Part shown: piece by piece, positions 1 to 64,000 of the stretch | Layout of the letters: each line of letters begins with the position of its first letter | Numbering within the stretch: the first letter of the stretch is position 1 | Source of the DNA: Spartobacteria bacterium | Lineage (GTDB): Bacteria > Verrucomicrobiota > Verrucomicrobiia > Chthoniobacterales > UBA10450 | Assembly (NCBI GenBank): GCA_003134785.1 | Contig: PLCN01000003.1 | Span: forward strand, 186,001 to 250,000 | DNA: 64,000 nt | Direction of reading: 5' to 3' | Notes under the pieces: model-generated | What the model was told of the DNA's origin: nothing | Seen by the model: the letters and a program-made list of their open reading frames with translations, nothing else | Database searches by the model: none | Translations under genes and position numbers: made by a program

Positions 1-928
1 TTACTCGGAAATAATCGCCGAGAACGGGCTGAACTCCTAGACGCGGTGGCACCGCGTGCCCATATCCCGGCCATTTTGGAAGGGCGAGTAATTGTTCTCT
101 TCTTATCACGAACTGCGGTTTCACGGATCGCAGCGCAAGATCGCAGACATTCACCTCGTCCTTCGCGCCGATGGACCACGTCACGATCACTGACGTGGTA
201 AGCGCATCATGAAAGATGCGTTCGCCAGGATGGACGCGAATCAAGGTTTCCCCGCCCATAAGGCAAAAGAGCCCACGCATACTTTGACCGTAGTTTGTCT
301 CCATCCATTCCGCGGCGGAAACAAAGCAGCCAACATCGCCCGGCTTCGAAAGCAGATACGACTTGAGATAAAAGTAGACATGCAAACCTGCAAGCTGGCT
401 ATGCGGCAGTCGAAGTCGCGCCATTTCACTTGAGTACCAAGCTTTATCCCGCGGCGAGATGTCGTGATGGCGAACATACGGCGGGTTACCCACAAATGCG
501 GTCACTCCATCAAGCGGAGGCAGCGTGATAGAAAGGTAGTCGGCGCAGAGGACCTGAATCTTAACGCCCGTTGCTTGCGCGTTGATTCGAATAGCTTCGG
601 CCAGCGCGGGATCCTTTTCGACGGCGATGACCGTAGCTCGTGGCCAACGTAGGGCTGCTCGCAACGCATAGCGCCCCGTGCCGGCGCCAGCATCGACAAT
701 GCGGGCGGGAGCACACGTCGCGGCGATCTGGTCAAGTTGCAGGTCGATCAGCCAAGGTGGCGTGAACGTCGCGCCGTGAGCGCGACGGTCGCCGGGAGAT
801 ACCGAGCCGCTGAAGAACTCCCCGAGCGGATCCCCTCCGCGAAGAACTTGAGGGAAGAAGTCCTGAATTTCCGCAATCGGTGCGCCTCGGCCCAGTTTGG
901 TCATTGCCTCGGAAATGCGGCGTGTCAT
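1..928 (-). CDS. N6-adenine DNA methyltransferase, 3' end cut by window edge
   Basis: About 309 residues are visible, read leftward from an ATG at 928 and still open at base 1. The frame has the class I SAM-dependent methyltransferase layout: a TFTPPWL entry motif near residue 57, motif I as IVDAGAGTGRYAL, an acidic VEKDP after strand 2, CADYLSI, and the catalytic adenine-N6 motif GNPPYVRHHDI near residue 145. The HGATFTPP start followed by NPPY resembles Eco57I/TaqI-type modification enzymes of type II or IIG restriction-modification and some phage-defence systems. The target-recognition part and any nuclease partner lie outside the window, so restriction, defence or a solitary methylase cannot be told apart. 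An in-frame TAA lies just upstream of the chosen ATG. The family call is strong and the system is unknown. Confidence 0.85.
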   Translation of the reverse strand, partial: MTRRISEAMTKLGRGAPIAEIQDFFPQVLRGGDPLGEFFSGSVSPGDRRAHGATFTPPWLIDLQLDQIAATCAPARIVDAGAGTGRYALRAALRWPRATVIAVEKDPALAEAIRINAQATGVKIQVLCADYLSITLPPLDGVTAFVGNPPYVRHHDISPRDKAWYSSEMARLRLPHSQLAGLHVYFYLKSYLLSKPGDVGCFVSAAEWMETNYGQSMRGLFCLMGGETLIRVHPGERIFHDALTTSVIVTWSIGAKDEVNVCDLALRSVKPQFVIRREQLLALPKWPGYGHAVPPRLGVQPVLGDYFRV

Positions 929-1154
929 TCGATGCTCTTAGTCTTCGCGCTCACGAGGAAAAATGCGAGCGCTTTTGCCGGAGATACGCGCGGCACTCCA
1001 GCGCGGAAGCTTTGGGGGCTTTGCCATCCGAGCGAATCATAGAAGTCCGCCGAAATGCGTCAACATCCTGTTAAGCATTCGTGACGAATTGTGAGGAGAT
1101 CCAGACACCCGAACTTTTTTTTGCGCGGGTGCGGAAGCTGGCCTAGATCAAAGT

Positions 1155-1817
1155 ATGTCCGGGTACGAGCACGAGCCCGATCGAGTCTGGGATGAATACG
1201 AGTGGGAACGTTTTCTCCAGCAGCAGGATCATAAGACGGAGAAATACATGGAGCTGCTCGAGAAGTATCTCGATCATCCGCAGCGCGATCAAATCATCGC
1301 GCGCGAGATGGGGTGGACGCAGTTGCTCAATGGCGACTCGTGGCGCGATGAGGTGGACGCGTTGCTCGCGGAAGAATCGAGCGGAGTCGGCGGCGAGTCC
1401 TCAGTCGGGGAGGATGAAGCGCCGCCGGTTGATGGCTTTGAGGATCATGCGCTGTATCGGGCCGCTTTCGCACTGACGGTTTGGATCGACCAGCTTTTCG
1501 ACGAACAGCCTGCGCTCCAAAATGAGCCGGCGGCGGTGAAGCTAGCGACGCATTCCGCGCTCGCGAGCGCGAAGCTGGCGGCGGCCTTAAGCGATGACGA
1601 CGTGGACGAAATCGGAATGACGATCGCGTATCTCAAGCGCGCGCTGAAAGCGATCACGGTGTCGATGGACGCCGGCGCGCAATTGCTCGCGGAAACGCTC
1701 ATTACGCCTCGGCAGCACGAAGTTCTTCAGCATCGCCTCTTCGAGGTGCGCGATGGAATCATCACCCTCATGGGACAGTATCGGGGCGAGTGGCTCCGGC
1801 GCTTCGGGAGCCTCTGA
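1155..1817 (+). CDS. Conserved-looking cytoplasmic protein of unknown function
   Basis: 220 residues, acidic, with no signal peptide or membrane segment. The first 80 residues are charged and helical (DEYEWERFLQQQDHKTEKYM), followed by an acidic linker rich in Gly, Ser and Glu. The C-terminal 120 residues look all-helical and repeat Ala/Leu-rich turns. No catalytic motif is recognised. It lies 37 bases upstream of the sigma-factor gene on the same strand, so co-transcription is possible. Codon use matches the neighbours, which supports a real gene. No function is proposed. Confidence 0.7.
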   Translation: MSGYEHEPDRVWDEYEWERFLQQQDHKTEKYMELLEKYLDHPQRDQIIAREMGWTQLLNGDSWRDEVDALLAEESSGVGGESSVGEDEAPPVDGFEDHALYRAAFALTVWIDQLFDEQPALQNEPAAVKLATHSALASAKLAAALSDDDVDEIGMTIAYLKRALKAITVSMDAGAQLLAETLITPRQHEVLQHRLFEVRDGIITLMGQYRGEWLRRFGSL

Positions 1818-1854
1818 GCGCGATTGAATGAAATAGCCGCTTCTCCGTCCAATT

Positions 1855-2466
1855 ATGCATACGGAAGCGACTCCGGCTCAGGCCGATGTCTCGGAACTCG
1901 ATCTGGTAAAACAATGCCAGGCCGGCGACACCGAAGCATTCGACCAACTGGTCGGCCGTTACCGCAACCGAGTTTTTGGCATGATCTACAACATGGTTCA
2001 TAACGAGCAGGACGCCTGGGATCTCGCCCAGGACAGTTTCCTGAAGGCGTGGAAATCGATTGGACGTTTCCGGGGGCAATCTTCGTTTTACACCTGGATC
2101 TATCGGATCGTGACCAACGTGACGATCGATTGGTTGCGCAAGAAGCAGGTCAAAGGATCGGGCGCGGAGTTCGATGACGCGATCCAACTGAAGGACATCG
2201 ATCCGGCGTCACGCACCGTGCCAAAGGCGGACGCGTTGCCGCATCAGCAAATGGAACGGCAGGAGATCCGGGCGCGGATCGACGACGCCATCGCGCAGCT
2301 TTCGCCGGAACATCGCGCCGTCATTTTGATGAAAGAAACCGAAGACATGCAATACCACGAGATCGCCGAGACCCTCGGCTGCTCGATCGGTACCGTGATG
2401 TCGAGACTGTTCTACGCCCGGAAGAAACTGCAGAATTTATTGAGAGATCTTTATGAAAACGTTTGA
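1855..2466 (+). CDS. ECF-type RNA polymerase sigma factor (RpoE-like)
   Basis: 203 residues. Region 2 is clear: LVKQCQAGDTEAFDQLVGRY, then DAWDLAQDSFLKAW and FYTWIYRIVTNVTIDWLRK, the signature of sigma-70 family group 4 factors. Region 4 is near the C terminus (LSPEHRAVILMKETEDMQYH, then IAETLGCSIGTVMSRLFYAR), an HTH that would bind the -35 element. The linker between them carries many charged residues. The gene overlaps the next one by 14 bases, as expected for a sigma/anti-sigma pair held in check by translational coupling. It would direct polymerase to an envelope- or stress-type regulon that cannot be named from here. Confidence 0.93.
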   Translation: MHTEATPAQADVSELDLVKQCQAGDTEAFDQLVGRYRNRVFGMIYNMVHNEQDAWDLAQDSFLKAWKSIGRFRGQSSFYTWIYRIVTNVTIDWLRKKQVKGSGAEFDDAIQLKDIDPASRTVPKADALPHQQMERQEIRARIDDAIAQLSPEHRAVILMKETEDMQYHEIAETLGCSIGTVMSRLFYARKKLQNLLRDLYENV

Positions 2467-2977
2467 GGAAAAGTGGACCGCGTGGCTCGACGGCGAGCTG
2501 AGTGGAGACGAGCTGGCCGAGTTTGAAGCTTCGCTGCCGGACAAAGCGGCGGCTGAAGAAGAGAAGCGCGATGCGCTAAAGCTCGGCGCGTTACTGAAGG
2601 AACAATTGCAGCACCGCGCCATCGGCAACGAAGAATTTTTCCATCATCAGTTGCGGGAGCGGATCGAGCGCGATTCTCCCGTGGAACAAGGCGCGCGGGA
2701 AGGCGCCGGCTCGGGACGGGCCTGGTGGCCGCTGGGCCGTCTGGTTTGGGTCGGCGCCACATCGCTCGCGATTTTCTGCGTCTGCGCGTTTTTTGTCATG
2801 CGCGAGAAGGGGCCGGCCGATCAATCGCAATACCTTTCGCAGATCCTGAATGCGCGCGTCGATCCGGCAGTGAGCCCGAACGCGACGATCTCAATGTTTG
2901 AAACGAAGGAAGACAAAGTCACCGTTCTTTGGGTGGATGGGTTGCAATCTCTTCCATCCGAATACGCCACCAAATAA
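2453..2977 (+). CDS. Putative membrane anti-sigma factor
   Basis: 174 residues. It begins MKTFEEKWTAWLDGELSGDE, the short helical WLDGEL pattern typical of anti-sigma factors. No HxxxCxxC zinc motif is visible, so it is not a canonical ZAS protein. A single membrane helix follows near residues 95-118 (LVWVGATSLAIFCVCAFFVM), leaving about 55 residues probably in the periplasm. Its start lies inside the end of the ECF sigma gene. Role: sequester the partner sigma at the membrane until a signal arrives. That rests on layout and the N-terminal pattern. Confidence 0.75.
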   Translation: MKTFEEKWTAWLDGELSGDELAEFEASLPDKAAAEEEKRDALKLGALLKEQLQHRAIGNEEFFHHQLRERIERDSPVEQGAREGAGSGRAWWPLGRLVWVGATSLAIFCVCAFFVMREKGPADQSQYLSQILNARVDPAVSPNATISMFETKEDKVTVLWVDGLQSLPSEYATK

Positions 2978-2984
2978 TTCTCCG

Positions 2985-3431
2985 ATGCAAACGCGCTCCT
3001 TTCTCTTGCTTGGCGTGAGTCTGGCGCTGGTCCTGGGAGATTTGGCGCAGGCGCAGGCATCGCGCATGGTTTGGAGCGGTTTGGTCATCGCGAATAACGT
3101 GGCGCAGCCGGATGCAATGCCGGCGGAGCTGACTGGCATTCAAGGCACGCTGAAGGCTTTGTTTGGCTACAACCAATTCAAGGTGATCGGCCAGTCGCAG
3201 AAGACGCTGGTGACGGGTTCGGAGGACTGGCTGGCCTCGAGCAAATACTTTTCGCTCCATGTCGATTCTAAGGGGGAAACGAGCGCGGGTTATCTGCTCA
3301 ACCTGAAATTATTTCAGGAGAAGAATCTCCTGCTCGAAACGGACGCCAAGTTGAGCAAAGCCAGTCCGTTGGTGATCAAAGGGCCGCAGGTGGGCGACGG
3401 GCAATTGTTGTTGTTGCTCGTGGTCCAGTAG
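2985..3431 (+). CDS. Small secreted protein, third gene of the sigma operon
   Basis: 148 residues from the ATG at 2985. A longer in-frame start exists at 2898 inside the preceding gene, but the internal start gives a textbook signal peptide (MQTRSFLLLGVSLALVLG, cleavage near AQA-QASR). The mature part is small and beta-rich (SRMVWSGLVIANNV, YFSLHVDSKG, QLLLLLVVQ) with no recognised domain. It follows the anti-sigma gene by 7 bases, so it is probably an output or sensor of the same stress circuit. The TAG stop is the first three bases' neighbour of a perfect palindrome beginning at 3431. Confidence 0.7.
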   Translation: MQTRSFLLLGVSLALVLGDLAQAQASRMVWSGLVIANNVAQPDAMPAELTGIQGTLKALFGYNQFKVIGQSQKTLVTGSEDWLASSKYFSLHVDSKGETSAGYLLNLKLFQEKNLLLETDAKLSKASPLVIKGPQVGDGQLLLLLVVQ

Positions 3432-3513
3432 CATCAAGGAGGGGCGGTTTACAAACCGCCCGCGTTTTTCCCATGCAGTAGAGGGCGGTTTGTAAACCGC
3501 CCCTCCTTGATGC
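3431..3513. repeat. Perfect 31-bp inverted repeat with 21-nt spacer
   Basis: The arms 3431-3461 and 3483-3513 are exact reverse complements. Each arm contains a smaller palindrome, GGCGGTTTACAAACCGCC, so the element is nested. It starts on the last base of the upstream stop codon and ends 30 bases before the next gene. It could act as a bidirectional RNA hairpin terminator, but its strict symmetry is more like a dispersed REP/MITE-type unit. Confidence 0.85.
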
Positions 3514-3543
3514 AAACCTCCGTGCGTTGTTTAGTGTGGACGC

Positions 3544-6189
3544 ATGTCGTCTCCGCGTCTTCTTTCCTGCGCCGCCATTTTCTTCATTTCTCTCGCCACT
3601 TTGAACGCTGAAAAACCTTTCGACTTCGCCACCACGCCGGGAAAACTGCCGAAGCAGGTCGTGCCGGAAGATTATGCGATTCGAATCGTGCCGGATATGG
3701 GAAAGTTTGCTTTCACCGGATCGGAAACGGTGAAGCTGAATGCGCGTGAGCCGGTCCGCCGACTGGTCTTGAACGCGCTCGAGATCAAAATCACCGGTGC
3801 TTCGCTCGACGGGAAATCGATTCCGCCATCGGCGATCAAGCTGGATGCGAAAGAAGAGACGGCGACCTTCGCGCTCGCGAGCGAATTGCCGGCCGGCCCG
3901 CATAGCCTCGAGCTGAATTTCACCGGCAAGATCAACCAGCGAGGACAGGGGCTGCATTACGCGTCGTACCAGGAACAGGGCACGGGTGTGAAGAAAATCA
4001 TGCTCGGAACTCAATTCGAAGCGACGGACGCGCGCCGGTTCTTTCCGTGCTGGGACGAGCCGAGTTTTCGCGCGCGTTTTCAATTAACCGCGGTTATTCC
4101 GGAAAATTTCACCGCAGTGTCAAATATGCCGATCGAGAAAGAGACGAAAGTCGCCGGGGGCAAGGAAGTGCGTTTCGCGGCCACGCCGCCGATGGCGAGT
4201 TATCTGAACGTCTTTTGCGCCGGTGAGCTGGATGCGATTCACACCAAAAAGGGGGAAGTCACGCATGGTGTCATCGCGACCAAAGGCAAAGCGGAGATGG
4301 GCCGTTACGCGCTCGAGAGCTCGCAGCAGATTCTCGATTACTACAACGATTACTTCGGTGTGCCATTCCCGCTGCCGAAGCTCGATCACATCGCGGTCCC
4401 CGGCGGTTTCGGCGGCGCGATGGAGAATTGGGGCGGGATCACCTACTACGAATCGCGGCTCCTGTTCGATCCGGAAAAATCTTCCGCGGAAACGAAGCAG
4501 AACATTTACGAAGTGATCGCACATGAGACGGCCCACATGTGGTTCGGCGATCTCGTGACCATGGCGTGGTGGGACAATCTCTGGCTCAATGAAGGATTCG
4601 CCTCGTGGATGGGGACAAAGTGCACCGCGAAATTCAATCCGGATTGGGAAGTCTGGCTGAGCAAAACGGTTCCGCGCGATCCGGCGCGGCGTTATGGCGT
4701 CGGCAAGGAAGCGGCCATGGAAGGCGACGCGCGCTCGACCACGCATCCGATTCAGCAACCGATCGCTAACGAAGCTGAGGCGAGTAGCGCCTTTGACGAT
4801 ATCACCTATCGCAAAGGCATGTCGTTCATCCGGATGCTGGAGAGCTTTCTCGGCGAGGATGTTTTCCGGGACGGCATTCGCAAATACATGGCCGCCCACA
4901 AATTTTCGAACTCGACCACGGCCGATCTTTGGAACGCGCTTTCCGAGGCATCAGGAAAACCGGTGGTGGACATCGCCGCGGGCTGGACGCAACAGCCAGG
5001 TTTTCCCGTCGTTAAATTGGCGCGCGATCCGAGCGGCAAAATCACCCTCACGCAAGAACGCTTCACGGTGCATTTCGACAAGGCGCCACCGCTCGAGTGG
5101 AAGATTCCCCTCACCTATTCGGTTGCCGAAGAAAGTGCTCCGGTGAGTTTGCTCATGACGTCGAGGACAATCGATCTCCGGAGCATTCCCACGGATCGAG
5201 CGGTGAAGTTGAATATCGAGGGCGCGGGAAATTATCGCGCGCAGTATGATGACGCTTCGTGGAAATTGCTGCTCGCGGATTTGCCGAAGCTCAGCTCGGC
5301 CGATCGCGTAAATCTGCTCGCCGATTCGTGGGCGCTGGTCCAAGCGAATCGCGCGCCGCTCTCGCAGTATCTCGATCTCGTCGAAAAATTGCCCGCGAAA
5401 ACCGAGCTGGCCGAACGCGAGCAGATCATGCACGTCTTCGACTTCACGAATCGGCTCATGGCGGGTCAGCCTCAGCGCGAGCAATTCCAAAAATACGCAC
5501 GGTCCATTTTGCGACCCAGTTTCGATCAAGTTGGTTGGGACCCGAAAGGCAGCGAGCCGCCCAAGATCGCATCGCTGCGCGCGAGCCTGATCAACGCCTT
5601 GGGAAATCTAAATGACGCCGAGATCATTGCCGGTTGCCGCGAGCGTTTGCAAAAATTTCTCTCCGATCCGAAATCGCTCGCGCCGGATTTACGCGCGCCG
5701 GTTTTCGCGGTCGTTGGACGTTACGCGGACGAAACGACCTGGAACAAGCTGCATGAGCTGGGCTTGAAGACGACGAGCATCGAAGAGAAACAGAATTATT
5801 ACGACGCTATGGCATGCGCGCTCGATCCCAAGCTCGCGGCGCGAACGCTGGAGATTTCGCTCGGCGACGAATTACCAACCAGCCGCGCGATCTATCTCGT
5901 GTCGCGCGTGGCGCGACAAAGCGAACATCCCGAGATCGCGTGGCAATTCGCGAAAGCGCACATGAAACAATTGCTCGCGAAAACGGACGCGCTCGCGGCG
6001 AACAGTTACGCGCCAGGCCTGTTCACGTTCTTTTCCGACAGTGCGCGCATCGCGGAGATCGCGGCTTACGCGAAATCTAATCTATCGCCCGCTGCCGCAA
6101 AGGATGTGGCGAAGGCGGTCGATGAAATCGGATTTCGCGCGGAAATGAAAAAGCGATTGCTCGCGCAATTGTCAGCTGACATGAAATAA
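3544..6189 (+). CDS. Secreted M1-family zinc aminopeptidase
   Basis: 881 residues with an N-terminal signal peptide (MSSPRLLSCAAIFFISLATL). The family hallmarks are in order: the substrate N-terminus-binding exopeptidase motif GGFGGAMENWGG near residue 290, the zinc site HETAHMWFGDLVT near 327 (HExxH), the third zinc ligand Glu in LWLNEGFASW about 18 residues later, and an ERAP1-like helical C-terminal domain from about 560. It releases N-terminal amino acids from peptides, probably in the periplasm or outside the cell, fitting peptide scavenging. The length is typical of ERAP/PepN-like enzymes. It stands alone between two palindromic elements. Confidence 0.95.
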   Translation: MSSPRLLSCAAIFFISLATLNAEKPFDFATTPGKLPKQVVPEDYAIRIVPDMGKFAFTGSETVKLNAREPVRRLVLNALEIKITGASLDGKSIPPSAIKLDAKEETATFALASELPAGPHSLELNFTGKINQRGQGLHYASYQEQGTGVKKIMLGTQFEATDARRFFPCWDEPSFRARFQLTAVIPENFTAVSNMPIEKETKVAGGKEVRFAATPPMASYLNVFCAGELDAIHTKKGEVTHGVIATKGKAEMGRYALESSQQILDYYNDYFGVPFPLPKLDHIAVPGGFGGAMENWGGITYYESRLLFDPEKSSAETKQNIYEVIAHETAHMWFGDLVTMAWWDNLWLNEGFASWMGTKCTAKFNPDWEVWLSKTVPRDPARRYGVGKEAAMEGDARSTTHPIQQPIANEAEASSAFDDITYRKGMSFIRMLESFLGEDVFRDGIRKYMAAHKFSNSTTADLWNALSEASGKPVVDIAAGWTQQPGFPVVKLARDPSGKITLTQERFTVHFDKAPPLEWKIPLTYSVAEESAPVSLLMTSRTIDLRSIPTDRAVKLNIEGAGNYRAQYDDASWKLLLADLPKLSSADRVNLLADSWALVQANRAPLSQYLDLVEKLPAKTELAEREQIMHVFDFTNRLMAGQPQREQFQKYARSILRPSFDQVGWDPKGSEPPKIASLRASLINALGNLNDAEIIAGCRERLQKFLSDPKSLAPDLRAPVFAVVGRYADETTWNKLHELGLKTTSIEEKQNYYDAMACALDPKLAARTLEISLGDELPTSRAIYLVSRVARQSEHPEIAWQFAKAHMKQLLAKTDALAANSYAPGLFTFFSDSARIAEIAAYAKSNLSPAAAKDVAKAVDEIGFRAEMKKRLLAQLSADMK

Positions 6190-6195
6190 ATGCAT

Positions 6196-6479
6196 CTGTA
6201 GCCGCCCTCTGGACGACATGGGCGCGTCGCAAACCTCGCATTCGGCGGGACGAGAAATCCCTCTCGCTAACACCGGCCTTCAGGCCGGTGGCGCACGACC
6301 GACGATTAGCTCAGCCGTTTCAACGGCTTTCGTTCTCGTGCCCACGACAGCCGATGTCGCCGAAGTCAGTAAGAGAGTGGAGGGACCGGAGCGCGAGCGA
6401 AAGCCGTTGAAACGGCTCCTGCGCGATTTCGCGCGAAAAACACCGGCCTGAAGGCCGGTGTTACGAGAAGCGGCTACAG
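6196..6479. repeat. 284-bp nested palindromic element, CTGTAG...CTACAG ends
   Basis: The intergenic gap between the M1 peptidase and the M50 protease is filled by nested inverted repeats. The outer ends are CTGTAGCCG (6196) and CGGCTACAG (to 6479). The middle pair is 6263-6290 against 6441-6467, built on CACCGGCCTGAAGGCCGGTG. The inner pair is 6313-6332 against 6398-6417, built on AGCCGTTTCAACGGCT. No coding potential is convincing on either strand. It is the largest member of the family described in the findings. Confidence 0.8.
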
Positions 6480-6484
6480 GACGT

Positions 6485-7207
6485 TCAATACTGAGGCATA
6501 GTCGGCGGCGGAACCTGCGCAGCTCTTTCTGCCGCGATCATCGCTTTCGCCTGCTGCCATCCGGCGATGGCGCGACTCAGGATAAAGAACGCGAGAATGC
6601 CAGTCCAGATGGACCACGACCAAAGAGCCAGGGCAGCGAAGGCGGCGCCGCCAATCAGGCCAACCACGCTGGCGATTTGCAGACTGCGAATTTCTCCAAA
6701 TGGGAACCAGAGCAACGCGCGCAAGATTTGTCCGCCATCGAGCGGATAGACCGGAAGCAGATTGAAAAAGAGCAGGAGGTAATTGATGAAGCGAACAGCT
6801 TGGAGGAGTTGATAGGTGTCGGGAGCGTCGAAATACCATCCGGCGTGACTCGCGAAAATCAAAAGCGCTTCAAACACTGGAATCAGCGCGACATTAACGA
6901 GAGGTCCGGCCGCGATGCTCCACAGCACAGCGCCCGGACGGCGCGGCGGATTTACGAAGGCGATGCCGCCGAGAGGCCACAAGACGATCCGATCCGCCTG
7001 GCCGCCGGTTTGCCGGCAGGCGAGCGCGTGACCGAATTCGTGGAGAAGGACGATGGCAAAGAGCGCGAGGTACTCGTAAACCGCGAAGATGGGCGAACGA
7101 TAGTTGTGCAAGCGCTGAGTGAGCTGCCAGGCCGCGATGATGAACCAGGAAAAGTGAAGGTAGACCTGGATGCCGCTGAACTTGAAGAGCCGGATGGTGC
7201 CTTGCAT
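6485..7207 (-). CDS. M50 (site-2-protease-type) membrane metalloprotease
   Basis: 240 residues with about six hydrophobic segments. The first is QVYLHFSWFIIAAWQ. The zinc site HEFGHALACR lies near residue 55 and the second active-site motif LLPVYPLDGGQILRALL near 150 supplies the zinc-binding Asp. The compact size and lack of PDZ or CBS domains match the SpoIVFB-like/YwhC branch. It would cleave substrates within the membrane; none is identifiable. The preceding leftward gene is a GNAT acetyltransferase 45 bases away. Confidence 0.9.
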   Translation of the reverse strand: MQGTIRLFKFSGIQVYLHFSWFIIAAWQLTQRLHNYRSPIFAVYEYLALFAIVLLHEFGHALACRQTGGQADRIVLWPLGGIAFVNPPRRPGAVLWSIAAGPLVNVALIPVFEALLIFASHAGWYFDAPDTYQLLQAVRFINYLLLFFNLLPVYPLDGGQILRALLWFPFGEIRSLQIASVVGLIGGAAFAALALWSWSIWTGILAFFILSRAIAGWQQAKAMIAAERAAQVPPPTMPQY

Positions 7208-7252
7208 AGCGACTTCGAAGCTACAGCCGAACGGGCGCGGACGCGCCTCGTT

Positions 7253-7735
7253 TTACAAGGTTACTTCGGCCGGAATGTCGGTCGAAACCAGCAGGCGCAT
7301 CGGCAACATGGACGATTCGTAGAAGCCGTGGCGCTTGAAGAAATTCTGCGAACGCAGCTCCGGGCGATCGGTGAGCAAAGTGATGCGGAGAAACTTTTTC
7401 TGCTTGGCGAAATTGATCGCGTACTCGAGCAGGAGCGAACCGTAGCCATGACCGCGAAAGGAATCGTGCACCACCAGATCTTCCAGGAGAAGGACAAAGC
7501 CGCCTTCCGCGGTGCTAATGGTGAAGAGCAGATTGATCATGCCGACGATCGTCCGGTCGCGGCGCAGAACGAAAACGCGGCCGCGATTTGGTTCCTCGAA
7601 GATCAGGCGCAAGCCTTGAAGCTGCTTCTGTTTGTTGGGGCGGAAATCTTTTTCTTCGCTAAAAAGCTCACCGAGAAGATTGGACAGCTCGTCCAGATCT
7701 TCGAAAATCGCGGGCTCGATGACGACTTCGCTCAT
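7253..7735 (-). CDS. GNAT-family N-acetyltransferase
   Basis: 160 residues from ATG 7735; an upstream in-frame start at 7774 would add 13 residues that look unconserved. The acetyl-CoA pyrophosphate loop is RGHGYGSLLL, preceded by beta-strand 4 LLLEDLVVHD, and the C-terminal strand contains FFKRHGFYES, the usual GNAT motif B. Substrate unknown. It precedes the M50 protease on the same strand and may share its transcript. Confidence 0.85.
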   Translation of the reverse strand: MSEVVIEPAIFEDLDELSNLLGELFSEEKDFRPNKQKQLQGLRLIFEEPNRGRVFVLRRDRTIVGMINLLFTISTAEGGFVLLLEDLVVHDSFRGHGYGSLLLEYAINFAKQKKFLRITLLTDRPELRSQNFFKRHGFYESSMLPMRLLVSTDIPAEVTL

Positions 7736-7807
7736 GGGGGCTTCCCTTATTCCACAAACCGGCGCGGATGGCAATGAATGATGTAGATCTCCCAGCGTTT
7801 CCTGATC

Positions 7808-7860
7808 GATCCTGCTCCTGCTCTTCTCCTTCCGCTACCGGGAGAGCATGAGCAGGATCA
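7808..7860. repeat. Imperfect inverted repeat, GATCCTGCTC type
   Basis: Arms 7808-7829 and 7841-7860 pair with few mismatches around an 11-nt loop (GATCCTGCTCCTGCTC against GAGCATGAGCAGGATC). A further partial copy continues to about 7878. It lies between the GNAT start and the rpmH promoter and contains no gene. Confidence 0.6.
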
Positions 7861-7883
7861 AAGATCATGAGCAGGAGGGAAGA

Positions 7884-7911
7884 TTGACAAAGCGACCTGC
7901 CTCCTTAATGT
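7884..7911 (+). promoter_or_regulatory. Probable sigma-70 promoter of rpmH
   Basis: A perfect -35 box TTGACA (7884-7889) is followed by a 16-nt spacer and TAATGT (7906-7911), 25 bases before the rpmH start. The rpsA promoter candidate at 56187 has the same -10 hexamer and an almost identical -35. Confidence 0.6.
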
Positions 7912-7935
7912 AGCCGCTCTTCACTCCGCCACGGT

Positions 7936-8109
7936 ATGAAACGCACTCTCCAGCGCTCGAAGCGCACTCGAAAGAATCAGCACGGATTTCGCGCGCGCAT
8001 GAGCACCAAGGCCGGTCGGGCCACCCTCGCCCGCCGCCGCCAGCGCGGCCGCAAGCGTCTCCTGCCGAAAGGCGTGGAAGTTCATTACGCCCGGCATACG
8101 CAGGCGTAA
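7936..8109 (+). CDS. rpmH: 50S ribosomal protein L34
   Basis: 57 residues and extremely basic. It starts [20 protein letters not shown] and continues through [20 protein letters not shown], the L34 signature (usual form MKRTYQPS...HGFRARM.T..GR.VL..RR.KGR..L). It binds domain III of 23S rRNA in the large subunit. The C-terminal tail ([11 protein letters not shown]) is about ten residues longer than in E. coli. In most bacteria rnpA follows at once; here the next gene runs in the opposite direction and ends 5 bases away, so the usual rpmH-rnpA pair is not intact. Confidence 0.95.
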
Positions 8110-8113
8110 TCGT

Positions 8114-9319
8114 CTACCTGCTCAACTCGCGCAGCGGGCCCGCGTATCCGGTTAGTTCCAGATATCCGCGACCTTTGATCGCCCGGCCGTGTCGGGTTCC
8201 GCTCGCATCGATCGCGCCTTCCCAGTAGGTGATGGGCCCGAGCGCCAGCTCTTGATTTTCGACCGCCGCGCGGACTACAAACTCCGTCTGCTGGCCCGCG
8301 AGCGTTACGCGCCAACTGATCGGATATTTCGCTCCGCTCGCTTTGCTTTTCCAAAACGCGATCGGCGTCATCCGAAAATCGGAGCTGCGCAAATGCGTCG
8401 TCTCGCCGTTCTGCGCGATCCACGTTCCGCTCGAACTCGCGTCAGGCTCGCCATTTTCGAGCCGCATTTGGTAGAGCATTAACTCGGTCCCATCCTCCCA
8501 TTGCAGGCAGATCCAATCCCAACCGACCTGATTCTCCGCGAGCTGACCGCTGGCCCACTCGTGATCGAACCAACTCTCGCCCCGAAAAGGATGTGACTTT
8601 CCGTTCGCGAAAAATTCACCCGTCGTCTGCATTCGCGGGATCGAATAATAATGCGAGGCGTACCTGACGGCGGCGGCCTTGACGCTAATCCCGTTTTCTC
8701 CATGGACGACTGGAGGCTTCGTCGCGCGCAAATGAAGATGGATCGTGCCGGCCTCGCTCGAGGCCATCAGATCGAAGGCGTCGTCGCCGTTCGTGGCGAG
8801 AGTCCAGTTTTCGATCCAGGCCAGTCGCTTGCCGTCGTCGAAGCCTGCCTCACCGAAAGCTCCACGGCTGGTTTTTTGTTCGAAACGAAAGGTTTGTTTT
8901 GAAACGTCGGTGAGCGCGAAGTGGGCGAACTTCAGATCGTCGACGATAAAGCGCGACGACTTCGGATCTCGCTCAGCGAAGGGTGTGATTCCCTGACGGA
9001 AGAACGTCAGCTCGTAACCGAAGCGGTGGCCATCCGCGTCGAAGATATTTCCGGTGAAATACCACCACTCCGTCTTGAAATCGCGGTGCGCGTGGTGATC
9101 TCGCGGAAATTCATACCGCCAGCCCGGTTCCGCGATCTTCCAGTCCGCAGCGGCGCACAACGAAGCAAATAAGAGCAGCCCTGTAGCCGCCACCCTGCTT
9201 GCCACGCCGACGCAGGGCGGGTGGGCGGCGCACCTCAACCACCGCGCTTCGCACAGCGAAGCGGCTACAGTTCGCTCGTGCGGACGTGCGTTGAGGCGGA
9301 CGAAGAAGGTTCGTTTCAT
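8114..9319 (-). CDS. AttH-like secreted lipocalin-domain hydrolase (CrtC superfamily)
   Basis: About 401 residues from the ATG at 9319, whose ATGA overlaps the stop of the upstream permease; a longer in-frame start at 9364 is less likely. Residues after the leader show the AttH/COG5621 pattern: [37 protein letters not shown] and a C-terminal [16 protein letters not shown]. The fold is two lipocalin-like barrels as in carotenoid 1,2-hydratase CrtC; the substrate is unknown. The hydrophobic leader core [12 protein letters not shown] is separated from the MKRTFF start by 30 codons that coincide exactly with a palindromic element (9181-9270), so the real start may be internal. Co-occurrence with an FtsX-type permease mirrors att-type operons. 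Confidence 0.85.
9181..9270. repeat. 90-bp CTGTAG...CTACAG element inside a coding leader
   Basis: It begins CTGTAGCCGCC at 9181 and ends GCGGCTACAG at 9270. The terminal 28 bases (9243-9270) are identical to 34086-34113. Its length is a multiple of three and the reverse-strand frame stays open through it, adding about 30 residues ([10 protein letters not shown]...VASRVAAT) to the AttH-like leader. Confidence 0.75.
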
Positions 9320-11898
9320 TCGCTTCGCAAATTCTCCGCGAGAATCATTCGGCCGGCCCGCCATGCTGGCACGAGGCCGGCGACCAGCGCGGCGGCGACA
9401 ATCCAGAGCGGCGTGACCGCGAGTGAGCGCCAGGGAAATGCCAACCGAATGGTCCAGCCAAAAAACGCGCGATTAATCACGCCGGTCAGAACCAACGAAA
9501 GACAAACGCCGGAAGCCAGTCCAACCAAAGCCGCCAGCACTCCGATCATCGCGGTCTCCCAAAGCAAGAGTTTGCGGATCTGGCCCGCGCTCGCACCGAT
9601 CGCCCGCAGGACCGCAAGCTCGCGGGAACGTTCCGTGATCAAGATCGTAAGCGAGAGAAAAATTCCCGTGATCGCGACGATGACCGCGATGGTTAGCAGC
9701 ACATATGTCACCGCGAAAGTCTGATCGAAAATTTCGAAAATACGCACGCGCAACGATTGGTTCGAGAAAATGACGAATTCACCGTTCCGGCTGAATCCGG
9801 CGCGGAATGCTTTGCTCAACGCTTCCGCCGAAGCATTCTGCTTCAAATAGACCGCGACGCTGTTCACGCGGTCATCGTGCCAGAAGCGGATGAAGTTCCG
9901 TTCGCTCATGTAAGCGATTCCCTGGTCGCGCGTGTAGTCATAGAAAATTCCTGCGACAGAAAACTGGCCAGCGCCGTCGGGCGTAATCAGTTCGATCGAG
10001 TCGCCGTCGCGAAGATGATGATGGCGAGCGAAAGCTTCCGAAACCACGACGCAAACTTCGTCATGAAATCGGCGCATGATCGCGGCCCCGTTACCGCGCA
10101 CAAATTGAAAATGGCGCCGCTCGCTTCCGCGCACAACCGCGACCGCGATCGTCTCGGCGCCCATGGAAAGCTCGGCGTCGCGGAACGTATCGATCGTTTC
10201 GACCGCCGGGTGCGTTTCGAGGAAGTGCACCGCAGCCGGTGGAATGAAAGAGGACGGGCCGACGATTTCGTTTGAGGCCGGCGCGACGAAGAGATCCGCC
10301 ACCAAGGTGTCGTTGATCCATGCTTCAACGGTTCTGCGAAAAGAAAATACCATCACGCTTACGCCGACAGTCATCGCGACGGCAGCGGCCAGCGCGGCGA
10401 TGGTGACGGAGTTTCTCATGAGCGCGCGGGAGAGATTCGCGGCCGCGAGTTCTGCTTCCACCGCCGCTTTTCCCCGGTGACGGCGAAGTGCGCGGAAAAC
10501 CTTTCCAGCTCCGGCGCTGAAACGAAAGGCCAGTGGAGGGACCAGAAGGGAAAAGCTGGCGAGAACAAAAAACGCCGCGGCAAAACCAAGCCAGGGCGGA
10601 CCGGTGGAAAGCGCGAGAAAAGAAAAACTTCCGGCGAGGGCTAGGCAGAGCAAACCATTCCACCACCAGGTGGATGACGGGTTGAAGGCATTCCAAAGCG
10701 CCCCTTCTTGGAAAGAGCCGTGAAGAGCGCGGACGGGTTCCAAATTCGCGGCCGCTTGCGCCGGCAGCCACGCGGAAACGATCACCGACCCTAGACCAAT
10801 CGTTCCGGCGAAAGCAAAACTCCACGGTTCCAAGACGACCTGCTTTACATTCACGAGCACGTAAAGAGATGAAATCGTTTCCGCGACGGCGCCGGCGAGG
10901 AGCCGTGCGAGAAGCGTTCCTCCCACCAATCCAAGCACGACGCCAAATAATCCCAGCACGATCGCTTCTCCCAGAAAAAGGGCGCGGACCTCGAGTCGGG
11001 TCACGCCTAACGAACGGAGAATTCCGATTTCGTGGCGGCGTCGAGCGACCGAGGCGGAAACAGTGTTGTAGATAAGGAACATCCCCACGACGAGCGAAAC
11101 CAGACTCATCGCGCTGAGATTCAATTCGAAACCGCCCAGCATTTTGTCGACTTCTTCGGTCCGCTGAGCCGGCGCCGTCACCTTCGAGTCTTTCGGCAAA
11201 ACTTTCCGAAGTTCGGTCACCACGTTGTCCCGGTCGCGCGGGTTGGTCAGCCGCAACTGGATCGCGCTTAGTTCTCCGCGACGCCCGAATAATTCCTGGG
11301 CCCATCCGATATCCATCGCGGCGAAGTGCGAATCCAGAATCGGCGCGCCTTTGCTGCGAAGGATGAATCCGACGCGCAGGTTGTGATCGATCACGTTCAG
11401 CCGTGCGCGGATTTTATCTCCAGCTTTCAAATGATGCCGCGCCACAAATTCCTCCGAGAGCGCGATGGAGCCAGGCGGACCAAGCCATCGCAGGAGATCA
11501 AGCTCACCGGCGTCGAAACTTGCCGGATCGAAGGTTCGAAACGGCGCGTTCGTGAAAACGTCGATCCCCAGGATTTCGAGATATTCACTGGGAAAATCCG
11601 GAAACGTGACGAGACCGCGCACGATCGGAGTCGCCGCGGAAATTCCATTCGTTGCTGCAACCATCGGAAAAGATGTTTCCGGTAAATGCGGCGACGTGAC
11701 TTCCAGCTCTGCCTTTCCGGCGACGAGATCGACCGTCGCGGCGAACGCGCGATTGGCGCTGTGATTGGCGATCTGGGTCGCGAGATAAACCGCCACGCCA
11801 AGCGCGACGCTTAAGATATTTAGGAGAGCGAGAAGCGGATGGCTCCGCAGATGACGGAGAACGTGCCACCTGAAGATGCGAAAATATTGTGCCCTCAA
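9316..11898 (-). CDS. ABC transporter permease with two FtsX domains
   Basis: 860 residues. An N-terminal membrane helix ([20 protein letters not shown]) is followed by a large periplasmic MacB-type domain, then an FtsX block of three helices near residues 260-385 and a second block at the C terminus (residues 730-860, with [20 protein letters not shown] and [15 protein letters not shown]). The [14 protein letters not shown] loop is the coupling signature to an ATPase. The topology matches LolCE/AttFG-like single-chain permeases that move lipids or lipoproteins. No ATPase gene is adjacent, so the partner is encoded elsewhere. The gene starts 12 bases after the EamA gene and overlaps the AttH-like gene by 4 bases. 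Confidence 0.92.
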
Positions 11899-11909
11899 CT
11901 TCGCTCGCG

Positions 11910-12767
11910 TTATTTGATGGGCTCCAAGGCAGGCCGCCGCTCAAGTATAACCAGCGCGATGCCACCGAGCACGGCAACAGATCCCAATACAATGCGCAGC
12001 GTGATCTGCTCGCCTAGAAATAGAATGCCGCCGGCCGCGGCGAGCACGGGCACGCTGAGCTGAACGGTGGCGGCGCGGGCCGCTCGCAAGCTGGGCAAAA
12101 CGGTGTACCAAATCGCATAGCCTACTCCGGAAGCGATTGCGCCCGAGAGAATCGCGTAGCCGACGCCCGTGCGGTCGAGGCGGGCCCATGGCAACAGAGC
12201 CGCGGTCAAGACCACGGCCATGGGCACTGCGCGCAAGAAATTCCCCGCCGTGGCAGACGCCGGATCGCCAGAAACTTTGCCGCGCAGCGAATAGATGCCC
12301 CAGGCAATTCCGGCGCTCAACATTAGGATCGAGCCACCGAGAGGAGGTGCGGAAAGGCCGGGAAACACGAGCGCTACCAGTCCGGCCAAGGCGAGAGCAA
12401 GGCCGACGCGCTGCGGCACGCGCAACTGTTCGCCCTCGTGCAGCGCCCAGATAATCATGGTGGCTTGCACCGCCCCAAACAACAGCAACGCTCCGGTCCC
12501 GGCCGGCAGACCCACGTAAGCGAAAGAAAACCCGGCGGCGTAAATAAAAAGCGCTAGCGCGGAAGCCCAACTTCCCGCTTTGCCGGGCGGCCTCTTGCGC
12601 GTCCTCACGATGAGCTGAAGCGCAATGGCGCCGGAAATTATCCGGATCAAAGTGAAAGTGGCCGGGTCGATCCTCGTTTGCTTTAGCGCCAGGCGACAAA
12701 GCAGGGAGTTCCCGGCGAATGCCGTCATGGCAACCAAGGTCAGGATGAAAATTCGTGTGCGCGTCAC
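11910..12767 (-). CDS. EamA/DMT-superfamily transporter
   Basis: 285 residues, ten predicted membrane segments and two EamA repeats. The first repeat contains FTLIRIISGAIALQLI and the second ISGAIASGVGYAIWYTVLPSL, ending in QLSVPVLAAAGGILFLGEQI, the characteristic end-of-repeat sequence. Members export metabolites or amino acids; the substrate is not predictable. It is the first gene of a three-gene leftward operon with the FtsX permease and the AttH-like protein. Confidence 0.92.
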   Translation of the reverse strand: MTRTRIFILTLVAMTAFAGNSLLCRLALKQTRIDPATFTLIRIISGAIALQLIVRTRKRPPGKAGSWASALALFIYAAGFSFAYVGLPAGTGALLLFGAVQATMIIWALHEGEQLRVPQRVGLALALAGLVALVFPGLSAPPLGGSILMLSAGIAWGIYSLRGKVSGDPASATAGNFLRAVPMAVVLTAALLPWARLDRTGVGYAILSGAIASGVGYAIWYTVLPSLRAARAATVQLSVPVLAAAGGILFLGEQITLRIVLGSVAVLGGIALVILERRPALEPIK

Positions 12768-12875
12768 TGTATTATTTCCACGGCAAGAATGAACCGTGAT
12801 AAGCGATTTGTGAATAGCCGGCGCAAGCGAGATGGCTACGCCTCTCTTCGAAGCAATCCTACGAGCGAAAGCGGA

Positions 12876-12884
12876 CTCGTTAGG
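12876..12884 (+). other. CTCGTTAGG word 1 (spans the end of the kinase fragment)
   Basis: The reverse-strand TAA stop of the kinase fragment (12880-12882) lies inside the word. Otherwise it is non-coding. First of ten exact copies counted by eye. Confidence 0.7.
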
Positions 12885-14300
12885 CCGAAGTCACCCGAGC
12901 CAGCGCGTTCCGCAGAGCCGCGCGTGAAATTGGCTTACCGACGACCAGATCGACTGCAGCGGACTCTGCCGTCGGCGGCAAAACATCCTGCACGAAACCG
13001 GTCAGCAGAATCACAGGCACTTCGGGTTTCAACTTCTTCAGCGCCGCGGCCAGCTCGTAGCCGTTCATTCCGGCCATGATTTGATCGGTGATGACGAGAT
13101 CGAAATGTTCGAGCTGAAATTTCGCCAGCGCGTCCACTCCATCCACGGCCATGACGGGCGTGTGCAGATCATTCTGCAAATATTCGCTGAGGAGCTGGCG
13201 CAGAATCGGCTGATCGTCGACCACGAGGACGCGTAACGAGCGTTCGAGGAATCCTTCGGCGTCTGAAACCGTCTCTTCGTTTTGTAATTTCGCCGCCGCA
13301 AAGCGGAAGGTGAAGGTGGTGCCGCGGCCGGGAGCGCTTTCGAGATCGATCGTTCCCGAATGCCGCTGAATGACACCGAAGACCATGGCCAGCCCGAGCC
13401 CCGTGCCGCGGGCGCCTTTGGTGGTAAAGAAAGGCTCCAGGCACCGCGCGCGCACCTTGTCACTCATACCGGTGCCGGTGTCGCTGACTTGCAGCAGCAC
13501 CTCTTCGCCGTCGACGCACGTGCGCAGGACGATGGTGCCACCCGCCGGCATCGCGTCCACTGCGTTGAAGATCAAGTTGGTCAAAACTTCCCGCAATTCC
13601 GCGCCGTGGCCGAGGATCATCGGAATCGCGTCCAGTTTTGTCTCGATCAATATCTCCCGACCGGCGGCGATCGACTGCGTCTTCCACTTCGGAGAGGTAA
13701 GCGCGACGGCTTGCTCGATCAGCGTGTTGAGCTGGACCGGAAGGCGCAGCTCGTTGCTTCCGCTGGGCCGATAAAAATCGCGCAGGCGATGCACCGTTTG
13801 CGCGGCATCCTCGGCGGCGGTGAGGATGGTGGTCAGAGCGGGCATGGCGATCTCCGCGCTCAGCCCGTTCTTGGCCCCATGCAAGAGCACCTCGCTGAAA
13901 CCGACGATGGCGCAGAGCGAGTTATTAAAGTCATGCGCAATGCCACCCGCCATCGCCCCGAGCGCGGCGAGGCGTTCCTGTTGGATGATCTGGCTTTGCG
14001 TGGCCTTGAGTTCGATCAACGCTCTTTCCAGTTCCATCGTGCGGAGGCGGACACTTTGTTCGAGCGTTCCATTTTGCTCCTGGATTTTGAGATGGGCCGA
14101 ACGCGCCTGAAGCAGGTTCCGGATGCGCAACAACACCTCCAGATGATCGAACGGCTTGGTCAGGAAATCCGTGGCGCCCGCGGCGAGCGCCTGGTGTTCG
14201 GTGTGCCGCGTAATGTCCGCGGTCAAAACGACGATCGGCAAATAATCTTCGCTGGCCACGAGGCCGTTCAACTGGGCGATCACCGCCGCGCCATCGAGAT
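12880..14300 (-). pseudogene. Hybrid histidine kinase lacking the front of its receiver domain
   Basis: From a GTG at 14283 the frame gives 467 residues. It opens in mid-receiver: AAVIAQLNGL, PIVVLTADITRHTEHQALAA and the beta-5 Lys in FLTKPF. Upstream only DLDG of the usual phospho-acceptor loop remains before in-frame stops. The rest is complete: a coiled coil (residues 60-105), the H box GGIAHDFNN (His about 117), an HATPase domain (GTGLGLAMVFGVIQRHSG) and a C-terminal receiver (LRVLVVDD...DLVITDQIMAGMNGYE). It may still be expressed, but the N-terminal receiver has lost its phospho-acceptor Asp. The break coincides with the broken end of the neighbouring beta-barrel gene. Confidence 0.75.
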
Positions 14301-14645
14301 CTCGTTTACGCGATCAACGATTGGCTCAGCGTAGGCGGGCGCGCGGAGATTTTTCGCGACGAGAAAGGATTCTTCGTCGGCAGCTTCGCCGACAATGATG
14401 ACTTCATCGATATCCAGCGCGGCAAGGTCGACACTTTCGATCCGCATACGTTTTTCCAGCGCGGCACCTTCGGCGAGGTGACCTTCGGAGCGACGATCAA
14501 GGTTGGCACGCCGAGACCCGGAACACGCCTTTCGATTCGGCCGGAAATTCGCTACGACGCTGCGCTGACCTCCGATCGGCCGTTCATAGACAGAACCCAG
14601 CGCAACCAGCTGACTTTCGCGGTCGATGCAATTCTGATCTTTTGA
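14301..14645 (+). pseudogene. C-terminal fragment of an outer-membrane beta-barrel protein
   Basis: 114 codons remain open, with no start codon of their own. The fragment reads LVYAINDWLSVGGRAEIFRD, then alternating barrel strands (GTFGEVTFGATIKVG, TRLSIRPEIRYDAAL) and ends QLTFAVDAILIF before TGA. A C-terminal Phe and a last strand of alternating hydrophobics match the Bam recognition signal of outer-membrane porins; the wording is like the BBP2-type Verrucomicrobia/Bacteroidota barrels. The N-terminal two thirds are missing, replaced by the head of the divergently oriented kinase fragment. Confidence 0.75.
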
Positions 14646-14706
14646 TTTGCTGCGTTGATTCCCCGCGAAAACTGCGGCAAAATAGCGCTCTTCCCGAGGG
14701 ATAAAC

Positions 14707-14779
<73 letters not shown>

Positions 14780-14786
14780 GTTTCAT

Positions 14787-16415
14787 TCAATCCACGTAAT
14801 GCTGCGCGATCGGCATGCGGCGGCCGACGCCGAAGGCGCGACTGGTGACTTTGATGCCGGGAGCGGCCTGCTCGCGTTTGTATTCATTGATATCCACGCG
14901 TCGTTGGATCCAACGCACCGTTTTCTCGTTGAAGCCATGCGCGATGATATCGCGCGCGCTCAAATTCTCCTCGACGTAGAGCCGCAGGATTTCGTCGAGC
15001 ACATCATAAGGCGGCAGGCTGTCCTGATCGGTCTGCCCAGGTTTTAATTCCGCGCTCGGCGGTTTTTCAATTGTCGATACCGGAATGATTTCTTTTTCCC
15101 GGTTGATCCAGCGCGCAAGCTCATAAGCCATCGTCTTCGGCACATCACTGATGACGGCAAGGCCTCCCGCCATGTCGCCGTAAATAGTGCAGTAGCCAAC
15201 GGCCAACTCGCTTTTGTTTCCGGTGGTTAGAAGTAGGTGGCCGAATTTATTCGAGAGCGACATCAGGATCATTCCGCGCAAGCGCGATTGCATGTTCTCC
15301 TCGGTGGCGTCTTCGGGGAGGCCGGCAAAAATTTCTCCGAACTGGGCCCTGAACGCGGCGAATGCGTTGGCGATTGGGATTTGCAGACATTTGATGCCGA
15401 GGTTCCGCGCGAGCGCGAGCGCATCATCAATGCTTCCGCGCGATGAATACGGGCTCGGCATCGATACGCCAAGGACGTTCTCTGGACCGAGCGCGTTGAC
15501 CGCAACGGCCGCGACAACCGCGGAGTCAATGCCTCCGCTCAATCCCAGCACGGCCGACTTGAAGTTACATTTGGTCAAATAATCACGGACACCTAACGAG
15601 AGCGCTTCGAATAAGTCGGCCGAGTCATCAGCGTGCGCCAGTTGCAACGGTTGCGAAGCATCGGTGTCGATAACCTTTTCGCTCGTTTGGAATCCTGGTA
15701 ACTGGGCGATCAAGTCGCCCGCGGAATTTACGGCGATCGAATTGCCATCAAACACTAGTTGATCGTTGCCGCCCACCGCATTGCAATAGCAGATGGGCCG
15801 GTGATAAGTGCGCGCCAGCGCCGCCACCATCTCGCGCCGGACCGCCGGCTTGCCTAAATTGAATGGCGACGCGCTCAGATTCAAAATTATCTCGGCCCTC
15901 TGCTCCACCAGAGAACGGGCCGGCTCGATATCGTAGAGCGGACGCGGCAAATAGCGCTCCGTCCAGATGTCTTCGCAAATGGTAACGCCGATCTTCTTTC
16001 CACAGAAGATCAACGGAGCGACGCTTCGGGCCGGTTCGAAGTAACGATCTTCGTCGAAGACATCGTAGGTGGGCAGCAGCGACTTGTGCGTTTTTGCAAT
16101 CGCGGCTCCGGGTTGCAGCAAGGCCGCCGCGTTATGAAAAGGTTTCCCGCGGCCCTGGTTTCGCTCGACGTAACCTACGAGCAACCCGGCATGGCGGACG
16201 CGCGCCTGGAGTTTTTCCAGGACCTCGAGATTTTGCGGAACGAACTGCGATTTGAAAACAAGGTCCTGCGGCGGATAGCCGGTGATGGCCAGCTCCGGCG
16301 TAATGACCAATTCGGCACCCGCGGCTTCAAGTCGCTCGTACGCGCCCAGAATCTTCTCAAAATTCCCACTCAAATCCCCGACGGTGGGATTGATTTGAGC
16401 AAAGCCGATCTTCAT
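14787..16415 (-). CDS. nadE: Glutamine-dependent NAD+ synthase
   Basis: 542 residues. The N-terminal nitrilase-like glutaminase starts MKIGFAQINPTVGDLSGNFE, with catalytic Glu in TPELAITGYPP, Lys in THKSLLPTYDVFDEDRYF and the nucleophile Cys in GVTICEDIW. The C-terminal synthetase has the ATP pyrophosphatase loop LGLSGGIDSAVVAAVAV near residue 290 and TTGNKSELAVGYCT near 395. It converts nicotinate adenine dinucleotide, ATP and glutamine to NAD+, the last step of NAD synthesis. One CTCGTTAGG word (15592-15600) lies in it and forces a TTA leucine codon. Confidence 0.96.
   Translation of the reverse strand: MKIGFAQINPTVGDLSGNFEKILGAYERLEAAGAELVITPELAITGYPPQDLVFKSQFVPQNLEVLEKLQARVRHAGLLVGYVERNQGRGKPFHNAAALLQPGAAIAKTHKSLLPTYDVFDEDRYFEPARSVAPLIFCGKKIGVTICEDIWTERYLPRPLYDIEPARSLVEQRAEIILNLSASPFNLGKPAVRREMVAALARTYHRPICYCNAVGGNDQLVFDGNSIAVNSAGDLIAQLPGFQTSEKVIDTDASQPLQLAHADDSADLFEALSLGVRDYLTKCNFKSAVLGLSGGIDSAVVAAVAVNALGPENVLGVSMPSPYSSRGSIDDALALARNLGIKCLQIPIANAFAAFRAQFGEIFAGLPEDATEENMQSRLRGMILMSLSNKFGHLLLTTGNKSELAVGYCTIYGDMAGGLAVISDVPKTMAYELARWINREKEIIPVSTIEKPPSAELKPGQTDQDSLPPYDVLDEILRLYVEENLSARDIIAHGFNEKTVRWIQRRVDINEYKREQAAPGIKVTSRAFGVGRRMPIAQHYVD
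15592..15600 (-). other. CTCGTTAGG word 2 (in nadE)
   Basis: Read as TCG TTA GGT (Ser-Leu-Gly) within LFEALSLGVRD; TTA is a disfavoured leucine codon in this GC-rich gene. Confidence 0.7.
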
Positions 16416-16465
16416 TTCGTGCTACGCAAACTATGCGCGGCGCGAGGGTCGGCAATCGCTTTCGC

Positions 16466-16630
16466 CTACGGTTTGCTGCTAAGGCTAACGGAAGGCGAGG
16501 TATGCTTGTAACCTTTGTTCAAGGCATCGTCGGCGCCGGTGACGAATACTTTTCCCCATTGGATCAGGCAAGCCGCGAAGAAACCCGCGATCATGCAGAG
16601 GATGACTTTTTGCAGAAAGGTCGCGTGCAT
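16466..16630 (-). CDS. Possible 54-residue single-span membrane protein
   Basis: Open frame from ATG 16630 to TAG 16466-16468 between the CPBP protease and nadE. It reads MHATFLQKVILCMIAGFFAA, continuing CLIQWGKVFV, one plausible membrane helix, then a polar tail. Codon choice matches surrounding genes, a weak AGGCGGG lies upstream, and it has the same direction as both neighbours. No family recognised. The alternative is non-coding spacer with a chance frame. Confidence 0.45.
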   Translation of the reverse strand: MHATFLQKVILCMIAGFFAACLIQWGKVFVTGADDALNKGYKHTSPSVSLSSKP

Positions 16631-16673
16631 TTCCCGCCTAAAGGGAGCAGAAGCGGTGCCATGGCGAGTGCCT

Positions 16674-17360
16674 TTACCAGAAGCCCCACTGCCGCGTTTT
16701 CATGATCCACAGGCCAAGGAGAAAATTCGTGACTGCGTGAGCGACGACGCATGAAGTAAGGCTCTTCGTGCGATAGGCAATGCAGTTATAGAGCGCGCCC
16801 GTGATCAACGCCGCGATCCAGTCACGCCGCGAATGGGCCAGCCCGAACCCGACGGTTACCACCAGAAACGAGAACCCCGAGAACGCGCCGACTGGGACGG
16901 CGTAGAATTTTTCGTCGATGAGATAGCGAAGCAGGAATCCGCGCCAAAAAATTTCCTCGATCAGCGGAACGACAATCACCAGCCGCAGAAAACGAAAAAC
17001 GATCGTGGCCCAGTACGCAACTGGCTGGCCGGAAAAAATCTCGGGATTGAATCCATCAAGACGCGGCGCGAAACCGAAGAAAGCCTGGGGGGCAATCCAC
17101 AAACCAAACACCACCAGTGCAACTCCAAACGTAAACAAGATTCGCGTCGGCGTGCGAAGCTCGTATTCGCGCCGGAACCAGGGGAGCAACGCGCCGCAGA
17201 ATATCGTTTGCGCCGGATAGACCCAATACTCCGGAGACGCGAGCCAAAAAGCGCCGCCAATTTTTCGGAGCAGACTCACCAAACCGAGCAGGAGAAGAAA
17301 CACCGCCAGCGGCAGCGTGAAGGCCATCAGCTTTCGCATTTGCTTGTCGCCAGAATCCAT
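16674..17360 (-). CDS. CPBP intramembrane protease, exosortase-associated CAAX-protease-like
   Basis: About 228 residues from ATG 17360; further in-frame ATGs at 17384 and 17339 are possible. Around seven hydrophobic spans. The CPBP (Abi/CAAX) motifs are EEIFWRGFL near residue 135, GFGLAHSRRDW near 175, and VVAHAVTNFLLG at the end. The YWVYPAQTIFCGALL pattern near the N terminus resembles the CAAX-prenyl-protease-related proteins found with exosortases (TIGR03008 type), which fits the exosortase 3.5 kb away; that link is inference. It is divergent from the 93-residue gene starting at 17396. Confidence 0.82.
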   Translation of the reverse strand: MDSGDKQMRKLMAFTLPLAVFLLLLGLVSLLRKIGGAFWLASPEYWVYPAQTIFCGALLPWFRREYELRTPTRILFTFGVALVVFGLWIAPQAFFGFAPRLDGFNPEIFSGQPVAYWATIVFRFLRLVIVVPLIEEIFWRGFLLRYLIDEKFYAVPVGAFSGFSFLVVTVGFGLAHSRRDWIAALITGALYNCIAYRTKSLTSCVVAHAVTNFLLGLWIMKTRQWGFW

Positions 17361-17395
17361 TTGGTCTTTCAATTGAATGGGCAAGATTCTTTTCG

Positions 17396-17677
17396 ATGAA
17401 TTCCAAGGGCGACGGCAAGCACGAACCAGCCGATCCGGAAAATGCCCTGCGCATAATCGAGCTCGAGCTGATGCGGCAGCGAGCGGCGCGGCAACAGGCG
17501 GGCACGCCTTACCGTGGCTTGCGCGCGGCGAGCCTGATTTTTCTGTTCGCGGTCATCGTGGGCGTAGCGCTTGCCTTCTATTACGTCTTCTACTCCGGGG
17601 GTCTCGAACAGTTCCGCGCCCGCAACCCGGCCCCGCAGTCGAGTCCAAGCGTTACGCCTTTCTCTCCCAGTCCGTGA
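17396..17677 (+). CDS. Small single-pass membrane protein, unknown function
   Basis: 93 residues. A charged N-terminal half (ENALRIIELELMRQRAARQ), one membrane helix near residues 46-68 (AASLIFLFAVIVGVALAFYY) and a Pro/Ser-rich tail outside. No catalytic residues. It is divergent from the CPBP protease, with start codons close together, and precedes the hybrid kinase by 16 bases, so it may be co-transcribed with the kinase. Function not assigned. Confidence 0.75.
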   Translation: MNSKGDGKHEPADPENALRIIELELMRQRAARQQAGTPYRGLRAASLIFLFAVIVGVALAFYYVFYSGGLEQFRARNPAPQSSPSVTPFSPSP

Positions 17678-17693
17678 TGGCACATTCCTCGTA

Positions 17694-19589
17694 ATGGATC
17701 GGACCGGGCTAATCGATGGGGCGCACGACGCAATCATTCTCACCGATGCCCAAGGTAACATTACCTATTGGAACCAGGGAGCGTGCCGCACTTATGGCTG
17801 GGAAAAAAACGAGGCACTCGGCCAGCAGATGCACGCGTTGCTTCACACCGAGCTTTCCGGAGGTGCGGACAATCTCGAGTCAAGTTTGAAAGAGCAATCG
17901 CATTGGGAAGGCGAACTCGAGCAAGTCCGCCGGAACGGCGAGCGGATCATCGTCGCGAGCCGATGGACCACCGAGGCGGAAAACGCCGCCTCGCCACGCT
18001 TGCAAATCAACACGGACATCACCGCGCGGCGGCGGGAAGAATCGGCCTTGCGCGAAAGCGAGGGGCGTCACCGGCGCTTCGTAATGGAAAATTTCACGGG
18101 AACCCTGAGCATCGGAGCCGACGGACGGATCGCGACCTGCAATCCGGCTTTCGTGCAGATATTCGGATTCGGGTCCATCGAGGAAGCGACCACCGGGAAT
18201 TTCCTCGAGCTTCTCCGCAGCCGGAAAGATGGGGTCGAATTGCTTGAGATGGTGCGGCAGCACGGAATCGTGGAACGGCACGAACTGGAGATGAGCCAAC
18301 GCGATGGCGATCCGGTTTACGTGGTCGCGCGGCTGGTCGGCTCGTTTACCGAGGGAGAGTTGATGGGGTTGCAGGTCTACCTTTTCAACGACACGAAACG
18401 GAAACGGCTCGAGCAACAACTGATCCAAACGCAAAAGATGGAAGGCCTCGGCACGCTGGCCGGCGGAATCGCGCACGATTTCAACAACATCCTGGCCATC
18501 ATTTTAGGATACACGAACCGGCTGGAGACGTTACGCGCGAAACCGAGCGAAGTGCCGGGCGCGATCAAGGTGATCAAAGACGCGGTGGATCGCGGCGCAG
18601 CCCTCGTGCAGCAACTGCTCACCTCCGCGCGCCAGACCGAAGCGCGTTTTTCCTCGCTCGACCTAAACGCGCTCGTGCGGGAGCTGGAAAAAATGCTGCA
18701 GGCGACGTTCCCAAAGATGATCGACTTCGAACTCCACTTGCACCCGAACCTTCCGGTAATCACCGCGGACCGCAGCCAGATTCACCAGGTCCTCTTGAAC
18801 CTGACCGTGAACGCGCGCGATGCCATGCCAAATGGCGGAACGCTCACGCTCGAGACCTCGATGACCCCGGGCACGGAGCTGACTGAATTTTTTAGCGGCG
18901 CGGGCTCACAGAATTATGCCTGCGTGAAGGTGCGCGACACTGGAACTGGCATGACCCGGCAGGTGAAGTCGCACATTTTCGAGCCGTTCTTTACCACGAA
19001 GGAGCGAGGCAAAGGCACCGGCCTTGGATTGTCGGTGGTGTATGGCGTCGTGAACAACCATCGCGGTTTCGTCCAGGTGGAAAGCGAACCGGGCGCCGGC
19101 ACGACCTTTATGGTTTATCTGCCTTTCGAGCATTTCATGGCCGAGAGCGGCGCGGGCGCCGCACGGAAAATTCAACGGAGATCGAATGCGCCGCAAACCA
19201 TCTTGCTGGTCGAAGACGAAGAAATGCTGCGCGAATTGGGCAAGACCATTTTGGAGGGCGAAGGTTATCGCGTGCTCGCGGCCAAAGATGGGATGGAAGC
19301 GGTGGAGCTCTTTGAAGCCAATCGCGACGACATTGGGCTCGTGGTCTGCGACCTGGGATTGCCGCGCCTCGGCGGACGAGAGGCTTTTTTGAAAATGAAA
19401 GAAAGCAGACCGAGCGTGCGCGCGATTGTGGCCAGTGGTTATCTCGAGCCGTCGATTCGCTCCGAGCTGCTCAAAGCCGGCGTGATCGATACGATCCAAA
19501 AACCGTACGACTTCAGCTATCTGCTAGAGAAAATTCGTTCCGCCATCGGCCCGGACGAAGTCGCGGACGACCATCCGGAATTATTCTGA
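17694..19589 (+). CDS. Cytoplasmic PAS-PAS hybrid histidine kinase with receiver
   Basis: 631 residues from ATG 17694; a longer frame to 17571 would run through the preceding gene. The first PAS domain starts DAIILTDAQGNITYWNQGAC and the second GTLSIGADGRIATCNPAFVQ. The HisKA H box GGIAHDFNNILAIILGYTN (His near 261) follows, then HATPase_c with N box VNARDAMPNGGTL, DTGTGMTRQV and GTGLGLSVVYGVVNNHRG. A C-terminal receiver carries TILLVEDEEM, acceptor Asp in VVCDLGLPRLGG and Lys in TIQKPYDFSYL. No membrane span, so it senses an internal cue. No separate response regulator is adjacent. Confidence 0.93.
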   Translation: MDRTGLIDGAHDAIILTDAQGNITYWNQGACRTYGWEKNEALGQQMHALLHTELSGGADNLESSLKEQSHWEGELEQVRRNGERIIVASRWTTEAENAASPRLQINTDITARRREESALRESEGRHRRFVMENFTGTLSIGADGRIATCNPAFVQIFGFGSIEEATTGNFLELLRSRKDGVELLEMVRQHGIVERHELEMSQRDGDPVYVVARLVGSFTEGELMGLQVYLFNDTKRKRLEQQLIQTQKMEGLGTLAGGIAHDFNNILAIILGYTNRLETLRAKPSEVPGAIKVIKDAVDRGAALVQQLLTSARQTEARFSSLDLNALVRELEKMLQATFPKMIDFELHLHPNLPVITADRSQIHQVLLNLTVNARDAMPNGGTLTLETSMTPGTELTEFFSGAGSQNYACVKVRDTGTGMTRQVKSHIFEPFFTTKERGKGTGLGLSVVYGVVNNHRGFVQVESEPGAGTTFMVYLPFEHFMAESGAGAARKIQRRSNAPQTILLVEDEEMLRELGKTILEGEGYRVLAAKDGMEAVELFEANRDDIGLVVCDLGLPRLGGREAFLKMKESRPSVRAIVASGYLEPSIRSELLKAGVIDTIQKPYDFSYLLEKIRSAIGPDEVADDHPELF

Positions 19590-19631
19590 CTTTCTGTTTT
19601 CTCGGGAGGGACGAGCTTCCGCTCGTCCTGC

Positions 19632-19700
19632 CTGTAGCGGCGCTCTATGAGCGCCGACCGCTTGGTGGTCCGATTCGGCGGTCATAGACTGCCGCTACAG
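19632..19700. repeat. 69-bp CTGTAG...CTACAG element
   Basis: It runs from CTGTAGCGGCGCTC to GCCGCTACAG, with an interior of the GGCGGTCATAGACYGCC type. Directly before it (19603-19631) is a separate hairpin, GGACGAG-CTTCCG-CTCGTCC. Both lie between the converging hybrid kinase gene and the 288-residue secreted-protein gene and could end both transcripts. Confidence 0.75.
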
Positions 19701-19709
19701 AAGATCAAG

Positions 19710-20576
19710 CTACGGCAGGATCGTGACGCCGCCGCGTTTCGGACCTTCCACCAGCGCTTTATCGCTGCGGTGTTGATTGATCACGAAAGTGTTGTTGTCC
19801 CCAATCTTCGACCAGGGGCCGTGCGGAACTTCGCTGAAATCGACAAAACGCCAATCCGTCACGTCGGTGTCCTGCAAGCCGAGGTAATCACGGACCGCAG
19901 GTGAAACGTCGAGACCGGCGCCTTTGTTCAAATTCGGCTTCGGCCGTTCGTTCCCGAAAACATATTGCCAGTGATCGGTCCGAAACGGACCCGCATCTTC
20001 CCACTGCGCGTAAACGGTCTTGTTGCCTTTGTGGATCGCAATCCATCGGCCCTTGCAGGTCGAGACGCCCGGCCCTTGATACGCTTCCTTGAACCAGGGA
20101 ACGACGCGCGGCGCTTCGGCCCGGTGGCCGTTGGTAGATTTGTCGTTGTATGGCAGCGCGACATAAAACGGATTCTGCCCTGGCGTGAATTTCGCGGGAA
20201 CAAAATCGTGCCGGTGCGAGCGCTCGGGATCATCGAATCCGCCGTAGTTCCTCGTCCAGTTGGCGTCCCAGGAACTGGAGCGATTTGGAGTCGGGTTGTT
20301 CGCGCTCGGCTTTTCCCCAATCCAAAAAACTGTGGTTACGATCTCTTTTTTCCAGGGGTAGCGTTCGCCCGGTTTGGTGAGAAGCGGAGGAGGATCCGCT
20401 TTGGCGGAGGAGGCGTACGGATCGACCTTTAGCAAGTTTTCGCCCTGTGGTTTGCTGGATTTCTTGCTGAGCTTCAAAACGCCGCCCGGCACCGCGGCGG
20501 GAGCACTATGCGTAAAGAGCGCGGAGACGGAAGAGAGCAAGACCGCGATGGTGTGAGTGAGAGATCCAGGTTTCAT
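19710..20576 (-). CDS. Secreted protein with possible double-psi beta-barrel end
   Basis: 288 residues with a signal peptide (MKPGSLTHTIAVLLSSVSAL). The C-terminal half contains VYAQWEDAGPFRTDHWQYVF, then KGAGLDVSPAVRDYLGL, which recalls the DPBB core of RlpA-like and expansin-like proteins (xDxGP and IDLSxAA segments). The N-terminal half is Pro-, Lys- and Asn-rich. A peptidoglycan-related role is possible but the catalytic Asp and His cannot be assigned with confidence. It is a single-gene unit. Confidence 0.65.
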   Translation of the reverse strand: MKPGSLTHTIAVLLSSVSALFTHSAPAAVPGGVLKLSKKSSKPQGENLLKVDPYASSAKADPPPLLTKPGERYPWKKEIVTTVFWIGEKPSANNPTPNRSSSWDANWTRNYGGFDDPERSHRHDFVPAKFTPGQNPFYVALPYNDKSTNGHRAEAPRVVPWFKEAYQGPGVSTCKGRWIAIHKGNKTVYAQWEDAGPFRTDHWQYVFGNERPKPNLNKGAGLDVSPAVRDYLGLQDTDVTDWRFVDFSEVPHGPWSKIGDNNTFVINQHRSDKALVEGPKRGGVTILP

Positions 20577-20886
20577 CGAGAGAGCGGTGCCCAGGCGAAG
20601 GAGCAGGAATAAAATCGTCTACTTGAGATTCGGCCTGCGGGGCGTTAGCGGGTGTAACCTCGCCTACTTTTCCGCGCCGCGCCAGGGAACGGCGGCCTTA
20701 TTTTTCGCGCGTCGGAAAAATGAGTCAGCGCTCGATTTCGCCACCGAGACGTTGCAGATTGCGGGAGTCTCCCGGCTCGTGCACTCGAACAGATCAACGA
20801 TGGAATCACGGACGAAGAACCGCAAGACATGCTGAGACGACGATTGTCTTCCGGGCTCATTATCTGCTGAATCGAATCCGCCTAGC
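20577..20886. other. 310-bp intergenic region, no confident gene
   Basis: It separates the divergent secreted-protein gene (leftward) and the exosortase (rightward), so it should hold both promoters; no strong hexamer pair stands out. Two overlapping plus-strand frames look faintly protein-like (ALDFATETLQIAGVS, then after a frame change ARALEQINDGITDEEPQ), which could be a decayed gene or chance. Confidence 0.4.
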
Positions 20887-22443
20887 ATGAACGCCACTGC
20901 TTCCGCTGCGCCATCCGCAGTGACGCCCATTTCGCGTGGCCTGAGTTGGTTTCCGGTCGCAGTGTTTGCGCTCGTTTGGCTCGAGCTCATTTCGCGGCTT
21001 CGTTTCGAATGGTCGATCAATCCGCAATATGGCTACGGCTGGACGGTCCCGGTTCTCGCCGCGTACATTTTTTGGCGGCGTTTCCAGGACGCGCCGTCGC
21101 CCTCAGCTTCGGACAGCAAGATCTTGCCTGGATTGCTGATCGTGCTCGCTGCGATGTTTCTAACTCCGATTCGCCTCATTCAAGAAGCGAATCCGGATTG
21201 GCGATTGCTCAGTTGGGCGATGGCCTTGTCGGCCGGCATGATCACCGCGAGTGGAATTTATTTGTCCGGCGGCATGCGATGGGTCCGGCATTTCGCTTTC
21301 CCCATCCTGTTCTTTTTCGTCGCCGTCCCGTGGCCGACGAATCTCGAACAATTTGTCATCCAGAGTTTGATGCGCGCGGATGCCCTCATCAACGTCGAGA
21401 TTCTCAACGCCATTGGAATTCCGGCAGTGCAGATGGGCAACGTCATCGAAGTCGGCTCGGGGTTCGTCGGCATCGACGAAGCGTGCACCGGCATTCGATC
21501 GTTGCAGGCCACGTTCATGGTCTCGCTCTTCCTGGGCGAGTTCTATGAATTCTCCATTGGGCGCCGCGTCGTTCTCGTGATCGCCGGCGCAGTCATGGCT
21601 TTCTTCTGCAATCTGGTGCGGACGTTTCTTTTGGTGTGGCTGGGGGCCGAGCATGGTTCGGCCACGATCAAGAATTGGCACGACCCGGCCGGCCACACGA
21701 TTTTGGTGATCTGTCTGTTCGGTCTTTGGGGATTGAGTCTCCTCTTGCGCGGCAAAGGCGAAGCGGCTGTGAAAATGCCGCACGTGGAGCGGGTCTCACC
21801 CGTGCCGCGGCTTGTGCTCGGCTCTCTTCTTGCGCTGACCGCTATCGCCGAAGCGGGTACACAGATTTGGTATCGCGCGCACGAGTCGAACTCCGTGCGA
21901 CTCCAGCCGTGGACAATCGAGTGGCCGTCGCAAGCGACGAATTGGAAATCGGTGCCCGTCGCGGAAAGCGCGCAGGAACTCCTGCGTTACAACGAAGGCG
22001 GCGGCGGCGCGTGGACCGGGGACGACGGCCATGCCTGGAATATGTTTTTCTTTCGCTGGCTCCCGGGCCGCACCGCCGGTCTCTTCATCAAAAATCATCG
22101 CCCGGACATTTGCCTGCCGGCCAGCGGCATGAAGCAACGCGGCGGCGTGCAGAACAAGCTGCTCACCGTCAACGAAGTCGCTCTGCCGATCCGCTCCTAT
22201 GCTTTCGAAAGCAACGGACGATCGCTCCATGTTTTTTATTGTTATTGGGACGGCACGCCTGCGGAGCCCGGAATGGTCGATCACGAAAACTGGACGGCGG
22301 CGGGCCGCCTCGATGCGGTTCGAAAAGGGAAGCGCGATGTCGGAACCCAGATGCTGGAAATTGTCGTCTGGGGTTATGACGATGACGAAAAAGCGCAGCA
22401 AGCTGCCATCGAGCAATTGAGCAAAATCGTCCGTCGCGGATAG
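20887..22443 (+). CDS. Exosortase fused to an EpsI-like (DUF3485) domain
   Basis: 518 residues. Residues 20-300 form the multi-span exosortase. The catalytic Cys is in GIDEACTGIRSLQATF near 200, Arg in FFCNLVRTFLLVW near 244 and His in NWHDPAGHTILV near 264-269. After a further span (LVLGSLLALTAIAEAGTQIW), residues 330-518 form an EpsI-type domain (FFFRWLPGRTAGLFIKN, HRPDICLPASGM). Exosortases cut and anchor proteins bearing PEP-CTERM-like tails, usually in exopolysaccharide-producing bacteria. No obvious PEP-CTERM substrate was found in this window. A CPBP protease of the associated type lies 3.5 kb upstream. Confidence 0.93.
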   Translation: MNATASAAPSAVTPISRGLSWFPVAVFALVWLELISRLRFEWSINPQYGYGWTVPVLAAYIFWRRFQDAPSPSASDSKILPGLLIVLAAMFLTPIRLIQEANPDWRLLSWAMALSAGMITASGIYLSGGMRWVRHFAFPILFFFVAVPWPTNLEQFVIQSLMRADALINVEILNAIGIPAVQMGNVIEVGSGFVGIDEACTGIRSLQATFMVSLFLGEFYEFSIGRRVVLVIAGAVMAFFCNLVRTFLLVWLGAEHGSATIKNWHDPAGHTILVICLFGLWGLSLLLRGKGEAAVKMPHVERVSPVPRLVLGSLLALTAIAEAGTQIWYRAHESNSVRLQPWTIEWPSQATNWKSVPVAESAQELLRYNEGGGGAWTGDDGHAWNMFFFRWLPGRTAGLFIKNHRPDICLPASGMKQRGGVQNKLLTVNEVALPIRSYAFESNGRSLHVFYCYWDGTPAEPGMVDHENWTAAGRLDAVRKGKRDVGTQMLEIVVWGYDDDEKAQQAAIEQLSKIVRRG

Positions 22444-22494
22444 CGTAACGCAACGATCTCGCCATCACCGCATCTTGCGCGTTATTCTGGCGCA

Positions 22495-23394
22495 ATGCCC
22501 CTCAGACTTTTCGCGAACCTCCTTTCGGTCGCCCTCCTCGCCAGCTCGCTCTTCGGTCAGCCCGCTCCGCCCGCGGGCCCATCACCGTCAGCTAATTCCT
22601 CCACCACAATCACCGCCACGTTCTGGAACATCCAGTGGTTCCCCGGCCGCCGTCCCAATGCTTCGCGCGCCGAAGAAGATCGCCAGATCCGCTCCGTCCA
22701 CCGAGATTTCGCCCAACTCACTCCCGACCTCATCGGCTTGGAAGAAGTGCGCGATTTCGCACACGCATCGCTTGCCATCCAACCTTTGCCTGGATTCAAA
22801 GTCGATGTCTGTTCGAACTTTCCGCCGCGCGAAGGCCAGAAAGAAGCGCAGCAAGTTGCGATTGCCAGCCGGTTGCAACCGCTCAGCGCCTGGGCCGAAG
22901 CGTGGGAACCGGGCGGCGCAATCACACCTCCGCGCGGTTTCGCGTTTGCCGCCTATCAACTCTCACCGAAACAAATCCTCCTCGTCTACGCGCTGCACCT
23001 GAAAAGTAACCGCGGCGAAATTCACGAAGACATGCGCATCCGCGAAGAGTCGATGCGCCAGTTGCTTTCTCACTTGAAGGCGATGAAAACCGCCTACGAA
23101 AAAATGGGCGCGCTCACTTGTATCGTCGGCGGCGATTTCAACACCGCGCCGGATGATCCTCGCTTCGCTGAGGAAAAAACGGCGCGGAATTTATTAGCGG
23201 ACGGTTTCAATTGGGCCTGGCAGGGAATCCCGTTGTCATCGCGCATCACGCTGCCGCCCGACGAGCGCTATCCCGCCGCCTGTTTCGATCAGATCTTTTT
23301 TCGCGGCGCGACGTTGGCCAAAGCGTGGGTCGCTAACACGTCGCCGCAATCCAGCGATCATCGCCCCGTGAACGCGGTCTTCAACTTGAGGTAG
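22495..23394 (+). CDS. Secreted endonuclease/exonuclease/phosphatase-fold hydrolase
   Basis: 299 residues with signal peptide MPLRLFANLLSVALLASSLF. EEP superfamily motifs are present: TATFWNIQWFPG (metal-binding Asn), IGLEEVRDF (metal-binding Glu), YALHLKSNRG, GGDFNTAPDDPR, and the catalytic end SSDHRPVNAVF. The family covers DNase I-like nucleases, sphingomyelinases and inositol phosphatases; the substrate cannot be chosen. It starts 51 bases after the exosortase gene, same strand, and is followed by a hairpin. Confidence 0.9.
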   Translation: MPLRLFANLLSVALLASSLFGQPAPPAGPSPSANSSTTITATFWNIQWFPGRRPNASRAEEDRQIRSVHRDFAQLTPDLIGLEEVRDFAHASLAIQPLPGFKVDVCSNFPPREGQKEAQQVAIASRLQPLSAWAEAWEPGGAITPPRGFAFAAYQLSPKQILLVYALHLKSNRGEIHEDMRIREESMRQLLSHLKAMKTAYEKMGALTCIVGGDFNTAPDDPRFAEEKTARNLLADGFNWAWQGIPLSSRITLPPDERYPAACFDQIFFRGATLAKAWVANTSPQSSDHRPVNAVFNLR

Positions 23395-23415
23395 GGACGC
23401 CGCGCTACGGCGTCC
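23395..23415 (+). terminator. Hairpin after the EEP hydrolase gene
   Basis: The stem GGACGCCG (23395-23402) pairs with CGGCGTCC (23408-23415) around a CGCTA loop, directly after the stop codon at 23392-23394. There is no T tract, so it is a weak terminator call. It also lies between converging genes. Confidence 0.35.
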
Positions 23416-23434
23416 GCTCCTTGTTACGCTCGCA

Positions 23435-24799
23435 CTACTCCAGAAACTTCCCCGGATTCAGAATCCCCGCCGGATCCAGCGCATCCTTGATGGCACGATG
23501 CACCTCTCGCGAGACATCGCTGGTCGCCTCTGGCCACCAGCGTTTCTTCGCCAGGCCGATGCCATGCTCGCCCGTGATAACACCGCCCCACGCCAGCACC
23601 TGCTGAAAAAGTTCGTCCAGCGCGCCCTCCACTCTTTTCCGCACCGCGGGACTATCGTAATCAACCGCCATGAGATTCACGTGGATATTCCCGTCTCCCG
23701 CATGACCGAAACAGGCGATGGGGAAACCGTGCCGCTTCTGAAGCGTTTCGGCGAACTCGATTAGGTCAACCAATCGCGACCGTGGCACCACCACATCCTC
23801 ATTCAGTTTCGTTAGGCCGGTAGCTCGCAGCGAGTTGCTAAAGTCCCGACGCAACGCCCATAGGTTCTCGCATTCCTCCTCCGTGGTCGCGGTCGTGAGC
23901 GAATTTGGATTTCGGCTCGCAATCAATCGCTCCAGCGCCGCCGCCTCGCTCCGCACCGTTTCCACCTGGCCATCCACCTCGACCAGCAAGTGCGCGTTTC
24001 CTGAGGGCACATGCGATACGCCCTTATCGCGCCGCGCCGCCTCGAGCGTAAACTCATCCGCGATCTCGAGCGACGCCGGAAGAAAGCCGGCATGAAAAAT
24101 CGCCTGCACCGTCGCTGCCGCTTCCGTCATTGTCGCAAACGCCGCGGACAGCGTGGCCCGTGCGGGTGGAAGCGGCAAAAGCCGAACCGTGATTTCCGTG
24201 ACCACACCCAGCATTCCCTCCGATCCCACAAACAGCCCGATCAAGTTGAACCCGGTTTTGTTTTTATGCACCCGCCCGCCCGTGCGCAACACTTCCCCGC
24301 TCCCGAGCACCACCTCCAGCCCGATCACATAATTGCGCGTGACTCCATATTTCAAACAGCGCGGCCCGCCGGCATTGGTCGCCACGTTCCCGCCGATGGT
24401 GCAATCCTTCCTGCTCGCGGGGTCCGGCGGATAAAACAACTGCTCTTCCTTCACCTTCGCTTGCAGATCGGCGGTAATCACGCCCGGTTGCACGATCGCG
24501 ATCGCGTCCGCGAAATTAATTTCCTTGATCCGATTCATGCGCACGAGCGAAAGCGAGATTCCTCCGCGCACCGGAACACAACCTCCCACGTAGCCATACC
24601 CCGCCCCTCGCGCCGTCACCGGAATTTTTTCCTGCGCAGCGAATCGAAGGAGCTTGCTCACCTGCTCCGTCGAACTAGCGAAAACGACCACATCCGGCGA
24701 ATGAGTCGCGGACCATTTATCGCCGTTATGCGCTTGCAACTCCGCCGCATCATCTGACACGGCCTCCGCGCCCAACAGTTTGACGAGCGTTTGTTTCAC
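23435..24799 (-). CDS. FAD-binding 2-hydroxyacid oxidase (GlcD/D-lactate dehydrogenase type)
   Basis: 454 residues. The N-terminal FAD-binding PCMH fold shows PVTARGAGYGYVGGCVPVRG, CTIGGNVATNAGGPRCLKYG and SEGMLGVVTEITVRLLP. The C-terminal cap has the metal-binding HAGDGNIHVNLMA and GEHGIGLAKKRWW of the GlcD/LDH-D family. It oxidises glycolate, D-lactate or a related 2-hydroxyacid. No GlcE or GlcF genes are adjacent, which favours a stand-alone D-2-hydroxyacid dehydrogenase. A glycerate kinase is 23 kb away, not in the same transcript. Confidence 0.9.
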   Translation of the reverse strand: MKQTLVKLLGAEAVSDDAAELQAHNGDKWSATHSPDVVVFASSTEQVSKLLRFAAQEKIPVTARGAGYGYVGGCVPVRGGISLSLVRMNRIKEINFADAIAIVQPGVITADLQAKVKEEQLFYPPDPASRKDCTIGGNVATNAGGPRCLKYGVTRNYVIGLEVVLGSGEVLRTGGRVHKNKTGFNLIGLFVGSEGMLGVVTEITVRLLPLPPARATLSAAFATMTEAAATVQAIFHAGFLPASLEIADEFTLEAARRDKGVSHVPSGNAHLLVEVDGQVETVRSEAAALERLIASRNPNSLTTATTEEECENLWALRRDFSNSLRATGLTKLNEDVVVPRSRLVDLIEFAETLQKRHGFPIACFGHAGDGNIHVNLMAVDYDSPAVRKRVEGALDELFQQVLAWGGVITGEHGIGLAKKRWWPEATSDVSREVHRAIKDALDPAGILNPGKFLE

Positions 24800-24815
24800 G
24801 TGCCCTGACTAGCTT

Positions 24816-24871
24816 CTCGTAATCGTGCTCGTGCTCGTGCTCGGTTCTTTCAATTCGATTACGATTACGAG
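24816..24871. repeat. Inverted repeat CTCGTAATCG / CGATTACGAG with GTGCTC runs
   Basis: The left part repeats TCGTGC three times (24816-24843) and the right part reads CGATTACGATTACGAG (24856-24871). It lies between the start of the oxidase gene and the end of fabI. Non-coding. Confidence 0.5.
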
Positions 24872-24884
24872 CAAGAGTGGAGAA

Positions 24885-25661
24885 TCACATCCCCATCACC
24901 TGATAACCGCCATCGACGTAAATCACCTGCCCGGTAATCGCGGCGGCGCCGTCGCTCGCCAGAAAAACTCCCGTCCCGCCCAACTCGGCTGGATCGCAGC
25001 TCCGTTTCAACGGCGCGTGTTCCTGATAATGCTTCAGCATCGCCGTGAACCCGCTGATCCCGCGCGCCGCCAGCGTCTGAACCGGCCCGGCCGAAATGCA
25101 ATTCACCCGGATTTTTTTCGGACCCAAGTCGTAGGCCAGATAACGCGTCGAAGCTTCCAGACTCGCCTTGGCCACGCCCATCACATTGTAATGAGGCACT
25201 ACCTTTTCCGCCCCGTAATAGGTCATCGCGACAATGCTCCCGCCGTCCGTCATCATCGGCGCCGCCTCGCGCGCCAGCCCGACGAGCGAATAGGCACTGA
25301 TATCGTGGGCCGTCCGAAACGCCTCGCGCGTAGTGCTCACGAAATCGCCCTCGAGCGATTCTTTCGGCGCGAATGCCACCGAATGCAGCATCAGATCAAG
25401 CCGGTCCGTTTCACCGCGAACTTTTTTGAAAAACTCCGCGATCTCAGCGTCGCTCGAAACATCGCAGGGATACAGCGGCGTGTTTTCGCCGAACTCCCCA
25501 ACCAACTCCTCGACGTTTTCCTTTAGCCGCTCGCCCTGATAATTGAAAATCAAGCGCGCGCCCGCCGCAGCCCATGCCTTCGCAATCGCCCACGCGATAC
25601 TCCGCTTGTTCGCCACGCCGAAAACGACACCGACCTTGCCTTCTAGAACCTGGTTCGCCAT
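24885..25661 (-). CDS. fabI: Enoyl-[acyl-carrier-protein] reductase (NADH)
   Basis: 258 residues. The SDR fold has the FabI-type nucleotide motif VFGVANKRSIAWAIAKAWA and the active site YNVMGVAKASLEASTRYLA (Tyr and Lys spaced by six, as in FabI rather than the usual four), followed by IRVNCISAGPVQTLAARGI. It reduces trans-2-enoyl-ACP in the last step of each fatty-acid elongation cycle. It has no fab neighbours here. Confidence 0.95.
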   Translation of the reverse strand: MANQVLEGKVGVVFGVANKRSIAWAIAKAWAAAGARLIFNYQGERLKENVEELVGEFGENTPLYPCDVSSDAEIAEFFKKVRGETDRLDLMLHSVAFAPKESLEGDFVSTTREAFRTAHDISAYSLVGLAREAAPMMTDGGSIVAMTYYGAEKVVPHYNVMGVAKASLEASTRYLAYDLGPKKIRVNCISAGPVQTLAARGISGFTAMLKHYQEHAPLKRSCDPAELGGTGVFLASDGAAAITGQVIYVDGGYQVMGM

Positions 25662-25710
25662 AACGCGTCACCATACGCGCCTTTTGCGCCTCGCAAAACA
25701 TTGCCTCGCC

Positions 25711-25772
25711 GGTAGCGGCGGTCTATGACCGGCGAAACCATCGTCAGCTGAGACGACGTCATAGGCCGACGC
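25711..25772. repeat. Degenerate member of the GTAGCGGCGGTC palindrome family
   Basis: The left end GGTAGCGGCGGTCTATGACC (25711-25730) is close to the intact copies at 37640 and 58025. The right half (GACGTCATAGGCCGAC to about 25772) is diverged and the CTACAG end is missing. Confidence 0.55.
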
Positions 25773-25826
25773 CCGCAAAATTATTGGCTTGGCACAATGC
25801 GAACGAGCTGCTCACCGTTCGCCCCG

Positions 25827-26231
25827 TCATTTCCGATATAGAAGACCGCCAAGCCAAGTGCAGGGCAACGCAGTAACTGCGATCGCGATCGGATACCAGC
25901 GCGGGCCCAAGTCCATGCCACCTGTGGCAATGACGCCAATTACGCCGAAGACGAGTCCTATGACGCCCAACACAAAAGCGTGACGCAGCGGCGTGTGAGG
26001 GGCGAGTCGTGCGGCAATGTATCCGCCCAAGACGGTGTAAACGATCCGATAGGACAAAGCCAGAAGGTTCAAGCCCGGGTCGTGCATCGGTTGGTCCCAA
26101 GGCGGATAGACCTTCAGCAAATGAAAGATCTCGTCTGTGGCGAGTGATAGAACGACGAGCGCAAGAAACGCCAGGAGTAGTGCGGCGGCGCTTCGTCCCA
26201 GGCGGCGAGGATTCGTGCTCATTTCCGTCAT
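25827..26231 (-). CDS. Four-span membrane protein, unknown function
   Basis: 134 residues, four predicted membrane helices: residues 13-33 (AAALLLAFLALVVLSLATDE), 55-75, 85-108 (FVLGVIGLVFGVIGVIATGG) and 112-130. No conserved polar active-site residues. It is the last of a leftward series of small unrecognised envelope proteins (25.8-29.0 kb). Function not assigned. Confidence 0.65.
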   Translation of the reverse strand: MTEMSTNPRRLGRSAAALLLAFLALVVLSLATDEIFHLLKVYPPWDQPMHDPGLNLLALSYRIVYTVLGGYIAARLAPHTPLRHAFVLGVIGLVFGVIGVIATGGMDLGPRWYPIAIAVTALPCTWLGGLLYRK

Positions 26232-26325
26232 GTGATATTCTCTCCCTCTTCCTCTCCTTCTTCCTCTACTTCTTATCCAGCCTTACACCAATAGCTTGGC
26301 CAGCCGAGCGCAGCTCGCCCTCTTA

Positions 26326-26790
26326 TTAGGGTGAAACGGGCTTTGGCTTCACCGTAAAGGTCGGCAGCTTCGACAGGATCGCGATCATCCCATCGATATC
26401 GGACTGCCGCTTCGCTTCGAGCCAGATGTCGATCTTCCAGGCATCGTAAAGCCGAAGTGCAGCCTCCTGACTGATGGTTCCGTCTGGCGCTACCTTCCGG
26501 TGCCACGTCACCGGAAACATACCCAGCCGGCCAGTTACGGTCTTACTCGCCGCGTTGGATTTGAAATGCGGCCAACCGCCGATATACAGATTTACCGTCC
26601 CCGACAACGGCGGCATCGCCCGCCCGGAATAGGCATCAAAGTCGGCTCCAACGGTTTTCGTCCACTCGATTACCTTCGGCGACACTGGACCCAGGAATTC
26701 TCCTAGTTCCTTTGACGACATCGGCTTCCCGGCCTCGGCGTATGGAGACAAGACCAAGGCGAGAAGAAAAATAATGGATGAGTTACGCAT
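26326..26790 (-). CDS. Secreted protein, unknown function
   Basis: 154 residues from ATG 26790, which gives the signal peptide MRNSSIIFLLALVLSPYAEA; an upstream in-frame ATG (26832) adds 14 residues without a leader. The mature part has mixed character with FDAYSGRAMPPLSGTVNLYI and a Lys/Pro-rich C terminus. No family recognised. Part of the accessory series on this strand, not tightly packed (about 90-180-base gaps). Confidence 0.6.
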   Translation of the reverse strand: MRNSSIIFLLALVLSPYAEAGKPMSSKELGEFLGPVSPKVIEWTKTVGADFDAYSGRAMPPLSGTVNLYIGGWPHFKSNAASKTVTGRLGMFPVTWHRKVAPDGTISQEAALRLYDAWKIDIWLEAKRQSDIDGMIAILSKLPTFTVKPKPVSP

Positions 26791-26967
26791 GGTGGATAAA
26801 ACTAATGGAACTCGTGCGGATTGCCAAGTCACGATCTAGCCGGAAAGCATGAAGGGCGAACGCGAGTAGATGCATGTCATATTTTGTTTCCGCAGTTGCT
26901 TAGCGAGCATCCGTAGACGGAGTTGAGGGTGTTAACCTCCGAGCAATAACCTGGTTGTCGATGAATG

Positions 26968-27501
26968 TTAGCGTTTTGCTCCTTCCGCTTGTGCGCCCCA
27001 GCTCACCGTGGCGAAGTCGCGCCTGTAATGAAAATCGAGTTCGAAGATCGTCTCGTTCTTGTGCCAATTGAAACTGATTCCGATCGAGTCCCTTGGCCCA
27101 TCATTTTCGGTGGGTAACTCGATCCGGCGCGCGCTCGGGCCATAGAGTTCCTCGAGAATCGCGACGCAGCGCAAAAGAAAGTCATGAGCCTCAGCGTGGG
27201 TTAGTTCGCCGGTCTCAAACCCGTGAGAAACCAGGTGGCCTTTCGAGAAATTGAATTCACCGTGCAGGACGATGGCACCTACCTTCGTGGTAACGAGCGC
27301 TTCCGTATTATTGTCACCCGCGTCCTTCTGCAACGCCCCGGCCTCCGGTGCCAGTTTCTTAACCGCGTCGTAATCGTCTCCAATATGCGCCGCCGCCAGG
27401 AACGATAGATAACGGCGCAGCTCCGCATCCTCGTCCGCAAACGTGGTGATGGCGCACATCATCAAAAGCATGACGGCCAAAGCTGAGGACGCGCCTCTCA
27501 T
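26968..27501 (-). CDS. Secreted protein, unknown function
   Basis: 177 residues with leader MRGASSALAVMLLMMCAITT and likely cleavage after TFA. The mature chain has FLRRYLSFLAAAH-like helical text, then IGISFNWHKNETIFELDFHY, suggesting a small alpha/beta fold. No motif recognised. Lower codon bias than housekeeping genes in the window hints at an accessory gene. Confidence 0.6.
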   Translation of the reverse strand: MRGASSALAVMLLMMCAITTFADEDAELRRYLSFLAAAHIGDDYDAVKKLAPEAGALQKDAGDNNTEALVTTKVGAIVLHGEFNFSKGHLVSHGFETGELTHAEAHDFLLRCVAILEELYGPSARRIELPTENDGPRDSIGISFNWHKNETIFELDFHYRRDFATVSWGAQAEGAKR

Positions 27502-27606
27502 AACCCTGGAGAAAGCGATCTTCCAAGCCTCATCGAAGAGGGAGGCTCACTTGTCATCCTTTGGTGTTACCTTCAGGCTGTTAATGATGCCAACCATCGC
27601 GGCGAA

Positions 27607-28110
27607 CTATTCGCTCTCCGCGTCATCGGCAAAGAGACTGACCACTCCCACCATGTCTTCGCTCGGCTGGAGCTGGCCACTCCCCATGACCTTGTATTGA
27701 CCGGGCTTAACTTTCTTTCCGACCAAAGAAGCATCGGTAAAGACACAGTAGGCGCCATAGCCTCGCTCGAGCGAGAAATCCTTCAGGTTCTCCTTCTTCT
27801 CGACGGATTCCGAGACGAATTGCTCGCAGCTGCGCAACACCTCGGCTCGATTGCCCGCTTGGTCCGATGGCCGGCTCGTAACATAGAGGAACGTAGGTAA
27901 ACATTTCGCGTTTACGTCCTCAGCCAGCGTGAATGACAAGGTGTATCCCGGTGCCTTTCCGCCCGGCCTGTCGGAAGGCTCGCCCTTGACGGTCCATCCG
28001 TCGGGAACCGCGACGGAAACTATTCCGTGCCTGCCTAGATCGAACTCAGCCCCGTTACAGGCAAAGGTAGAGAGAATGCTAAAGCAGATAGCAGTGCCGA
28101 TGGTTTTCAT
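27607..28110 (-). CDS. Secreted protein, unknown function
   Basis: 167 residues from ATG 28110 (leader MKTIGTAICFSILSTFACNG); an in-frame ATG at 28155 adds 15 residues without a leader. The mature part begins AEFDLGRHGIVSVAVPDGWT and contains YTLSFTLAEDVNAK, then LRSCEQFVSESVEKKENLKD, a pattern like small beta-sandwich proteins that start with a PDGW segment. No function assigned. Confidence 0.6.
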   Translation of the reverse strand: MKTIGTAICFSILSTFACNGAEFDLGRHGIVSVAVPDGWTVKGEPSDRPGGKAPGYTLSFTLAEDVNAKCLPTFLYVTSRPSDQAGNRAEVLRSCEQFVSESVEKKENLKDFSLERGYGAYCVFTDASLVGKKVKPGQYKVMGSGQLQPSEDMVGVVSLFADDAESE

Positions 28111-28194
28111 GTTGTTAATGGCCGTGTGGCGGTGGCCGTCAGCCCCACTGCTCATTATGTGCTTAGTGACTGCCTTCGGCTTACTAAGCTTTCT

Positions 28195-28398
28195 TTATTT
28201 GGTTTCAGGTAAGGAGAGTTTCCACAGCCAAAGGCTTAGACTGCCAGTAATCACGAGCGCCACTGCGCTTGGCCAAAACTGGACCCTATGCCCTCCGACG
28301 ATTACCTCCACTTGTAACACCAGGCGCAATAGCTGCGCGAGGCACACTAAACCAAATACCGTGCCCGCGATCCGCATTCCAAGAATTCTTGAGTTCAT
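28195..28398 (-). CDS. Two-span small membrane protein
   Basis: 67 residues with two hydrophobic helices (residues 7-29, IAGTVFGLVCLAQLLRLVL, and 42-62, WPSAVALVITGSLSLWLWKL). It lies between two other unrecognised envelope genes on the same strand, about 85 and 33 bases away. Function not assigned; its reality rests on the membrane pattern and position. Confidence 0.5.
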   Translation of the reverse strand: MNSRILGMRIAGTVFGLVCLAQLLRLVLQVEVIVGGHRVQFWPSAVALVITGSLSLWLWKLSLPETK

Positions 28399-28431
28399 AT
28401 ATGTTATCTCCAGGTTAGTCTTCGGACCTGG

Positions 28432-29031
28432 TCAGCGCGACATCTCAATTTCGTAAAAGAGATGCCCGGTCCACCAACTGGCGTCTCCGTTCAACCGGAT
28501 GAGCAATCGGCCCACCCCGGCAAAAAGGGCGATCCAGAAGAGGACTCTCCCTGTCATCCATTCCGGTTGGCCTGACGGCATATCCTTGAAAATTTGAACT
28601 TTCAGCCCGATCAAGGCGATTACGCCCACCAAATCCAGCGCGATGGTTAGAACTTGCGACGGGCGCATCGGATATTCATGGGCCGTCACGAGAACCCGGT
28701 AGAGAAAGCTGCAGATTATGTAGATGGATAAGAGCTGGAGCATCACTCGTTCGCGATTCCCGGTAGCCACAGGCTTCGTTTCGATGCTTGGATCGAGACC
28801 TTGTGGGCCGATCCAGCCTTTTTCATTTCGGTCCAGAAACTCCCCGACGGTGATGACATCGGATTCACCATCCCGCCATAGCCTCCACTCACGTTGGATG
28901 ACACCCGCGCCTAGGCGTTGATCGAGCTCAACTTCGCTCAAGGGCGTCCAGAACCACCCTCCTGGCTTTTTGACATGCAGATCCTTCACAGCTCTAGAGC
29001 TTATCGACTCAATCCTTTCAATCACTTTCAC
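28432..29031 (-). CDS. Membrane protein with soluble N-terminal half, unknown function
   Basis: 199 residues. The first 90 are soluble and charged, with WRLWRDGESDVITVGEFLDR resembling a GYF_2/small adaptor-like surface. Three hydrophobic segments follow near residues 96-115, 125-145 and 162-180. No family recognised. First gene in the leftward accessory series. Confidence 0.6.
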   Translation of the reverse strand: MKVIERIESISSRAVKDLHVKKPGGWFWTPLSEVELDQRLGAGVIQREWRLWRDGESDVITVGEFLDRNEKGWIGPQGLDPSIETKPVATGNRERVMLQLLSIYIICSFLYRVLVTAHEYPMRPSQVLTIALDLVGVIALIGLKVQIFKDMPSGQPEWMTGRVLFWIALFAGVGRLLIRLNGDASWWTGHLFYEIEMSR

Positions 29032-29056
29032 AGGGAAATGTCAAAAGTTTCTGGTC

Positions 29057-29262
29057 ACGGATCTCTCCTACCTACCGTCTCGGCTGCGTCGCTAGCCGGG
29101 CTCTGGGTAACGGCCTCTCGCATCGTTCGCTGCATTCGTATTCGAGAGGCGGGCGATGATGCGAGCGTGCGAGGGGAATTGAGCCACAGATTGACACGGA
29201 TTTTCACTGATGCAGAAAAAGAGAGGTGCCGATCCGTGTTTCATCCGTGCTAATCCGTGACC
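29057..29262. repeat. Diverged direct repeat, copy A (about 205 bp)
   Basis: It aligns with 29392-29592 through GGATCTCTCCTAC, CTCGGCTGCGTCGCTAGC, GCATTCGTATTCGAGAGGCG, GATGATGCGAGCG and the tail ATCCGTGTTTCATCCGTG. Internal segments such as GACACGGATTTTCACTGATG pair loosely with the tail. Frames across it encode look-alike peptides (FCISENPC...) but no plausible protein. Confidence 0.8.
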
Positions 29263-29391
29263 AATAGCCATCTGCGCCCGTTCGCGAAGGCAAGTTAGCG
29301 GCGGAAGCCACACTCCAGAACGAAGAATCGCGGTTTTGGACGAACGAGAGGTTGACGAAGCTTGGCTCATTCCTCTTCCGGCCCGCGAATG

Positions 29392-29592
29392 CGGATCTCT
29401 CCTACTTACCTCTCGGCTGCGTCGCTAGCTGAGATTGGGTAGTGGCCTCTAGCATCGTTCACTGCATTCGTATTCGAGAGGCGGGCGATGATGCGAGCGA
29501 GCTGAGGAAATTGAGCCACAGATCGACACGGATTTTCACTGATGCAGAAAAGAGATCTACTGATCCGTGTTTCATCCGTGTTTATCCGTGGC
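29392..29592. repeat. Diverged direct repeat, copy B (about 200 bp)
   Basis: Second copy of the 29057-29262 unit, about 335 bases downstream in the same orientation, with several small indels. After it (29645-29668) is a small GCGGGC-GGA-GCCCGC hairpin. The spacer 29263-29391 contains no gene. Confidence 0.8.
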
Positions 29593-29706
29593 AAACGATC
29601 TTCGATCCGTAGGCAGAACCGAGCCAGCGGGCGTGAATTGGGATAGCGGGCGGAGCCCGCTTTAAACCCGGGGCGGGCATGGTGACTGCTCTCTTCATCA
29701 GTCGAG

Positions 29707-30372
29707 ATGTTGTTCGTATCGCGCTCGGCCCGCCGCCTCATGGGATTTGCTTCGTTGCTCGCTGTTTGTCTCGGCGCAAATTCGACCTCCTGCCTCGCAC
29801 AAACCATCTTCTTACCGGTCGCTTCTACGCCATACGATCACCAGATGACCCCGATTTCGGGCGTTCTGAACTCTCTCCCTCGCCGCCTGCCCGACCAGAC
29901 GACTTCCCTGGCCAACCTCAACCAATGGATGATCAGCCTGCGCGCGATCCCATACCAATATTCCATTCAGTGGAAAACGCCGGCGCAAGTCAACTCAGCT
30001 GCCGCGGCAGATTGCAAGGGCAAGGCCATGATGCTTTACGCAAATATGCGAGCCAATGGCGCGACGCATGTCCGTTTCGTGATCGGCAAACATCATGTCG
30101 ACGATATGAGGACCCACGCCTGGCTGGAGTGGGATACCATAGCTGGCACATTCCTTCTCGATCCCACCTTTAACAGCACCGTCGAACGAGCCACGGAGCA
30201 CGATTCAACAACCTACATCCCGCTCTACGCTTACGACGGCGCCCGCAAGTATTGCGCGAACTACTACCAACCTTCCTACGCGCTCGTGGTTGCGAGCAAC
30301 GAACCCGTTCCCACAAAGAGAACAGCGGTCAGGACCAGGGCACGAACCCTCAAGCCGCGACACAGACGGTAA
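29707..30372 (+). CDS. Secreted transglutaminase-like cysteine protease (BTLCP-type)
   Basis: 221 residues with signal peptide (LMGFASLLAVCLGANSTSCL) cut near AQT. The papain/transglutaminase triad is in order: Cys in AAADCKGKAMMLYANMRANG, His in DDMRTHAWLEWDT and Asp in GTFLLDPTFNST. The layout matches bacterial transglutaminase-like cysteine proteinases (DUF920-like) that often act with adhesin or c-di-GMP systems (LapG class), but the substrate is unknown and no such partner is nearby. The C terminus is very basic (RTAVRTRARTLKPRHRR). Confidence 0.75.
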   Translation: MLFVSRSARRLMGFASLLAVCLGANSTSCLAQTIFLPVASTPYDHQMTPISGVLNSLPRRLPDQTTSLANLNQWMISLRAIPYQYSIQWKTPAQVNSAAAADCKGKAMMLYANMRANGATHVRFVIGKHHVDDMRTHAWLEWDTIAGTFLLDPTFNSTVERATEHDSTTYIPLYAYDGARKYCANYYQPSYALVVASNEPVPTKRTAVRTRARTLKPRHRR

Positions 30373-30399
30373 AGCCCGGCGGAAACGAACCCGCCAGTT

Positions 30400-30888
30400 T
30401 TATCCACTCTTCTTCATCGCGCTGCGTCCGGCGGGCCTCTTCTTAGCCGAAATGGATTTGGTGATCGTTGCCCCCTTCATCAACTGCTTCTTGTCTTTCA
30501 CTTTCGCCAGTGAATTAGCGTAGGCCTCCTTCAACAGCTTCTTGATGTAAGCCTTGGGGAACTCATCCGTCCTCTCAACCAAGATATACCGGTACTGCTT
30601 TCCTGCTCCCAGCAGGATTTTCCTGGGATCGGCGATCTGAGAGCCCCAGTAGAAACCGAAATGAACATTGTGGGAGCTTCTCCCGACCGCAATAGAACAA
30701 AAGATATGTCCGACTCGATCCGTTGGAGACCAGCCAAAGGCCAGAGCATTATAGTTGTCGTAGATGAGCTCGTTGGAGTCCGGGTATAAGTCCCAGACGA
30801 ACTCTCTCAACCATAAGGCCCTTTGCCGCACGTCGTCCGGAAAGGGCTTCAGGAATTTAAGTAGGTCTTTTGTTGGCTCTTTGCTCAT
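30400..30888 (-). CDS. DUF1801 (YdhG/YjbR-like) protein
   Basis: 162 residues from ATG 30888; the longer frame to 31023 lacks conserved sequence. It shows FPDDVRQRALWLREFVWDLY, ELIYDNYNALAFGWSPTDRV and RKILLGAGKQYRYILVER, the DUF1801 pattern. The C terminus is Lys-rich (SAKKRPAGRSAMKKSG). The family has a frataxin/MmcQ-like fold and no proven reaction. It is convergent with the transglutaminase-like gene. Confidence 0.8.
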   Translation of the reverse strand: MSKEPTKDLLKFLKPFPDDVRQRALWLREFVWDLYPDSNELIYDNYNALAFGWSPTDRVGHIFCSIAVGRSSHNVHFGFYWGSQIADPRKILLGAGKQYRYILVERTDEFPKAYIKKLLKEAYANSLAKVKDKKQLMKGATITKSISAKKRPAGRSAMKKSG

Positions 30889-31138
30889 ATGGAGGTGTGC
30901 TGGATCGGTGGCGGCGGCTCGCCGGCTACATATCATTTCTGAACGATCAAAGCTAGAAACCATCTCACAAATGTAACCGCTGTAACACCCAGCTCGGTCG
31001 GGGGCGACCCGGTCCCACAACATGGCGACGGAGCGCCGTGGCTACAGCACAGACATATTTTATCAGATAGTCTGGAGTGTCCTCCGAGCGACGCATTTTT
31101 GAGTCGTAATTCTTCGCGAGGCCGCGCAGGCTGATTGC

Positions 31139-33595
31139 GTGATTGCCAATGTCCTCCAGGATTTGTCGTTTACCCTTCGAATCCTTCGCAGGTCGCCCGG
31201 ATTTACTCTCGCGGCTGTCTTAACTTTGGGAGTAGGGATCGGAATCAATGTCGCGATTTACAGTGTCGTCCACGCCGTCCTGCTGTCAGAGCTTCCTTAT
31301 CCCCAGCCCGATCGTCTGGTCGCGATTTCAGAAATAGCCGGAGGCTCTATCTGGCCTACCTCCTATCCCGACTACCTGGACTGGAGGGCGGCGCAACATT
31401 CCTTCGACGAAATCGCGGTCTCGCGGCGTGATGACTTCAACTTGACCGGCGACGCCGAACCCGAGCGCTTCTCCGGCTTGTTTGTCACGGCGAGTTACTT
31501 CCGCGTCCTCAAGGTTCCTCCTAAGTTAGGTCGCGGGTTCTTTGATGAAGAGGATTCCGCGGCCGGCGTCAATCCCGTTATCCTGAGCGAACACCTATGG
31601 CGCTCACGCTTCGGCGCCGATCCGGCCATCGTCGGGCGAAAGTTGATCTTGAATACGATAAGCTACGAGGTTATCGGCGTTGCCTCCGACAATCTTTCCA
31701 TCGTCCGGAATCCCGAGACCTCTCGCAACGCCCGGGGCGCGCGCAATTCCGATCTGTACGCACCATTCGGCTTCTATGCGAATCGGCCTTACATGCACGA
31801 CCGCAACAACCGGCTTGGATTTTATAGCATTGGCCGGTTGAAGCAGGGCGTTTCGATCGAACAGGCCGCAGCTGACCTTAAAGTTATTGCTCGCACCATG
31901 GAACTGAAATACCCCGCTTCCAATACCGATTGTGGCATCGCGGTTAGCTCGCTTCACGATAGCGTGATTGGAAAATATCGGGCGATGCTCTGGTTACTCG
32001 AGACGGCTGTCGCGCTCGTGCTTCTCATCACGTGCGCTAACATCGCCAACCTGCTGCTCGTCCGCACTACGGTAAGAGAAAAGGAAATCGCCGTGCGTGC
32101 AGCCTTGGGAGCTAGCAGAGGGAGAATCATCGCGCAGTTGCTGACCGAAAGCACAGTTCTTGCCTTCTTCGGTGGCGCACTTGGTTGCTTACTCGCTTTC
32201 TGGAGCAGAGATCTAATCATATCCTTGTCTCCTCATGATTTCCCCAGATTACAGGAAATCCGGTTGGACCTGCCTGTCTTCGCCTTTTGCGTACTCATTA
32301 CCCTTGGCGCGAGCCTCGTCTTCGGCTTGGGTCCGGCTTGGAGGCTGTCCAAGGCGGAGTTGAATACGGTATCGAAATCGTTTGGCGGCTCCCATCCGCA
32401 TCGAAGCCTGGGCCTGCTCATTGTCGGACAAGTTGCGTTCGCTTGCGTTCTCCTCACAGGCGCCGGCCTACTCACTCAGACCTTTCGAGCACTGGAAAAC
32501 GTTCCACTCGGATTCCATCCCAACCACCTACTCACGGTTGGAATCAAGCTGCCGGGGCTTAAGTATCACGAGCCGATCGATCAGGCGACCTTCTATCGGC
32601 ATTTGCTCGAAAAGATTCAAGCGCTGCCCAGCGTAAAGGCTGCCGCGATTGACGACGATGTGCCATTCAGTGGGTTTCGCGCGCAGGAAACCTTCGCCGT
32701 CGCAGGTCAACCAGAGCCGCGTCATGGCGAAGAGCCATCGGCAGAAACGCATTGCGTGTCGCCCGACTATTTCAGAACCATGGGAATCCCGATGTTGCGC
32801 GGACGAAGCTTTGGACCTGACGACGTTATAGCCAAGCCGCTCGTCATCGTGATCGATGATTACCTTGCCCAGAACTTTTTCCCCGGCCGCGACCCAATTG
32901 GCCAGCAACTCAACCAGCAACTTGATCCCGGGCAAACTGACCAGCCGAGAGCCCAGTATACGATAGTTGGTGTCGTTCCCAGTGTGAGACATGGAGAAGT
33001 AGCAATTGAGCCGAAGCTTCCGCAAATTTATTGGCCGGCCGCTCAATTCTCCAGCCTGCAGACGACTCTCCTCGTTCGCACTGAGGGTGATCCCATCGCG
33101 CTGTTACCTTCAGTTCGAACCGCTGTTCGCTCCATCGATTCGCAGTTGCCGATCTTCGCCACGCGCACCATGGATGACGCGGTCGCGGCAAGCGTTGCAA
33201 CGCAGCGCCTTTCCGCCTCGCTGATTGGCGGGTTCTCGATTCTGTCCTTGTTCCTCGCCGCGCTAGGTCTGTATGGAGTCCTTACCTATTCGGTTACGCA
33301 GCGGACCCGCGAGATAGGAATCCGGATCGCCCTAGGTTCGCCTCGAGCAAATATCTTCGGCCTGATCGTGCGCCGCGCCATGATCATGGTCGGACGAGGC
33401 ATTTTTGTCGGCATCGCCCTCGCCCTCAGCTGCGGCCCGTTGATTCAACACTTTGTCTATGGTGTCACGCCTCATGACACCATGACCATCGCCGGAGCGG
33501 CGATTCTCTTGGTGGGAATTGCGATCTTGGCTTGCTTGCTGCCGGCGCTCCGCGCCGTCCGCGTCGATCCGATGGTCGCCCTCCGGCAGGAATGA
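31139..33595 (+). CDS. Duplicated orphan MacB/FtsX-type permease (ADOP family), intact
   Basis: 818 residues from a GTG at 31139. N terminus VLQDLSFTLRILRRSPGFTL, then the first helix and a MacB_PCD periplasmic domain, an FtsX block (residues 275-400, with NIANLLLVRTTVREKEIAVR and ALGASRGRIIAQLLTES), a second PCD and a second FtsX block (TQRTREIGIRIALGS near 720). This double layout defines the duplicated orphan permeases abundant in Acidobacteria and Verrucomicrobia. No ATPase or PadR gene is adjacent. A second, frameshifted member lies at 39723-42160; in that copy the loop reads [10 protein letters not shown] where this one has SRGRIIAQLL. Confidence 0.92.
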   Translation: MIANVLQDLSFTLRILRRSPGFTLAAVLTLGVGIGINVAIYSVVHAVLLSELPYPQPDRLVAISEIAGGSIWPTSYPDYLDWRAAQHSFDEIAVSRRDDFNLTGDAEPERFSGLFVTASYFRVLKVPPKLGRGFFDEEDSAAGVNPVILSEHLWRSRFGADPAIVGRKLILNTISYEVIGVASDNLSIVRNPETSRNARGARNSDLYAPFGFYANRPYMHDRNNRLGFYSIGRLKQGVSIEQAAADLKVIARTMELKYPASNTDCGIAVSSLHDSVIGKYRAMLWLLETAVALVLLITCANIANLLLVRTTVREKEIAVRAALGASRGRIIAQLLTESTVLAFFGGALGCLLAFWSRDLIISLSPHDFPRLQEIRLDLPVFAFCVLITLGASLVFGLGPAWRLSKAELNTVSKSFGGSHPHRSLGLLIVGQVAFACVLLTGAGLLTQTFRALENVPLGFHPNHLLTVGIKLPGLKYHEPIDQATFYRHLLEKIQALPSVKAAAIDDDVPFSGFRAQETFAVAGQPEPRHGEEPSAETHCVSPDYFRTMGIPMLRGRSFGPDDVIAKPLVIVIDDYLAQNFFPGRDPIGQQLNQQLDPGQTDQPRAQYTIVGVVPSVRHGEVAIEPKLPQIYWPAAQFSSLQTTLLVRTEGDPIALLPSVRTAVRSIDSQLPIFATRTMDDAVAASVATQRLSASLIGGFSILSLFLAALGLYGVLTYSVTQRTREIGIRIALGSPRANIFGLIVRRAMIMVGRGIFVGIALALSCGPLIQHFVYGVTPHDTMTIAGAAILLVGIAILACLLPALRAVRVDPMVALRQE

Positions 33596-33637
33596 TCGTT
33601 ATCTTGTAAACAGAATTCCGTCGCGTTCGCCCGCTTA

Positions 33638-33866
33638 ACCAACGCCGCGAACCAAAGCTGCCCGGCAGTGGCTGGATCGGTTCTCCTTCCCTCGGATGTG
33701 CATCTCCCCGATGGCACTGGTGTGAGAGTGGGATACTATCGAATCCGAAGCGGCTCGCGCAGGCTCCGTGGGCAAATTCTCTGACTTCGTCGGAATAGCC
33801 GACGAGCTTCCGCCCGATCTGGCAACGAATCTGGATCACTATCTGCACGGCCACCCGGGAGAATGA
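33638..33866 (+). pseudogene. Decayed antitoxin gene of a PIN toxin-antitoxin pair
   Basis: Two frames together spell an antitoxin. Around 33680 the sequence reads GSVLLPSDVHLPDGTGVRV, then after a shift near 33730 the next frame reads KFSDFVGIADELPPDLATN, continuing LDHYLHGHPGE before TGA at 33864-33866. The phrases LPDGTxVRV and LPPDLAxNxDHYLHG are familiar from small antitoxins paired with PIN ribonucleases. The stop overlaps the toxin ATG (ATGA), preserving the ancestral coupling. No start codon is convincing and at least one frameshift is needed. Confidence 0.65.
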
Positions 33867-34085
33867 AGGCCGTCTTTGCGGACGCCTTCTATTTGTCGCC
33901 AGCCTTAACCGAACCGATCAGCATCAGGAGAGAGCGGTTGCTTTCGCGCTCAACAATTCGAGGGTGCTCACCACCACGACTTGGATTTTGACCGAGGTTG
34001 CGGATGCCTTGGCTGCCTGCAGCTCGAGTAACGGCGTTGATTTTGCGGTGAGACGACGCGCAAATTCTAGAACTTGTTTTCTTCC
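33863..34085 (+). pseudogene. Decayed PIN-domain toxin (VapC-like), frameshifted and cut short
   Basis: The ATG at 33863 begins MKAVFADAFYLSPAL, with the first catalytic Asp of a PIN domain. After a frame change near 33904 the text continues LNRTDQHQERAVAFALNNSR, then VLTTTTWILTEVADALAA with the second acidic residue. The frame then runs into a palindromic element at 34086 and the C-terminal half of the PIN fold (further Asp residues) is absent. It is a dead ribonuclease toxin next to its dead antitoxin. Confidence 0.65.
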
Positions 34086-34113
34086 CGCGCTTCGCACAGC
34101 GAAGCGGCTACAG
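34086..34113. repeat. 28-bp element end, identical to 9243-9270
   Basis: It reads CGCGCTTCGCACAGCGAAGC then GGCTACAG, ending in the family's CTACAG terminus. The matching CTGTAG end is not visible upstream, so this is a solo end or a decayed copy at the breakpoint of the PIN gene. Confidence 0.7.
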
Positions 34114-34164
34114 GCTGGCACTTGGCACGCCGGGATCCCGCGCTGTGACTGCGATGCGATTCGT

Positions 34165-35211
34165 TTAGCTCGTTGCTATCGGAATTGGCGGAGGGTTCCG
34201 ATCGGCAAATTGGACTTGGTGCCAATAGGGGTAGGCCGAGGGTAGCTCGCTGGCTGCATCGAGCTTCGTCACCTGTTCGCGGGTGAGATTCCAGCCGACC
34301 GCGCCGAGGTTCTGCCGGAGCTGCTCTTCGTTGCGCGCGCCGACAATGACGCTGGCCACGGTAGGGCGCTGCAAGAGCCAGTTCAACGCGATCTGCGGCA
34401 CGGTCTTGCCCGTTTCCGCCGCCACTGCGTCGATTGCATCGACCACTTTGAAAAGATATTCGTCGTCAACTTTCGGTCCGGCATCGTTCGATACCTTCCC
34501 GCTCAGCCGGCTTTTTTCCGGAGGCGGCGCGCCGCGGCGGAGCTTGCCGGTGAGCCGTCCCCAGCCGAGCGGACTCCAGACGACCGCGCTCACTTTTTGA
34601 TCGAGACCCAGCGGCATGAGTTCCCATTCATAATCGCGGCCAATAAGCGAGTAGTAAGCCTGATGCGCCACGTGACGCGCGAGGCCGTATTTCTCCGAGA
34701 TGGCGAGCGATTTCATCAGATGCCAGCCCGAGAAATTCGAGCAGCCGATGTAGCGGATTTTTCCGGCGCGCACGAAATCGTCGAGCGTTTGCAGCGCTTC
34801 CTCGATCGGGGTGAGCGCATCAAAGGCATGCAGTTGGAAGAGGTCGATGTAATCGGTGCCGAGCCGGCGCAGGGCTGCGTCGACTGCACGGGTCAGGTGA
34901 TAGCGGGACGAGCCGACGTCGTTCGGCCCTTCGCCGGTCTGGAAGGTGGCCTTCGTGGAAATGAGGACGGCATCACGCCGGCCCTTGATGGCCTGGCCGA
35001 GGATTTCTTCCGCGAGACCGCCCGAATAGACATCGGCGGAATCGAACAGGTTAAGCCCAGCCTCGAGACAGATGTCCACGAGGCGGGTCGCTTCCGCGAC
35101 GTCGGTGCTGCCCCAGGCGCGAAAAAGTTCGCCGCTGCCGCCGAAGGTGCCGGTGCCAAAGCTGAGCGCCGGGACCTTCAAGCCCGAGCCGCCGAGTTGT
35201 CTGTATTCCAT
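34165..35211 (-). CDS. Aldo/keto reductase
   Basis: 348 residues from ATG 35211 (MEYRQLGGSGLKVPALSFGT); a longer frame to 35268 crosses repeat-like sequence. The catalytic tetrad is in place: Asp and Tyr in LFDSADVYSGGLAEEI, Lys in LISTKATFQ, His in LFQLHAFDALTPIEE. The NADPH-binding end carries VIVGARNEEQLRQNLGAV. It belongs to the YajO/YhdN-like group that reduces small aldehydes or sugars. It is a single-gene unit. Confidence 0.93.
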   Translation of the reverse strand: MEYRQLGGSGLKVPALSFGTGTFGGSGELFRAWGSTDVAEATRLVDICLEAGLNLFDSADVYSGGLAEEILGQAIKGRRDAVLISTKATFQTGEGPNDVGSSRYHLTRAVDAALRRLGTDYIDLFQLHAFDALTPIEEALQTLDDFVRAGKIRYIGCSNFSGWHLMKSLAISEKYGLARHVAHQAYYSLIGRDYEWELMPLGLDQKVSAVVWSPLGWGRLTGKLRRGAPPPEKSRLSGKVSNDAGPKVDDEYLFKVVDAIDAVAAETGKTVPQIALNWLLQRPTVASVIVGARNEEQLRQNLGAVGWNLTREQVTKLDAASELPSAYPYWHQVQFADRNPPPIPIATS

Positions 35212-35510
35212 GGGATGCCTTTCGGTTGAAGCGGCCTCCGGCCGCAACGTCCAACGTCCAACGCTCAACCCTCCTCCGCAAGGCTACGGCGGGCAGGCTG
35301 TCTACTCGGAAAATCCGCGTGAATCCGCGAATCCAAATCATCTCACGCCTCGCATAGGAGACGGTACAGTGGGTGCAACGTCGCTCCCTGGGAGCGAAAG
35401 CTTCGTCAAAATTTTTCCGAAACCGGAGCCCGGAGATCGTCCTAGAACAGCGGCTGACAGGGCTTGATTTTGTGCTTTATGGGATTTTCTTCTTTCAGTA
35501 ACCTATCGGC
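35212..35510. other. 299-bp divergent region with small palindromes
   Basis: It lies between the aldo/keto reductase and the kinase start codons. It holds the hairpin GCGGCC-TCC-GGCCGC (about 35229), the text CGTCCAACGTCCAACG and CCGCGTGAATCCGCGAATCC (about 35311), which resembles the repeat at 54018. Promoters for both divergent genes must be here but no clear hexamer pair was found. Confidence 0.45.
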
Positions 35511-37010
35511 ATGAGTGGCGAATCTGCCGGCAATGCCTTGGATGCGACCACGCGAGACTTTGCCAACGGGCAAAAAGTCTTCAGCCGCTACACCCTGATC
35601 AAGACGCTCGGCCGTGGCGGCATGGGGGTGGTCTGGCTGGCGCACGATGACGAACTCGAGCGCAATGTCGCGCTGAAGTTTCTGCCGGAGCTGATCGTAC
35701 ACGACCGCGCGGTCCTGGGCGACATGAAGCGCGAGACCCGGCGCAGCCTCGATCTGACGCACAAGAACATCGTCCGCATCTACGATTTCGTGCACAGCGA
35801 CCAATCGGGCTGCATTTCGATGGAATACGTCGACGGCGACACGCTTTCCAATTTGCGCGCGGACAAGCCGCACAAGGTGTTTGAACCGCACGATCTGAAC
35901 GAGTGGACCAGCCAGCTCTGCGACGCGCTCGATTACGCGCATAACCACGCGCGGATCATCCACCGGGACCTGAAGCCGGCCAACCTGATGGTCAATAAAC
36001 GCGGCGATCTCAAGGTCTCCGATTTCGGCATCTCGCGCAGCTTGAGCGATTCGGTCAGCATGCTCACGATGGAGCAGGGCCGGAGCGGCACCCTGGTTTT
36101 CATGAGTCCGCAGCAACTCGATGGCGAGCGCGGCAGTCACCTCGACGATATTTATTCCTTCGGCGCGACCGTTTACGAGCTGCTCACGAGCAAGCCGCCG
36201 TTTTCTTCCGGGAATGTCGATCGGCAGATTCGGGAAAAAATCCCGCCGCCGATGGGGGTGCGCCGGAAAGAACTCGAGGTCGAGGGCGAACCAATCGAAG
36301 AGACCTGGGAAAGAGTGGTCGCTGCATGTTTGGCCAAGGATCCCGCGCGGCGTCCACAATCATTCGCGGAGATCGCGCAGAAATTGGAAATCGCTTCGCC
36401 GAAAACGGTCCGCGCGCAGCAGGCCGCGGCACCGAAAACAAAAATAGCCGCGCTTATCCCGAAGGTCGCGGCCCTGCAATCGAATCAGACGGCGATGATC
36501 GGCGGCGCGGTGGCTGGGGTGTTAGCCGCGGGGCTGGCGATCTGGTATTTTGGATTTCACAAGTCGACTCCGAAATCAGCGACGGTGCCGATACCACCAG
36601 CGCCCCTCGCTGTGGTTCAGTCAGCCTCGACCTCCGCCGTGGATCAGAGCACGTCCGCCGCCTTGGGCGGCGTAATCCTGAAAACGACACCTAGAGGTGC
36701 GACTGTTACGCTCGGTGGAATGGAGACGGGAAAGAGCCCGGTGACCTTCAAAGGAATCAAAGCCGGCAAGTACCCATTGCGTATTTCACTGGAAGGCTAC
36801 GCGCCGGTCGAGCGAGAGGTCGAGGTGAAAGCGGGCCAGTTCGTGGATCTCGGGACGATCACGCTCGTGCGCAATTCGGACATGGCTGATCGTGCTAAAG
36901 CCGTGATCGACCACCAACAAACGCGCACGGAACCGTCACCCAATCCGCCTGTCTCCACTGATCCCAATGCCCAACCGGTTGTGCCTTTGAACGATTTCAG
37001 TGGCGGCTAA
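35511..37010 (+). CDS. Membrane Ser/Thr protein kinase with C-terminal PEGA domain
   Basis: 499 residues. Hanks-type kinase at residues 22-285: glycine loop LGRGGMGVVWLAHDDELERN, ATP Lys in VALKFL, catalytic loop IIHRDLKPANLMV, DFGISRSLSD in the DFG segment, and SPQQLDGERGSHLDDIYSFG. One membrane helix follows (MIGGAVAGVLAAGLAIWYFG, near 325-345), then a periplasmic PEGA domain (KTTPRGATVTLGGMETGKSP, SLEGYAPVEREVEVKAG). It signals across the inner membrane by phosphorylating Ser or Thr on proteins. An FHA-domain protein, the classic phospho-Thr reader, is encoded 1.6 kb downstream. Confidence 0.95.
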   Translation: MSGESAGNALDATTRDFANGQKVFSRYTLIKTLGRGGMGVVWLAHDDELERNVALKFLPELIVHDRAVLGDMKRETRRSLDLTHKNIVRIYDFVHSDQSGCISMEYVDGDTLSNLRADKPHKVFEPHDLNEWTSQLCDALDYAHNHARIIHRDLKPANLMVNKRGDLKVSDFGISRSLSDSVSMLTMEQGRSGTLVFMSPQQLDGERGSHLDDIYSFGATVYELLTSKPPFSSGNVDRQIREKIPPPMGVRRKELEVEGEPIEETWERVVAACLAKDPARRPQSFAEIAQKLEIASPKTVRAQQAAAPKTKIAALIPKVAALQSNQTAMIGGAVAGVLAAGLAIWYFGFHKSTPKSATVPIPPAPLAVVQSASTSAVDQSTSAALGGVILKTTPRGATVTLGGMETGKSPVTFKGIKAGKYPLRISLEGYAPVEREVEVKAGQFVDLGTITLVRNSDMADRAKAVIDHQQTRTEPSPNPPVSTDPNAQPVVPLNDFSGG

Positions 37011-37022
37011 TTCGAAAGCTAT

Positions 37023-37622
37023 ATGAAACATATAATCAGATACGTGCTCTTTCTCTTTCTGTTGGTGGTCGCGGCGTCTCCGCTTCCGGCCCAGCTCGAT
37101 AGCATTGTTAAGGGAATATTGGACCATGCGGCGAGCCAAAGCCGACAGGCGCCACCTCAGCAACGTCGCAGTCAAACGACGCAGTCCAGCTCGAGGCAGT
37201 CGTCCAACCGGCAATCGAAGCGGCCGTTTGATGGCACCTGGCTGGCCGCGCAAGCCAAGACCAATCCTGAGACCCAGCAGATGATCAGCCGCACCTTCAC
37301 CATGATCATCAAGGAAGGGAAAGCGACCAAGACGCTCGACAGCACCAACGCTTCCTCACCCGACAAGCCGTTCTATGCTTCTATCTATGAATTGCAGCGG
37401 AGGTGGACCTACAACTCGCTTGATTGCACCGAGCAAGGGACCAGCCTCACCATCCAATGGAGTCCTGGCCAGCTATCGGATTGGGCACCGAAAACAATTC
37501 CGAACCCGGTGGTCGAAGGCTTTGGCGCTCCGATGGCCGAGACGTCTGTCTATAAGCTCAATGGCGACGAGCTGACTCGGATCAACGATCCGAACGGGCT
37601 CATCTATCATCGCGCGAAGTAA
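37023..37622 (+). CDS. Secreted protein, unknown function
   Basis: 199 residues with leader MKHIIRYVLFLFLLVVAASP, cut near PLPAQ. A Gln/Ser/Arg-rich linker (residues 38-70, QQRRSQTTQSSSRQSSNRQS) leads to a C-terminal domain starting FDGTWLAAQAKTNPETQQMI, a lipocalin-like small beta-barrel text (GTW start, strands to YKLNGDELTRIND). It begins 12 bases after the kinase gene, so it is likely co-transcribed and may be its periplasmic partner. Confidence 0.65.
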   Translation: MKHIIRYVLFLFLLVVAASPLPAQLDSIVKGILDHAASQSRQAPPQQRRSQTTQSSSRQSSNRQSKRPFDGTWLAAQAKTNPETQQMISRTFTMIIKEGKATKTLDSTNASSPDKPFYASIYELQRRWTYNSLDCTEQGTSLTIQWSPGQLSDWAPKTIPNPVVEGFGAPMAETSVYKLNGDELTRINDPNGLIYHRAK

Positions 37623-37639
37623 AACGGCGCAGCTGAAAC

Positions 37640-37716
37640 TGTAGCGGCGGTCTGACCGCCGGAAAGGCGTCGCGTCACAAAAGCGCGTTCGGCGGTCATA
37701 GACCGCCGCGACAAGA
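37640..37716. repeat. 77-bp GTAGCGGCGGTC palindrome copy
   Basis: The left end is CTGTAGCGGCGGTCTGACCG and the right part GGCGGTCATAGACCGCCG, ending CGACAAG in place of CTACAG. It lies between the converging secreted-protein and FHA-cyclase genes. Confidence 0.75.
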
Positions 37717-37738
37717 AAGCGACGCTCGCGCGCTGGAT

Positions 37739-38638
37739 TCAGCCTTTGAAAAACTCGAAAATGCCTTCGAAACCCTTGAGTTCGTGAGCGCCGGCGGGAT
37801 CATACTTCATCACCGGTTCGAGTTTCGCTTTGGCGGCTGCGCTCGCCATTAGCAAAATACCTAACGAGCCGGCTAGTTTCTCCATTCGGAAAACGAAGAT
37901 GACCTCCTTGCCGATAAGACTTTCCTCGCCCATCGACCGCATGCCGCCGCTCGAGACCAGCCCATAATGCAAAACGAGCCTGAAACGCGGCTCCATTTTT
38001 TGCAGTTGCTTTAGCTTCTGCAACCCGGCTGCGACGTTCTCCACACTTTTCTCGTCCTCGTGCCAATAGGCGAGAAAGCCGTCGCCGAGATACTTGTCGA
38101 TCTCGCCATGATGCTCTTCGACGATTTCTTTGCAGCCCGCGACCCAAGTGCCGACCAGCGTCGCCAGCTTATCACTGACCATACTCCGGCTGAGCGGCGT
38201 GAAGTTTTCGATGTCGGCTACGAGAAGCCAGACTGGAATATTCGCGGTCTCGCGGATGGTTTGCTGCGCCATGGTCGTGCGAAGCTCGTTCGAGATCTCC
38301 TCCGGCTGCCGAAAAGTAAAGGCGGTGTCGCCGACGGTGATCTGATCCATGTCACAAAGCCGGACCGGCTGGTGGACGCGGCGCTTGTTCAGAAAAGTTC
38401 CGTTGCTGCTCCCCAGGTCGATCAGCCAAAATTCGCCGACATTTTGCAGATTGATGATGGCGTGGCGCCGCGAGACCTTGGGCGAATCAAGGACGACGCC
38501 GCTCTTGGGGGATCGGCCTAACGAGCAGTTGCCGCGAATGACGACGTGCTCACGGCCTGCCGATTCCAGAAACGCCGCTCCCTCTTCCAGGTCCACGAGA
38601 GCGTTGTAGTCCAACTCCCGGAAAAGGAAAGCCTCCAC
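37739..38638 (-). CDS. FHA domain-adenylate/guanylate cyclase fusion
   Basis: 299 residues from a GTG at 38638 (alternative TTG at 38671); the reading frame upstream is unconserved and lies under the divergent gene. The FHA domain (residues 25-110) has GNCSLGRSPKSGVVLDSPKV, SRRHAIINLQN and LIDLGSSNGTFLNKR. The class III cyclase domain (130-299) has WLLVADIENFTPLSRSMVSD with the first metal Asp and KYLGDGFLAYW with the second. It would make cyclic nucleotide under control of a phosphorylated partner, plausibly the nearby Ser/Thr kinase. Two CTCGTTAGG words fall inside it. Confidence 0.9.
   Translation of the reverse strand: MEAFLFRELDYNALVDLEEGAAFLESAGREHVVIRGNCSLGRSPKSGVVLDSPKVSRRHAIINLQNVGEFWLIDLGSSNGTFLNKRRVHQPVRLCDMDQITVGDTAFTFRQPEEISNELRTTMAQQTIRETANIPVWLLVADIENFTPLSRSMVSDKLATLVGTWVAGCKEIVEEHHGEIDKYLGDGFLAYWHEDEKSVENVAAGLQKLKQLQKMEPRFRLVLHYGLVSSGGMRSMGEESLIGKEVIFVFRMEKLAGSLGILLMASAAAKAKLEPVMKYDPAGAHELKGFEGIFEFFKG
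37860..37868 (-). other. CTCGTTAGG word 3 (in the FHA-cyclase)
   Basis: Read as TCG TTA GGT (Ser-Leu-Gly) in AGSLGILLM near the C terminus. 649 bases from word 4 in the same gene. Confidence 0.7.
38517..38525 (-). other. CTCGTTAGG word 4 (in the FHA domain)
   Basis: Read as TCG TTA GGC in NCSLGRSPKS, part of the FHA phosphopeptide-binding loop. Confidence 0.7.
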
Positions 38639-38679
38639 ATTTGGTTTCCAGAAATCGGCGGACCATTGCAAAGTGTGGA

Positions 38680-39570
38680 ATGCAAACCCGGCGAAGCTCA
38701 CTGACACTCTTTCTCTGCCTCGTGTTTGGTTCCGGCGCCGCTCGGGCCACGGACTCCAGCCCGGCCGAAGCGGCTCGCGCCATGGTCGAATCCGAGAGGA
38801 AATTCTACCAGACTGGCCAGGACAAAGGGACGCGCGCCGCGTTCCTCGCGTTTCTCGCCGATGACGCAATCGTCTTTCGGCCAGGACCGGTAAACGGCCA
38901 GGAAGCCTGGGGGAAACGCCCGGAAACTGGTCTCGATCTGATCTGGGAGCCGATGTTTGCCGCGATCTCGCGGAGCGGGAACTTCGGATACACCACTGGA
39001 CCGGCAAAGTGGAAAGCGAACAAGAAGGACGAAAAGTTTCTTGGTTACGGACAGTTCGTTTCCATTTGGAAGAAACAGAAAGATGGCTCGTGGAAAGTGG
39101 CGCTCGATCTTGGAATTGAAAACCCGGACCCGGCCGGCAAACCCGAGGCGCTGCGCATTGCTATCCCCGAAAAGGAGATCGCAGACAAGAGTTCGCCGGC
39201 TGCGAGGCGTCCCACCTTACAAGACGCCCAAACTGCTTTCGTTGCGCTGGCCAAGCTCGATTTCACAAAAGCATTTCGCGAAGCGGCGAGTGACGGCGTT
39301 CGCCTCTATCGCGATGGGTCGTTTCCAGCGATCGGAAGGGACGCTGGGATGCATCTGCTCGAGCCGGAACAAGCCGGTGTCACGATGCAAATAATGAAAG
39401 GCGATATTAGCAGTAGCGCCGATCTGGCCTACCACTACGGCACCTATTCAGACACCCAGACGCAAGCCGCCAAGACGGGTCACTTCTTTCAAATCTGGCA
39501 GACCGACGCAGCTGGAGCTTGGAAGCTCGTCCTCGATTGGCAGCAGGCGCTACCACCAGCGAAACCCTGA
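38680..39570 (+). CDS. Secreted protein with two NTF2-like (DUF4440) domains
   Basis: 296 residues from ATG 38680 (leader MQTRRSSLTLFLCLVFGSGA); the frame extends upstream to 38641 but that start gives no leader. The first domain, AARAMVESERKFYQTGQDKG, then AFLAFLADDAIVFRPGPVNG and YGQFVSIWKKQKDGSWKVAL, is a classic SnoaL/DUF4440 text. The second, LQDAQTAFVALAKLDFTKAF and TGHFFQIWQTDAAGAWKLVL, repeats it. The cleft could bind a small ligand; catalytic role unknown. Divergent from the FHA-cyclase gene with about 41 bases between starts. Confidence 0.8.
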   Translation: MQTRRSSLTLFLCLVFGSGAARATDSSPAEAARAMVESERKFYQTGQDKGTRAAFLAFLADDAIVFRPGPVNGQEAWGKRPETGLDLIWEPMFAAISRSGNFGYTTGPAKWKANKKDEKFLGYGQFVSIWKKQKDGSWKVALDLGIENPDPAGKPEALRIAIPEKEIADKSSPAARRPTLQDAQTAFVALAKLDFTKAFREAASDGVRLYRDGSFPAIGRDAGMHLLEPEQAGVTMQIMKGDISSSADLAYHYGTYSDTQTQAAKTGHFFQIWQTDAAGAWKLVLDWQQALPPAKP

Positions 39571-39588
39571 GGATCATTAGCTTTTTCC

Positions 39589-39665
39589 AATGTGGGAGGG
39601 ACCTTAGCGTCCCGACACCGCCGTTTGGAAAGCGATGAGTCGGAGCACCAAGGCCCTCCCACATT
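39589..39665. repeat. Imperfect inverted repeat AATGTGGGAGGG type
   Basis: The left arm from 39589 (AATGTGGGAGGGACCTTAGC) and the right arm ending 39665 (AAGGCCCTCCCACATT) pair with a few mismatches. It lies in the 152-bp gap upstream of the frameshifted permease gene, downstream of the NTF2-like gene. Confidence 0.65.
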
Positions 39666-39722
39666 AGATATTTTTGAATCCAAAGCGCAGGCAGCATGCA
39701 TCTCATCTGGGAAACCGCGCAA

Positions 39723-42160
39723 ATGCAGACGCTTTTCCAGGATCTTCGCTATGGCTCGCGCCAGCTTCTTAAGCGTCCCGGTTTCACCTTTCTTGCCATC
39801 ATCTCGATGGCGCTCGGCATCGGCGCGAATACGGCAATCTTCAGCCTGGTCGATACCGTTCTGCTCCGTCCGCTGCCGGTTCGGAACGCGTCGGAACTCC
39901 AGGAGCTTTACGGCACGCTCCATAACGGCGCCGACATCACGATTCAATCCTATCTGAACTACAAAGATTATCGCGAACGAAATCAGGTTTTCTCCGGCGT
40001 GATTGCTTACCGGATCCTAGTTGCGAGCTTGAGCCACAACGGAAACAACGAACGCGTCTGGGGCACGGTCGTTTCCGGGAATTATTTCGACGTGCTCGGT
40101 ATCCCACTCGCGCTCGGCCGCGGCTTCCTGCCCGAGGAAGATCAGACGCCCAACTCGCATCCCGTTGCGGTCCTGAGCGATGCCTGCTGGCAAAAACGAT
40201 TTGCCGCCGATCCTTCTATTGTCGGCAAAACAGTTTCATTTAACAACGTCGCCTTCACGGTGATCGGCATTGCACCGAAAGGCTTCATCGGAACGGAAGT
40301 CGCCTACGCTCCCGAGATGTGGGTCCCGATGATGATGGGGCCAGTCATGGAACCGGGCAGCAAGTGGCTCGAACAACGCGACAGCGATAATCTTTTCGTG
40401 GTGGGCCGACTCAAGCCGGGCGTGACGAAAGCTCAGGCGGAATCTTCCCTCCAGGCGATCACGCTCCAGATGGCGAGCGAACATCCGACCGAACTGGCCG
40501 GTCGCGGCCTGAAATTGATTCCACCAGGATTATTCATTCCGGACATTCGGGATTCCGTCTTCGCCTTTGCGGCGGTGCTCACCGCGGTTGGCGCTCTGGT
40601 TTTGCTGCTGGCCTGCGTCAACCTAGCGAACTTGCTCCTGGCCCGCTCGACCGAACGCCGGAAGGAAATTGCGATCCGCCTCGCCGTCGGCGCGAGCCGA
40701 GGACGACTCGTTAGGCAATTGCTCACTGAGAGCGCGATGCTCTCTCTCCTCGGCGGAGCTTTCGGAGTTATGCTCGCGGCCTGGATCAATCACTTCGTCA
40801 CAACTATTAAGCTGCCTACCGATTTCGCGCTGGTCTTCGATCTGCGGATCGATTGGCGCGTCCTCTCTTTCACGTTGCTGCTTTCGCTCCTGACCGGACT
40901 CTTCTTCAGTTTGTTGCCGGCGCTCCAATCGTCGAAACTGAATTGGTCCCGGCGCTGAAAGACGAATCTTCCATGGCCGGTTTTCGCCGGTCGCGTTTGC
41001 GCAACGCGTTGGTGATCGCGCAAGTCGCTCTTTCGCTGGTCTTGCTTGTGAGCGCGGGATTGATCGTGCGCAGTTTACAGGCGGCGCAGCGCATGCGCCC
41101 GGGATTTAATCCGGAAAATGCCGTCGCGCTTTCGTTCGACGTGGGTTTGCAAGGTTACGACGAAGGGAAAGGACGCGCCTTTCAGAAACAAGTGCTCGAG
41201 CGCACAAGAGCGCTTGCCGGGGTCGAGTCGGCTGCGCTCACCGAGAATATTCCGCTCAGCCTCAACTATAATTCCACCACGATTTATCTGGAAGGACAAC
41301 CGACTGCGAGCAGTGCCAACCTGCCGCTAGCCATTCCCACTTCAGTCAGCCCGGAATATTTTCAGACCATGGGAATCGCTTTGCGCGGACGCGATTTTAC
41401 CGTCCAGGAAGACAAAACCGAATCGCGCGTAGCGATCGTGAACGAAACCTTCGCGCGCCGGTTTTTCCCGGGACAAGAGGCGATCGGCAAGCGTTTCAAT
41501 TTCAACGGCCCAGACAAACCGTTCTGGGAAATCATCGGCGTGTGCGGCGATGGGAAATACAACAGCTTGGGCGAGGACGCGAAGCCCGCGCTCTTCCGGC
41601 CGCAACTGCGCGATTACAACACGGCGGTGTCTTTGGTTGCGCGGAGCAAGGGCGACCCGCGGACCACGCTGGCCGCGATGCAGCAGGAAATGCGCAGCCT
41701 CGATCCGACATTGCCGCTCTATGAAGTAAAGACGCTGACCGAGCACATGAAGATTCCACTCTTTCCGGCGCGGATCGCGGCGGGCGCGTTGGGAAGTTTC
41801 GGCGTGCTCGCGCTGGTGCTGGCGGCGGTGGGGATTTATGGCGTGATGTCATACGTGGTCGCGGGGCGGACGCGCGAGATCGGGTTGCGCATGGCGCTCG
41901 GCGCGCAGCAGGGGAACGTGCGCGGGTTGATTTTGCGGCAGGGCATGACGCTCGCACTCATCGGTTCGATTATCGGGCTCGCAATCGCTTTCGCCGCGAC
42001 GCGATTATTGAAGAGCATTCTTTACGGCGTAAGCGCATCGGATCCGATGACGTTTGTCGGCGTTAGTTTCTTGCTCGGGGCGATCGCGCTCCTGGCGTGC
42101 TGGATTCCGGCGCGACGCGCAAGCCGTGTCGATCCGATGATCGCACTACGCGCGGAATGA
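39723..42160 (+). pseudogene. Duplicated orphan MacB/FtsX-type permease with one frameshift
   Basis: From ATG 39723 the frame covers the first PCD and FtsX block ([40 protein letters not shown]) and stops near 40958 after [11 protein letters not shown] second frame, open from before 40853, takes over with [20 protein letters not shown] and completes the second half to 42160 (RTREIGLRMALGAQQGNVRG, ending RASRVDPMIALRAE). Adding one A to the AAA near 40940 restores a continuous 812-residue protein. The total length is one base short of a multiple of three. Either a recent inactivation or a sequencing/assembly error in an intact gene. It contains one CTCGTTAGG word. Confidence 0.85.
40707..40715 (+). 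other. CTCGTTAGG word 5 (in the frameshifted permease)
   Basis: Read as CTC GTT AGG (Leu-Val-Arg) in [11 protein letters not shown] is a rare arginine codon here. The intact paralogue has a different sequence at this site. Confidence 0.7.
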
Positions 42161-42310
42161 TTCTGGGGAGCGCAGGCTGCCAGCCTGCACGTCTCGGCAG
42201 CTTGCCGAGACGACTCGTTAGGTTCCAATGCGCGCTAAAGCGGTTCGCGTCCCAAGATGTTGCCGGCAAGCTGCCGGCAACTGCAGGCTGGCAGCCTGCG
42301 CTCCCCAGAA
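42161..42310. repeat. Perfect 29-bp inverted repeat with nested hairpins
   Basis: Arms 42161-42189 and 42282-42310 are exact reverse complements (TTCTGGGGAGCGCAGGCTGC...). Each contains AGGCTGCCAGCCT. Two further small hairpins lie between (CGGCAGCTTGCCG and GCCGGCAAGCTGCCGGC), plus one CTCGTTAGG word at 42214. It sits exactly between the permease stop codon and the converging GH26-like gene. Confidence 0.9.
42214..42222 (+). other. CTCGTTAGG word 6 (intergenic, inside a palindrome)
   Basis: The only copy wholly outside a gene, in the middle of the 42161-42310 inverted repeat. Confidence 0.7.
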
Positions 42311-42335
42311 CGTGCATTCCGCGCTCACCAGGTCG

Positions 42336-43451
42336 CTACCGTTTTTCTGGTAGCGGACGCAGAATCAAATCGCCGTGCCAGTCCGGGTGTGCGACGCCGG
42401 CGCGATAGGCATCGAGCGATTCCACCGACGAATTCACTCTAAGATTGCTGTAGGTCTGGTCGGGATTCTGCCAGCGTTCGTGCCAGTAGATCGCAGCTTT
42501 GATTCGCGGATAGCGGGTCCGAAACATCTCCAGCGCCTGTGCGGTCCATTGTGGTTTGAGCATGCCGCGCTCATCGGCCGAGAATGGGAAATCGCCCGTG
42601 GCCCACTCCGCGATCATGATCGGCTTTTGCGGGTCGAGTCCGCACAATTCCGCGTAGGGCCAGTCGACCAGCGATGGAATGTCCGGATTTGGCTCGTCTT
42701 TGAACTGCTGGCCGTAGACGCTCATGCCGAGCCAATCCACATACTCCGGTCCCGGATAATACGCCGGCGCGAAATTCCAGGTATCGAGCGGATAGGAATA
42801 ATTGTTCGTGTGAAACATCCATTTGATGTTTGCGGCGCCCCGCGCGCGGACACGATCTACCACGTGACGATACGCTTTCTTGAAGTGCTCGGGCCCTTCC
42901 CATTGGTCGGGAGTGTCGCCAATCCATTCGTCGGCGCCGTAGAACCAGCCCGACCACGGGAACCAGTCGCCATTCATCTCGACTCCGAACGCAACGACCA
43001 TCGGCTTGCCGAACTCACGCGCTGCGTCCGCCCACTTATCGATGTAAGCGTCCCACTTTCCCTCGATGATCGCGTTGAGATTGAATTTATCCGGACCGCG
43101 ATTTTGCTCGTAAGGCCTATCCCATGGCGACCAAAAGACCAGCGGCATCGAGCCGTGACGCCAGATGACATTAAGGTTTGCGGTCGGAAAACTTTGCTCA
43201 CCCCAATAGCTCGACGACGCGATGATCGCCTGATGTTTGCCGACCATCGTCTCGAACTCCTCGATCGTCTCCAGCGTGACTTCATCCTCCGCGTCGCCGA
43301 AATCCATGAACGCGCCGGTGTAGGCGCCGCGCTCTGGAAGCAAGACTTCTACCGGCGCGTTCGGATCGGGCGCGGCATTTTTCTTCACCGGTTTGCAACC
43401 AAACCCGCCGCAGCTCAGGACGATCGCGGCAAGAACAGAAACCCACTTCAC
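42336..43451 (-). CDS. GH26-like glycoside hydrolase lipoprotein
   Basis: 371 residues from GTG 43451, which overlaps the stop of the upstream gene by four bases (GTGA). The N terminus VKWVSVLAAIVLSCGGFGCK is a lipoprotein signal with Cys at the lipobox. The catalytic acid in VVAFGVEMNGDWFPWSGWFY and the nucleophile in PIMIAEWATGDFP match family 26 mannanase-type clan-A hydrolases. It should sit in the periplasm or outer membrane and cut a polysaccharide, most simply the product of the coupled glycosyltransferase fusion. Confidence 0.85.
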   Translation of the reverse strand: MKWVSVLAAIVLSCGGFGCKPVKKNAAPDPNAPVEVLLPERGAYTGAFMDFGDAEDEVTLETIEEFETMVGKHQAIIASSSYWGEQSFPTANLNVIWRHGSMPLVFWSPWDRPYEQNRGPDKFNLNAIIEGKWDAYIDKWADAAREFGKPMVVAFGVEMNGDWFPWSGWFYGADEWIGDTPDQWEGPEHFKKAYRHVVDRVRARGAANIKWMFHTNNYSYPLDTWNFAPAYYPGPEYVDWLGMSVYGQQFKDEPNPDIPSLVDWPYAELCGLDPQKPIMIAEWATGDFPFSADERGMLKPQWTAQALEMFRTRYPRIKAAIYWHERWQNPDQTYSNLRVNSSVESLDAYRAGVAHPDWHGDLILRPLPEKR

Positions 43452-46400
43452 GCGCGCATCGGCACGGACGCCGTTCGTTCCAATTTCCCCCAGCTGACGA
43501 AGGCGCCTTTCACCGCGCGCAGGATCGCTTTCCAAATCACGTAGCTCAACATCGGCCGGTAAATCAGCCGCATCGGCAAAATTCGCCAGGCCCGCCACAC
43601 CGATTCGCGTTCCAGAATGCAGGCCAGCGTCGCCAGCACCACGTCCATGCTGAGAAAGGCGATGACGAACGGCAGCACCGCGCGCCAGGCGCCAAACGGA
43701 AGCGACGCCAGCAGGAAAAGATCAACCATTGGCGTGATCGCGACGAGGATGATTTGGAAAAACCAAACGCTCGGCAAACTGAACCAGCCCAGCGCGCGGT
43801 AACGCCAGTTGAAGATCATGTCGCGATGTTTCCAAAGACATTGCAGCGTCCCATACGCCCAGCGAAAACGCTGACGGGCGAGCGTGCCCACTGTCTCCGG
43901 CGCTTCCGTCCACGCGATCGCTTCGGGCACATAGACGATGCGCTGGCCGCATTTGTGCAAAGACAAAGTCAGGTCGGTGTCTTCGGCCAGCGTCTCGAGA
44001 CTGAGGCCGCCGGCATCGTCGATGGCCGATTTTCGCATCGCGCTGATCGCGCCCGGAACTACCGTGATGCAATTCCACCGCGTGTAAGCGCGCCGATCGA
44101 GATTGAAGCCGCAGGTGTATTCGAGCGCCTGACATTTCGCGATGAAGCTCCGGAGATTTCCGACCTTCGCGTGCCCCGACACCGCCCCGACTCCAGCATC
44201 CGAGAAAGGCTGGACCAGACGCCGGAGCGTGTCGCGCTGGCAATGCGTATCCGCATCGAGAAAAACCACGATGCCGGTGCGCATCGCGGCCAGACCACGT
44301 TGAAGTGCGCGCGCTTTCCCCCGATTTTCCTGACGCAATAAACGAACCCGCGGATCGTTCACGGCAATTGATTCGACTTCGGCGGCGGTCTGATCCTGCG
44401 AGCCGTCATCGACGACGATCACTTCCAACTCGCCGGCGTAATCTGTCGCGAGAACAGCAGCCAGCGTCTTCATGATGACTTTCTCTTCATTGAACGCAGC
44501 CACGATCACGCTGATCGGTTCGGCAAAATCTCCCGACCAGGTGCGGCGGAAACGCGACGCCAGCCAAATGACCGTGAGGGTTCGCAGCACCACCAGCGCC
44601 GTGGCCACGATCATGAAGGCCCAAAGAAATTCTTCGGCCGCGTGAAAAATCCGGAAGCCGGCCCCGCTGACAAAATGGCTGAGCGACCGCCCCTTCGTAT
44701 CGACTGGAGGCATTAATGCATCGCGTGTCGTGCCCAGGAGGGTGCCGAGCGATACGACAGAATCCCCGCGCGTCTTGAGGTAGTCGAGAATGCGCGGCAG
44801 CGCTTCCACAGTTTGCTCGCGATCGCCACCGGCGTCGTGCAGCAAAATAATACTGCCGTCGTGCCGTTGCTGTTTCACCCGTTGCACGATGATGTCGGCT
44901 CCCGGTTGCGCCCAATCTTGCGGATCGATGTTTTCGAGAACCACGAGGTAGCCGAGTTCCTGCGCGATATTCAACGGAGCCAGCTCGCTGATTTTCGATG
45001 GGCTGGTGTCCGCGGCGTAAGGCGGCCTGAATAGTGTCGTGGCGCGGCCGGTGATGGTCTCGAGCAGGAGCTGCGTCGCATTCAGTTCGAGGCGCACATG
45101 CTCCGGCCAGCACTCCGCGAGATTCGGATGGTAATAGGTGTGGTTCCCAATTTCGTGGCCTTCCGCCACGATCCGCCTAACGAGTCCTGGATATTGCTCC
45201 GCGTTTGCGCCCACGAGAAAAAACGCTGCCTTCACGTTGGCCGCTTTCAAGATGTCGAGAATTTTCGGGGTCCATTCCGGATCGGGCCCGTCGTCAAAGG
45301 TCAGGGCGACCTGATGCGGCGCACCCGCGCCCTGATGGTAGAGCGTCGGAAATTGCGGAAACTTCGAATATGTCGCGGTCAGGTAGCCGTCCTGATCCAC
45401 CGCGAGAGTGCGGTTACCGTCCGATTGAGTTTCATCGACCGAAACGATTTCGCCCTCGCCCACATCGGCAATCGTGTCCGTGCCGCGCAGGACTTCGAGG
45501 AGAGAACGCGACGCATCATCCAATTTGAAATCGCGCGGGACACCGAGCGCGTCCCAGATCGAAACATCCTCCGTCCCGAGCCGATAGATCGCGAACCCGC
45601 CGGCCTTCGCATCGCGGACGGCGCGCAGTTGATTCAGGAACGTGACCACATCGAGAAACCAAACCGAGTGATCCTTGTCCGCGTCCTCGTAATAAAAATA
45701 CGGATTGTAGTGCGGCGCGTTGATGGTCACGCCCGCGACCTCGGCATAGCTCGCGCGGCTCATCGCTTCGGGAAAACTGATCAGCTCCGCCTTCTTCGCA
45801 CCGCCGGTCCAATCATAACCATAGCTGCCGAGCGCGATGATCCATTGCTTGGTCTCCGCGCCGTCCATCAACACCTTGAGCCATCCTTCAAACCACTGGC
45901 GGGAACCCAACGGACCTGCGGGATCGATGTCGGACGTTTCGTCGAAAAGCAACGCGACAAAGCGGTCCACATTATCGGATAGCTCCTCGAAATCGATGTA
46001 ATCGAGATCCTGACCAGGCTGCACACAAAGCCAGAGCTGCTTGTCGTCGTAGTGCAACGCGTCAGTGAAACGGTCGAGGAACGCCGTGATATCTTTTTTG
46101 TAAGCGGGATCAAGCTGTTCCCAATCGATCACCACGCCGGCAGCTTTCGCGTCGTTCAAAACCGCGAGGACCTTCTGGATGAAACGGTCCTGTGTCTCCT
46201 TCGAGCTGTGCGCGAGATTCTCCACCGCTTCAGGCTGCCACGTGTCGCCCACGAGATTCGTCAGCAGCGGCATCAAGGCGAACCCTTTGCTCGCCGCGAG
46301 TTTCGGCAGGCGATTGTCGGCATCGATCTGCAAATCGCCGGATCCGTTCGTCATCGCCATCCACTCGGGACAAACGTGCGTGATCTGACTGGCGTGTTCT

Positions 46401-46837
46401 TCGAGCGAGCTAAAGCTGTAGGGATCGCCGTTCGTGTAAAAGGCGAGCCGCACTTCGTTGTTCTGTGATTTCTTTCGCGGGTGCGCTGGCGGCGACGGTG
46501 CTGGCCCCGGAGGCTTCTTCGCCGCGAGGCGCGAGGCGGCAAATTTTTGCCAGAGCGCCAGATTCACTGGCGGCTGCCCGGCCGGATTTACTTTTTGCAG
46601 GGATTTCAGCTGCCCCTTTAATTGGCGGAGCGAGAAAGGAAGACTGAGCTGCGGCGCAACAAAGAGGGTTTGAACGAACAAGACCGCGCCGAGGAAAACC
46701 AAGACTCCTCCGATGAGCAGGAAAAGGCGAAGGCGCGGCCAGCGCTTCCCGGCTGGGTCCGAGAAGACGAAAGGGGTGACGGTATGGGGAGATTCCTCTT
46801 CCATCTTTGCGAGCGTTAACCTTCGCTCCTCAACCAA
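43448..46837 (-). CDS. Fusion of GH18-like hydrolase, polysaccharide deacetylase and GT2 synthase
   Basis: 1129 residues. One membrane helix near 30-55 (LFLLIGGVLVFLGAVLFVQT), then a GH18-like barrel at about 140-450 with the catalytic AAGVVIDWEQLDP. A NodB-type CE4 deacetylase follows at about 515-710 (VALTFDDGPDPEWTP, metal His pair in GHEIGNHTYYHP, RPPYAAD). After a helix at 755-775, the GT2 domain has VIVAAFNEEK, VIVVDDGSQDQ, FLDADTH, EDTDL and RQRFRWAYGTLQ (Q/RxxRW), then more helices to the C terminus. This is a single-chain synthase plus processing unit resembling PgaB and PgaC joined, so the product may be a partly deacetylated amino-sugar polymer. One CTCGTTAGG word is inside. Confidence 0.92.
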   Translation of the reverse strand: MVEERRLTLAKMEEESPHTVTPFVFSDPAGKRWPRLRLFLLIGGVLVFLGAVLFVQTLFVAPQLSLPFSLRQLKGQLKSLQKVNPAGQPPVNLALWQKFAASRLAAKKPPGPAPSPPAHPRKKSQNNEVRLAFYTNGDPYSFSSLEEHASQITHVCPEWMAMTNGSGDLQIDADNRLPKLAASKGFALMPLLTNLVGDTWQPEAVENLAHSSKETQDRFIQKVLAVLNDAKAAGVVIDWEQLDPAYKKDITAFLDRFTDALHYDDKQLWLCVQPGQDLDYIDFEELSDNVDRFVALLFDETSDIDPAGPLGSRQWFEGWLKVLMDGAETKQWIIALGSYGYDWTGGAKKAELISFPEAMSRASYAEVAGVTINAPHYNPYFYYEDADKDHSVWFLDVVTFLNQLRAVRDAKAGGFAIYRLGTEDVSIWDALGVPRDFKLDDASRSLLEVLRGTDTIADVGEGEIVSVDETQSDGNRTLAVDQDGYLTATYSKFPQFPTLYHQGAGAPHQVALTFDDGPDPEWTPKILDILKAANVKAAFFLVGANAEQYPGLVRRIVAEGHEIGNHTYYHPNLAECWPEHVRLELNATQLLLETITGRATTLFRPPYAADTSPSKISELAPLNIAQELGYLVVLENIDPQDWAQPGADIIVQRVKQQRHDGSIILLHDAGGDREQTVEALPRILDYLKTRGDSVVSLGTLLGTTRDALMPPVDTKGRSLSHFVSGAGFRIFHAAEEFLWAFMIVATALVVLRTLTVIWLASRFRRTWSGDFAEPISVIVAAFNEEKVIMKTLAAVLATDYAGELEVIVVDDGSQDQTAAEVESIAVNDPRVRLLRQENRGKARALQRGLAAMRTGIVVFLDADTHCQRDTLRRLVQPFSDAGVGAVSGHAKVGNLRSFIAKCQALEYTCGFNLDRRAYTRWNCITVVPGAISAMRKSAIDDAGGLSLETLAEDTDLTLSLHKCGQRIVYVPEAIAWTEAPETVGTLARQRFRWAYGTLQCLWKHRDMIFNWRYRALGWFSLPSVWFFQIILVAITPMVDLFLLASLPFGAWRAVLPFVIAFLSMDVVLATLACILERESVWRAWRILPMRLIYRPMLSYVIWKAILRAVKGAFVSWGKLERTASVPMRA
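45176..45184 (-). other. CTCGTTAGG word 7 (in the GH18-CE4-GT2 fusion)
   Basis: Read as CTC GTT AGG in PGLVRRIVAEG of the deacetylase domain; the next arginine uses CGG, showing AGG is not forced by the protein. Confidence 0.7.
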
Positions 46838-46999
46838 ATAAGGAAACCGGTTTCGAAATGCATTCGGCTCCGCGCTTTTAAGCCGGCGCTTCTGGCCTTG
46901 CCACTTAGCTCAATATCCTTCACGGTCAGCTTTTGCTCCCCTAAAACGGCGCGGCCTCTGGTCGCCATCCGTTGTCACCCCAACCCCGAAAGGAACAGA

Positions 47000-47410
47000 A
47001 TGGAAAAGCCCAATTCAAGAAATGGCGTGAGCGTCCGCGCCTACCAGGGCGACGCGATGACCTTGCTCGCGTTCGACCTGGATCATGCCAAGACCCCCAA
47101 CTTCACCGGCTTCAGTATCCGCATCACTCCCGGGACGCGGGCGCCCTATTTCATGACGAATCTCGCTTTCATTCCGAAGCAAAGGAACGGTGACAACCTG
47201 ATCGAGATTAGGGACCGCGATGCGGTGACGGTTTTCGCGATCGAGGCCATCCGCCTGGTGGACCACTTCGCCTTTCGCGACCGAAAGGATAACCCCAAGG
47301 AAATAAACCTTCACAATGGCGACGATCCTTCCTGGTTTGAAAGCTATTATGATCCGGAGGACCTGCATTTGCTGGAAAGGGAGCTTTTGATCGCCGAGCC
47401 GGTCACCTAA
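47000..47410 (+). pseudogene. Phospholipase D-family protein with its catalytic centre deleted in frame
   Basis: 136 residues from ATG 47000 (RBS-like GAAAGGAACAG just upstream). The first 60 residues, VSVRAYQGDAMTLLAFDLDH and GFSIRITPGTRAPYFMTNLA, match the N terminus of long bacterial PLD-superfamily proteins. The next part, RNGDNLIEIRDRDAVTVFAI then EAIRLVDHFAFRDR, is the C-terminal segment that normally follows the second HKD motif. Both HKD motifs and the several hundred residues between are missing, and the junction keeps the frame near FIPKQ-RNGDN. It could be an inert relic or a retained mini-protein. Confidence 0.7.
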
Positions 47411-47432
47411 AGCGCCGCGCCGCCACCCGCCT

Positions 47433-48560
47433 TTAGTCGGTCGCGGTTTCTCTTTCAATTTCGGACGCCAGTTCGCACGCTCTTTCTCGCAACAGGTCGC
47501 GCGCCCGCGCGATGCTTTCCTGTTCAGTCATTCCAGGTTGGCGCAGCTTCCACAGTCGGTCGAACAGATGCAGCACTTGCTGGTCTTCGCTCGCACGGCC
47601 GACAATTGCGAAGACGCGTTTGCCTTGTTTGCGCGCGATCGCCGCCACCCCCGCGGGCGCTTTTCCTTCGAGCGTTTGCCGATCGAGATTGCCCTCGCCC
47701 GTGATAACGATATCCGCTCGTTGAATCGCCGCTTCGAGATCGACAATTTCAGCGACGAGATCGAAACCGGATCGAAGTCGAGCGGCGCAAAAACTCATCA
47801 GACCAAAGCCCAATCCTCCAGCCGCACCAGCGCCTGGCGCTTCCCGGAAATCGCAGCCGAGATCGCTGGAGACGACATCCGCCAGCCGCGAAAGAGCATC
47901 TTCCAGCAGGGCCACTTGCTCGGGCCCGGCACCTTTCTGCGGTCCAAATGTTCGCGTGGCGCCGTGTTCACCGAGGAGCGGGTTTCGCACATCCGCTGCG
48001 ACTGTCACCCGAGGAAGAGCGAGATCGCGCGGCGGCGAAATGTGTCCGAGGTTCAGCAATTCGGAAACCGGTCCGGTTAGTTCCACCTCGTTCCGATTTA
48101 GGAACCGAAAGCCGAGAGAACGCGCCGATCCAAACCCGCCATCGTTCGTCACGCTTCCGCCCAAGCCGATAATTACCTCGGTGGCGCCGAGACCCGTCGC
48201 ATCAATCAGCATTTCCCCGACACCAAATGTACTGGCGCGCAGTGGATCCCGCTCATCCGGAGCGATGCGTCGACCGCCGGCTGCTTCGCCCATCTCCATC
48301 ACCGCCATCGCCCGTTCGCGCAGCCAAATGTAACGGGCCTTGATCGCACGTCCGAGCGCATCGTGCGCATCGCATGTTACCCACTCGCCATGGAGCGCCC
48401 CGCAGATCGCGTCCGCCGTTCCCTCGCCGCCATCCGCGACCGGCAGCATCTCGATCGTCGCCTCCGGTAGAATGTCGCGCAGCCCCGCGGCAATGCACTC
48501 CGCCACGTCGCGCGCGCCTAATGAGTCCTTGAATTTATCCGGCGCGACGAGGATTCTCAT
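47433..48560 (-). CDS. Glycerate kinase (GckA/GlxK type)
   Basis: 375 residues starting MRILVAPDKFKDSLGARDVA, the family's opening. It continues with EMLPVADGGEGTADAICGAL, the substrate-binding loop, EVIIGLGGSVTNDGGFGSAR and ITGEGNLDRQTLEGKAPAGV near the C terminus. It phosphorylates D-glycerate with ATP, probably to 2-phosphoglycerate, feeding glycolysis. It converges on the PLD relic, ending 22 bases from it. A one-mismatch variant of the CTCGTTAGG word (48517-48525) lies near its 5' end. Confidence 0.94.
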   Translation of the reverse strand: MRILVAPDKFKDSLGARDVAECIAAGLRDILPEATIEMLPVADGGEGTADAICGALHGEWVTCDAHDALGRAIKARYIWLRERAMAVMEMGEAAGGRRIAPDERDPLRASTFGVGEMLIDATGLGATEVIIGLGGSVTNDGGFGSARSLGFRFLNRNEVELTGPVSELLNLGHISPPRDLALPRVTVAADVRNPLLGEHGATRTFGPQKGAGPEQVALLEDALSRLADVVSSDLGCDFREAPGAGAAGGLGFGLMSFCAARLRSGFDLVAEIVDLEAAIQRADIVITGEGNLDRQTLEGKAPAGVAAIARKQGKRVFAIVGRASEDQQVLHLFDRLWKLRQPGMTEQESIARARDLLRERACELASEIERETATD

Positions 48561-48572
48561 CTAGCGTCTCTG

Positions 48573-48801
48573 CATGTCATACCGAGCCGCGCAGACGGCG
48601 AGGGACCTCCCAGTCGCACGGCATGTTACTCAAAAGATGATCACGCATGATCCGAAGGTAACGCCAATACATCGCAAAAACAGTTGCGTTTCCGCGGTAA
48701 CGGAGCGTCGTCTTCGGCTCAGGCGTAATGGCTTCTTGTGTGACGTGCGGTACGACTGCGAGGTCCTTCGCCGTCTGCGTGGCTCAGGATGACAACGTCG
48801 C
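48573..48801. repeat. Long inverted repeat, TGTCAT...GAGCCRCGCAGACGG type
   Basis: The left arm (about 48573-48623, ATGTCATACCGAGCCGCGCA...) and right arm (about 48748-48801) pair over roughly 50 bases with scattered mismatches. The 125-nt middle contains no convincing gene. It fills the gap between the glycerate kinase start and the gatB end, so it could insulate or terminate gatB transcription. Confidence 0.7.
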
Positions 48802-48808
48802 GCGGACC

Positions 48809-50266
48809 TCACGATGTTCGCTCCTTCAACTTCCGCTCTAACATCTCTCCCACCACTGTCGGATTCGCAGTCCCTTTGGAAAGTTTCATCACCTGCCCTT
48901 TCAGAAAATTTAGCGAGGCCGCGTTGCCCGCTTTGAAATCCGCCGCCGGCTTCGGGTTATCCGCGATCACCCGATCGCATAATGCCTCGATCGCATCGGC
49001 ATCACTTAACTGCTCCATTCCTTTTTCCTGCACGATTTCCGCAGCGGATTTTCCGGTCGCGAACATTTCCGAAAAAACGTCCTTCGCCTGCTTGCCGCTG
49101 ATTTTTCCGCTATCGATCAAGTTCACCAATTCATCGAGCGCGGCCGGAGGTATCGGGCAATCAGCAATTGCGCATCCCACCCGGGCGAGCGCGTTCTGGA
49201 GATCGTTCAGGATCCAGTTCGCGACGCTTTTCGGCTTCCGCGCTCCTTTCGCCGCTGTCTCGAAATAACCGGCGAGCGCGAGATCGTCCGCCAAAACGCC
49301 CGCGTCGTACGGGCTCACGCCGTACTGCTTCACAAAACGCGCGCGCTTCGCTTTCGGCAGCTCGGGCATTCGACCGCGCGCATCAGCGAGCAGCACCTCA
49401 GTCTTCACCGGCACTAAATCGGGATCGGCGAAATAGCGATAGTCATGCGCGAATTCTTTCGAGCGCATCAAAAACGTTTCGCCTCGGCGGTCATCCCACC
49501 CACGCGTCTCCTGCGGCAACGCTTCGCCGCGCTCCAGCGCTTCCGTTTGTCGCCGCACTTCGTAGGCCAGCGCCCGCCTGACACCGCTGATCGAGTTCAG
49601 ATTCTTGATCTCAATTTTCGCGCCGAGTTCGTGTTGCTTCCCCGGTCGCACCGAAATATTGCAATCGCAACGCAGCTGGCCTTTCTCCATATCGGCATCG
49701 CTCACCGCGCCATGGATCAGGATCTGTTTGAGCGCGGTCAGGAACGCAAACGCTTCCTCCGGCGAATTGATTTCCGGCTGACTGACGATCTCCATCAGCG
49801 GCGTGCCCGCGCGGTTGAAATCGATCCCGGTGCTGTTTTCGAAATGGAAACTCTTCGCCACATCTTCCTCGAGATGAATGCGGACCAGCGCCACCTCTTT
49901 GTCGGCGGCGACGATGTTTTTCTGCGCGTCCTTGGGATAAGCGAGATCGTGCAACGGCACCGTGCCGTTTGTGCAGAGCGGCAGATCGTATTGCGAGATC
50001 TGATAATTCTTCGGCATGTCCGGGTAGAAATAATTCTTCCGATCGAACCTGGAGATCGGCGTGATATCGCATCCAAGCATCAACCCGGTCAGGACCGTCA
50101 GCCGCAGCGCTTCGTGATTCATCACCGGCAGCGCGCCGGGCAATCCGAGACAAATCGGACAAGTGTGCGAGTTCGGCGCCGCGCCAAATTCCACCGGGCA
50201 AGCGCAGAACATTTTCGAGCGCGTCTTGAGCTGGACGTGGACTTCGAGGCCGATGGTGGTGAGCAT
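48809..50266 (-). CDS. gatB: Asp-tRNA(Asn)/Glu-tRNA(Gln) amidotransferase subunit B
   Basis: 485 residues. It shows IGLEVHVQLKTRSKMFCACP, CPICLGLPGALPVMN, SRFDRKNYFYPDMPKNYQIS and RPGKQHELGAKIEIKNLNSI, all GatB hallmarks, and a C-terminal YqeY-like helical domain ending VMKLSKGTANPTVVGEML. GatB activates misacylated Glu-tRNA(Gln) or Asp-tRNA(Asn) for amidation by GatA. Since an AsnRS gene is present at 59746, the complex is probably needed chiefly for Gln-tRNA(Gln). gatA and gatC are not in the window. Confidence 0.97.
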   Translation of the reverse strand: MLTTIGLEVHVQLKTRSKMFCACPVEFGAAPNSHTCPICLGLPGALPVMNHEALRLTVLTGLMLGCDITPISRFDRKNYFYPDMPKNYQISQYDLPLCTNGTVPLHDLAYPKDAQKNIVAADKEVALVRIHLEEDVAKSFHFENSTGIDFNRAGTPLMEIVSQPEINSPEEAFAFLTALKQILIHGAVSDADMEKGQLRCDCNISVRPGKQHELGAKIEIKNLNSISGVRRALAYEVRRQTEALERGEALPQETRGWDDRRGETFLMRSKEFAHDYRYFADPDLVPVKTEVLLADARGRMPELPKAKRARFVKQYGVSPYDAGVLADDLALAGYFETAAKGARKPKSVANWILNDLQNALARVGCAIADCPIPPAALDELVNLIDSGKISGKQAKDVFSEMFATGKSAAEIVQEKGMEQLSDADAIEALCDRVIADNPKPAADFKAGNAASLNFLKGQVMKLSKGTANPTVVGEMLERKLKERTS

Positions 50267-50274
50267 TGACGATT

Positions 50275-50640
50275 TCAGATTGCAGGTTTCAGATTGGATG
50301 CAGCTGACTTGCGCGATGCCGCCATAATCGCGACCAATTCGCCCGCCTCGCGCAAAAGAGGTTCCACGCGTTTCGGCGACAGAAGCTTCGCGTCAACGAT
50401 CAACTCGAGCCAAAGCAACGACTCGTCAGCTTCCTCTAAAACGACGCCAATCTTCGCGATGAATTCGACCTTCGATCGCGCCCGGCAGGTTGCGCGGTAG
50501 TTGGCCGCAACGGATGTGCCGCAATGCACACGTTGGCTCGCAATGGCACGCCCTTCCACGCTCTTCGGCAAGGCACCAACCAATTTAATGATCCGCAATG
50601 CGAATGTCTTCGTCCGCGCCTTGAGTTCAACCGAATCCAC
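50275..50640 (-). CDS. Four-helix-bundle protein (S23/IVP-like)
   Basis: About 121 residues from a GTG at 50640; an ATG at 50688 in the same frame adds 16 residues encoded by repeat-like text. The sequence ELKARTKTFALRIIKLVGAL, SQRVHCGTSVAANYRATCRA and EADESLLWLELIVDAKLLSP matches the four helix bundle family first seen as 23S rRNA intervening-sequence proteins. Here it is a stand-alone gene in a housekeeping run, between cvpA and gatB. The role is unknown; RNA or protein binding is presumed. Confidence 0.85.
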   Translation of the reverse strand: MDSVELKARTKTFALRIIKLVGALPKSVEGRAIASQRVHCGTSVAANYRATCRARSKVEFIAKIGVVLEEADESLLWLELIVDAKLLSPKRVEPLLREAGELVAIMAASRKSAASNLKPAI

Positions 50641-50671
50641 AGTCTTCCAATCTGCATTCTGAAATCTGAAA

Positions 50672-51622
50672 TTATTTCTTCGCCGCATACTCCAGCGCCT
50701 TTTTCAGATCGAACTTCTTGGCGCGCTCGGCCAGGGTCGGGTCGTTCGCGGCGTCGATGATCCTGGGATCGCGAAGCAAATCAACCAGCCGGCCTTGCGT
50801 TATCATCTCGGCGATCTCGGGATCATTGCGGAGAGTGACAATCTTCGGGTGTTCGCTAAATTCCTTCAGCCCGGGATAACTGAGAAATCCGCGGGCGGTT
50901 TCCGGGTTGGACAGAACCGTGCCCATCTCGCCGAGGGTTTGATACACGCCCGCCGGCATCGCATCGGTTTTTTTCACGACGTCACCGACCCGGCCAAGCT
51001 CCACGGAATTTTTCAAACGCGCGAGCAGGGTCATTAACGAGTCCGCGTTGAAATCGGTTTTGGGCGGCGGCGCTTCGTCCATCGGGCGAGACTGCGCCGA
51101 TGGAGCGCTCAAGTTTCTGTCAGTCTCACTTTTCGGTCGTGCCCGCATTTGCGCATCGGCGATGGAACCAACCGAGCGGATGCCGACTAAGACGAGCCAG
51201 ATAAAAAATGCGCCGAAAAAGAATCCGACCACCGCGCCGCTCGATCCGTAAGCCAGCCTCACCACACTTGAGCTGTGTTGGGCGGTGCGTTTGAAGAGAA
51301 CTCGGCCGAGGCCCGCGACGATCGCGTAAACCAAGACCGCGAGGATCGCGCCGCCGACCGCGGAGAGGAGCATGTCGGGCACCGTCACGAGGGGCCGAAG
51401 GAGCGGCACCAGCATGTTGCCGCCAAAGAACGCGGCGGCGTACCCAGCGATCACGGCGACAACGCGCATGAGCTGACGCAAAATTCCAAGACGCCAACCG
51501 CGAATGATTTCGAAGAGAATCAAGACGACCGCGAAAGAAAGAAAGATTATCTGCCAGACTTGGGAACCGGAGGTTCCGATTTCGGATTGGGGATTGCGGA
51601 TTGCGGAAAGAAAGAAGGGCAT
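50672..51622 (-). CDS. CvpA-like membrane protein
   Basis: 316 residues from ATG 51622; the frame is open further upstream (51766) but through aroC. The N-terminal region SQVWQIIFLSFAVVLILFEI, IRGWRLGILRQLMRVVAVIA and about four helices to residue 175 match CvpA. The C-terminal 140 residues are soluble and end in repeated short helices (EIAEMITQGRLVDLLRDPRI), like other CvpA proteins with extended tails. CvpA proteins are linked to envelope homeostasis and biofilm. The first 20 residues (PFFLSAIRNPQSEI) coincide with palindromic repeat text, so the true start may be later. Confidence 0.78.
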   Translation of the reverse strand: MPFFLSAIRNPQSEIGTSGSQVWQIIFLSFAVVLILFEIIRGWRLGILRQLMRVVAVIAGYAAAFFGGNMLVPLLRPLVTVPDMLLSAVGGAILAVLVYAIVAGLGRVLFKRTAQHSSSVVRLAYGSSGAVVGFFFGAFFIWLVLVGIRSVGSIADAQMRARPKSETDRNLSAPSAQSRPMDEAPPPKTDFNADSLMTLLARLKNSVELGRVGDVVKKTDAMPAGVYQTLGEMGTVLSNPETARGFLSYPGLKEFSEHPKIVTLRNDPEIAEMITQGRLVDLLRDPRIIDAANDPTLAERAKKFDLKKALEYAAKK

Positions 51623-51680
51623 TTCGAGCTGTGGCGAAGTGCGGACTCTTATCTTTCCGCAATCCGGTTTCCGAAATCCA
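51581..51680. repeat. Inverted repeat of GATTGCGGA text overlapping two gene ends
   Basis: The left arm 51581-51610 (TTCGGATTGGGGATTGCGGA) pairs with 51653-51680 (CTTTCCGCAATCCGGTTTCC). The left arm falls in the 5' codons of the cvpA-like gene and the right arm encodes the last residues of AroC (DFGNRIAER), so both protein ends have been rewritten by repeat sequence. Confidence 0.6.
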
Positions 51681-52758
51681 AAATCGCTCCTTGCCGCAAG
51701 GCGTGATCGCACATCACGAGCGCAGCCATCGCTTCGACGATCGGCACTGCGCGCGGCAGCACGCACGGATCATGGCGGCCGCGGGCCGCCAGCGTCGTCT
51801 CGTCGTGAGACGCGGTCACGGTTTTTTGATCGCGGGCAATGGTCGAGGTTGGCTTGAAGGCGACCCGGAAGAAAATGTCTTCGCCGTTGGTAATTCCGCC
51901 CTGGACGCCGCCGGAATTGTTCGTGGTCGTTCGGACCTTCTCATCGCGAAATTCAAATGGATCGTTGTGTTCCGAGCCTTTCATCCGCGTCGCGGCAAAG
52001 CCGGAACCGATCTCAAAACCTTTCGACGCCGGCAGACTCAACATCGCCTTCGCGAGATCGGCTTCCAGTTTATCGAAAACCGGATCGCCCAGACCGGCAT
52101 CGAGGCCGCGAATAACGCACTCGATCACGCCGCCGACCGAATCTCCTTCCGCGCGCACGGATTGAATCAAGGCCGTCATCAGCTCCGCCGCGGCTGGATC
52201 CGGGCAGCGAACGGCGTTGCGTTCAACGTCTTTAGCTCGGACGGAACTTCGATCGATCCGCGCGGAGACTTCATGAACTTGCGTCACGTAGGCAACGATC
52301 TCGAAGCGTGCTCGCGAAATTTCGCCCAGAACTTTTTTTGCGACCGCGCCGGCCGCGACGCGCCCCACTGTTTCTCGCGCGGAAGCGCGGCCGCCGCCCT
52401 GCCAATTTCGAATGCCGTACTTGGCTTCATAGGTAAAGTCGGCGTGCGAGGGACGATAGGTCGCCTTCAAATCGGAGTATGCGTCGGGCCGCGCGTCCTT
52501 GTTCATGACCATGATCGAGATCGGAGTGCCAAGCGTGCGCCCTTCGAAGACGCCGGATAGAATCTGACAACGGTCCGCTTCCTTTCGGGGCGTGACGATT
52601 TCGCTCTGGCCAGGGCGGCGGCGATCGAGTTCGCGCTGGATATCTTCCTCGCTCAACTCGATCCGCGGCGGACAACCATCGATGACCACGCCTACCCCAC
52701 CGCCGTGAGATTCGCCCCACGTCGTGATGCGAAAAAGTTGTCCGAAGCTGCTGCCCAT
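51649..52758 (-). CDS. aroC: Chorismate synthase
   Basis: 369 residues from ATG 52758 ([20 protein letters not shown]). The family signatures are [57 protein letters not shown] and [20 protein letters not shown]. It converts EPSP to chorismate using reduced FMN. The frame upstream to 52845 lacks conserved sequence. The last nine residues are encoded by one arm of an inverted repeat. It follows the transsulfuration gene by about 80 bases. Confidence 0.96.
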
Positions 52759-52841
52759 TTGAGCAATCTTAGACGCAGCGTCGCGATTAACAATATGGGA
52801 GCCACGCCACGATAACGGGCGATCGCCTTTTCTGTAGCAGA

Positions 52842-54002
52842 TCAAATCGCGGCGAAACCGGTGCGAAGGTCGTCGATCAAATCGGCGACGTCCTCCACGC
52901 CGACGGACAGCCTAACGAGTGAATCGGTGATCCCCAGCGACGCCCGCATTTCGGGCGGGATCGATCCGTGGGTCATCAGCGCAGGATGATTGATCAAGCT
53001 CTCCACGCCTCCAAGGCTTTCGGCGAGCGAAAAGAGATGCGTGTTCTCCAGAAACCGCCGGGTCCCTTCCAGGTCCGTCTTTAATACGATCGTGACCATG
53101 CCTCCGAAACCGCGCATCTGTTTCTTCGCGAGTTCATGCTGCGGATGTTTCTCCAATCCGGGATAACTCACTGACTCGACCTTCGATTCCGTTTCGAGCC
53201 AGCGCGCGATCTCCATCGCGTTCTCGCAATGCCGCTCCATCCGGAGTGCGAGCGTCTTCAACCCGCGCAACGCCAGAAAACTATCGAACGGTCCCGCGAT
53301 CGCGCCGACCGCATTTTGTAAAAACGCAATCTGATCGCCCAGTTCCTTGTTTTCTCCTACCACGATGACTCCGCCCACCATGTCGGAATGGCCGTTCAGA
53401 TATTTCGTCGCGGAATGAATGACCATATCGAAACCGAACTCGATCGGCCGTTGGATCCAGGGGCTGGCAAAAGTGTTATCCGAAACGCTGATCGCGTTGT
53501 GCGCGCGCGCGATTTTCGCGATGGCTTCGAGGTCGATCAACTTGAGCAGCGGATTGCTCGGCGTTTCGACCCAGACCATCCGAGTGTTGGAACGCATCTC
53601 TTTCTCGACTGCGGCCGCATCCGTCATGTCGATGAAAGTGAAATCGAGATTTGCGGAGCGGCGCCGCACCCGCTCAAAAAGGCGGAAGGTCCCGCCGTAA
53701 AGATCGTCGCTCACCACCACGTGGGAACCACTATCGAGGCCATCGAGCGCCGTCGCCATTGCCGCGAGTCCTGAGGCAAAAGCCCAGCCGCGCGTGCCGC
53801 TTTCAAGATTTGCGATGCAACGCTCGTAAGCACTGCGGGTCGGGTTGATCGAGCGCGAGTAATCGTAGCCTTTATGCCTTCCGGGGCTTTGCTGGACATA
53901 GGTAGACGTCTGGTAAATCGGCGTCATGATCGCGCCGGTCGATGGGTCCGGCGATTGTCCGGCGTGGATGACGCGCGTGGCGATGTCGTGCTGTTTTTTC
54001 AT
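52842..54002 (-). CDS. PLP-dependent cystathionine gamma-synthase/gamma-lyase
   Basis: 386 residues of the Cys/Met-metabolism family. The cofactor Lys lies in [16 protein letters not shown] near residue 200, preceded by [15 protein letters not shown]-terminal [20 protein letters not shown] and C-terminal [20 protein letters not shown] are typical. It could make cystathionine (MetB) or split it to cysteine (Cth). Linkage to a cystathionine beta-synthase 120 bases upstream argues for gamma-lyase in reverse transsulfuration. One CTCGTTAGG word near the C terminus forces a rare AGG codon. Confidence 0.93.
52911..52919 (-). other. CTCGTTAGG word 8 (in the cystathionine gene)
   Basis: Read as CTC GTT AGG in DSLVRLSVG near the C terminus. 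Confidence 0.7.
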
Positions 54003-54017
54003 GGGAAAGACTTTCTT

Positions 54018-54119
54018 AACCGCGGATTACGCGGATATCGCGGATGAAAACAAGACTTTGGCTCCGCTGCCCCCTCTCTCTCTTTCTTCCATCCGTGCCA
54101 TCCGCGCAATCCGCGGTTT
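54018..54119. repeat. Inverted repeat AACCGCGGATTACGCGGAT type
   Basis: Arms 54018-54046 and 54090-54119 pair with a few mismatches (AACCGCGGATTACGCGGATA against ATCCGCGCAATCCGCGGTTT). It lies between the two cystathionine genes and could form a hairpin within the shared transcript, lowering expression of the downstream gene. Confidence 0.75.
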
Positions 54120-54124
54120 CAAAA

Positions 54125-55528
54125 TCAGGGCATCTGACGGCGCAAATAAGAGAGCAAATCGCTCCGGGTGATCAGGCCGAGAAATATATTTCCGTCCATG
54201 ACGATGGCGACACGGCCGCGATCGAAGACGCCAAGCAGATCGGAGATCTTCGCGCCCGGTGAGAGCGTTTCGAGCCGATCGGTCATCGCGGTTTTCACGG
54301 TGTGATTAAAATGGTCCGGCTCGTGATGAACTTTTACGAGCACGTCGGATTCATCCAGGATCCCGACCGCGCGTCCGCTTTCATCCACCACCGGCACCTG
54401 CGAAACATCCGCGGTGCGCATGCGCTTCACGGCGGTGAGCAAGGTGTCGTTAGGCCCGACCGAAATGACTTCGCCGGCTTCATAGCGGTGTGAGATCAAA
54501 TCGCTCAAGTCGCCCTGCGATGGACGCCGGCCGAATCCCTGCTCGGCCATCCAAAAGTCGTTGAACATCTTGGACAGGTATTTGTTCCCCGTGTCGCAAA
54601 CGAAGGTGACGACGCGTTTTTTCTTTGTCTGCTGACGGCAATATCGCAAGGCGCCGGCGAGCAGCGTGCCGGTCGAGGAACCGCCCAGAATTCCTTCCTT
54701 ACGCAAGAGCTCGCGCGCAACATCGAAGCTCTCCGCATCGTCGATCTCAAAGGCGTCCGTGACGTAAGACATGTCTGCGATGTCCGGGATGAAATCTTCG
54801 CCGATACCTTCGACGGCCCAACTTCCAGCCTCTTCGAGTTTGCCGGTCTTGACCCATTCGTAAAGAATCGAACCGGTCGGATCAGCCAGGATCATTTCCA
54901 GATTCGGTTGCACGCGTTCGAAGAAACGGCCGAGACCCGTCAGTGTGCCCCCGGAGCCAACACCGACCACGACCGCATCCAGGTGATGACCCATTTGCTC
55001 CCAAATCTCCGGACCGGTTCCGCGTTCGTGCGCGAGCGGGTTGGCCGGATTGCCGAATTGATTGACGTAGAATCCGCCTGGAATTTCCTCGGCGAGGCGC
55101 GCCGCCACATCCTGGTAATATTCCGGATGTCCGCGCGTCACGTCGGAGCGCGCTAACCGGACTTCGGCGCCGAGCGCGCGCACGTGTGCGATTTTCTCCT
55201 GCGACATCTTATCGGGGATAACGAGAATGATGCGGTAACCTTTCGCGCCCGCGATGAGAGCAAGGCCGAGGCCCGTGTTCCCCGCAGTCGCCTCGATGAT
55301 CGTACCGCCGGGTTCCAATTTTCCATCGCGTTCCGCGGCCTCAACCATGGCGAGAGCGACGCGGTCCTTAATCGAGCCGGTTGGATTCTGATTTTCGAGC
55401 TTCACGAAAAGCTGGCACGGCCCGGTGTCCATCCGCGTGATTTCCACCAGCGGCGTATCGCCGATGAGGGAAAGGATCGCGGGCGGTTTCGTTCCCGTTA
55501 CTGGAGGCAAGGTGGAAAGTTCGATCAT
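54125..55528 (-). CDS. Cystathionine beta-synthase with C-terminal CBS pair
   Basis: 467 residues. The fold-type II PLP domain has the cofactor Lys in NPTGSIKDRVALAMVEAA near 50, ATAGNTGLGLALIAGAKGYR, the phosphate loop VVGVGSGGTLTGLG and GGSSTGTLLAGALRYC. Residues 335-467 form two CBS motifs (MRTADVSQVPVVDESGRAVG, GRVAIVMDGNIFLGLITRSD). It condenses homocysteine and serine to cystathionine; the CBS pair may bind an adenosyl ligand for control. An O-acetylserine-type cysteine synthase with a CBS tail is the main alternative. It starts 13 bases after the thioredoxin-like gene, same operon. Confidence 0.9.
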   Translation of the reverse strand: MIELSTLPPVTGTKPPAILSLIGDTPLVEITRMDTGPCQLFVKLENQNPTGSIKDRVALAMVEAAERDGKLEPGGTIIEATAGNTGLGLALIAGAKGYRIILVIPDKMSQEKIAHVRALGAEVRLARSDVTRGHPEYYQDVAARLAEEIPGGFYVNQFGNPANPLAHERGTGPEIWEQMGHHLDAVVVGVGSGGTLTGLGRFFERVQPNLEMILADPTGSILYEWVKTGKLEEAGSWAVEGIGEDFIPDIADMSYVTDAFEIDDAESFDVARELLRKEGILGGSSTGTLLAGALRYCRQQTKKKRVVTFVCDTGNKYLSKMFNDFWMAEQGFGRRPSQGDLSDLISHRYEAGEVISVGPNDTLLTAVKRMRTADVSQVPVVDESGRAVGILDESDVLVKVHHEPDHFNHTVKTAMTDRLETLSPGAKISDLLGVFDRGRVAIVMDGNIFLGLITRSDLLSYLRRQMP

Positions 55529-55540
55529 GAGGAAATCAGG

Positions 55541-56032
55541 CTAATGCGACCACTCAGAGTTGCTGTCCGCAAGAAATTGCTGAAGCACATCGAAACGAAC
55601 CTCGCCGTAATTCAAGGCGTAGCGCAAATCGCCGCCTTTGAAAACCCACGTGGTTGGAATCCAACTGAGCGGCAAATCAAGGAAACGTTTGATCTTATCC
55701 GAGCCGCGCGGGCCGGGGTCGGCCAGGATGGTCACGTTCGGTTGATTGGCGAGCTCGAATTTCGTCAGCATGGCGCGGCCATCTTCGCCGCCGTTCCAGA
55801 CCGAGACAAAATAGAATTTCACCTGCGGATTCGCTTTGATCGTCTTGAGCCAGCCACCGCTTTTCAATTCCGCCTGGCAATTCGAACACCAAGGCGCCCA
55901 TAGATGAACGATGCTCAAACCCGGCGCTTTGATTGCTTCTGCTAGCTGCTGCTCCGCCGGCGAGACGGCGAAAAGAGCGCTCGCGGAGACCAGCAAAAGC
56001 GCGGCAACAAATAGGACGAGCAATTTTTTCAT
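55541..56032 (-). CDS. Secreted TlpA-like thioredoxin-fold protein
   Basis: 163 residues from ATG 56032 (leader MKKLLVLFVAALLLVSASAL). The redox motif is WAPWCSNCQAELK (CxxC), followed by VKFYFVSVWNGGEDGRAMLT and the cis-Pro region SWIPTTWVFKGG. It would act as a periplasmic thiol reductase or oxidoreductase. It heads the leftward sulfur-amino-acid operon and is divergent from rpsA, with their promoters in the 275-bp gap. Confidence 0.85.
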   Translation of the reverse strand: MKKLLVLFVAALLLVSASALFAVSPAEQQLAEAIKAPGLSIVHLWAPWCSNCQAELKSGGWLKTIKANPQVKFYFVSVWNGGEDGRAMLTKFELANQPNVTILADPGPRGSDKIKRFLDLPLSWIPTTWVFKGGDLRYALNYGEVRFDVLQQFLADSNSEWSH

Positions 56033-56186
56033 AGAGACCGTCCAGCACAAGCGAAGGGGGAATGCTTCGAGGACACGGGTAATATGCGGAGAAATCTCTC
56101 GCGCTCAAGATGTGCAATCGCTCGTTAGCAGGGGCCGCTTCGCTGCTCGGGATGAGACGCATTGTTACGCTCCCCTTCCCTGCCGG

Positions 56187-56215
56187 TTGACCTCTCGTGA
56201 GAACGTGACTAATGT
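56187..56215 (+). promoter_or_regulatory. Probable sigma-70 promoter of rpsA
   Basis: TTGACC (56187-56192), a 17-nt spacer and TAATGT (56210-56215) lie 92 bases before the rpsA start. The -10 hexamer is the same as in the rpmH promoter candidate. The 92-base leader could hold S1 autoregulatory structure, not resolved here. Confidence 0.55.
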
Positions 56216-56307
56216 GCCGTCCCCATTTCTGCGGGGAAGCCTGGCGATGGTCGCCGGCGCTGAAGACAGAAAACCGGCTCCGCGCCGGCAGGAGAAAACT
56301 TACCGCC

Positions 56308-57990
56308 ATGTTGCAAATGCAGGAATTACTTGCGAAGTCGTACCGCGACTTCAAAGAAGGTAGCATCGTCAAGGGACGCGTCCTCGAGATCCGCCCGCGC
56401 GAAGTCCTGGTCGACATCGGCTATAAATCTGAAGGCGTCATTCCATCCGCCGAGTTCGAGGATATCGAGTCCATGGAAGTGGGCGATGAAGTGGAAGTCC
56501 TCTTGGAACGCCTCGAGAACGACGAAGGCATGGTCGTGCTTTCCAAGGAGAAAGCGGCTTACCGCCAGAATTGGAACAAAATCGCGGCTGTGTTTGCCGG
56601 TGACGGTTTGATCAAGGGCAAGGTGAAGTCCGTCGTTAAAGGCGGCCTGATGGTGAATATCGGCGTGGAAGCATTTTTGCCGGCGTCTCAGATCGACATC
56701 ATTCCGCCGAAAGATTTGCAGCAGTTCGTCGGGAACACTTACGATTTCAAGATCGTCAAAATCAACGACGACCGGAAGAACGTTGTACTGAGCCGGCGCG
56801 AATTGATCGAGCAGGAGCGGAGCGAGAAGCGCCAGAAATTCCTCGAAGGCGTGAAGGTCGGCGACATGGTCCACGGCAACGTGAAGAACCTGACGGATTT
56901 CGGCGCCTTCATCGATCTCGATGGCATGGACGGCTTGCTTCACATTACCGATATGACCTGGGGCCGTTTGGGTCATCCGAGCGAGCTGCTGAAAGTGGGT
57001 CAGCCGCTGGAAGTGATCGTGCTCGACATCAATAAAGAGAAAGAGCGCGTCTCGTTAGGCCTGAAGCAGACCCAGAAAAATCCCTGGGATCAGATCGAAG
57101 AGCGCTTCCCGGCGGGACAGCATGTCAAAGGTAAGATCACGAATCTTGTGCCGTACGGCGCGTTCGTGGAACTCGAGGAAGGCGTCGAGGGTCTCATTCA
57201 CGTTTCCGAATTGTCCTGGACGAAACGCATCATGCGTCCGTCCGATGTTTTGACCCAGGGCCAGGAAGTCGAAGCTGTCGTGCTCGGCGTGAACAAGGAA
57301 GAACAAAAGATCTCGTTAGGCCTGCGGCAGCTCGAACCGAATCCGTGGGATGAGATCGAGAAGAAATTCACCATCGGCAGCCACGTCAAGGGCGCGATCC
57401 GCAACATGACGGCGTATGGCGCTTTCGTGGAACTCGAAGACGGCATCGACGGAATGATCCACGTCTCCGACCTGAGCTGGACCCGCAAGATCAATCACCC
57501 CAGCGAAGTCTTTAAGAAGAACGACGAAGTGGAAGCGGTCGTGATCGACATCGACAAGGTGAACCAGCGAATCAGCCTCGGCATTAAACAGTTGAGCGAC
57601 GATCCGTGGAAGGAAATCGATTCGAAATACAAGATCGGCGATCTCGTTACCGGCAAGGTGACGAAGCTGGCAAGCTTCGGGGCGTTCGTTCAATTGCAGG
57701 ATGACATCGACGGACTCGTCCACATTTCGCAGTTGAGCGAAGATCACGTCGCGAAGGTGAAGGACGTGCTCAAGGTCGGACAGGAAGTCGAAGCGCGCGT
57801 CATCAAGGTGGACAAGGTGGAGCGCCGGATCGGGCTCTCGATCAAGGCCGCGAATTATTCCGAAGAGGAACTCAAACGCGAATCCGAAGCGTTCGACAAT
57901 CTGCGTCCGGGCGAAGACATGGTCGGCCTCGAGAAAGCGTTCGAAGCCGCCGAGGAAGATTATCGGCCCGGCGAAGGTAAGAAGAAGTAG
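56308..57990 (+). CDS. rpsA: 30S ribosomal protein S1
   Basis: 560 residues from ATG 56308; the open frame upstream to 56212 is unconserved. Six S1 repeats are readable, each opening like GSIVKGRVLEIRPREVLVDI, GLIKGKVKSVVKGGLMVNIG, GDMVHGNVKNLTDFGAFIDL and closing with the ERVSLGLKQ-type end. The FGAFIDLDGMDGLLHITDMT loop is the RNA-binding face. S1 brings mRNA to the 30S subunit. It is full length like the six-domain E. coli form. Repeats 3 and 4 each use TCG TTA GGC for Ser-Leu-Gly and so carry the CTCGTTAGG word; repeat 5 uses AGC CTC GGC instead. Confidence 0.97.
   Translation: MLQMQELLAKSYRDFKEGSIVKGRVLEIRPREVLVDIGYKSEGVIPSAEFEDIESMEVGDEVEVLLERLENDEGMVVLSKEKAAYRQNWNKIAAVFAGDGLIKGKVKSVVKGGLMVNIGVEAFLPASQIDIIPPKDLQQFVGNTYDFKIVKINDDRKNVVLSRRELIEQERSEKRQKFLEGVKVGDMVHGNVKNLTDFGAFIDLDGMDGLLHITDMTWGRLGHPSELLKVGQPLEVIVLDINKEKERVSLGLKQTQKNPWDQIEERFPAGQHVKGKITNLVPYGAFVELEEGVEGLIHVSELSWTKRIMRPSDVLTQGQEVEAVVLGVNKEEQKISLGLRQLEPNPWDEIEKKFTIGSHVKGAIRNMTAYGAFVELEDGIDGMIHVSDLSWTRKINHPSEVFKKNDEVEAVVIDIDKVNQRISLGIKQLSDDPWKEIDSKYKIGDLVTGKVTKLASFGAFVQLQDDIDGLVHISQLSEDHVAKVKDVLKVGQEVEARVIKVDKVERRIGLSIKAANYSEEELKRESEAFDNLRPGEDMVGLEKAFEAAEEDYRPGEGKKK
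57051..57059 (+). other. CTCGTTAGG word 9 (in rpsA repeat 3)
   Basis: Read as TCG TTA GGC CTG in ERVSLGLKQ; 261 bases from word 10. Confidence 0.7.
57312..57320 (+). other. CTCGTTAGG word 10 (in rpsA repeat 4)
   Basis: Read as TCG TTA GGC CTG in QKISLGLRQ; the equivalent site in repeat 5 uses AGC CTC GGC and lacks the word. Confidence 0.7.
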
Positions 57991-58024
57991 TTACCTTCTT
58001 TCTCGCGCCGATTTCAGTCGTCTT

Positions 58025-58097
58025 CTGTAGCGGCGGTCTATGACCGCCGAACGCATCGAGTACAATAGTTGTCGGCGGTCATAGACCGCCGCTACAG
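58025..58097. repeat. 73-bp CTGTAG...CTACAG element, best-preserved copy
   Basis: It starts CTGTAGCGGCGGTCTATGAC and ends GGTCATAGACCGCCGCTACAG; the outer roughly 23 bases are near-perfect reverse complements. It lies between the converging rpsA and M20 dipeptidase genes, suggesting it also works as a bidirectional terminator. Confidence 0.85.
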
Positions 58098-58111
58098 GAA
58101 GATTCGGCGCG

Positions 58112-59617
58112 CTACTTTGCCAGCTCGTAGAGATATTCCACAAACGACATTGCGGCGCCGTCGTAACCCTGGATCTTCGGGCTCGTCGACTCGATCACGT
58201 AATATTCATCCGGCGCATGCGCGCCGCTGCCGTGACCAAGACCGAAATGTCCTGAGGCTAATTTTAGCGGCTCGCCGGTAAAGACGAAACCGGGATAGGA
58301 GCCGGCGTTGCGCGGCCACATCACCGGCGCGATACCGGCGCGCTTCAGCACGGCGATCTGCGCTTGAATCAAGGACGCGCTCGCCGCGGTCTGCGTCGAA
58401 TCGTAACCGCCGCTCATGTTCACTTCGATGTCGCCAAAACCGCGCTTGGCCAGATGCGCCTTGATGGCCGGCACCACGTCCGCCGCTTTCATATCGGGCA
58501 CCAATCGGAAATCCATTTTCGCCACTGCCTTGTGCGGCAGCACCGTCTTCCCTCCCGGACCGGTGTAACCGCCTACCAGCCCTTCGATGTTCGCCGTCGG
58601 CTGCGATTCCAGGCGGATATTCGCCTGCTCCCACGGCAGATCGTTGATCCAATGCTGCACAATCATCTGCTTCTTCGCCTGCGCTTCGCTGCGAATCTTC
58701 GAAGCGTCCACGATCATCTTCTTTTCCGCGTCGCTGATCGGACGCGGCTTGGCATAATTATCGATCGCGATCTCGTTGCCATCCTCCGAAACGAGCGTGT
58801 TGAGGGCTTTGACGAGATGCCAGGCCGGACTATCGACCATCGCTTTCAGAGACGAATGAATGTCCTTCCCCGGTCCGCGCCCCCATTTCTCACCGGTCGA
58901 AACCAACTCCAGCTCGACCACCCCCTTCGCACCGAGGCTCACCGTGACGACGCCATCGAGATCCTGCATCGAAGACGGCATGAACACGCCCACGGTTTTC
59001 GCGAGAGCCGCCTGCACCTCCGGCTTATGCACGATCTGCCCGATGTGCGGCGAACCAATTTCTTCCTCGCCTTCCGCGACCATCACCAGGTTCACTGGCA
59101 TTTTTTTCCCCGCCCCCTTGATCGCATGCAACGCCGCGAGAAACGCTGACTCCGGTCCCTTTTGATTCACCGCGCCGCGACCCACGACCGCCTTTCCTAA
59201 TCCGGTCTTATCGATTAGCGCCGCATCCAGGGGAGGCGAGGTCCATTCCTTCGGATCGAACTGCTTCACGTCATACATGAAATAGAGCCCGACCGTTTTG
59301 GCCGCGCCTGCATCCAGCGTCGCAAACACGCCTGGCTTCCCATCCGTTTGAATCACGGTCGCCTGTTGGAAACCCGCGTCCTTCGCCAGCTTCGCCATGT
59401 ATTCCGCGCCTTCCGCAGAGTTAAGATTCTCCGCCGCGATCGATGGCAGCTTGATCCAATCCTGGAGCCGCTTGACCGCTTCATCGTGGCGCTTCGTGAT
59501 CTCCGCCTTGATCGGTTGGAGATCATCCGCGGCCGCGAGTTGCTGGTTCAAGCTGAGGATGGCGGCAACGGCGAGCGCGGCGCGTTTAATGAAAGTTTGG
59601 CGATGGATCGTAGTCAT
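58112..59617 (-). CDS. Secreted M20-family dipeptidase
   Basis: 501 residues with a leader (IKRAALAVAAILSLNQQLAA). Zinc-site texts are GLYFMYDVKQFDPKEWTSPP (the usual HYDVQP His is replaced by Met-Tyr-Asp), GRGAVNQKGPESAFLAALHA and VMVAEGEEEIGSPHIGQI (the catalytic EE pair), with a C-terminal GSGAHAPDEYYVIES His. The middle bears the M20 dimerisation domain. It likely hydrolyses dipeptides in the periplasm. The Met in place of the first zinc His (YFMYDVK) is unusual and may alter metal binding. Confidence 0.88.
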   Translation of the reverse strand: MTTIHRQTFIKRAALAVAAILSLNQQLAAADDLQPIKAEITKRHDEAVKRLQDWIKLPSIAAENLNSAEGAEYMAKLAKDAGFQQATVIQTDGKPGVFATLDAGAAKTVGLYFMYDVKQFDPKEWTSPPLDAALIDKTGLGKAVVGRGAVNQKGPESAFLAALHAIKGAGKKMPVNLVMVAEGEEEIGSPHIGQIVHKPEVQAALAKTVGVFMPSSMQDLDGVVTVSLGAKGVVELELVSTGEKWGRGPGKDIHSSLKAMVDSPAWHLVKALNTLVSEDGNEIAIDNYAKPRPISDAEKKMIVDASKIRSEAQAKKQMIVQHWINDLPWEQANIRLESQPTANIEGLVGGYTGPGGKTVLPHKAVAKMDFRLVPDMKAADVVPAIKAHLAKRGFGDIEVNMSGGYDSTQTAASASLIQAQIAVLKRAGIAPVMWPRNAGSYPGFVFTGEPLKLASGHFGLGHGSGAHAPDEYYVIESTSPKIQGYDGAAMSFVEYLYELAK

Positions 59618-59680
59618 GGATTTCCCCGGTTAAGAGTTGTTCGGGAAGTTAGAACCTTCCCGCCGAGCAAGACAAGCAAA

Positions 59681-59744
59681 TGTAGAGGCGCTTGTGCCAA
59701 GCGCCTTAACTCAGACACAGGCGCTTGGCACAAGCGCCTCTACA
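59681..59744. repeat. 64-bp TGTAGAGGCG...CGCCTCTACA palindrome
   Basis: The arms (59681-59705 and 59720-59744, TGTAGAGGCGCTTGTGCCAA...) are perfect reverse complements over 25 bases. It lies immediately after the asnS stop (stop codon at 59746-59748). It shares the TGTAG...CTACA ends with the GTAGCGGCGGTC copies but has a different interior. Confidence 0.85.
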
Positions 59745-59745
59745 T

Positions 59746-61134
59746 CTAAAATTCTGCGCTGCCCGGCGTCCGCGCGAATGGGATCACGTCGCGGATGTTC
59801 GACACCCCGGTGACGAACATCAGCATCCGCTCGAATCCGAGCCCGAAGCCTGCGTGCGGAACGGTGCCGTAACGCCGGAGGTCGAGGTACCATTTGTAGT
59901 CGGCCGGATCCATTTTGTGCCGGCGCATATTTTTCTCGAGCACTTCGAGCCGTTCTTCGCGCTGGCTGCCGCCGACGATCTCGCCGATGCCCGGCACCAG
60001 AACATCCATTGCCGTCACTGTCTTGCCGTCGTCGTTCAACCGCATGTAGAACGGCTTGATCTCTTTCGGATAATCGAAAACCGTCACCGGACATTTGAAA
60101 TGCTTTTCGGTCAGCCAGCGCTCATGTTCCGATTGCAGGTTGGCGCCGTAAGCCACCGGAAATTCGAATTTCTCTCCGCTCTTGGTCAACAGTTCGACTG
60201 CCTCCGCATAACTGATGCGCTGAAACGGGCGCTCGAGCACGAAGTCGAGTCGCGCCAGAAGCTCCTTGTCGACGAACTTCGCGAACAACTCCAGGTCCTC
60301 CGCGCAATGCTCGCGGATGTCGCGGATGAGATATTTCACGATCTCTTCCGCGACATCCATGTTGCCGCGGAGATCCGTGAACGCCATTTCCGGTTCGATC
60401 ATCCAAAATTCGTTCGCGTGCCGTGACGTGTTCGAATTCTCCGCCCGAAAGGTCGGGCCGAAGGTATAAACTTTCGTGAGAGCGCAGGCGAACGCCTCCG
60501 CTTCCAGTTGGCCGCTCACCGTGAGGTAGGTCGAGCGGGCGAAAAAATCCTGCGCGTAATCGACTTCTCCATCCGCGCGACGCGGAGGATTTTTCGCGTC
60601 AAGTGCGGTAACGCGAAACAATTCTCCCGCGCCTTCGCAATCGCTTCCGGTGATGATCGGCGTGTGCACATAAACGAAACCGCGCTCCTGAAAGAACTGG
60701 TGAATCGCGAAAGCAAGCCGGCTGCGAACACGGAAGACAGCGCCGAAAAGATTCGAGCGCGGCCGCAGATGCGCGATCTCGCGCAGGAACTCCGGCGTGT
60801 GTCCCTTTTTTTGCAGCGGATAAGTGTCATCCGAAGCGCCCACGATTTCGATTTCGTCCGCGACCACTTCCCAGCTCTGGCCCTTGCCTTGTGAAGCGAC
60901 GAGCGCGCCGCGCGCCTTGATGGAAGCACCGGTGATCAAATGCTGGATCGCGTCATAATTCGACAAGGTGTTCTTCGCGATGATCTGAACATTGCGCAGA
61001 CAGGAACCGTCGTTCAGCTCGATGAACGAGAAGTCCTTCGAATCACGACGGGTCCGGACCCACCCTTGCACCAGGATCGCGTCCTGGGGCGAATCGCTCT
61101 TGAGCGCGTCCTTAATTCGAGTGGCTGCAATCAT
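59746..61134 (-). CDS. asnS: Asparaginyl-tRNA synthetase
   Basis: 462 residues from ATG 61134 ([20 protein letters not shown]). An OB-fold anticodon domain ([32 protein letters not shown]) precedes the class II core with motif 2 [20 protein letters not shown] and motif 3 [35 protein letters not shown] is typical of AsnRS rather than AspRS. It charges tRNA(Asn). The frame runs upstream to 61278 but across a palindromic element, so that extension is rejected. It is divergent from the MBL gene. Confidence 0.96.
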
Positions 61135-61182
61135 CGAGGCCAATTTGCCGGTCGATTGCAATTCGACAAGTTCTTCTGTCTG

Positions 61183-61255
61183 CTGTCGGCGCTTCGCTAT
61201 GCGAAGCGCGAGGGAATGTCCCGCGCACGGCGCCGCCCACAGGGCGGCGGCTACA
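61183..61255. repeat. 73-bp element with one good CTACAG end
   Basis: The left end is CTGTCGGCGCTTCGCTATGC (61183, altered from CTGTAGCGGC) and the right end GGGCGGCGGCTACAG (to 61255), with internal CGCTTCGC-TAT-GCGAAGCG. It lies between the divergent asnS and MBL start codons and so probably sits close to both promoters. Confidence 0.7.
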
Positions 61256-61271
61256 GGGTGAGAGGAAAGAG

Positions 61272-62090
61272 ATGACAAATTATATCTGCGTCACCTGCGG
61301 CACTCAGTTTACGGAAACCGATTCGCCACCGGACCGCTGTCCGATTTGCGAAGACGAGCGGCAGTACGTGAACTGGAAAGGACAGTCGTGGACGGACCTC
61401 GATCGGCTGCGCGACACTCACTCGAATCGAATTGAAGAAGAAGGTGCCAATTTAGTTGGCATCGGCACCGAACCCTCGTTCGCGATCGGACAGCGCGCCT
61501 TGCTCGTGCAATCACCTAACGGAAATCTCTTCTGGGATTGCGTGACGCTGCTTGACGATCGCACGGTCGCTCAAGTCAAGGATCTCGGCGGGATTCGGGC
61601 CATCGCCATTTCGCATCCTCACTTTTATTCGGCCATGATCGAGTGGAGCCGAGCCTTCAACGACGCGCCCATTCACTTGCATGTCGCCGATCGTGAATGG
61701 GTCATGCGCGCCGATCCCAGCATTCAGTTCTGGGAAGGGACGGCGCTGCCGCTGTGGGATGGAATGACACTCATCAACTGCGGCGGCCATTTCGATGGCG
61801 GAACCGTCTTGCACTGGAAGGAAGGAGTCGATGGGCGTGGCGCGTTACTTTCCGGCGACATCATTCAGGTCGTGATGGATCGCCGCCATGTGAGCTTCAT
61901 GCGCAGCTACCCGAACCTTATTCCGCTTTCCGCCGCCGCCGTTTCCAAAATCTTCGAGCGGGTCGAACCGTTTGCCTTTGAACGAATCTACGGCGCCTGG
62001 TGGGAGCGCAACGTCTTGTCCGATGCCAAAGGTGCCGTCAATCGTTCTGCAGCGCGATACCTTCGCGCGATCAACGGCGCCCCATCCTGA
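61272..62090 (+). CDS. Zinc-ribbon plus metallo-beta-lactamase-fold hydrolase
   Basis: 272 residues. An N-terminal rubredoxin-like ribbon ([20 protein letters not shown], then CPIC) holds two CxxC pairs. The MBL part starts near residue 70: [15 protein letters not shown] in the metal-site region (the canonical HxHxDH is altered to HPHFYS), [15 protein letters not shown] and [20 protein letters not shown]. The family is Zn-dependent hydrolases with broad roles. Loss of the second His/Asp of the metal motif suggests altered metal content or a non-hydrolytic role. Single-gene unit. Confidence 0.82.
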
Positions 62091-62251
62091 AAAAAGCAGG
62101 GGCGGCCCATCACCACCGCCCACGTGTTGGGTCAATCGCTTGCTTCAATAAGGAACGCCGCTTCGCGGTCTATCTCATCCACGGCGGCCGGTTTTGGTCT
62201 CGACATTGAAGGATGATCTCGTCACGCTGGAACTTCCGACCAACTCGATCC

Positions 62252-63244
62252 ATGAAACCTAAAATTCTGTCCAGCTCCATTGCCATTCTGCTCGTCGCCG
62301 GCCAGGCTTTTGCCGCCGATTCGAAAAAGGAAGCGCGGGTCACTCAGATCGTTCGCGATGTTAGAATCCTGCCCACGGACGCGGCAGCACGGGCGGCCGT
62401 AGTGAACGACCGCGTCGCCGAAGACACCGGCGTGCGGACCGGAGGAAACTCGCGCTCGGAACTGACCTTTGCCGATCTCACCATCACCCGCCTGGGCGCA
62501 AACACGATCTTCAGTTTCAACAAGGCGGGGCGCAACGACCAGGTCGATAGCGGCTCCATTCTCCTGCGTGTGCCGAAGGATTCCGGCGGTGGCCGTATCA
62601 AGACGAGCGCGGTTACTGTCGCGGTGACCGGCACCACTCTGATCGTGGAATCCACCCGCGGCGGTAGGAACAAATTGATCGTCCTGGAAGGGAGCGCGCG
62701 GCTTTCCCTGGTCAAGTATCCCAAGCAGTTTCAGAACGCGCGCGGTGGGCAAATGATCGATGTCCCGCCCGGCGCTACCACCGTTCCGCCGCCGACGAAT
62801 ATCGATCTGAACGATGTCATGAAAAACCACCCGCTCATCACCGACTTCCCGCCCTTGCCGAGTCGGGATCTGATCGTCGCCACGAGCCAGCAGCAACCGC
62901 CGCCTCCACCCCCAAATCCGAGCGGGCCTTCTGTGTTGCCGATCCTTCCCGTGATCGACTTACTCGGAGGTGGGTTTAACCGCGGACCTCATCGCGGTCC
63001 TACTACTCGACGCAATAATCCGCCCGGCACCACCCAAACGTACCCTCAAGGCCCCGGGCACACTCAGACCAATCCCAAATCCACCCCGCCCCCGGTAATT
63101 TACCGGAAACCGCCGGGTCAGACCAACGCCCAGACCAGGGTCCCACCGGTGACAACCAAGGCGCAAACTTTTCCCAAGACCACACCCTCGCCCAGGAGAG
63201 TGCCAAAGAGGAAACCTACCCAGACTGATAATGGCCCGCGGTGA
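62252..63244 (+). CDS. Secreted FecR-domain protein with Pro/Thr-rich tail
   Basis: 330 residues from ATG 62252 (leader KILSSSIAILLVAGQAFAAD); the start at 62213 would add 13 residues. Residues 25-170 form a FecR domain: VRTGGNSRSELTFADLTITR, LGANTIFSF, DSGSILLRVPKD and TVAVTGTTLIVES. Residues 215-330 are low complexity, rich in Pro, Thr, Gln and Asn (QQPPPPPPNPSGPS). It may be a surface or periplasmic beta-rich scaffold. No FecI-type sigma or TonB receptor is adjacent, so classical FecR anti-sigma work is unlikely. Confidence 0.85.
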   Translation: MKPKILSSSIAILLVAGQAFAADSKKEARVTQIVRDVRILPTDAAARAAVVNDRVAEDTGVRTGGNSRSELTFADLTITRLGANTIFSFNKAGRNDQVDSGSILLRVPKDSGGGRIKTSAVTVAVTGTTLIVESTRGGRNKLIVLEGSARLSLVKYPKQFQNARGGQMIDVPPGATTVPPPTNIDLNDVMKNHPLITDFPPLPSRDLIVATSQQQPPPPPPNPSGPSVLPILPVIDLLGGGFNRGPHRGPTTRRNNPPGTTQTYPQGPGHTQTNPKSTPPPVIYRKPPGQTNAQTRVPPVTTKAQTFPKTTPSPRRVPKRKPTQTDNGPR

Positions 63245-63267
63245 GTAGCTTGGCTTACCAATAGCGA

Positions 63268-63999
63268 GTGCGGCCAACTGGATTCCTACTTGTGACGTCC
63301 CAGCGCCTATCCCTGGTTCTTTCCGCGTTACTTATCGCCCTGGGTTTGGGTGTCGCGGGTTACTTCATCGGCGAGGGAATATCGGGAAGAAAGAGTGGAA
63401 GCCGGATCATCTCGGTCAAGGGACTCTCAGAGAAGGAAGTTCCGGCGAGTGTTGCTACCTGGACGATAGGCTACGCGGCGAACGGGAATGATTTGGGCGA
63501 GATCAACAAGAAGCTGGCCGAAAGCACCAAGGCCGTTTTGGCTTTCCTCCAAGAAGCAGGTTTCGCGGAGACCGACCTGTCCGTCCAACCGCCTTCACTG
63601 CATGATACCAGCATGGACGTGCGCGAGAAGGATACCCCGCCGCCACCCGAACGATACCGCGCCGACCAGTCGGTCTTGTTACGCACGGCGAAGGTCGATG
63701 CGATCAAACCTGCGCTGGCTTCCGCTTCGAACCTGATGGTGAGCGGCGTGCTTCTTTCCGGCAAGGCAGAACCGAACTACATCTTCAATCAACTCAACGA
63801 CATCAAGCCGGGCATGATCCAAGAGGCGACCAGGAACGCCCGGATAGCCGCGGAACAATTCTCGCGCGATTCGCAAACAACCTTGGGAAAATTACGGAAT
63901 GCCTCACAGGGTTGGTTTCAAGTGGAGAACCGCGACGCAGCTACACCGGAACGCAAGATCGTCCGGGTGGTAGTGGATGTGGAGTACGAAATAAACTAG
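63268..63999 (+). CDS. SIMPL-domain (DUF541) membrane-anchored protein
   Basis: 243 residues from GTG 63268 (an internal GTG at 63292 is an alternative). A membrane anchor (LSLVLSALLIALGLGVAGYF) is followed by the SIMPL domain: RIISVKGLSEKEVPASVATW, then TKAVLAFLQEAGFAETDLSV and a C-terminal RKIVRVVVDVEYEIN. SIMPL proteins sit in the periplasm; proposed roles include oxidative-stress protection. It starts 23 bases after the FecR-domain gene, probably co-transcribed. The stop is at 63997-63999, complete in the window. Confidence 0.88.
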   Translation: MRPTGFLLVTSQRLSLVLSALLIALGLGVAGYFIGEGISGRKSGSRIISVKGLSEKEVPASVATWTIGYAANGNDLGEINKKLAESTKAVLAFLQEAGFAETDLSVQPPSLHDTSMDVREKDTPPPPERYRADQSVLLRTAKVDAIKPALASASNLMVSGVLLSGKAEPNYIFNQLNDIKPGMIQEATRNARIAAEQFSRDSQTTLGKLRNASQGWFQVENRDAATPERKIVRVVVDVEYEIN

Positions 64000-64000
64000 G

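Follow-up and report, generated by a model that had tools for sequence, protein, structure and literature searches.

REPs of the GTAG class are tagged palindromes that occur as inverted dimers (Di Nocera et al. 2013, PMC3733652), and in Pseudomonas such dimers are named REPINs (Bertels & Rainey 2011, PMC3116915). In-frame dimers inside genes have already been described: in the available text of Di Nocera et al. (2013), GTAG REP dimers within open reading frames encode 20–30 residues and lie at the N terminus more often than at the C terminus, with the verrucomicrobium O. terrae having the most intragenic repeats. That text does not single out signal-peptide n-regions. According to the available part of a review (PMC2229807), Rickettsia palindromic elements (RPE; Ogata et al. 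2000) are small mobile palindromes found in frame inside functional proteins, and in Yersinia the MITE fusion YPO1552 (Delihas) derives part of its predicted signal peptide from a small mobile sequence. Autotransporter signal sequences of more than 50 residues which work by Sec also exist (PMC2805444).

The window, i.e. the whole stretch of 64,000 nucleotides analysed here, belongs to the genome of a soil verrucomicrobium of the Chthoniobacterales, referred to as G000, and the features discussed are collected in Table 1. The original prediction described an AttH-like gene, starting at an ATGA overlap with a permease gene, whose leader is interrupted by a stop-free 90-bp element of 30 codons running from CTGTAG (9181–9186) to CTACAG (9265–9270). 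All of this was confirmed in the sequence, and the name AttH-like is consistent with the Pfam matches of the encoded protein. The 90 bp separate the ATGA-coupled start from the hydrophobic core and are open in the lipocalin frame on the minus strand. Counted from the ATG, the leader has 58 residues, with the core placed by hydropathy calculation at codon 47 onwards. The n-region is therefore 46 residues long with a net charge of +6, a basic extension ahead of a complete n-h-c arrangement. Relatives of the lipocalin gene were not found in a scan of viral contigs.

Table 1. Features of the window, with positions counted from its first nucleotide.
Feature	Position	Strand	Remarks
CrtC/AttH-type lipocalin gene	8114..9319	-	401 aa; Pfam PF07143 (CrtC) + PF17186 (Lipocalin_9)
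Hydrophobic core and cleavage region	9146..9181	-	12 residues; hydropathy calculation; position relative to mature protein conserved in orthologues
GTAG-type REP dimer (REPIN), 90 bp, in leader	9181..9270	-	encodes 29 residues plus two boundary codons
REP-B arm, long variant	9181..9230	+	extended loop; inverted relative to REP-A; similar long REP-B in dimers L055, L058, L070
Spacer between REP-A and REP-B	9231..9244	.	sequence varies among dimers
REP-A arm, CTGTAGCCGCTTCGCTGTGCGAAGCG, with hairpin	9245..9270	-	125 genomic copies; DNA fold
Original basic start of lipocalin leader	9271..9319	-	16 residues; sequence; orthologues
ATGA overlap, 4 nt	9316..9319	-	permease stop and lipocalin-gene start
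FtsX/MacB-type ABC permease gene	9316..11898	-	upstream in same operon
Further REP-A copy, locus L062	34085..34113	-	29 nt identical to element end; REP-B partner not found
Typical short REP-B	61228-61256		

The element is a dimer of GTAG-class REPs, i.e. a REPIN. Each arm carries the GTAG tag at its outer end, the REP-A arm has a hairpin stem (CGCTTCGC/GCGAAGCG) and the long REP-B arm an imperfect one, and when the element is folded as DNA its two outer ends pair with each other. It shares with the GTAG REPs, as far as these are covered by the available text of PMC3733652 and by PMC3116915, the 5′ GTAG tag, the hairpin, the high copy number, the inverted dimers and the REP-associated tyrosine transposases (RAYTs) flanked by the same REPs. 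Assignment to the Rickettsia elements was considered and rejected: the element can, like an RPE, be read in frame, but the RPE, as described in the available part of the review, are of another sequence class, are 105–146 bp long rather than 90 bp, occur in an intracellular bacterium and have no GTAG tag.

REP-A is a dispersed, high-copy family. With up to three mismatches its 26-nt arm matches the genome at 62 + 63 = 125 sites, 35 of them exact, while the reversed pattern gave none. An inverted partner arm accompanies 71 of 90 sampled copies, and the resulting dimers mostly measure 75–131 bp end to end, with a modal length of 84. The usual partner is of the REP-B type, ending in ...GGCGGCTACAG, and the spacers vary from copy to copy. 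Counted across genomes at up to two mismatches, REP-A is abundant in G000 (105), G006 (114), G004 (78), G003 (68), G005 (41) and G007 (24), and is nearly or wholly lacking from G002 (3) and G001 (0). These last two genomes are nearly free of REP-A, yet both hold RAYT-like genes. The identity between the element end and the copy at 34086, noticed at the outset as 28 bp, is real and extends over 29 nt; given the 125 copies of the arm against none for the reversed control it is not due to chance. It was originally read as a sign of recent movement, which is unsupported: this end is the family consensus, with 41 further exact copies in the congener G004, and G003 has a dimer at the same spot. An identical arm of this kind was thus rejected as a means of dating the insertion.

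RAYTs flanked on both sides by REP-A/REP-B are present in two congeners, at loci L226 (G005) and L221 (G004), which score 107.8 and 104.0 bits against NF047646 (cut-off 80), and their surroundings are the published REPtron arrangement. The element in the lipocalin leader was presumably moved by a RAYT. A RAYT flanked by REP-A was not found in G000, where the RAYTs adjoin other GTAG REPs. The strongest PF01797 match in G000, L031, was dropped as a candidate mobiliser, being an IS200/IS605 transposase and not a RAYT. The coding sequence of the G005 RAYT (L226 1501–1926; G005:C9:61148–61573, minus strand) itself seems to hold a single in-frame REP-B (ATASPTGRRLQK).

Comparison with relatives supports the view that a palindromic element was inserted in frame within a signal peptide. 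The orthologues in G001, G002 and G007 lack an insert and have normal leaders of 18–23 residues, in which a short basic start stands directly before the core; their n-regions have 9, 5 and 3 residues respectively. None of the element-free orthologous leaders compared encodes the same 30 residues. The G003 leader has its own 84-bp REP dimer, whose end falls on the same codon ahead of the core. The G006 leader contains an inverted repeat of another kind, its arms 30 bp long, present in 49 copies in G006 and in at most one in each other genome searched, and the leader of G009, from another genus of the family, contains a third repeat with 104 copies in its genome. All three inserts are free of stops and keep the frame set by the overlap start; ATG codons also occur inside those of G003 and G006. 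A palindrome-like stretch in the G005 leader is single-copy and so was not counted as a repeat insertion, and the stretch in the G004 leader was likewise left out of the count. Because G002 and G003 are sisters in the permease-lipocalin tree, either two gains of the REP dimer or a single gain followed by loss in G002 must be assumed; trees of single genes conflict, or give weak support, as to how G000, G002 and G003 branch. The recurrence of similar in-frame insertions in relatives, at this site and in a second gene for a secreted protein (below), suggests that the n-region is a tolerated landing site.

A second leader of the same kind was found in G000. Its TolC-like gene (L167; PF02321) likewise starts at an ATGA overlap, and its leader contains a REP dimer of 118 bp, in the orientation opposite to that in the lipocalin gene. 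Dimers occupy the same place in the orthologues of G003 (91 bp), G005 (112 bp) and G006 (91 bp), and each of the four lengths leaves a remainder of 1 on division by three, with every one of the four leaders open; the leaders of G001, G002, G004 and G007 have no REP dimer. In the carriers the overlap is ATGA or GTGA, and a GGAGG-like SD-like site (GGGGAG in G000) lies near the upstream start. Of the 90 inspected REP-A copies, only these two were clearly inserted in a leader, and each lies at an ATGA overlap, though with two cases the link to such overlaps is only suggestive. Outside leaders, miaA of G000 (L194 1123–2094; G000:C17) has a REP dimer of 84 bp, read in frame, in a variable loop of the housekeeping enzyme MiaA. 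A related REP-derived insert is present in this loop in G003 and a different insert in G004 (GTGILPVGETNRQDACAT), and five congeners have none.

We regard it as probable that the REP dimer was inserted in frame and is read as an extended n-region with little effect on fitness. A pair of REP-A and inverted REP-B is a short non-autonomous element, such as RAYTs would mobilise, and it entered the gene after the ATGA-coupled start codon and ahead of the signal-peptide core. As no stop arose and the frame was kept, the coupled ribosome could still start at the original ATG and read through the element, giving an n-region that is basic and abnormally long. The core, the cleavage site and the mature protein would be unchanged and the extension should leave with the signal peptide, and the insertion would therefore be close to neutral. 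On this reading the element would be translated and the protein exported normally. Such a leader can work, given the autotransporter signal sequences of more than 50 residues, which likewise place a basic N-terminal extension before a normal n-h-c region. They differ in that many autotransporter extensions share a conserved motif (PMC2805444), whereas the extensions here would be unrelated, each a translated repeat. In YPO1552, as outlined in the available part of PMC2229807, the MITE supplies part of a leader that belongs to a new protein, whereas here the core was pre-existing and the element extends the n-region only.

One argument for translation comes from the reading frame. The chance that a random dimer, inserted in random orientation and phase, would be open with a length divisible by three was computed as 0.16. 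The frame test used carriers that had not been preselected, namely the lipocalin genes of G003, G006 and G009 and the TolC-like genes of G003, G005 and G006, and every one of them is open and in frame. A single insertion may be the ancestor of several carriers, so that few independent events lie behind these statistics; for about three independent events the probability that all are open and in frame would be ∼0.004, an unlikely outcome unless translation passes through the element.

The original prediction had offered two outcomes, a tolerated if bizarre leader or a start moved downstream. In the second, the element would be a 5′ leader and initiation would occur at an in-frame GTG within it, the REP supplying both the start and a basic residue. 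This GTG would give a tidy leader of 20 residues resembling an ordinary signal peptide, and some predicted ORFs of G000 that span a REP (L050, L188) appear to begin downstream of it. The available text of Di Nocera et al. (2013) is also in accord with such a start, since it holds that, with initiation farther downstream, most N-terminal REPs of P. putida, C. koseri and S. maltophilia may not be coding. At the lipocalin gene itself, where the SD-like GGAG of the upstream ATG is weak and distant, a moved start is a fair rival. However, there is no SD-like sequence ahead of the GTG, and in both genes every carrier keeps the frame open from the original start, something that initiation downstream would not require. 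In the TolC-like genes the SD-like site and the start stay upstream of the element, and in the G006 copy no good start lies in the stretch from the last REP to the core. Thus the extended n-region is favoured over downstream initiation because frame and openness are kept in all carriers and because of the upstream SD-like site of the TolC-like genes, and a moved start is unlikely overall.

Less likely still is that the element is kept as a regulator, in which case an RNA hairpin or pause site after the permease stop would tune coupled translation or mRNA decay and the coding capacity would be incidental. The element is located exactly at the coupled junction, and REPs near gene junctions have been proposed as post-transcriptional elements in the available text of PMC3733652. 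However, the leader RNA folds no better than shuffled sequences (z −0.85), and the repeat family, the spacer and the length differ between species at this site while several congeners have no element, so that no structure is conserved. The proposal that the 30 codons are an ancient segment of the protein, palindromic by chance, has practically no probability: it is refuted by the orthologous leaders without the insert, and the arm recurs 125 times in the genome, mostly with a partner.

Translation through the dimer as an extended n-region bears on how N-terminal REPs are regarded in general. Where the available text of Di Nocera et al. (2013) treats many of them as probably untranslated, the frame retained across species and the upstream SD-like site argue here for translation. 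These comparisons provide evidence on the open question of whether N-terminal REPs are translated, and indicate that at least some probably are. What seems to be new is that different elements recur in the n-regions of secretory genes coupled by an overlap, and that comparison between species gives evidence of their translation. It is possible, though we hold it with more doubt than confidence, that in the Chthoniobacterales palindromic mobile elements repeatedly land in the n-regions of ATGA-coupled secretory genes, where translation is tolerated and REP-encoded residues (e.g. the basic LRTAKRLQK from antisense REP-A) serve as n-region. Elements usual at gene junctions would settle just past the start codon in such genes because coupling leaves no intergenic gap. 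The insertions described here also suggest a route by which mobile repeats can reshape signal peptides with secretion unbroken, and annotators should be warned against trimming such starts automatically.

Several other repeats were observed in the window. A second GTAG REP type, REP-C (TGTAGCGGCGGTCTATGACCGCCGA), occurs at 19628–19704, 25709–25743, 37685–37717 and 58021–58101, in some cases as inverted pairs, and flanks a G000 RAYT outside the window (L158/L225). Positions 59680–59745 contain a perfect 27-bp inverted repeat, ATGTAGAGGCGCTTGTGCCAAGCGCCT, and the same palindromes flank the RAYTs L218 (G006) and L227 (G004). At 29104–29595 a pair of direct repeats (116 nt, 91%) is followed by copies of a ATCCGTGTTTCATCCGTG-type sequence. 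Other long inverted repeats lie at 42161–42310 (47-bp arms, 91%) and 3431–3513 (31-bp arms, 100%).

Follow-up and report, generated by a model that had tools for sequence, protein, structure and literature searches.

A GH26-family gene is paired with a GH18-CE4-GT2 synthase fusion whose GH18 site has decayed in a Verrucomicrobiota clade

Why exopolysaccharide synthases retain a hydrolase nearby is an open question, and the locus described here touches on it. It lies in a stretch of 64,000 nucleotides from a Spartobacteria bacterium (contig PLCN01000003.1), hereafter the window. One chain encoded there carries a GH18-like barrel, a CE4 deacetylase and a GT2 glycosyltransferase, and the next gene encodes a GH26-family protein (Table 1). 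Which of the two, the built-in barrel or the separate GH26 protein, would cut the polymer that the chain is predicted to make?

Table 1. Positions of the fusion gene, the GH26 gene and their features within the window
Feature	Position	Strand	Remarks
GH18-CE4-GT2 fusion gene	43448..46804	-	1118 aa from ATG; listed open reading frame reaches TTG at 46837
N-terminal transmembrane helix	46670..46726	-	residues 38-56; hydropathy; model helix 21-47 (numbered from Met12)
GH18-like barrel	45575..46438	-	residues 134-421; Pfam; nearest solved relative SleL/YaaH
D238-x-E240 codons, GH18-like site	46118..46126	-	present in window copy, lost in many relatives
CE4 (NodB-type) deacetylase domain	44738..45319	-	catalytic residues intact
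Second transmembrane segment, CE4/GT2 junction	44552..44641	-	residues 733-762; hydropathy and model
GT2 processive glycosyltransferase domain	43850..44518	-	DDG, DxD, ED, QRxRW
C-terminal transmembrane segments	43613..43762	-	residues 1026-1075; hydropathy and model
GH26-family protein, signal sequence, probable lipoprotein	42336..43451	-	Pfam; model pLDDT 91.2; closest to Lic26A
GTGA overlap, GH26 start on fusion stop	43448..43451	-	GTG 43451-43449, TGA 43450-43448
GH26 acid/base Glu codon	42978..42980	-	E159 of query, GVEMNG
GH26 nucleophile Glu codon	42606..42608	-	E283 of query, IAEW

A sequence-only reading of the window had described a single chain of 1129 residues. This is the length of the open reading frame counted from its TTG (43448-46837, reverse strand); since the homologues of the fusion begin at Met12, the ATG at 46802-46804 is the likelier start and the chain is likelier to have 1118 residues. 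The presence of three enzyme domains in that chain was confirmed. Pfam matches to GH18 (residues 134-421, 47.1 bits against a curated cut-off of 29.6), CE4 (residues 507-630, 126 bits) and GT2 (residues 774-996, 126.5 bits) all exceeded the curated cut-offs. The structure prediction that the reading had proposed as a check gave an AlphaFold2 model, built from 74 homologues, with a mean pLDDT of 89.4, and Foldseek matched its three domains to SleL (GH18), the Bc1960 deacetylase (CE4) and hyaluronan synthase (GT2). Numbered from Met12, the model runs from a helix (21-47) through two putatively periplasmic domains and a long helix (707-750) to GT2 and the C-terminal helices. Together with hydropathy, this order of parts would place GH18 and CE4 in a loop on the periplasmic side, flanked by the two helices ahead of GT2. 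The GT2 domain has the DDG, DxD, ED and QxxRW motifs and the membrane helices of a processive glycosyltransferase; the Q/RxxRW motif reported earlier reads QRxRW. The CE4 domain carries the Asp, His and Arg motif residues in addition to its profile match, with eight positions intact. In joining CE4 to GT2 within a single chain, with an intervening helix, the fusion also resembles MatB-type proteins.

The reading had implied that the fusion was novel, which we rejected: the architecture is widespread across phyla. A 2012 table already prints GH18-CE4-GT2, for ZP_09465738 of Acetivibrio cellulolyticus (PMC3413522, in the part available), and the CE4-GT2 protein MatB has been characterised (PMC5972031, likewise in part). 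The three-domain order recurs across many phyla, far beyond chance. Scanning GTDB yielded 581 relatives; the 80 best, which were retained, include Verrucomicrobia, Desulfobulbus and other delta-type MAGs, Acidobacteria, Bacillus, Sphingomonas, Bacteroidetes, Gemmatimonadetes and one cyanobacterium. Full-length homologues also occur on PLSDB plasmids of Sphingobium, Novosphingobium, Prevotella, Deinococcus and Sulfitobacter (19 records, at least 80% coverage), and those of Sphingobium, Prevotella, Deinococcus and Sulfitobacter are annotated 'glycosyltransferase'. It was present in 10 of 198 genomes from a single class of Bacteroidota, and an alphaproteobacterial draw of 289 genomes had it in 6, where a seventh match was a single domain. 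These proteins share the same domains in the same order over their whole length with the window fusion; for Acetivibrio this is judged from the published domain order alone. Those outside the window's clade differ in having no GH26 partner in the records and genomes checked and a mostly canonical GH18 site. In the literature searched, with most subscription journals outside it, only PMC3413522 (in part) came up for the architecture, no functional study of the three-domain fusion was found, and for a GH26 beside such a synthase the search gave only a GH26 in a Wzx/Wzy cluster (PMC13390465, in the part available). The fusion architecture is thus already known, and its pairing with GH26 looks to be the new part.

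The reading had also proposed conservation of the gene pair as a test, and the pair is conserved. Among 384 genomes drawn from the class, the fusion was found in 62 (69 matches minus 7 single-domain ones, sorted by hand) and a close GH26 in 61; both were present in 60 and neither in 321. The exceptions are two fusion carriers without GH26 (G496 and G436, the latter 73% complete) and one GH26 carrier without the fusion (G327). The Fisher p-value for this co-occurrence, ignoring kinship, is about 1e-66. When the 60 pairs were counted by hand from coordinates, 51 were adjacent on one strand, 3 lay at a contig edge and 6 were apart; the paired genes share a strand and often overlap. A chance neighbour was rejected on the ratio of 60 genomes with both among the 62 fusion carriers. 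In a draw of 240 genomes from the phylum, the fusion and GH26 appeared in the same five genomes. Outside the clade, none of 39 fusion-carrier genomes searched whole had a GH26 orthologue (one weak match, 29%). When the tree is built from the columns of CE4 and GT2, two changes account for the GH26 label, and the GH26 bearers form one clade of 71 sequences. Three deltaproteobacterial MAG contigs (L053, L055, L067) fall inside this clade, which may reflect transfer or mis-binning. In G496, whose genome has no GH26, the fusion carries E240Q and has intact CE4 and GT2 domains.

The downstream gene had been read as GH26-like and as starting within the stop codon of the fusion. Both points held: the Pfam match scored 43.8 bits (cut-off 20.2) and the genes overlap by four bases. 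Its query began at 43454, one codon before the GTG, and E159 and E283 are numbered on that query; the matches are unaffected. Profile, fold and the two catalytic glutamates all mark the window protein as a GH26 member. Both glutamates are invariant in the pair members (57/57), and in an earlier set that includes eight distant paralogues they were kept in 43/43 and 41/41 gap-free sequences. The model lies closest to Lic26A (2bv9, 2cip; Z 35.4, rmsd 2.1 Å over 279 residues, 30% identity), with the GH26 mannanases behind it at Z of about 26-27. GH26 enzymes are usually plant-polysaccharide hydrolases, and Lic26A of Clostridium thermocellum is a plant-glucan enzyme; the window protein shares its GH26 fold and is instead tied to a synthase. 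The proposal that this protein is a lipoprotein is plausible from its sequence, with VLSC near the N-terminus and LLAC in a close relative. As a general property of the family it held less well, since a simple pattern finds a lipobox in 24 of 57 homologues, many of them cropped, and the others look merely secreted or ambiguous.

We then compared how the three domains of the fusion are conserved. The sequence-only reading had named loss of catalytic residues in two of the domains as a point against it; decay was found in GH18, and the catalytic residues of CE4 and GT2 are invariant, so this test, like that of pair conservation, favoured the reading. Eight CE4 positions are identical in 144/144 fusions and nine GT2 positions in 143/143 gap-free fusions, a tenth GT2 position (D810) being Asn in 9. 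By comparison, D238 of the GH18 site is kept in 129/141 fusions and E240 in 99/141. In the window copy the four site positions are D, E, F and Y: the strand-4 end still carries its Asp-x-Glu, and Phe298 and Tyr418 stand in place of Tyr and Trp. Most homologues outside the clade have Tyr at 298 and Trp at 418, positions that align with the Tyr and Trp of SleL and 4wiw and that we take to be the strand-6 Tyr and strand-8 Trp of the GH18 sugar site, with catalytic roles. Both are replaced in most clade members. All four residues (D, E, Y, W) occur together in 0 of 69 gap-free clade sequences versus 74 of 88 outside, where the set leans to well-kept copies because the 80 GTDB loci were the best matches among 581. 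Every gap-free clade relative has thus lost at least one of the four. These counts leave out sequences with a gap at the site (L227 and L233 in the clade, L093 outside) and eight repeats of the same locus; four clade sequences (L047, L048, L150, L229) have no GH26 known alongside, yet are included in the 69. Of the 6 fusions in the alphaproteobacterial draw, which is less biased, 2 have lost the GH18 site, both among the partner-bearing cases described below.

The losses of D or E are also repeated. On trees built without the GH18 columns, and assuming that losses are never reversed, we counted 13 in the clade versus 2 outside with FastTree and 10 versus 2 with the quick mode of IQ-TREE; given branch lengths, the excess in the clade has p = 0.0008 and 0.006. 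Of the three domains, GH18 shows the lowest conservation in every group (mean identity 35-48%, versus 51-65% for CE4 and GT2). On the other hand, N194, G234, D342, D396 and D424 of the barrel are each kept in 40/40 sequences without D or E. Fixed barrel residues beside a decayed active site suggest that the barrel in the clade has been retained, but probably for a purpose other than cutting. A caveat comes from PgaB, whose hydrolase domain has no GH18, GH20 or GH13 motifs and still cuts (PMC5933820, in the part available), so that lost motifs are no proof of lost function.

In two other lineages, fusions without the D-x-E pair are followed by a different gene downstream. All five Rhodobacterales fusions examined (L044, L271, L275, L276, L277) lack the pair, and in all five the next gene downstream encodes a DUF3131 protein, with a four-base overlap in L275 and L276; Pfam gives no function for DUF3131, and a sequence search found no solved relative of it. 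In another alphaproteobacterium (L272, genome G795) the D-x-E pair is lost, and two genes follow downstream on the same strand, one of the Poly_export (Wza-like) family and one for a stand-alone GH18 whose FDGIDIDWE motif is complete. As a control we used the 67 GH18-intact loci outside the clade. Nine had too little downstream DNA, and 21 of the remaining 58 had a same-strand gene of at least 150 aa within 300 bases downstream. By Pfam none of the 21 is a glycoside hydrolase (0/21), with 5 matching no Pfam family and some of these possibly spurious reading frames; one (L064) is a Poly_export gene. Likewise, a scan of 112 downstream genes had no glycoside hydrolase among the 25 commonest of 135 families. 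A Kocuria CE4-GT2 gene faces a converging gene annotated 'chitinase', which was not counted because no Pfam family matched. The idea of a partner fails to explain five Bacteroidia copies with E to D (L104, L110, L114, L119, L263) and three Gemmatimonadota copies with Tyr to Phe (L097, L109, L111), all without a known partner; of three such Bacteroidia copies examined, only L110 lies near a hydrolase, a converging GH3 gene.

What is the polymer? The best NCBIfam model for GT2 is PgaC/IcaA (TIGR03937, 180.8 bits), followed by NodC (109.2 bits). The first score lies far below the equivalog cut-off of 422.3 bits, so the sequence does not fix the sugar. The best sequence match of CE4 is a peptidoglycan GlcNAc deacetylase, one of its structural matches is named acetylxylan esterase, and the structural resemblance of GT2 extends to cellulose and hyaluronan synthases. 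From the order of PgaC/IcaA and NodC, the GlcNAc-deacetylase matches and the chitinase-type GH18 neighbour in L272, we prefer a GlcNAc-type polymer that would be cut after deacetylation, and we retain a beta-glucan as its rival in view of the likeness to Lic26A. As for the export route, no outer-membrane exporter gene is adjacent to the window pair, as had been observed before. In the genome of the window, the best match to the PgaA porin scored 49.2 bits against a cut-off of 366.65, and a distant porin is possible; the C-terminal hydrolase domain of PgaB (GHL13) had no match there, with E. coli as a positive control.

The explanation that we favour, with about even confidence, is that the fusion is an inner-membrane synthase and deacetylase of a GlcNAc-type polymer, that cutting has been handed to GH26, and that the GH18 barrel serves as a scaffold or chain-binding domain. 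The cytoplasmic GT2 would polymerise an activated sugar, most likely UDP-GlcNAc, and thread the growing chain through the fusion's own membrane helices. In the periplasm the emerging chain would meet the GH18-like barrel and CE4, both placed in a loop that joins transmembrane helices one and two, and CE4 would deacetylate it. For most phyla, cutting could be a further task of the barrel. In the window's Verrucomicrobiota clade, the secreted GH26 protein, encoded by the next, overlapping gene, would have taken over the cutting, leaving the barrel as scaffold or chain binder. Because a GH26 enzyme works with a glutamate nucleophile of its own and does not depend on an N-acetyl group of the substrate, stretches without acetyl groups could be cut as well. 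The GH26 protein is more likely the cutter than the built-in barrel. The sequence-only reading had envisaged a system that makes, deacetylates and trims its polymer; the first two activities fit the intact synthase and deacetylase residues, and the part that found no support is the barrel as a working hydrolase, with two of its four GH18 residues lost.

The barrel and GH26 might instead both cut, each at sites of its own or on stretches that differ in acetylation. The window copy does keep D238 and E240, and the alignment shows the short DxE motif in SleL-type GH18 enzymes too, but the replaced Y298 and W418, the lack of a single clade sequence with all four residues and the repeated loss of D or E make this unlikely. 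The decay could also reflect lower constraint in fast-evolving MAG lineages, with no hand-over at all. Here the low identity of GH18 in every group fits; the fixed scaffold residues in copies without D or E, and the higher rate of loss per branch length inside the clade, do not, and we give this account little credence. That GH26 is an independent catabolic enzyme and merely a neighbour seems very improbable: six of the 60 pairs are not adjacent and its family usually degrades plant polysaccharides, but 60 of 62 fusion carriers have it, it occurs once alone, and the two genes share a strand and often overlap.

A different polymer would change the roles of all three enzymes. GT2 could make a beta-glucan or similar hexan without amino sugar, CE4 could remove O-acetyl groups and GH26 could act like a lichenase, as the closeness of its fold and sequence to Lic26A (Z 35.4 versus about 26 for mannanases), the likeness of GT2 to cellulose and hyaluronan synthases and the acetylxylan esterase match of CE4 would allow. 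We consider this improbable given the GlcNAc deacetylases at the head of the CE4 sequence matches, the ranking of PgaC/IcaA and then NodC for GT2, the chitinase-type stand-alone GH18 in the same position in L272, and MatB, which makes PNAG (PMC5972031, in part).

Returning to the hand-over of cutting to a partner, a broader and more tentative version, possible but short of an even chance, is that this synthase family has outsourced cutting at least three times, to GH26 in Verrucomicrobiota, to DUF3131 in Rhodobacterales and to a stand-alone GH18 with an exporter in another alphaproteobacterium, and that the barrel has become a non-catalytic guide. GH26 would then cut a deacetylated amino-sugar polymer, and DUF3131 would represent a new family of polysaccharide-processing proteins. 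We know of no other GH26 member that cuts an amino-sugar polymer; this partner would be the first, if true. The observed pattern predicts which gene cuts in a widespread, apparently uncharacterised synthase family, points to a class of substrate for DUF3131 and for a GH26 subfamily, and offers GH18 barrels, some intact and some decayed, as a natural series on one scaffold.

The nearest characterised relative is Streptomyces MatB, which together with MatA is needed for PNAG and, like the fusion, joins CE4 and GT2 in one chain via a transmembrane helix; it differs in having no GH18 domain, a monoderm host, MatA as partner and no GH26 described in the part of PMC5972031 available. A Streptomyces CE4-GT2 protein was placed among the fusions in the GT2 tree with weak support, the CE4 tree being too poorly resolved for use. 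PgaABCD and IcaADBC likewise bring a synthase, a CE4 deacetylase and, in Pga, a hydrolase to one polymer (PMC5933820, in part), but as separate proteins, and the PgaB hydrolase is a GH153 located after CE4. Gram-negative pgaB-like clades contain GT-CE4 fusions with no detectable PgaA or PgaD (PMC7112194); transferase and deacetylase are fused as here, but with GT at the N-terminus, and the available part of that source describes no GH26 and no GH18 decay. BcsZ (GH8) and CcsZ (GH5) illustrate one hydrolase family replacing another beside a synthase (PMC7710045, in part), though that synthase is a cellulose synthase and no built-in hydrolase decays. The tree relatives of the window fusion include Candidatus Udaeobacter (L048), and the locus hints that soil Verrucomicrobiota of this kind, which are hard to grow, may have a surface polymer.

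The next gene downstream of the fusion (the single-chain GH18-CE4-GT2 protein) encoded a DUF3131 protein of approximately 780-860 aa in all five Rhodobacterales fusions examined. No Pfam family matched the N-terminal half in the three DUF3131 proteins scanned. We regard the DUF3131 protein as a candidate polysaccharide-processing partner of the fusion. At another locus (L272:4804-7495, minus strand), a Poly_export gene and a separate GH18 with a complete catalytic motif lay downstream of a fusion whose own GH18 barrel has decayed, an arrangement that suggests a possible export route for the fusion family.

An MprF-like lysyl-phosphatidylglycerol synthase lay 3' of a Sphingobium fusion, where a VirJ-like hydrolase was also present (at L041:9102-12444), and 3' of a Gemmatimonadota fusion (at L083:2973-5525). 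Related genes were found again near other Sphingomonas fusions.

Concerning GH26, the hydrolase gene paired with the fusion, the window's genome carried a further, distant paralogue (34% identity; G000:C3:176280-177089, locus L142), which had counterparts in genomes G013 and G166 and did not adjoin any fusion. One genome contained two tandem fusion genes, each with its own GH26 gene (L207, G274:C46). The pair also appeared on three contigs of MAGs titled Desulfobulbus/Deltaproteobacteria (L053, L055, L067), whose fusions were placed within the Verrucomicrobia clade; this placement reflects either transfer or mis-binning.

Within the window, a MacB/FtsX-type permease (39696-42160, plus strand) was divided between two ORFs that overlap but differ in reading frame, representing a frameshift, a pseudogene or a sequencing error.

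Coordinates of DUF3131 genes and of MacB/FtsX-type permeases (the latter in the window)
Feature	Position	Strand	Detail
DUF3131 gene downstream of fusion	L275:10015-12552		
DUF3131 gene downstream of fusion	L276:9505-12021		
DUF3131 gene downstream of fusion	L277:10210-12540		
DUF3131 gene downstream of fusion	L044:9000-11489		
DUF3131 gene downstream of fusion	L271:8506-11091		
Permease ORF 1	39696-40958	+	MacB_PCD and FtsX domains
Permease ORF 2	40853-42160	+	MacB_PCD and FtsX domains
Unsplit permease	31139-33595		818 aa
Unsplit permease	9316-11898		860 aa
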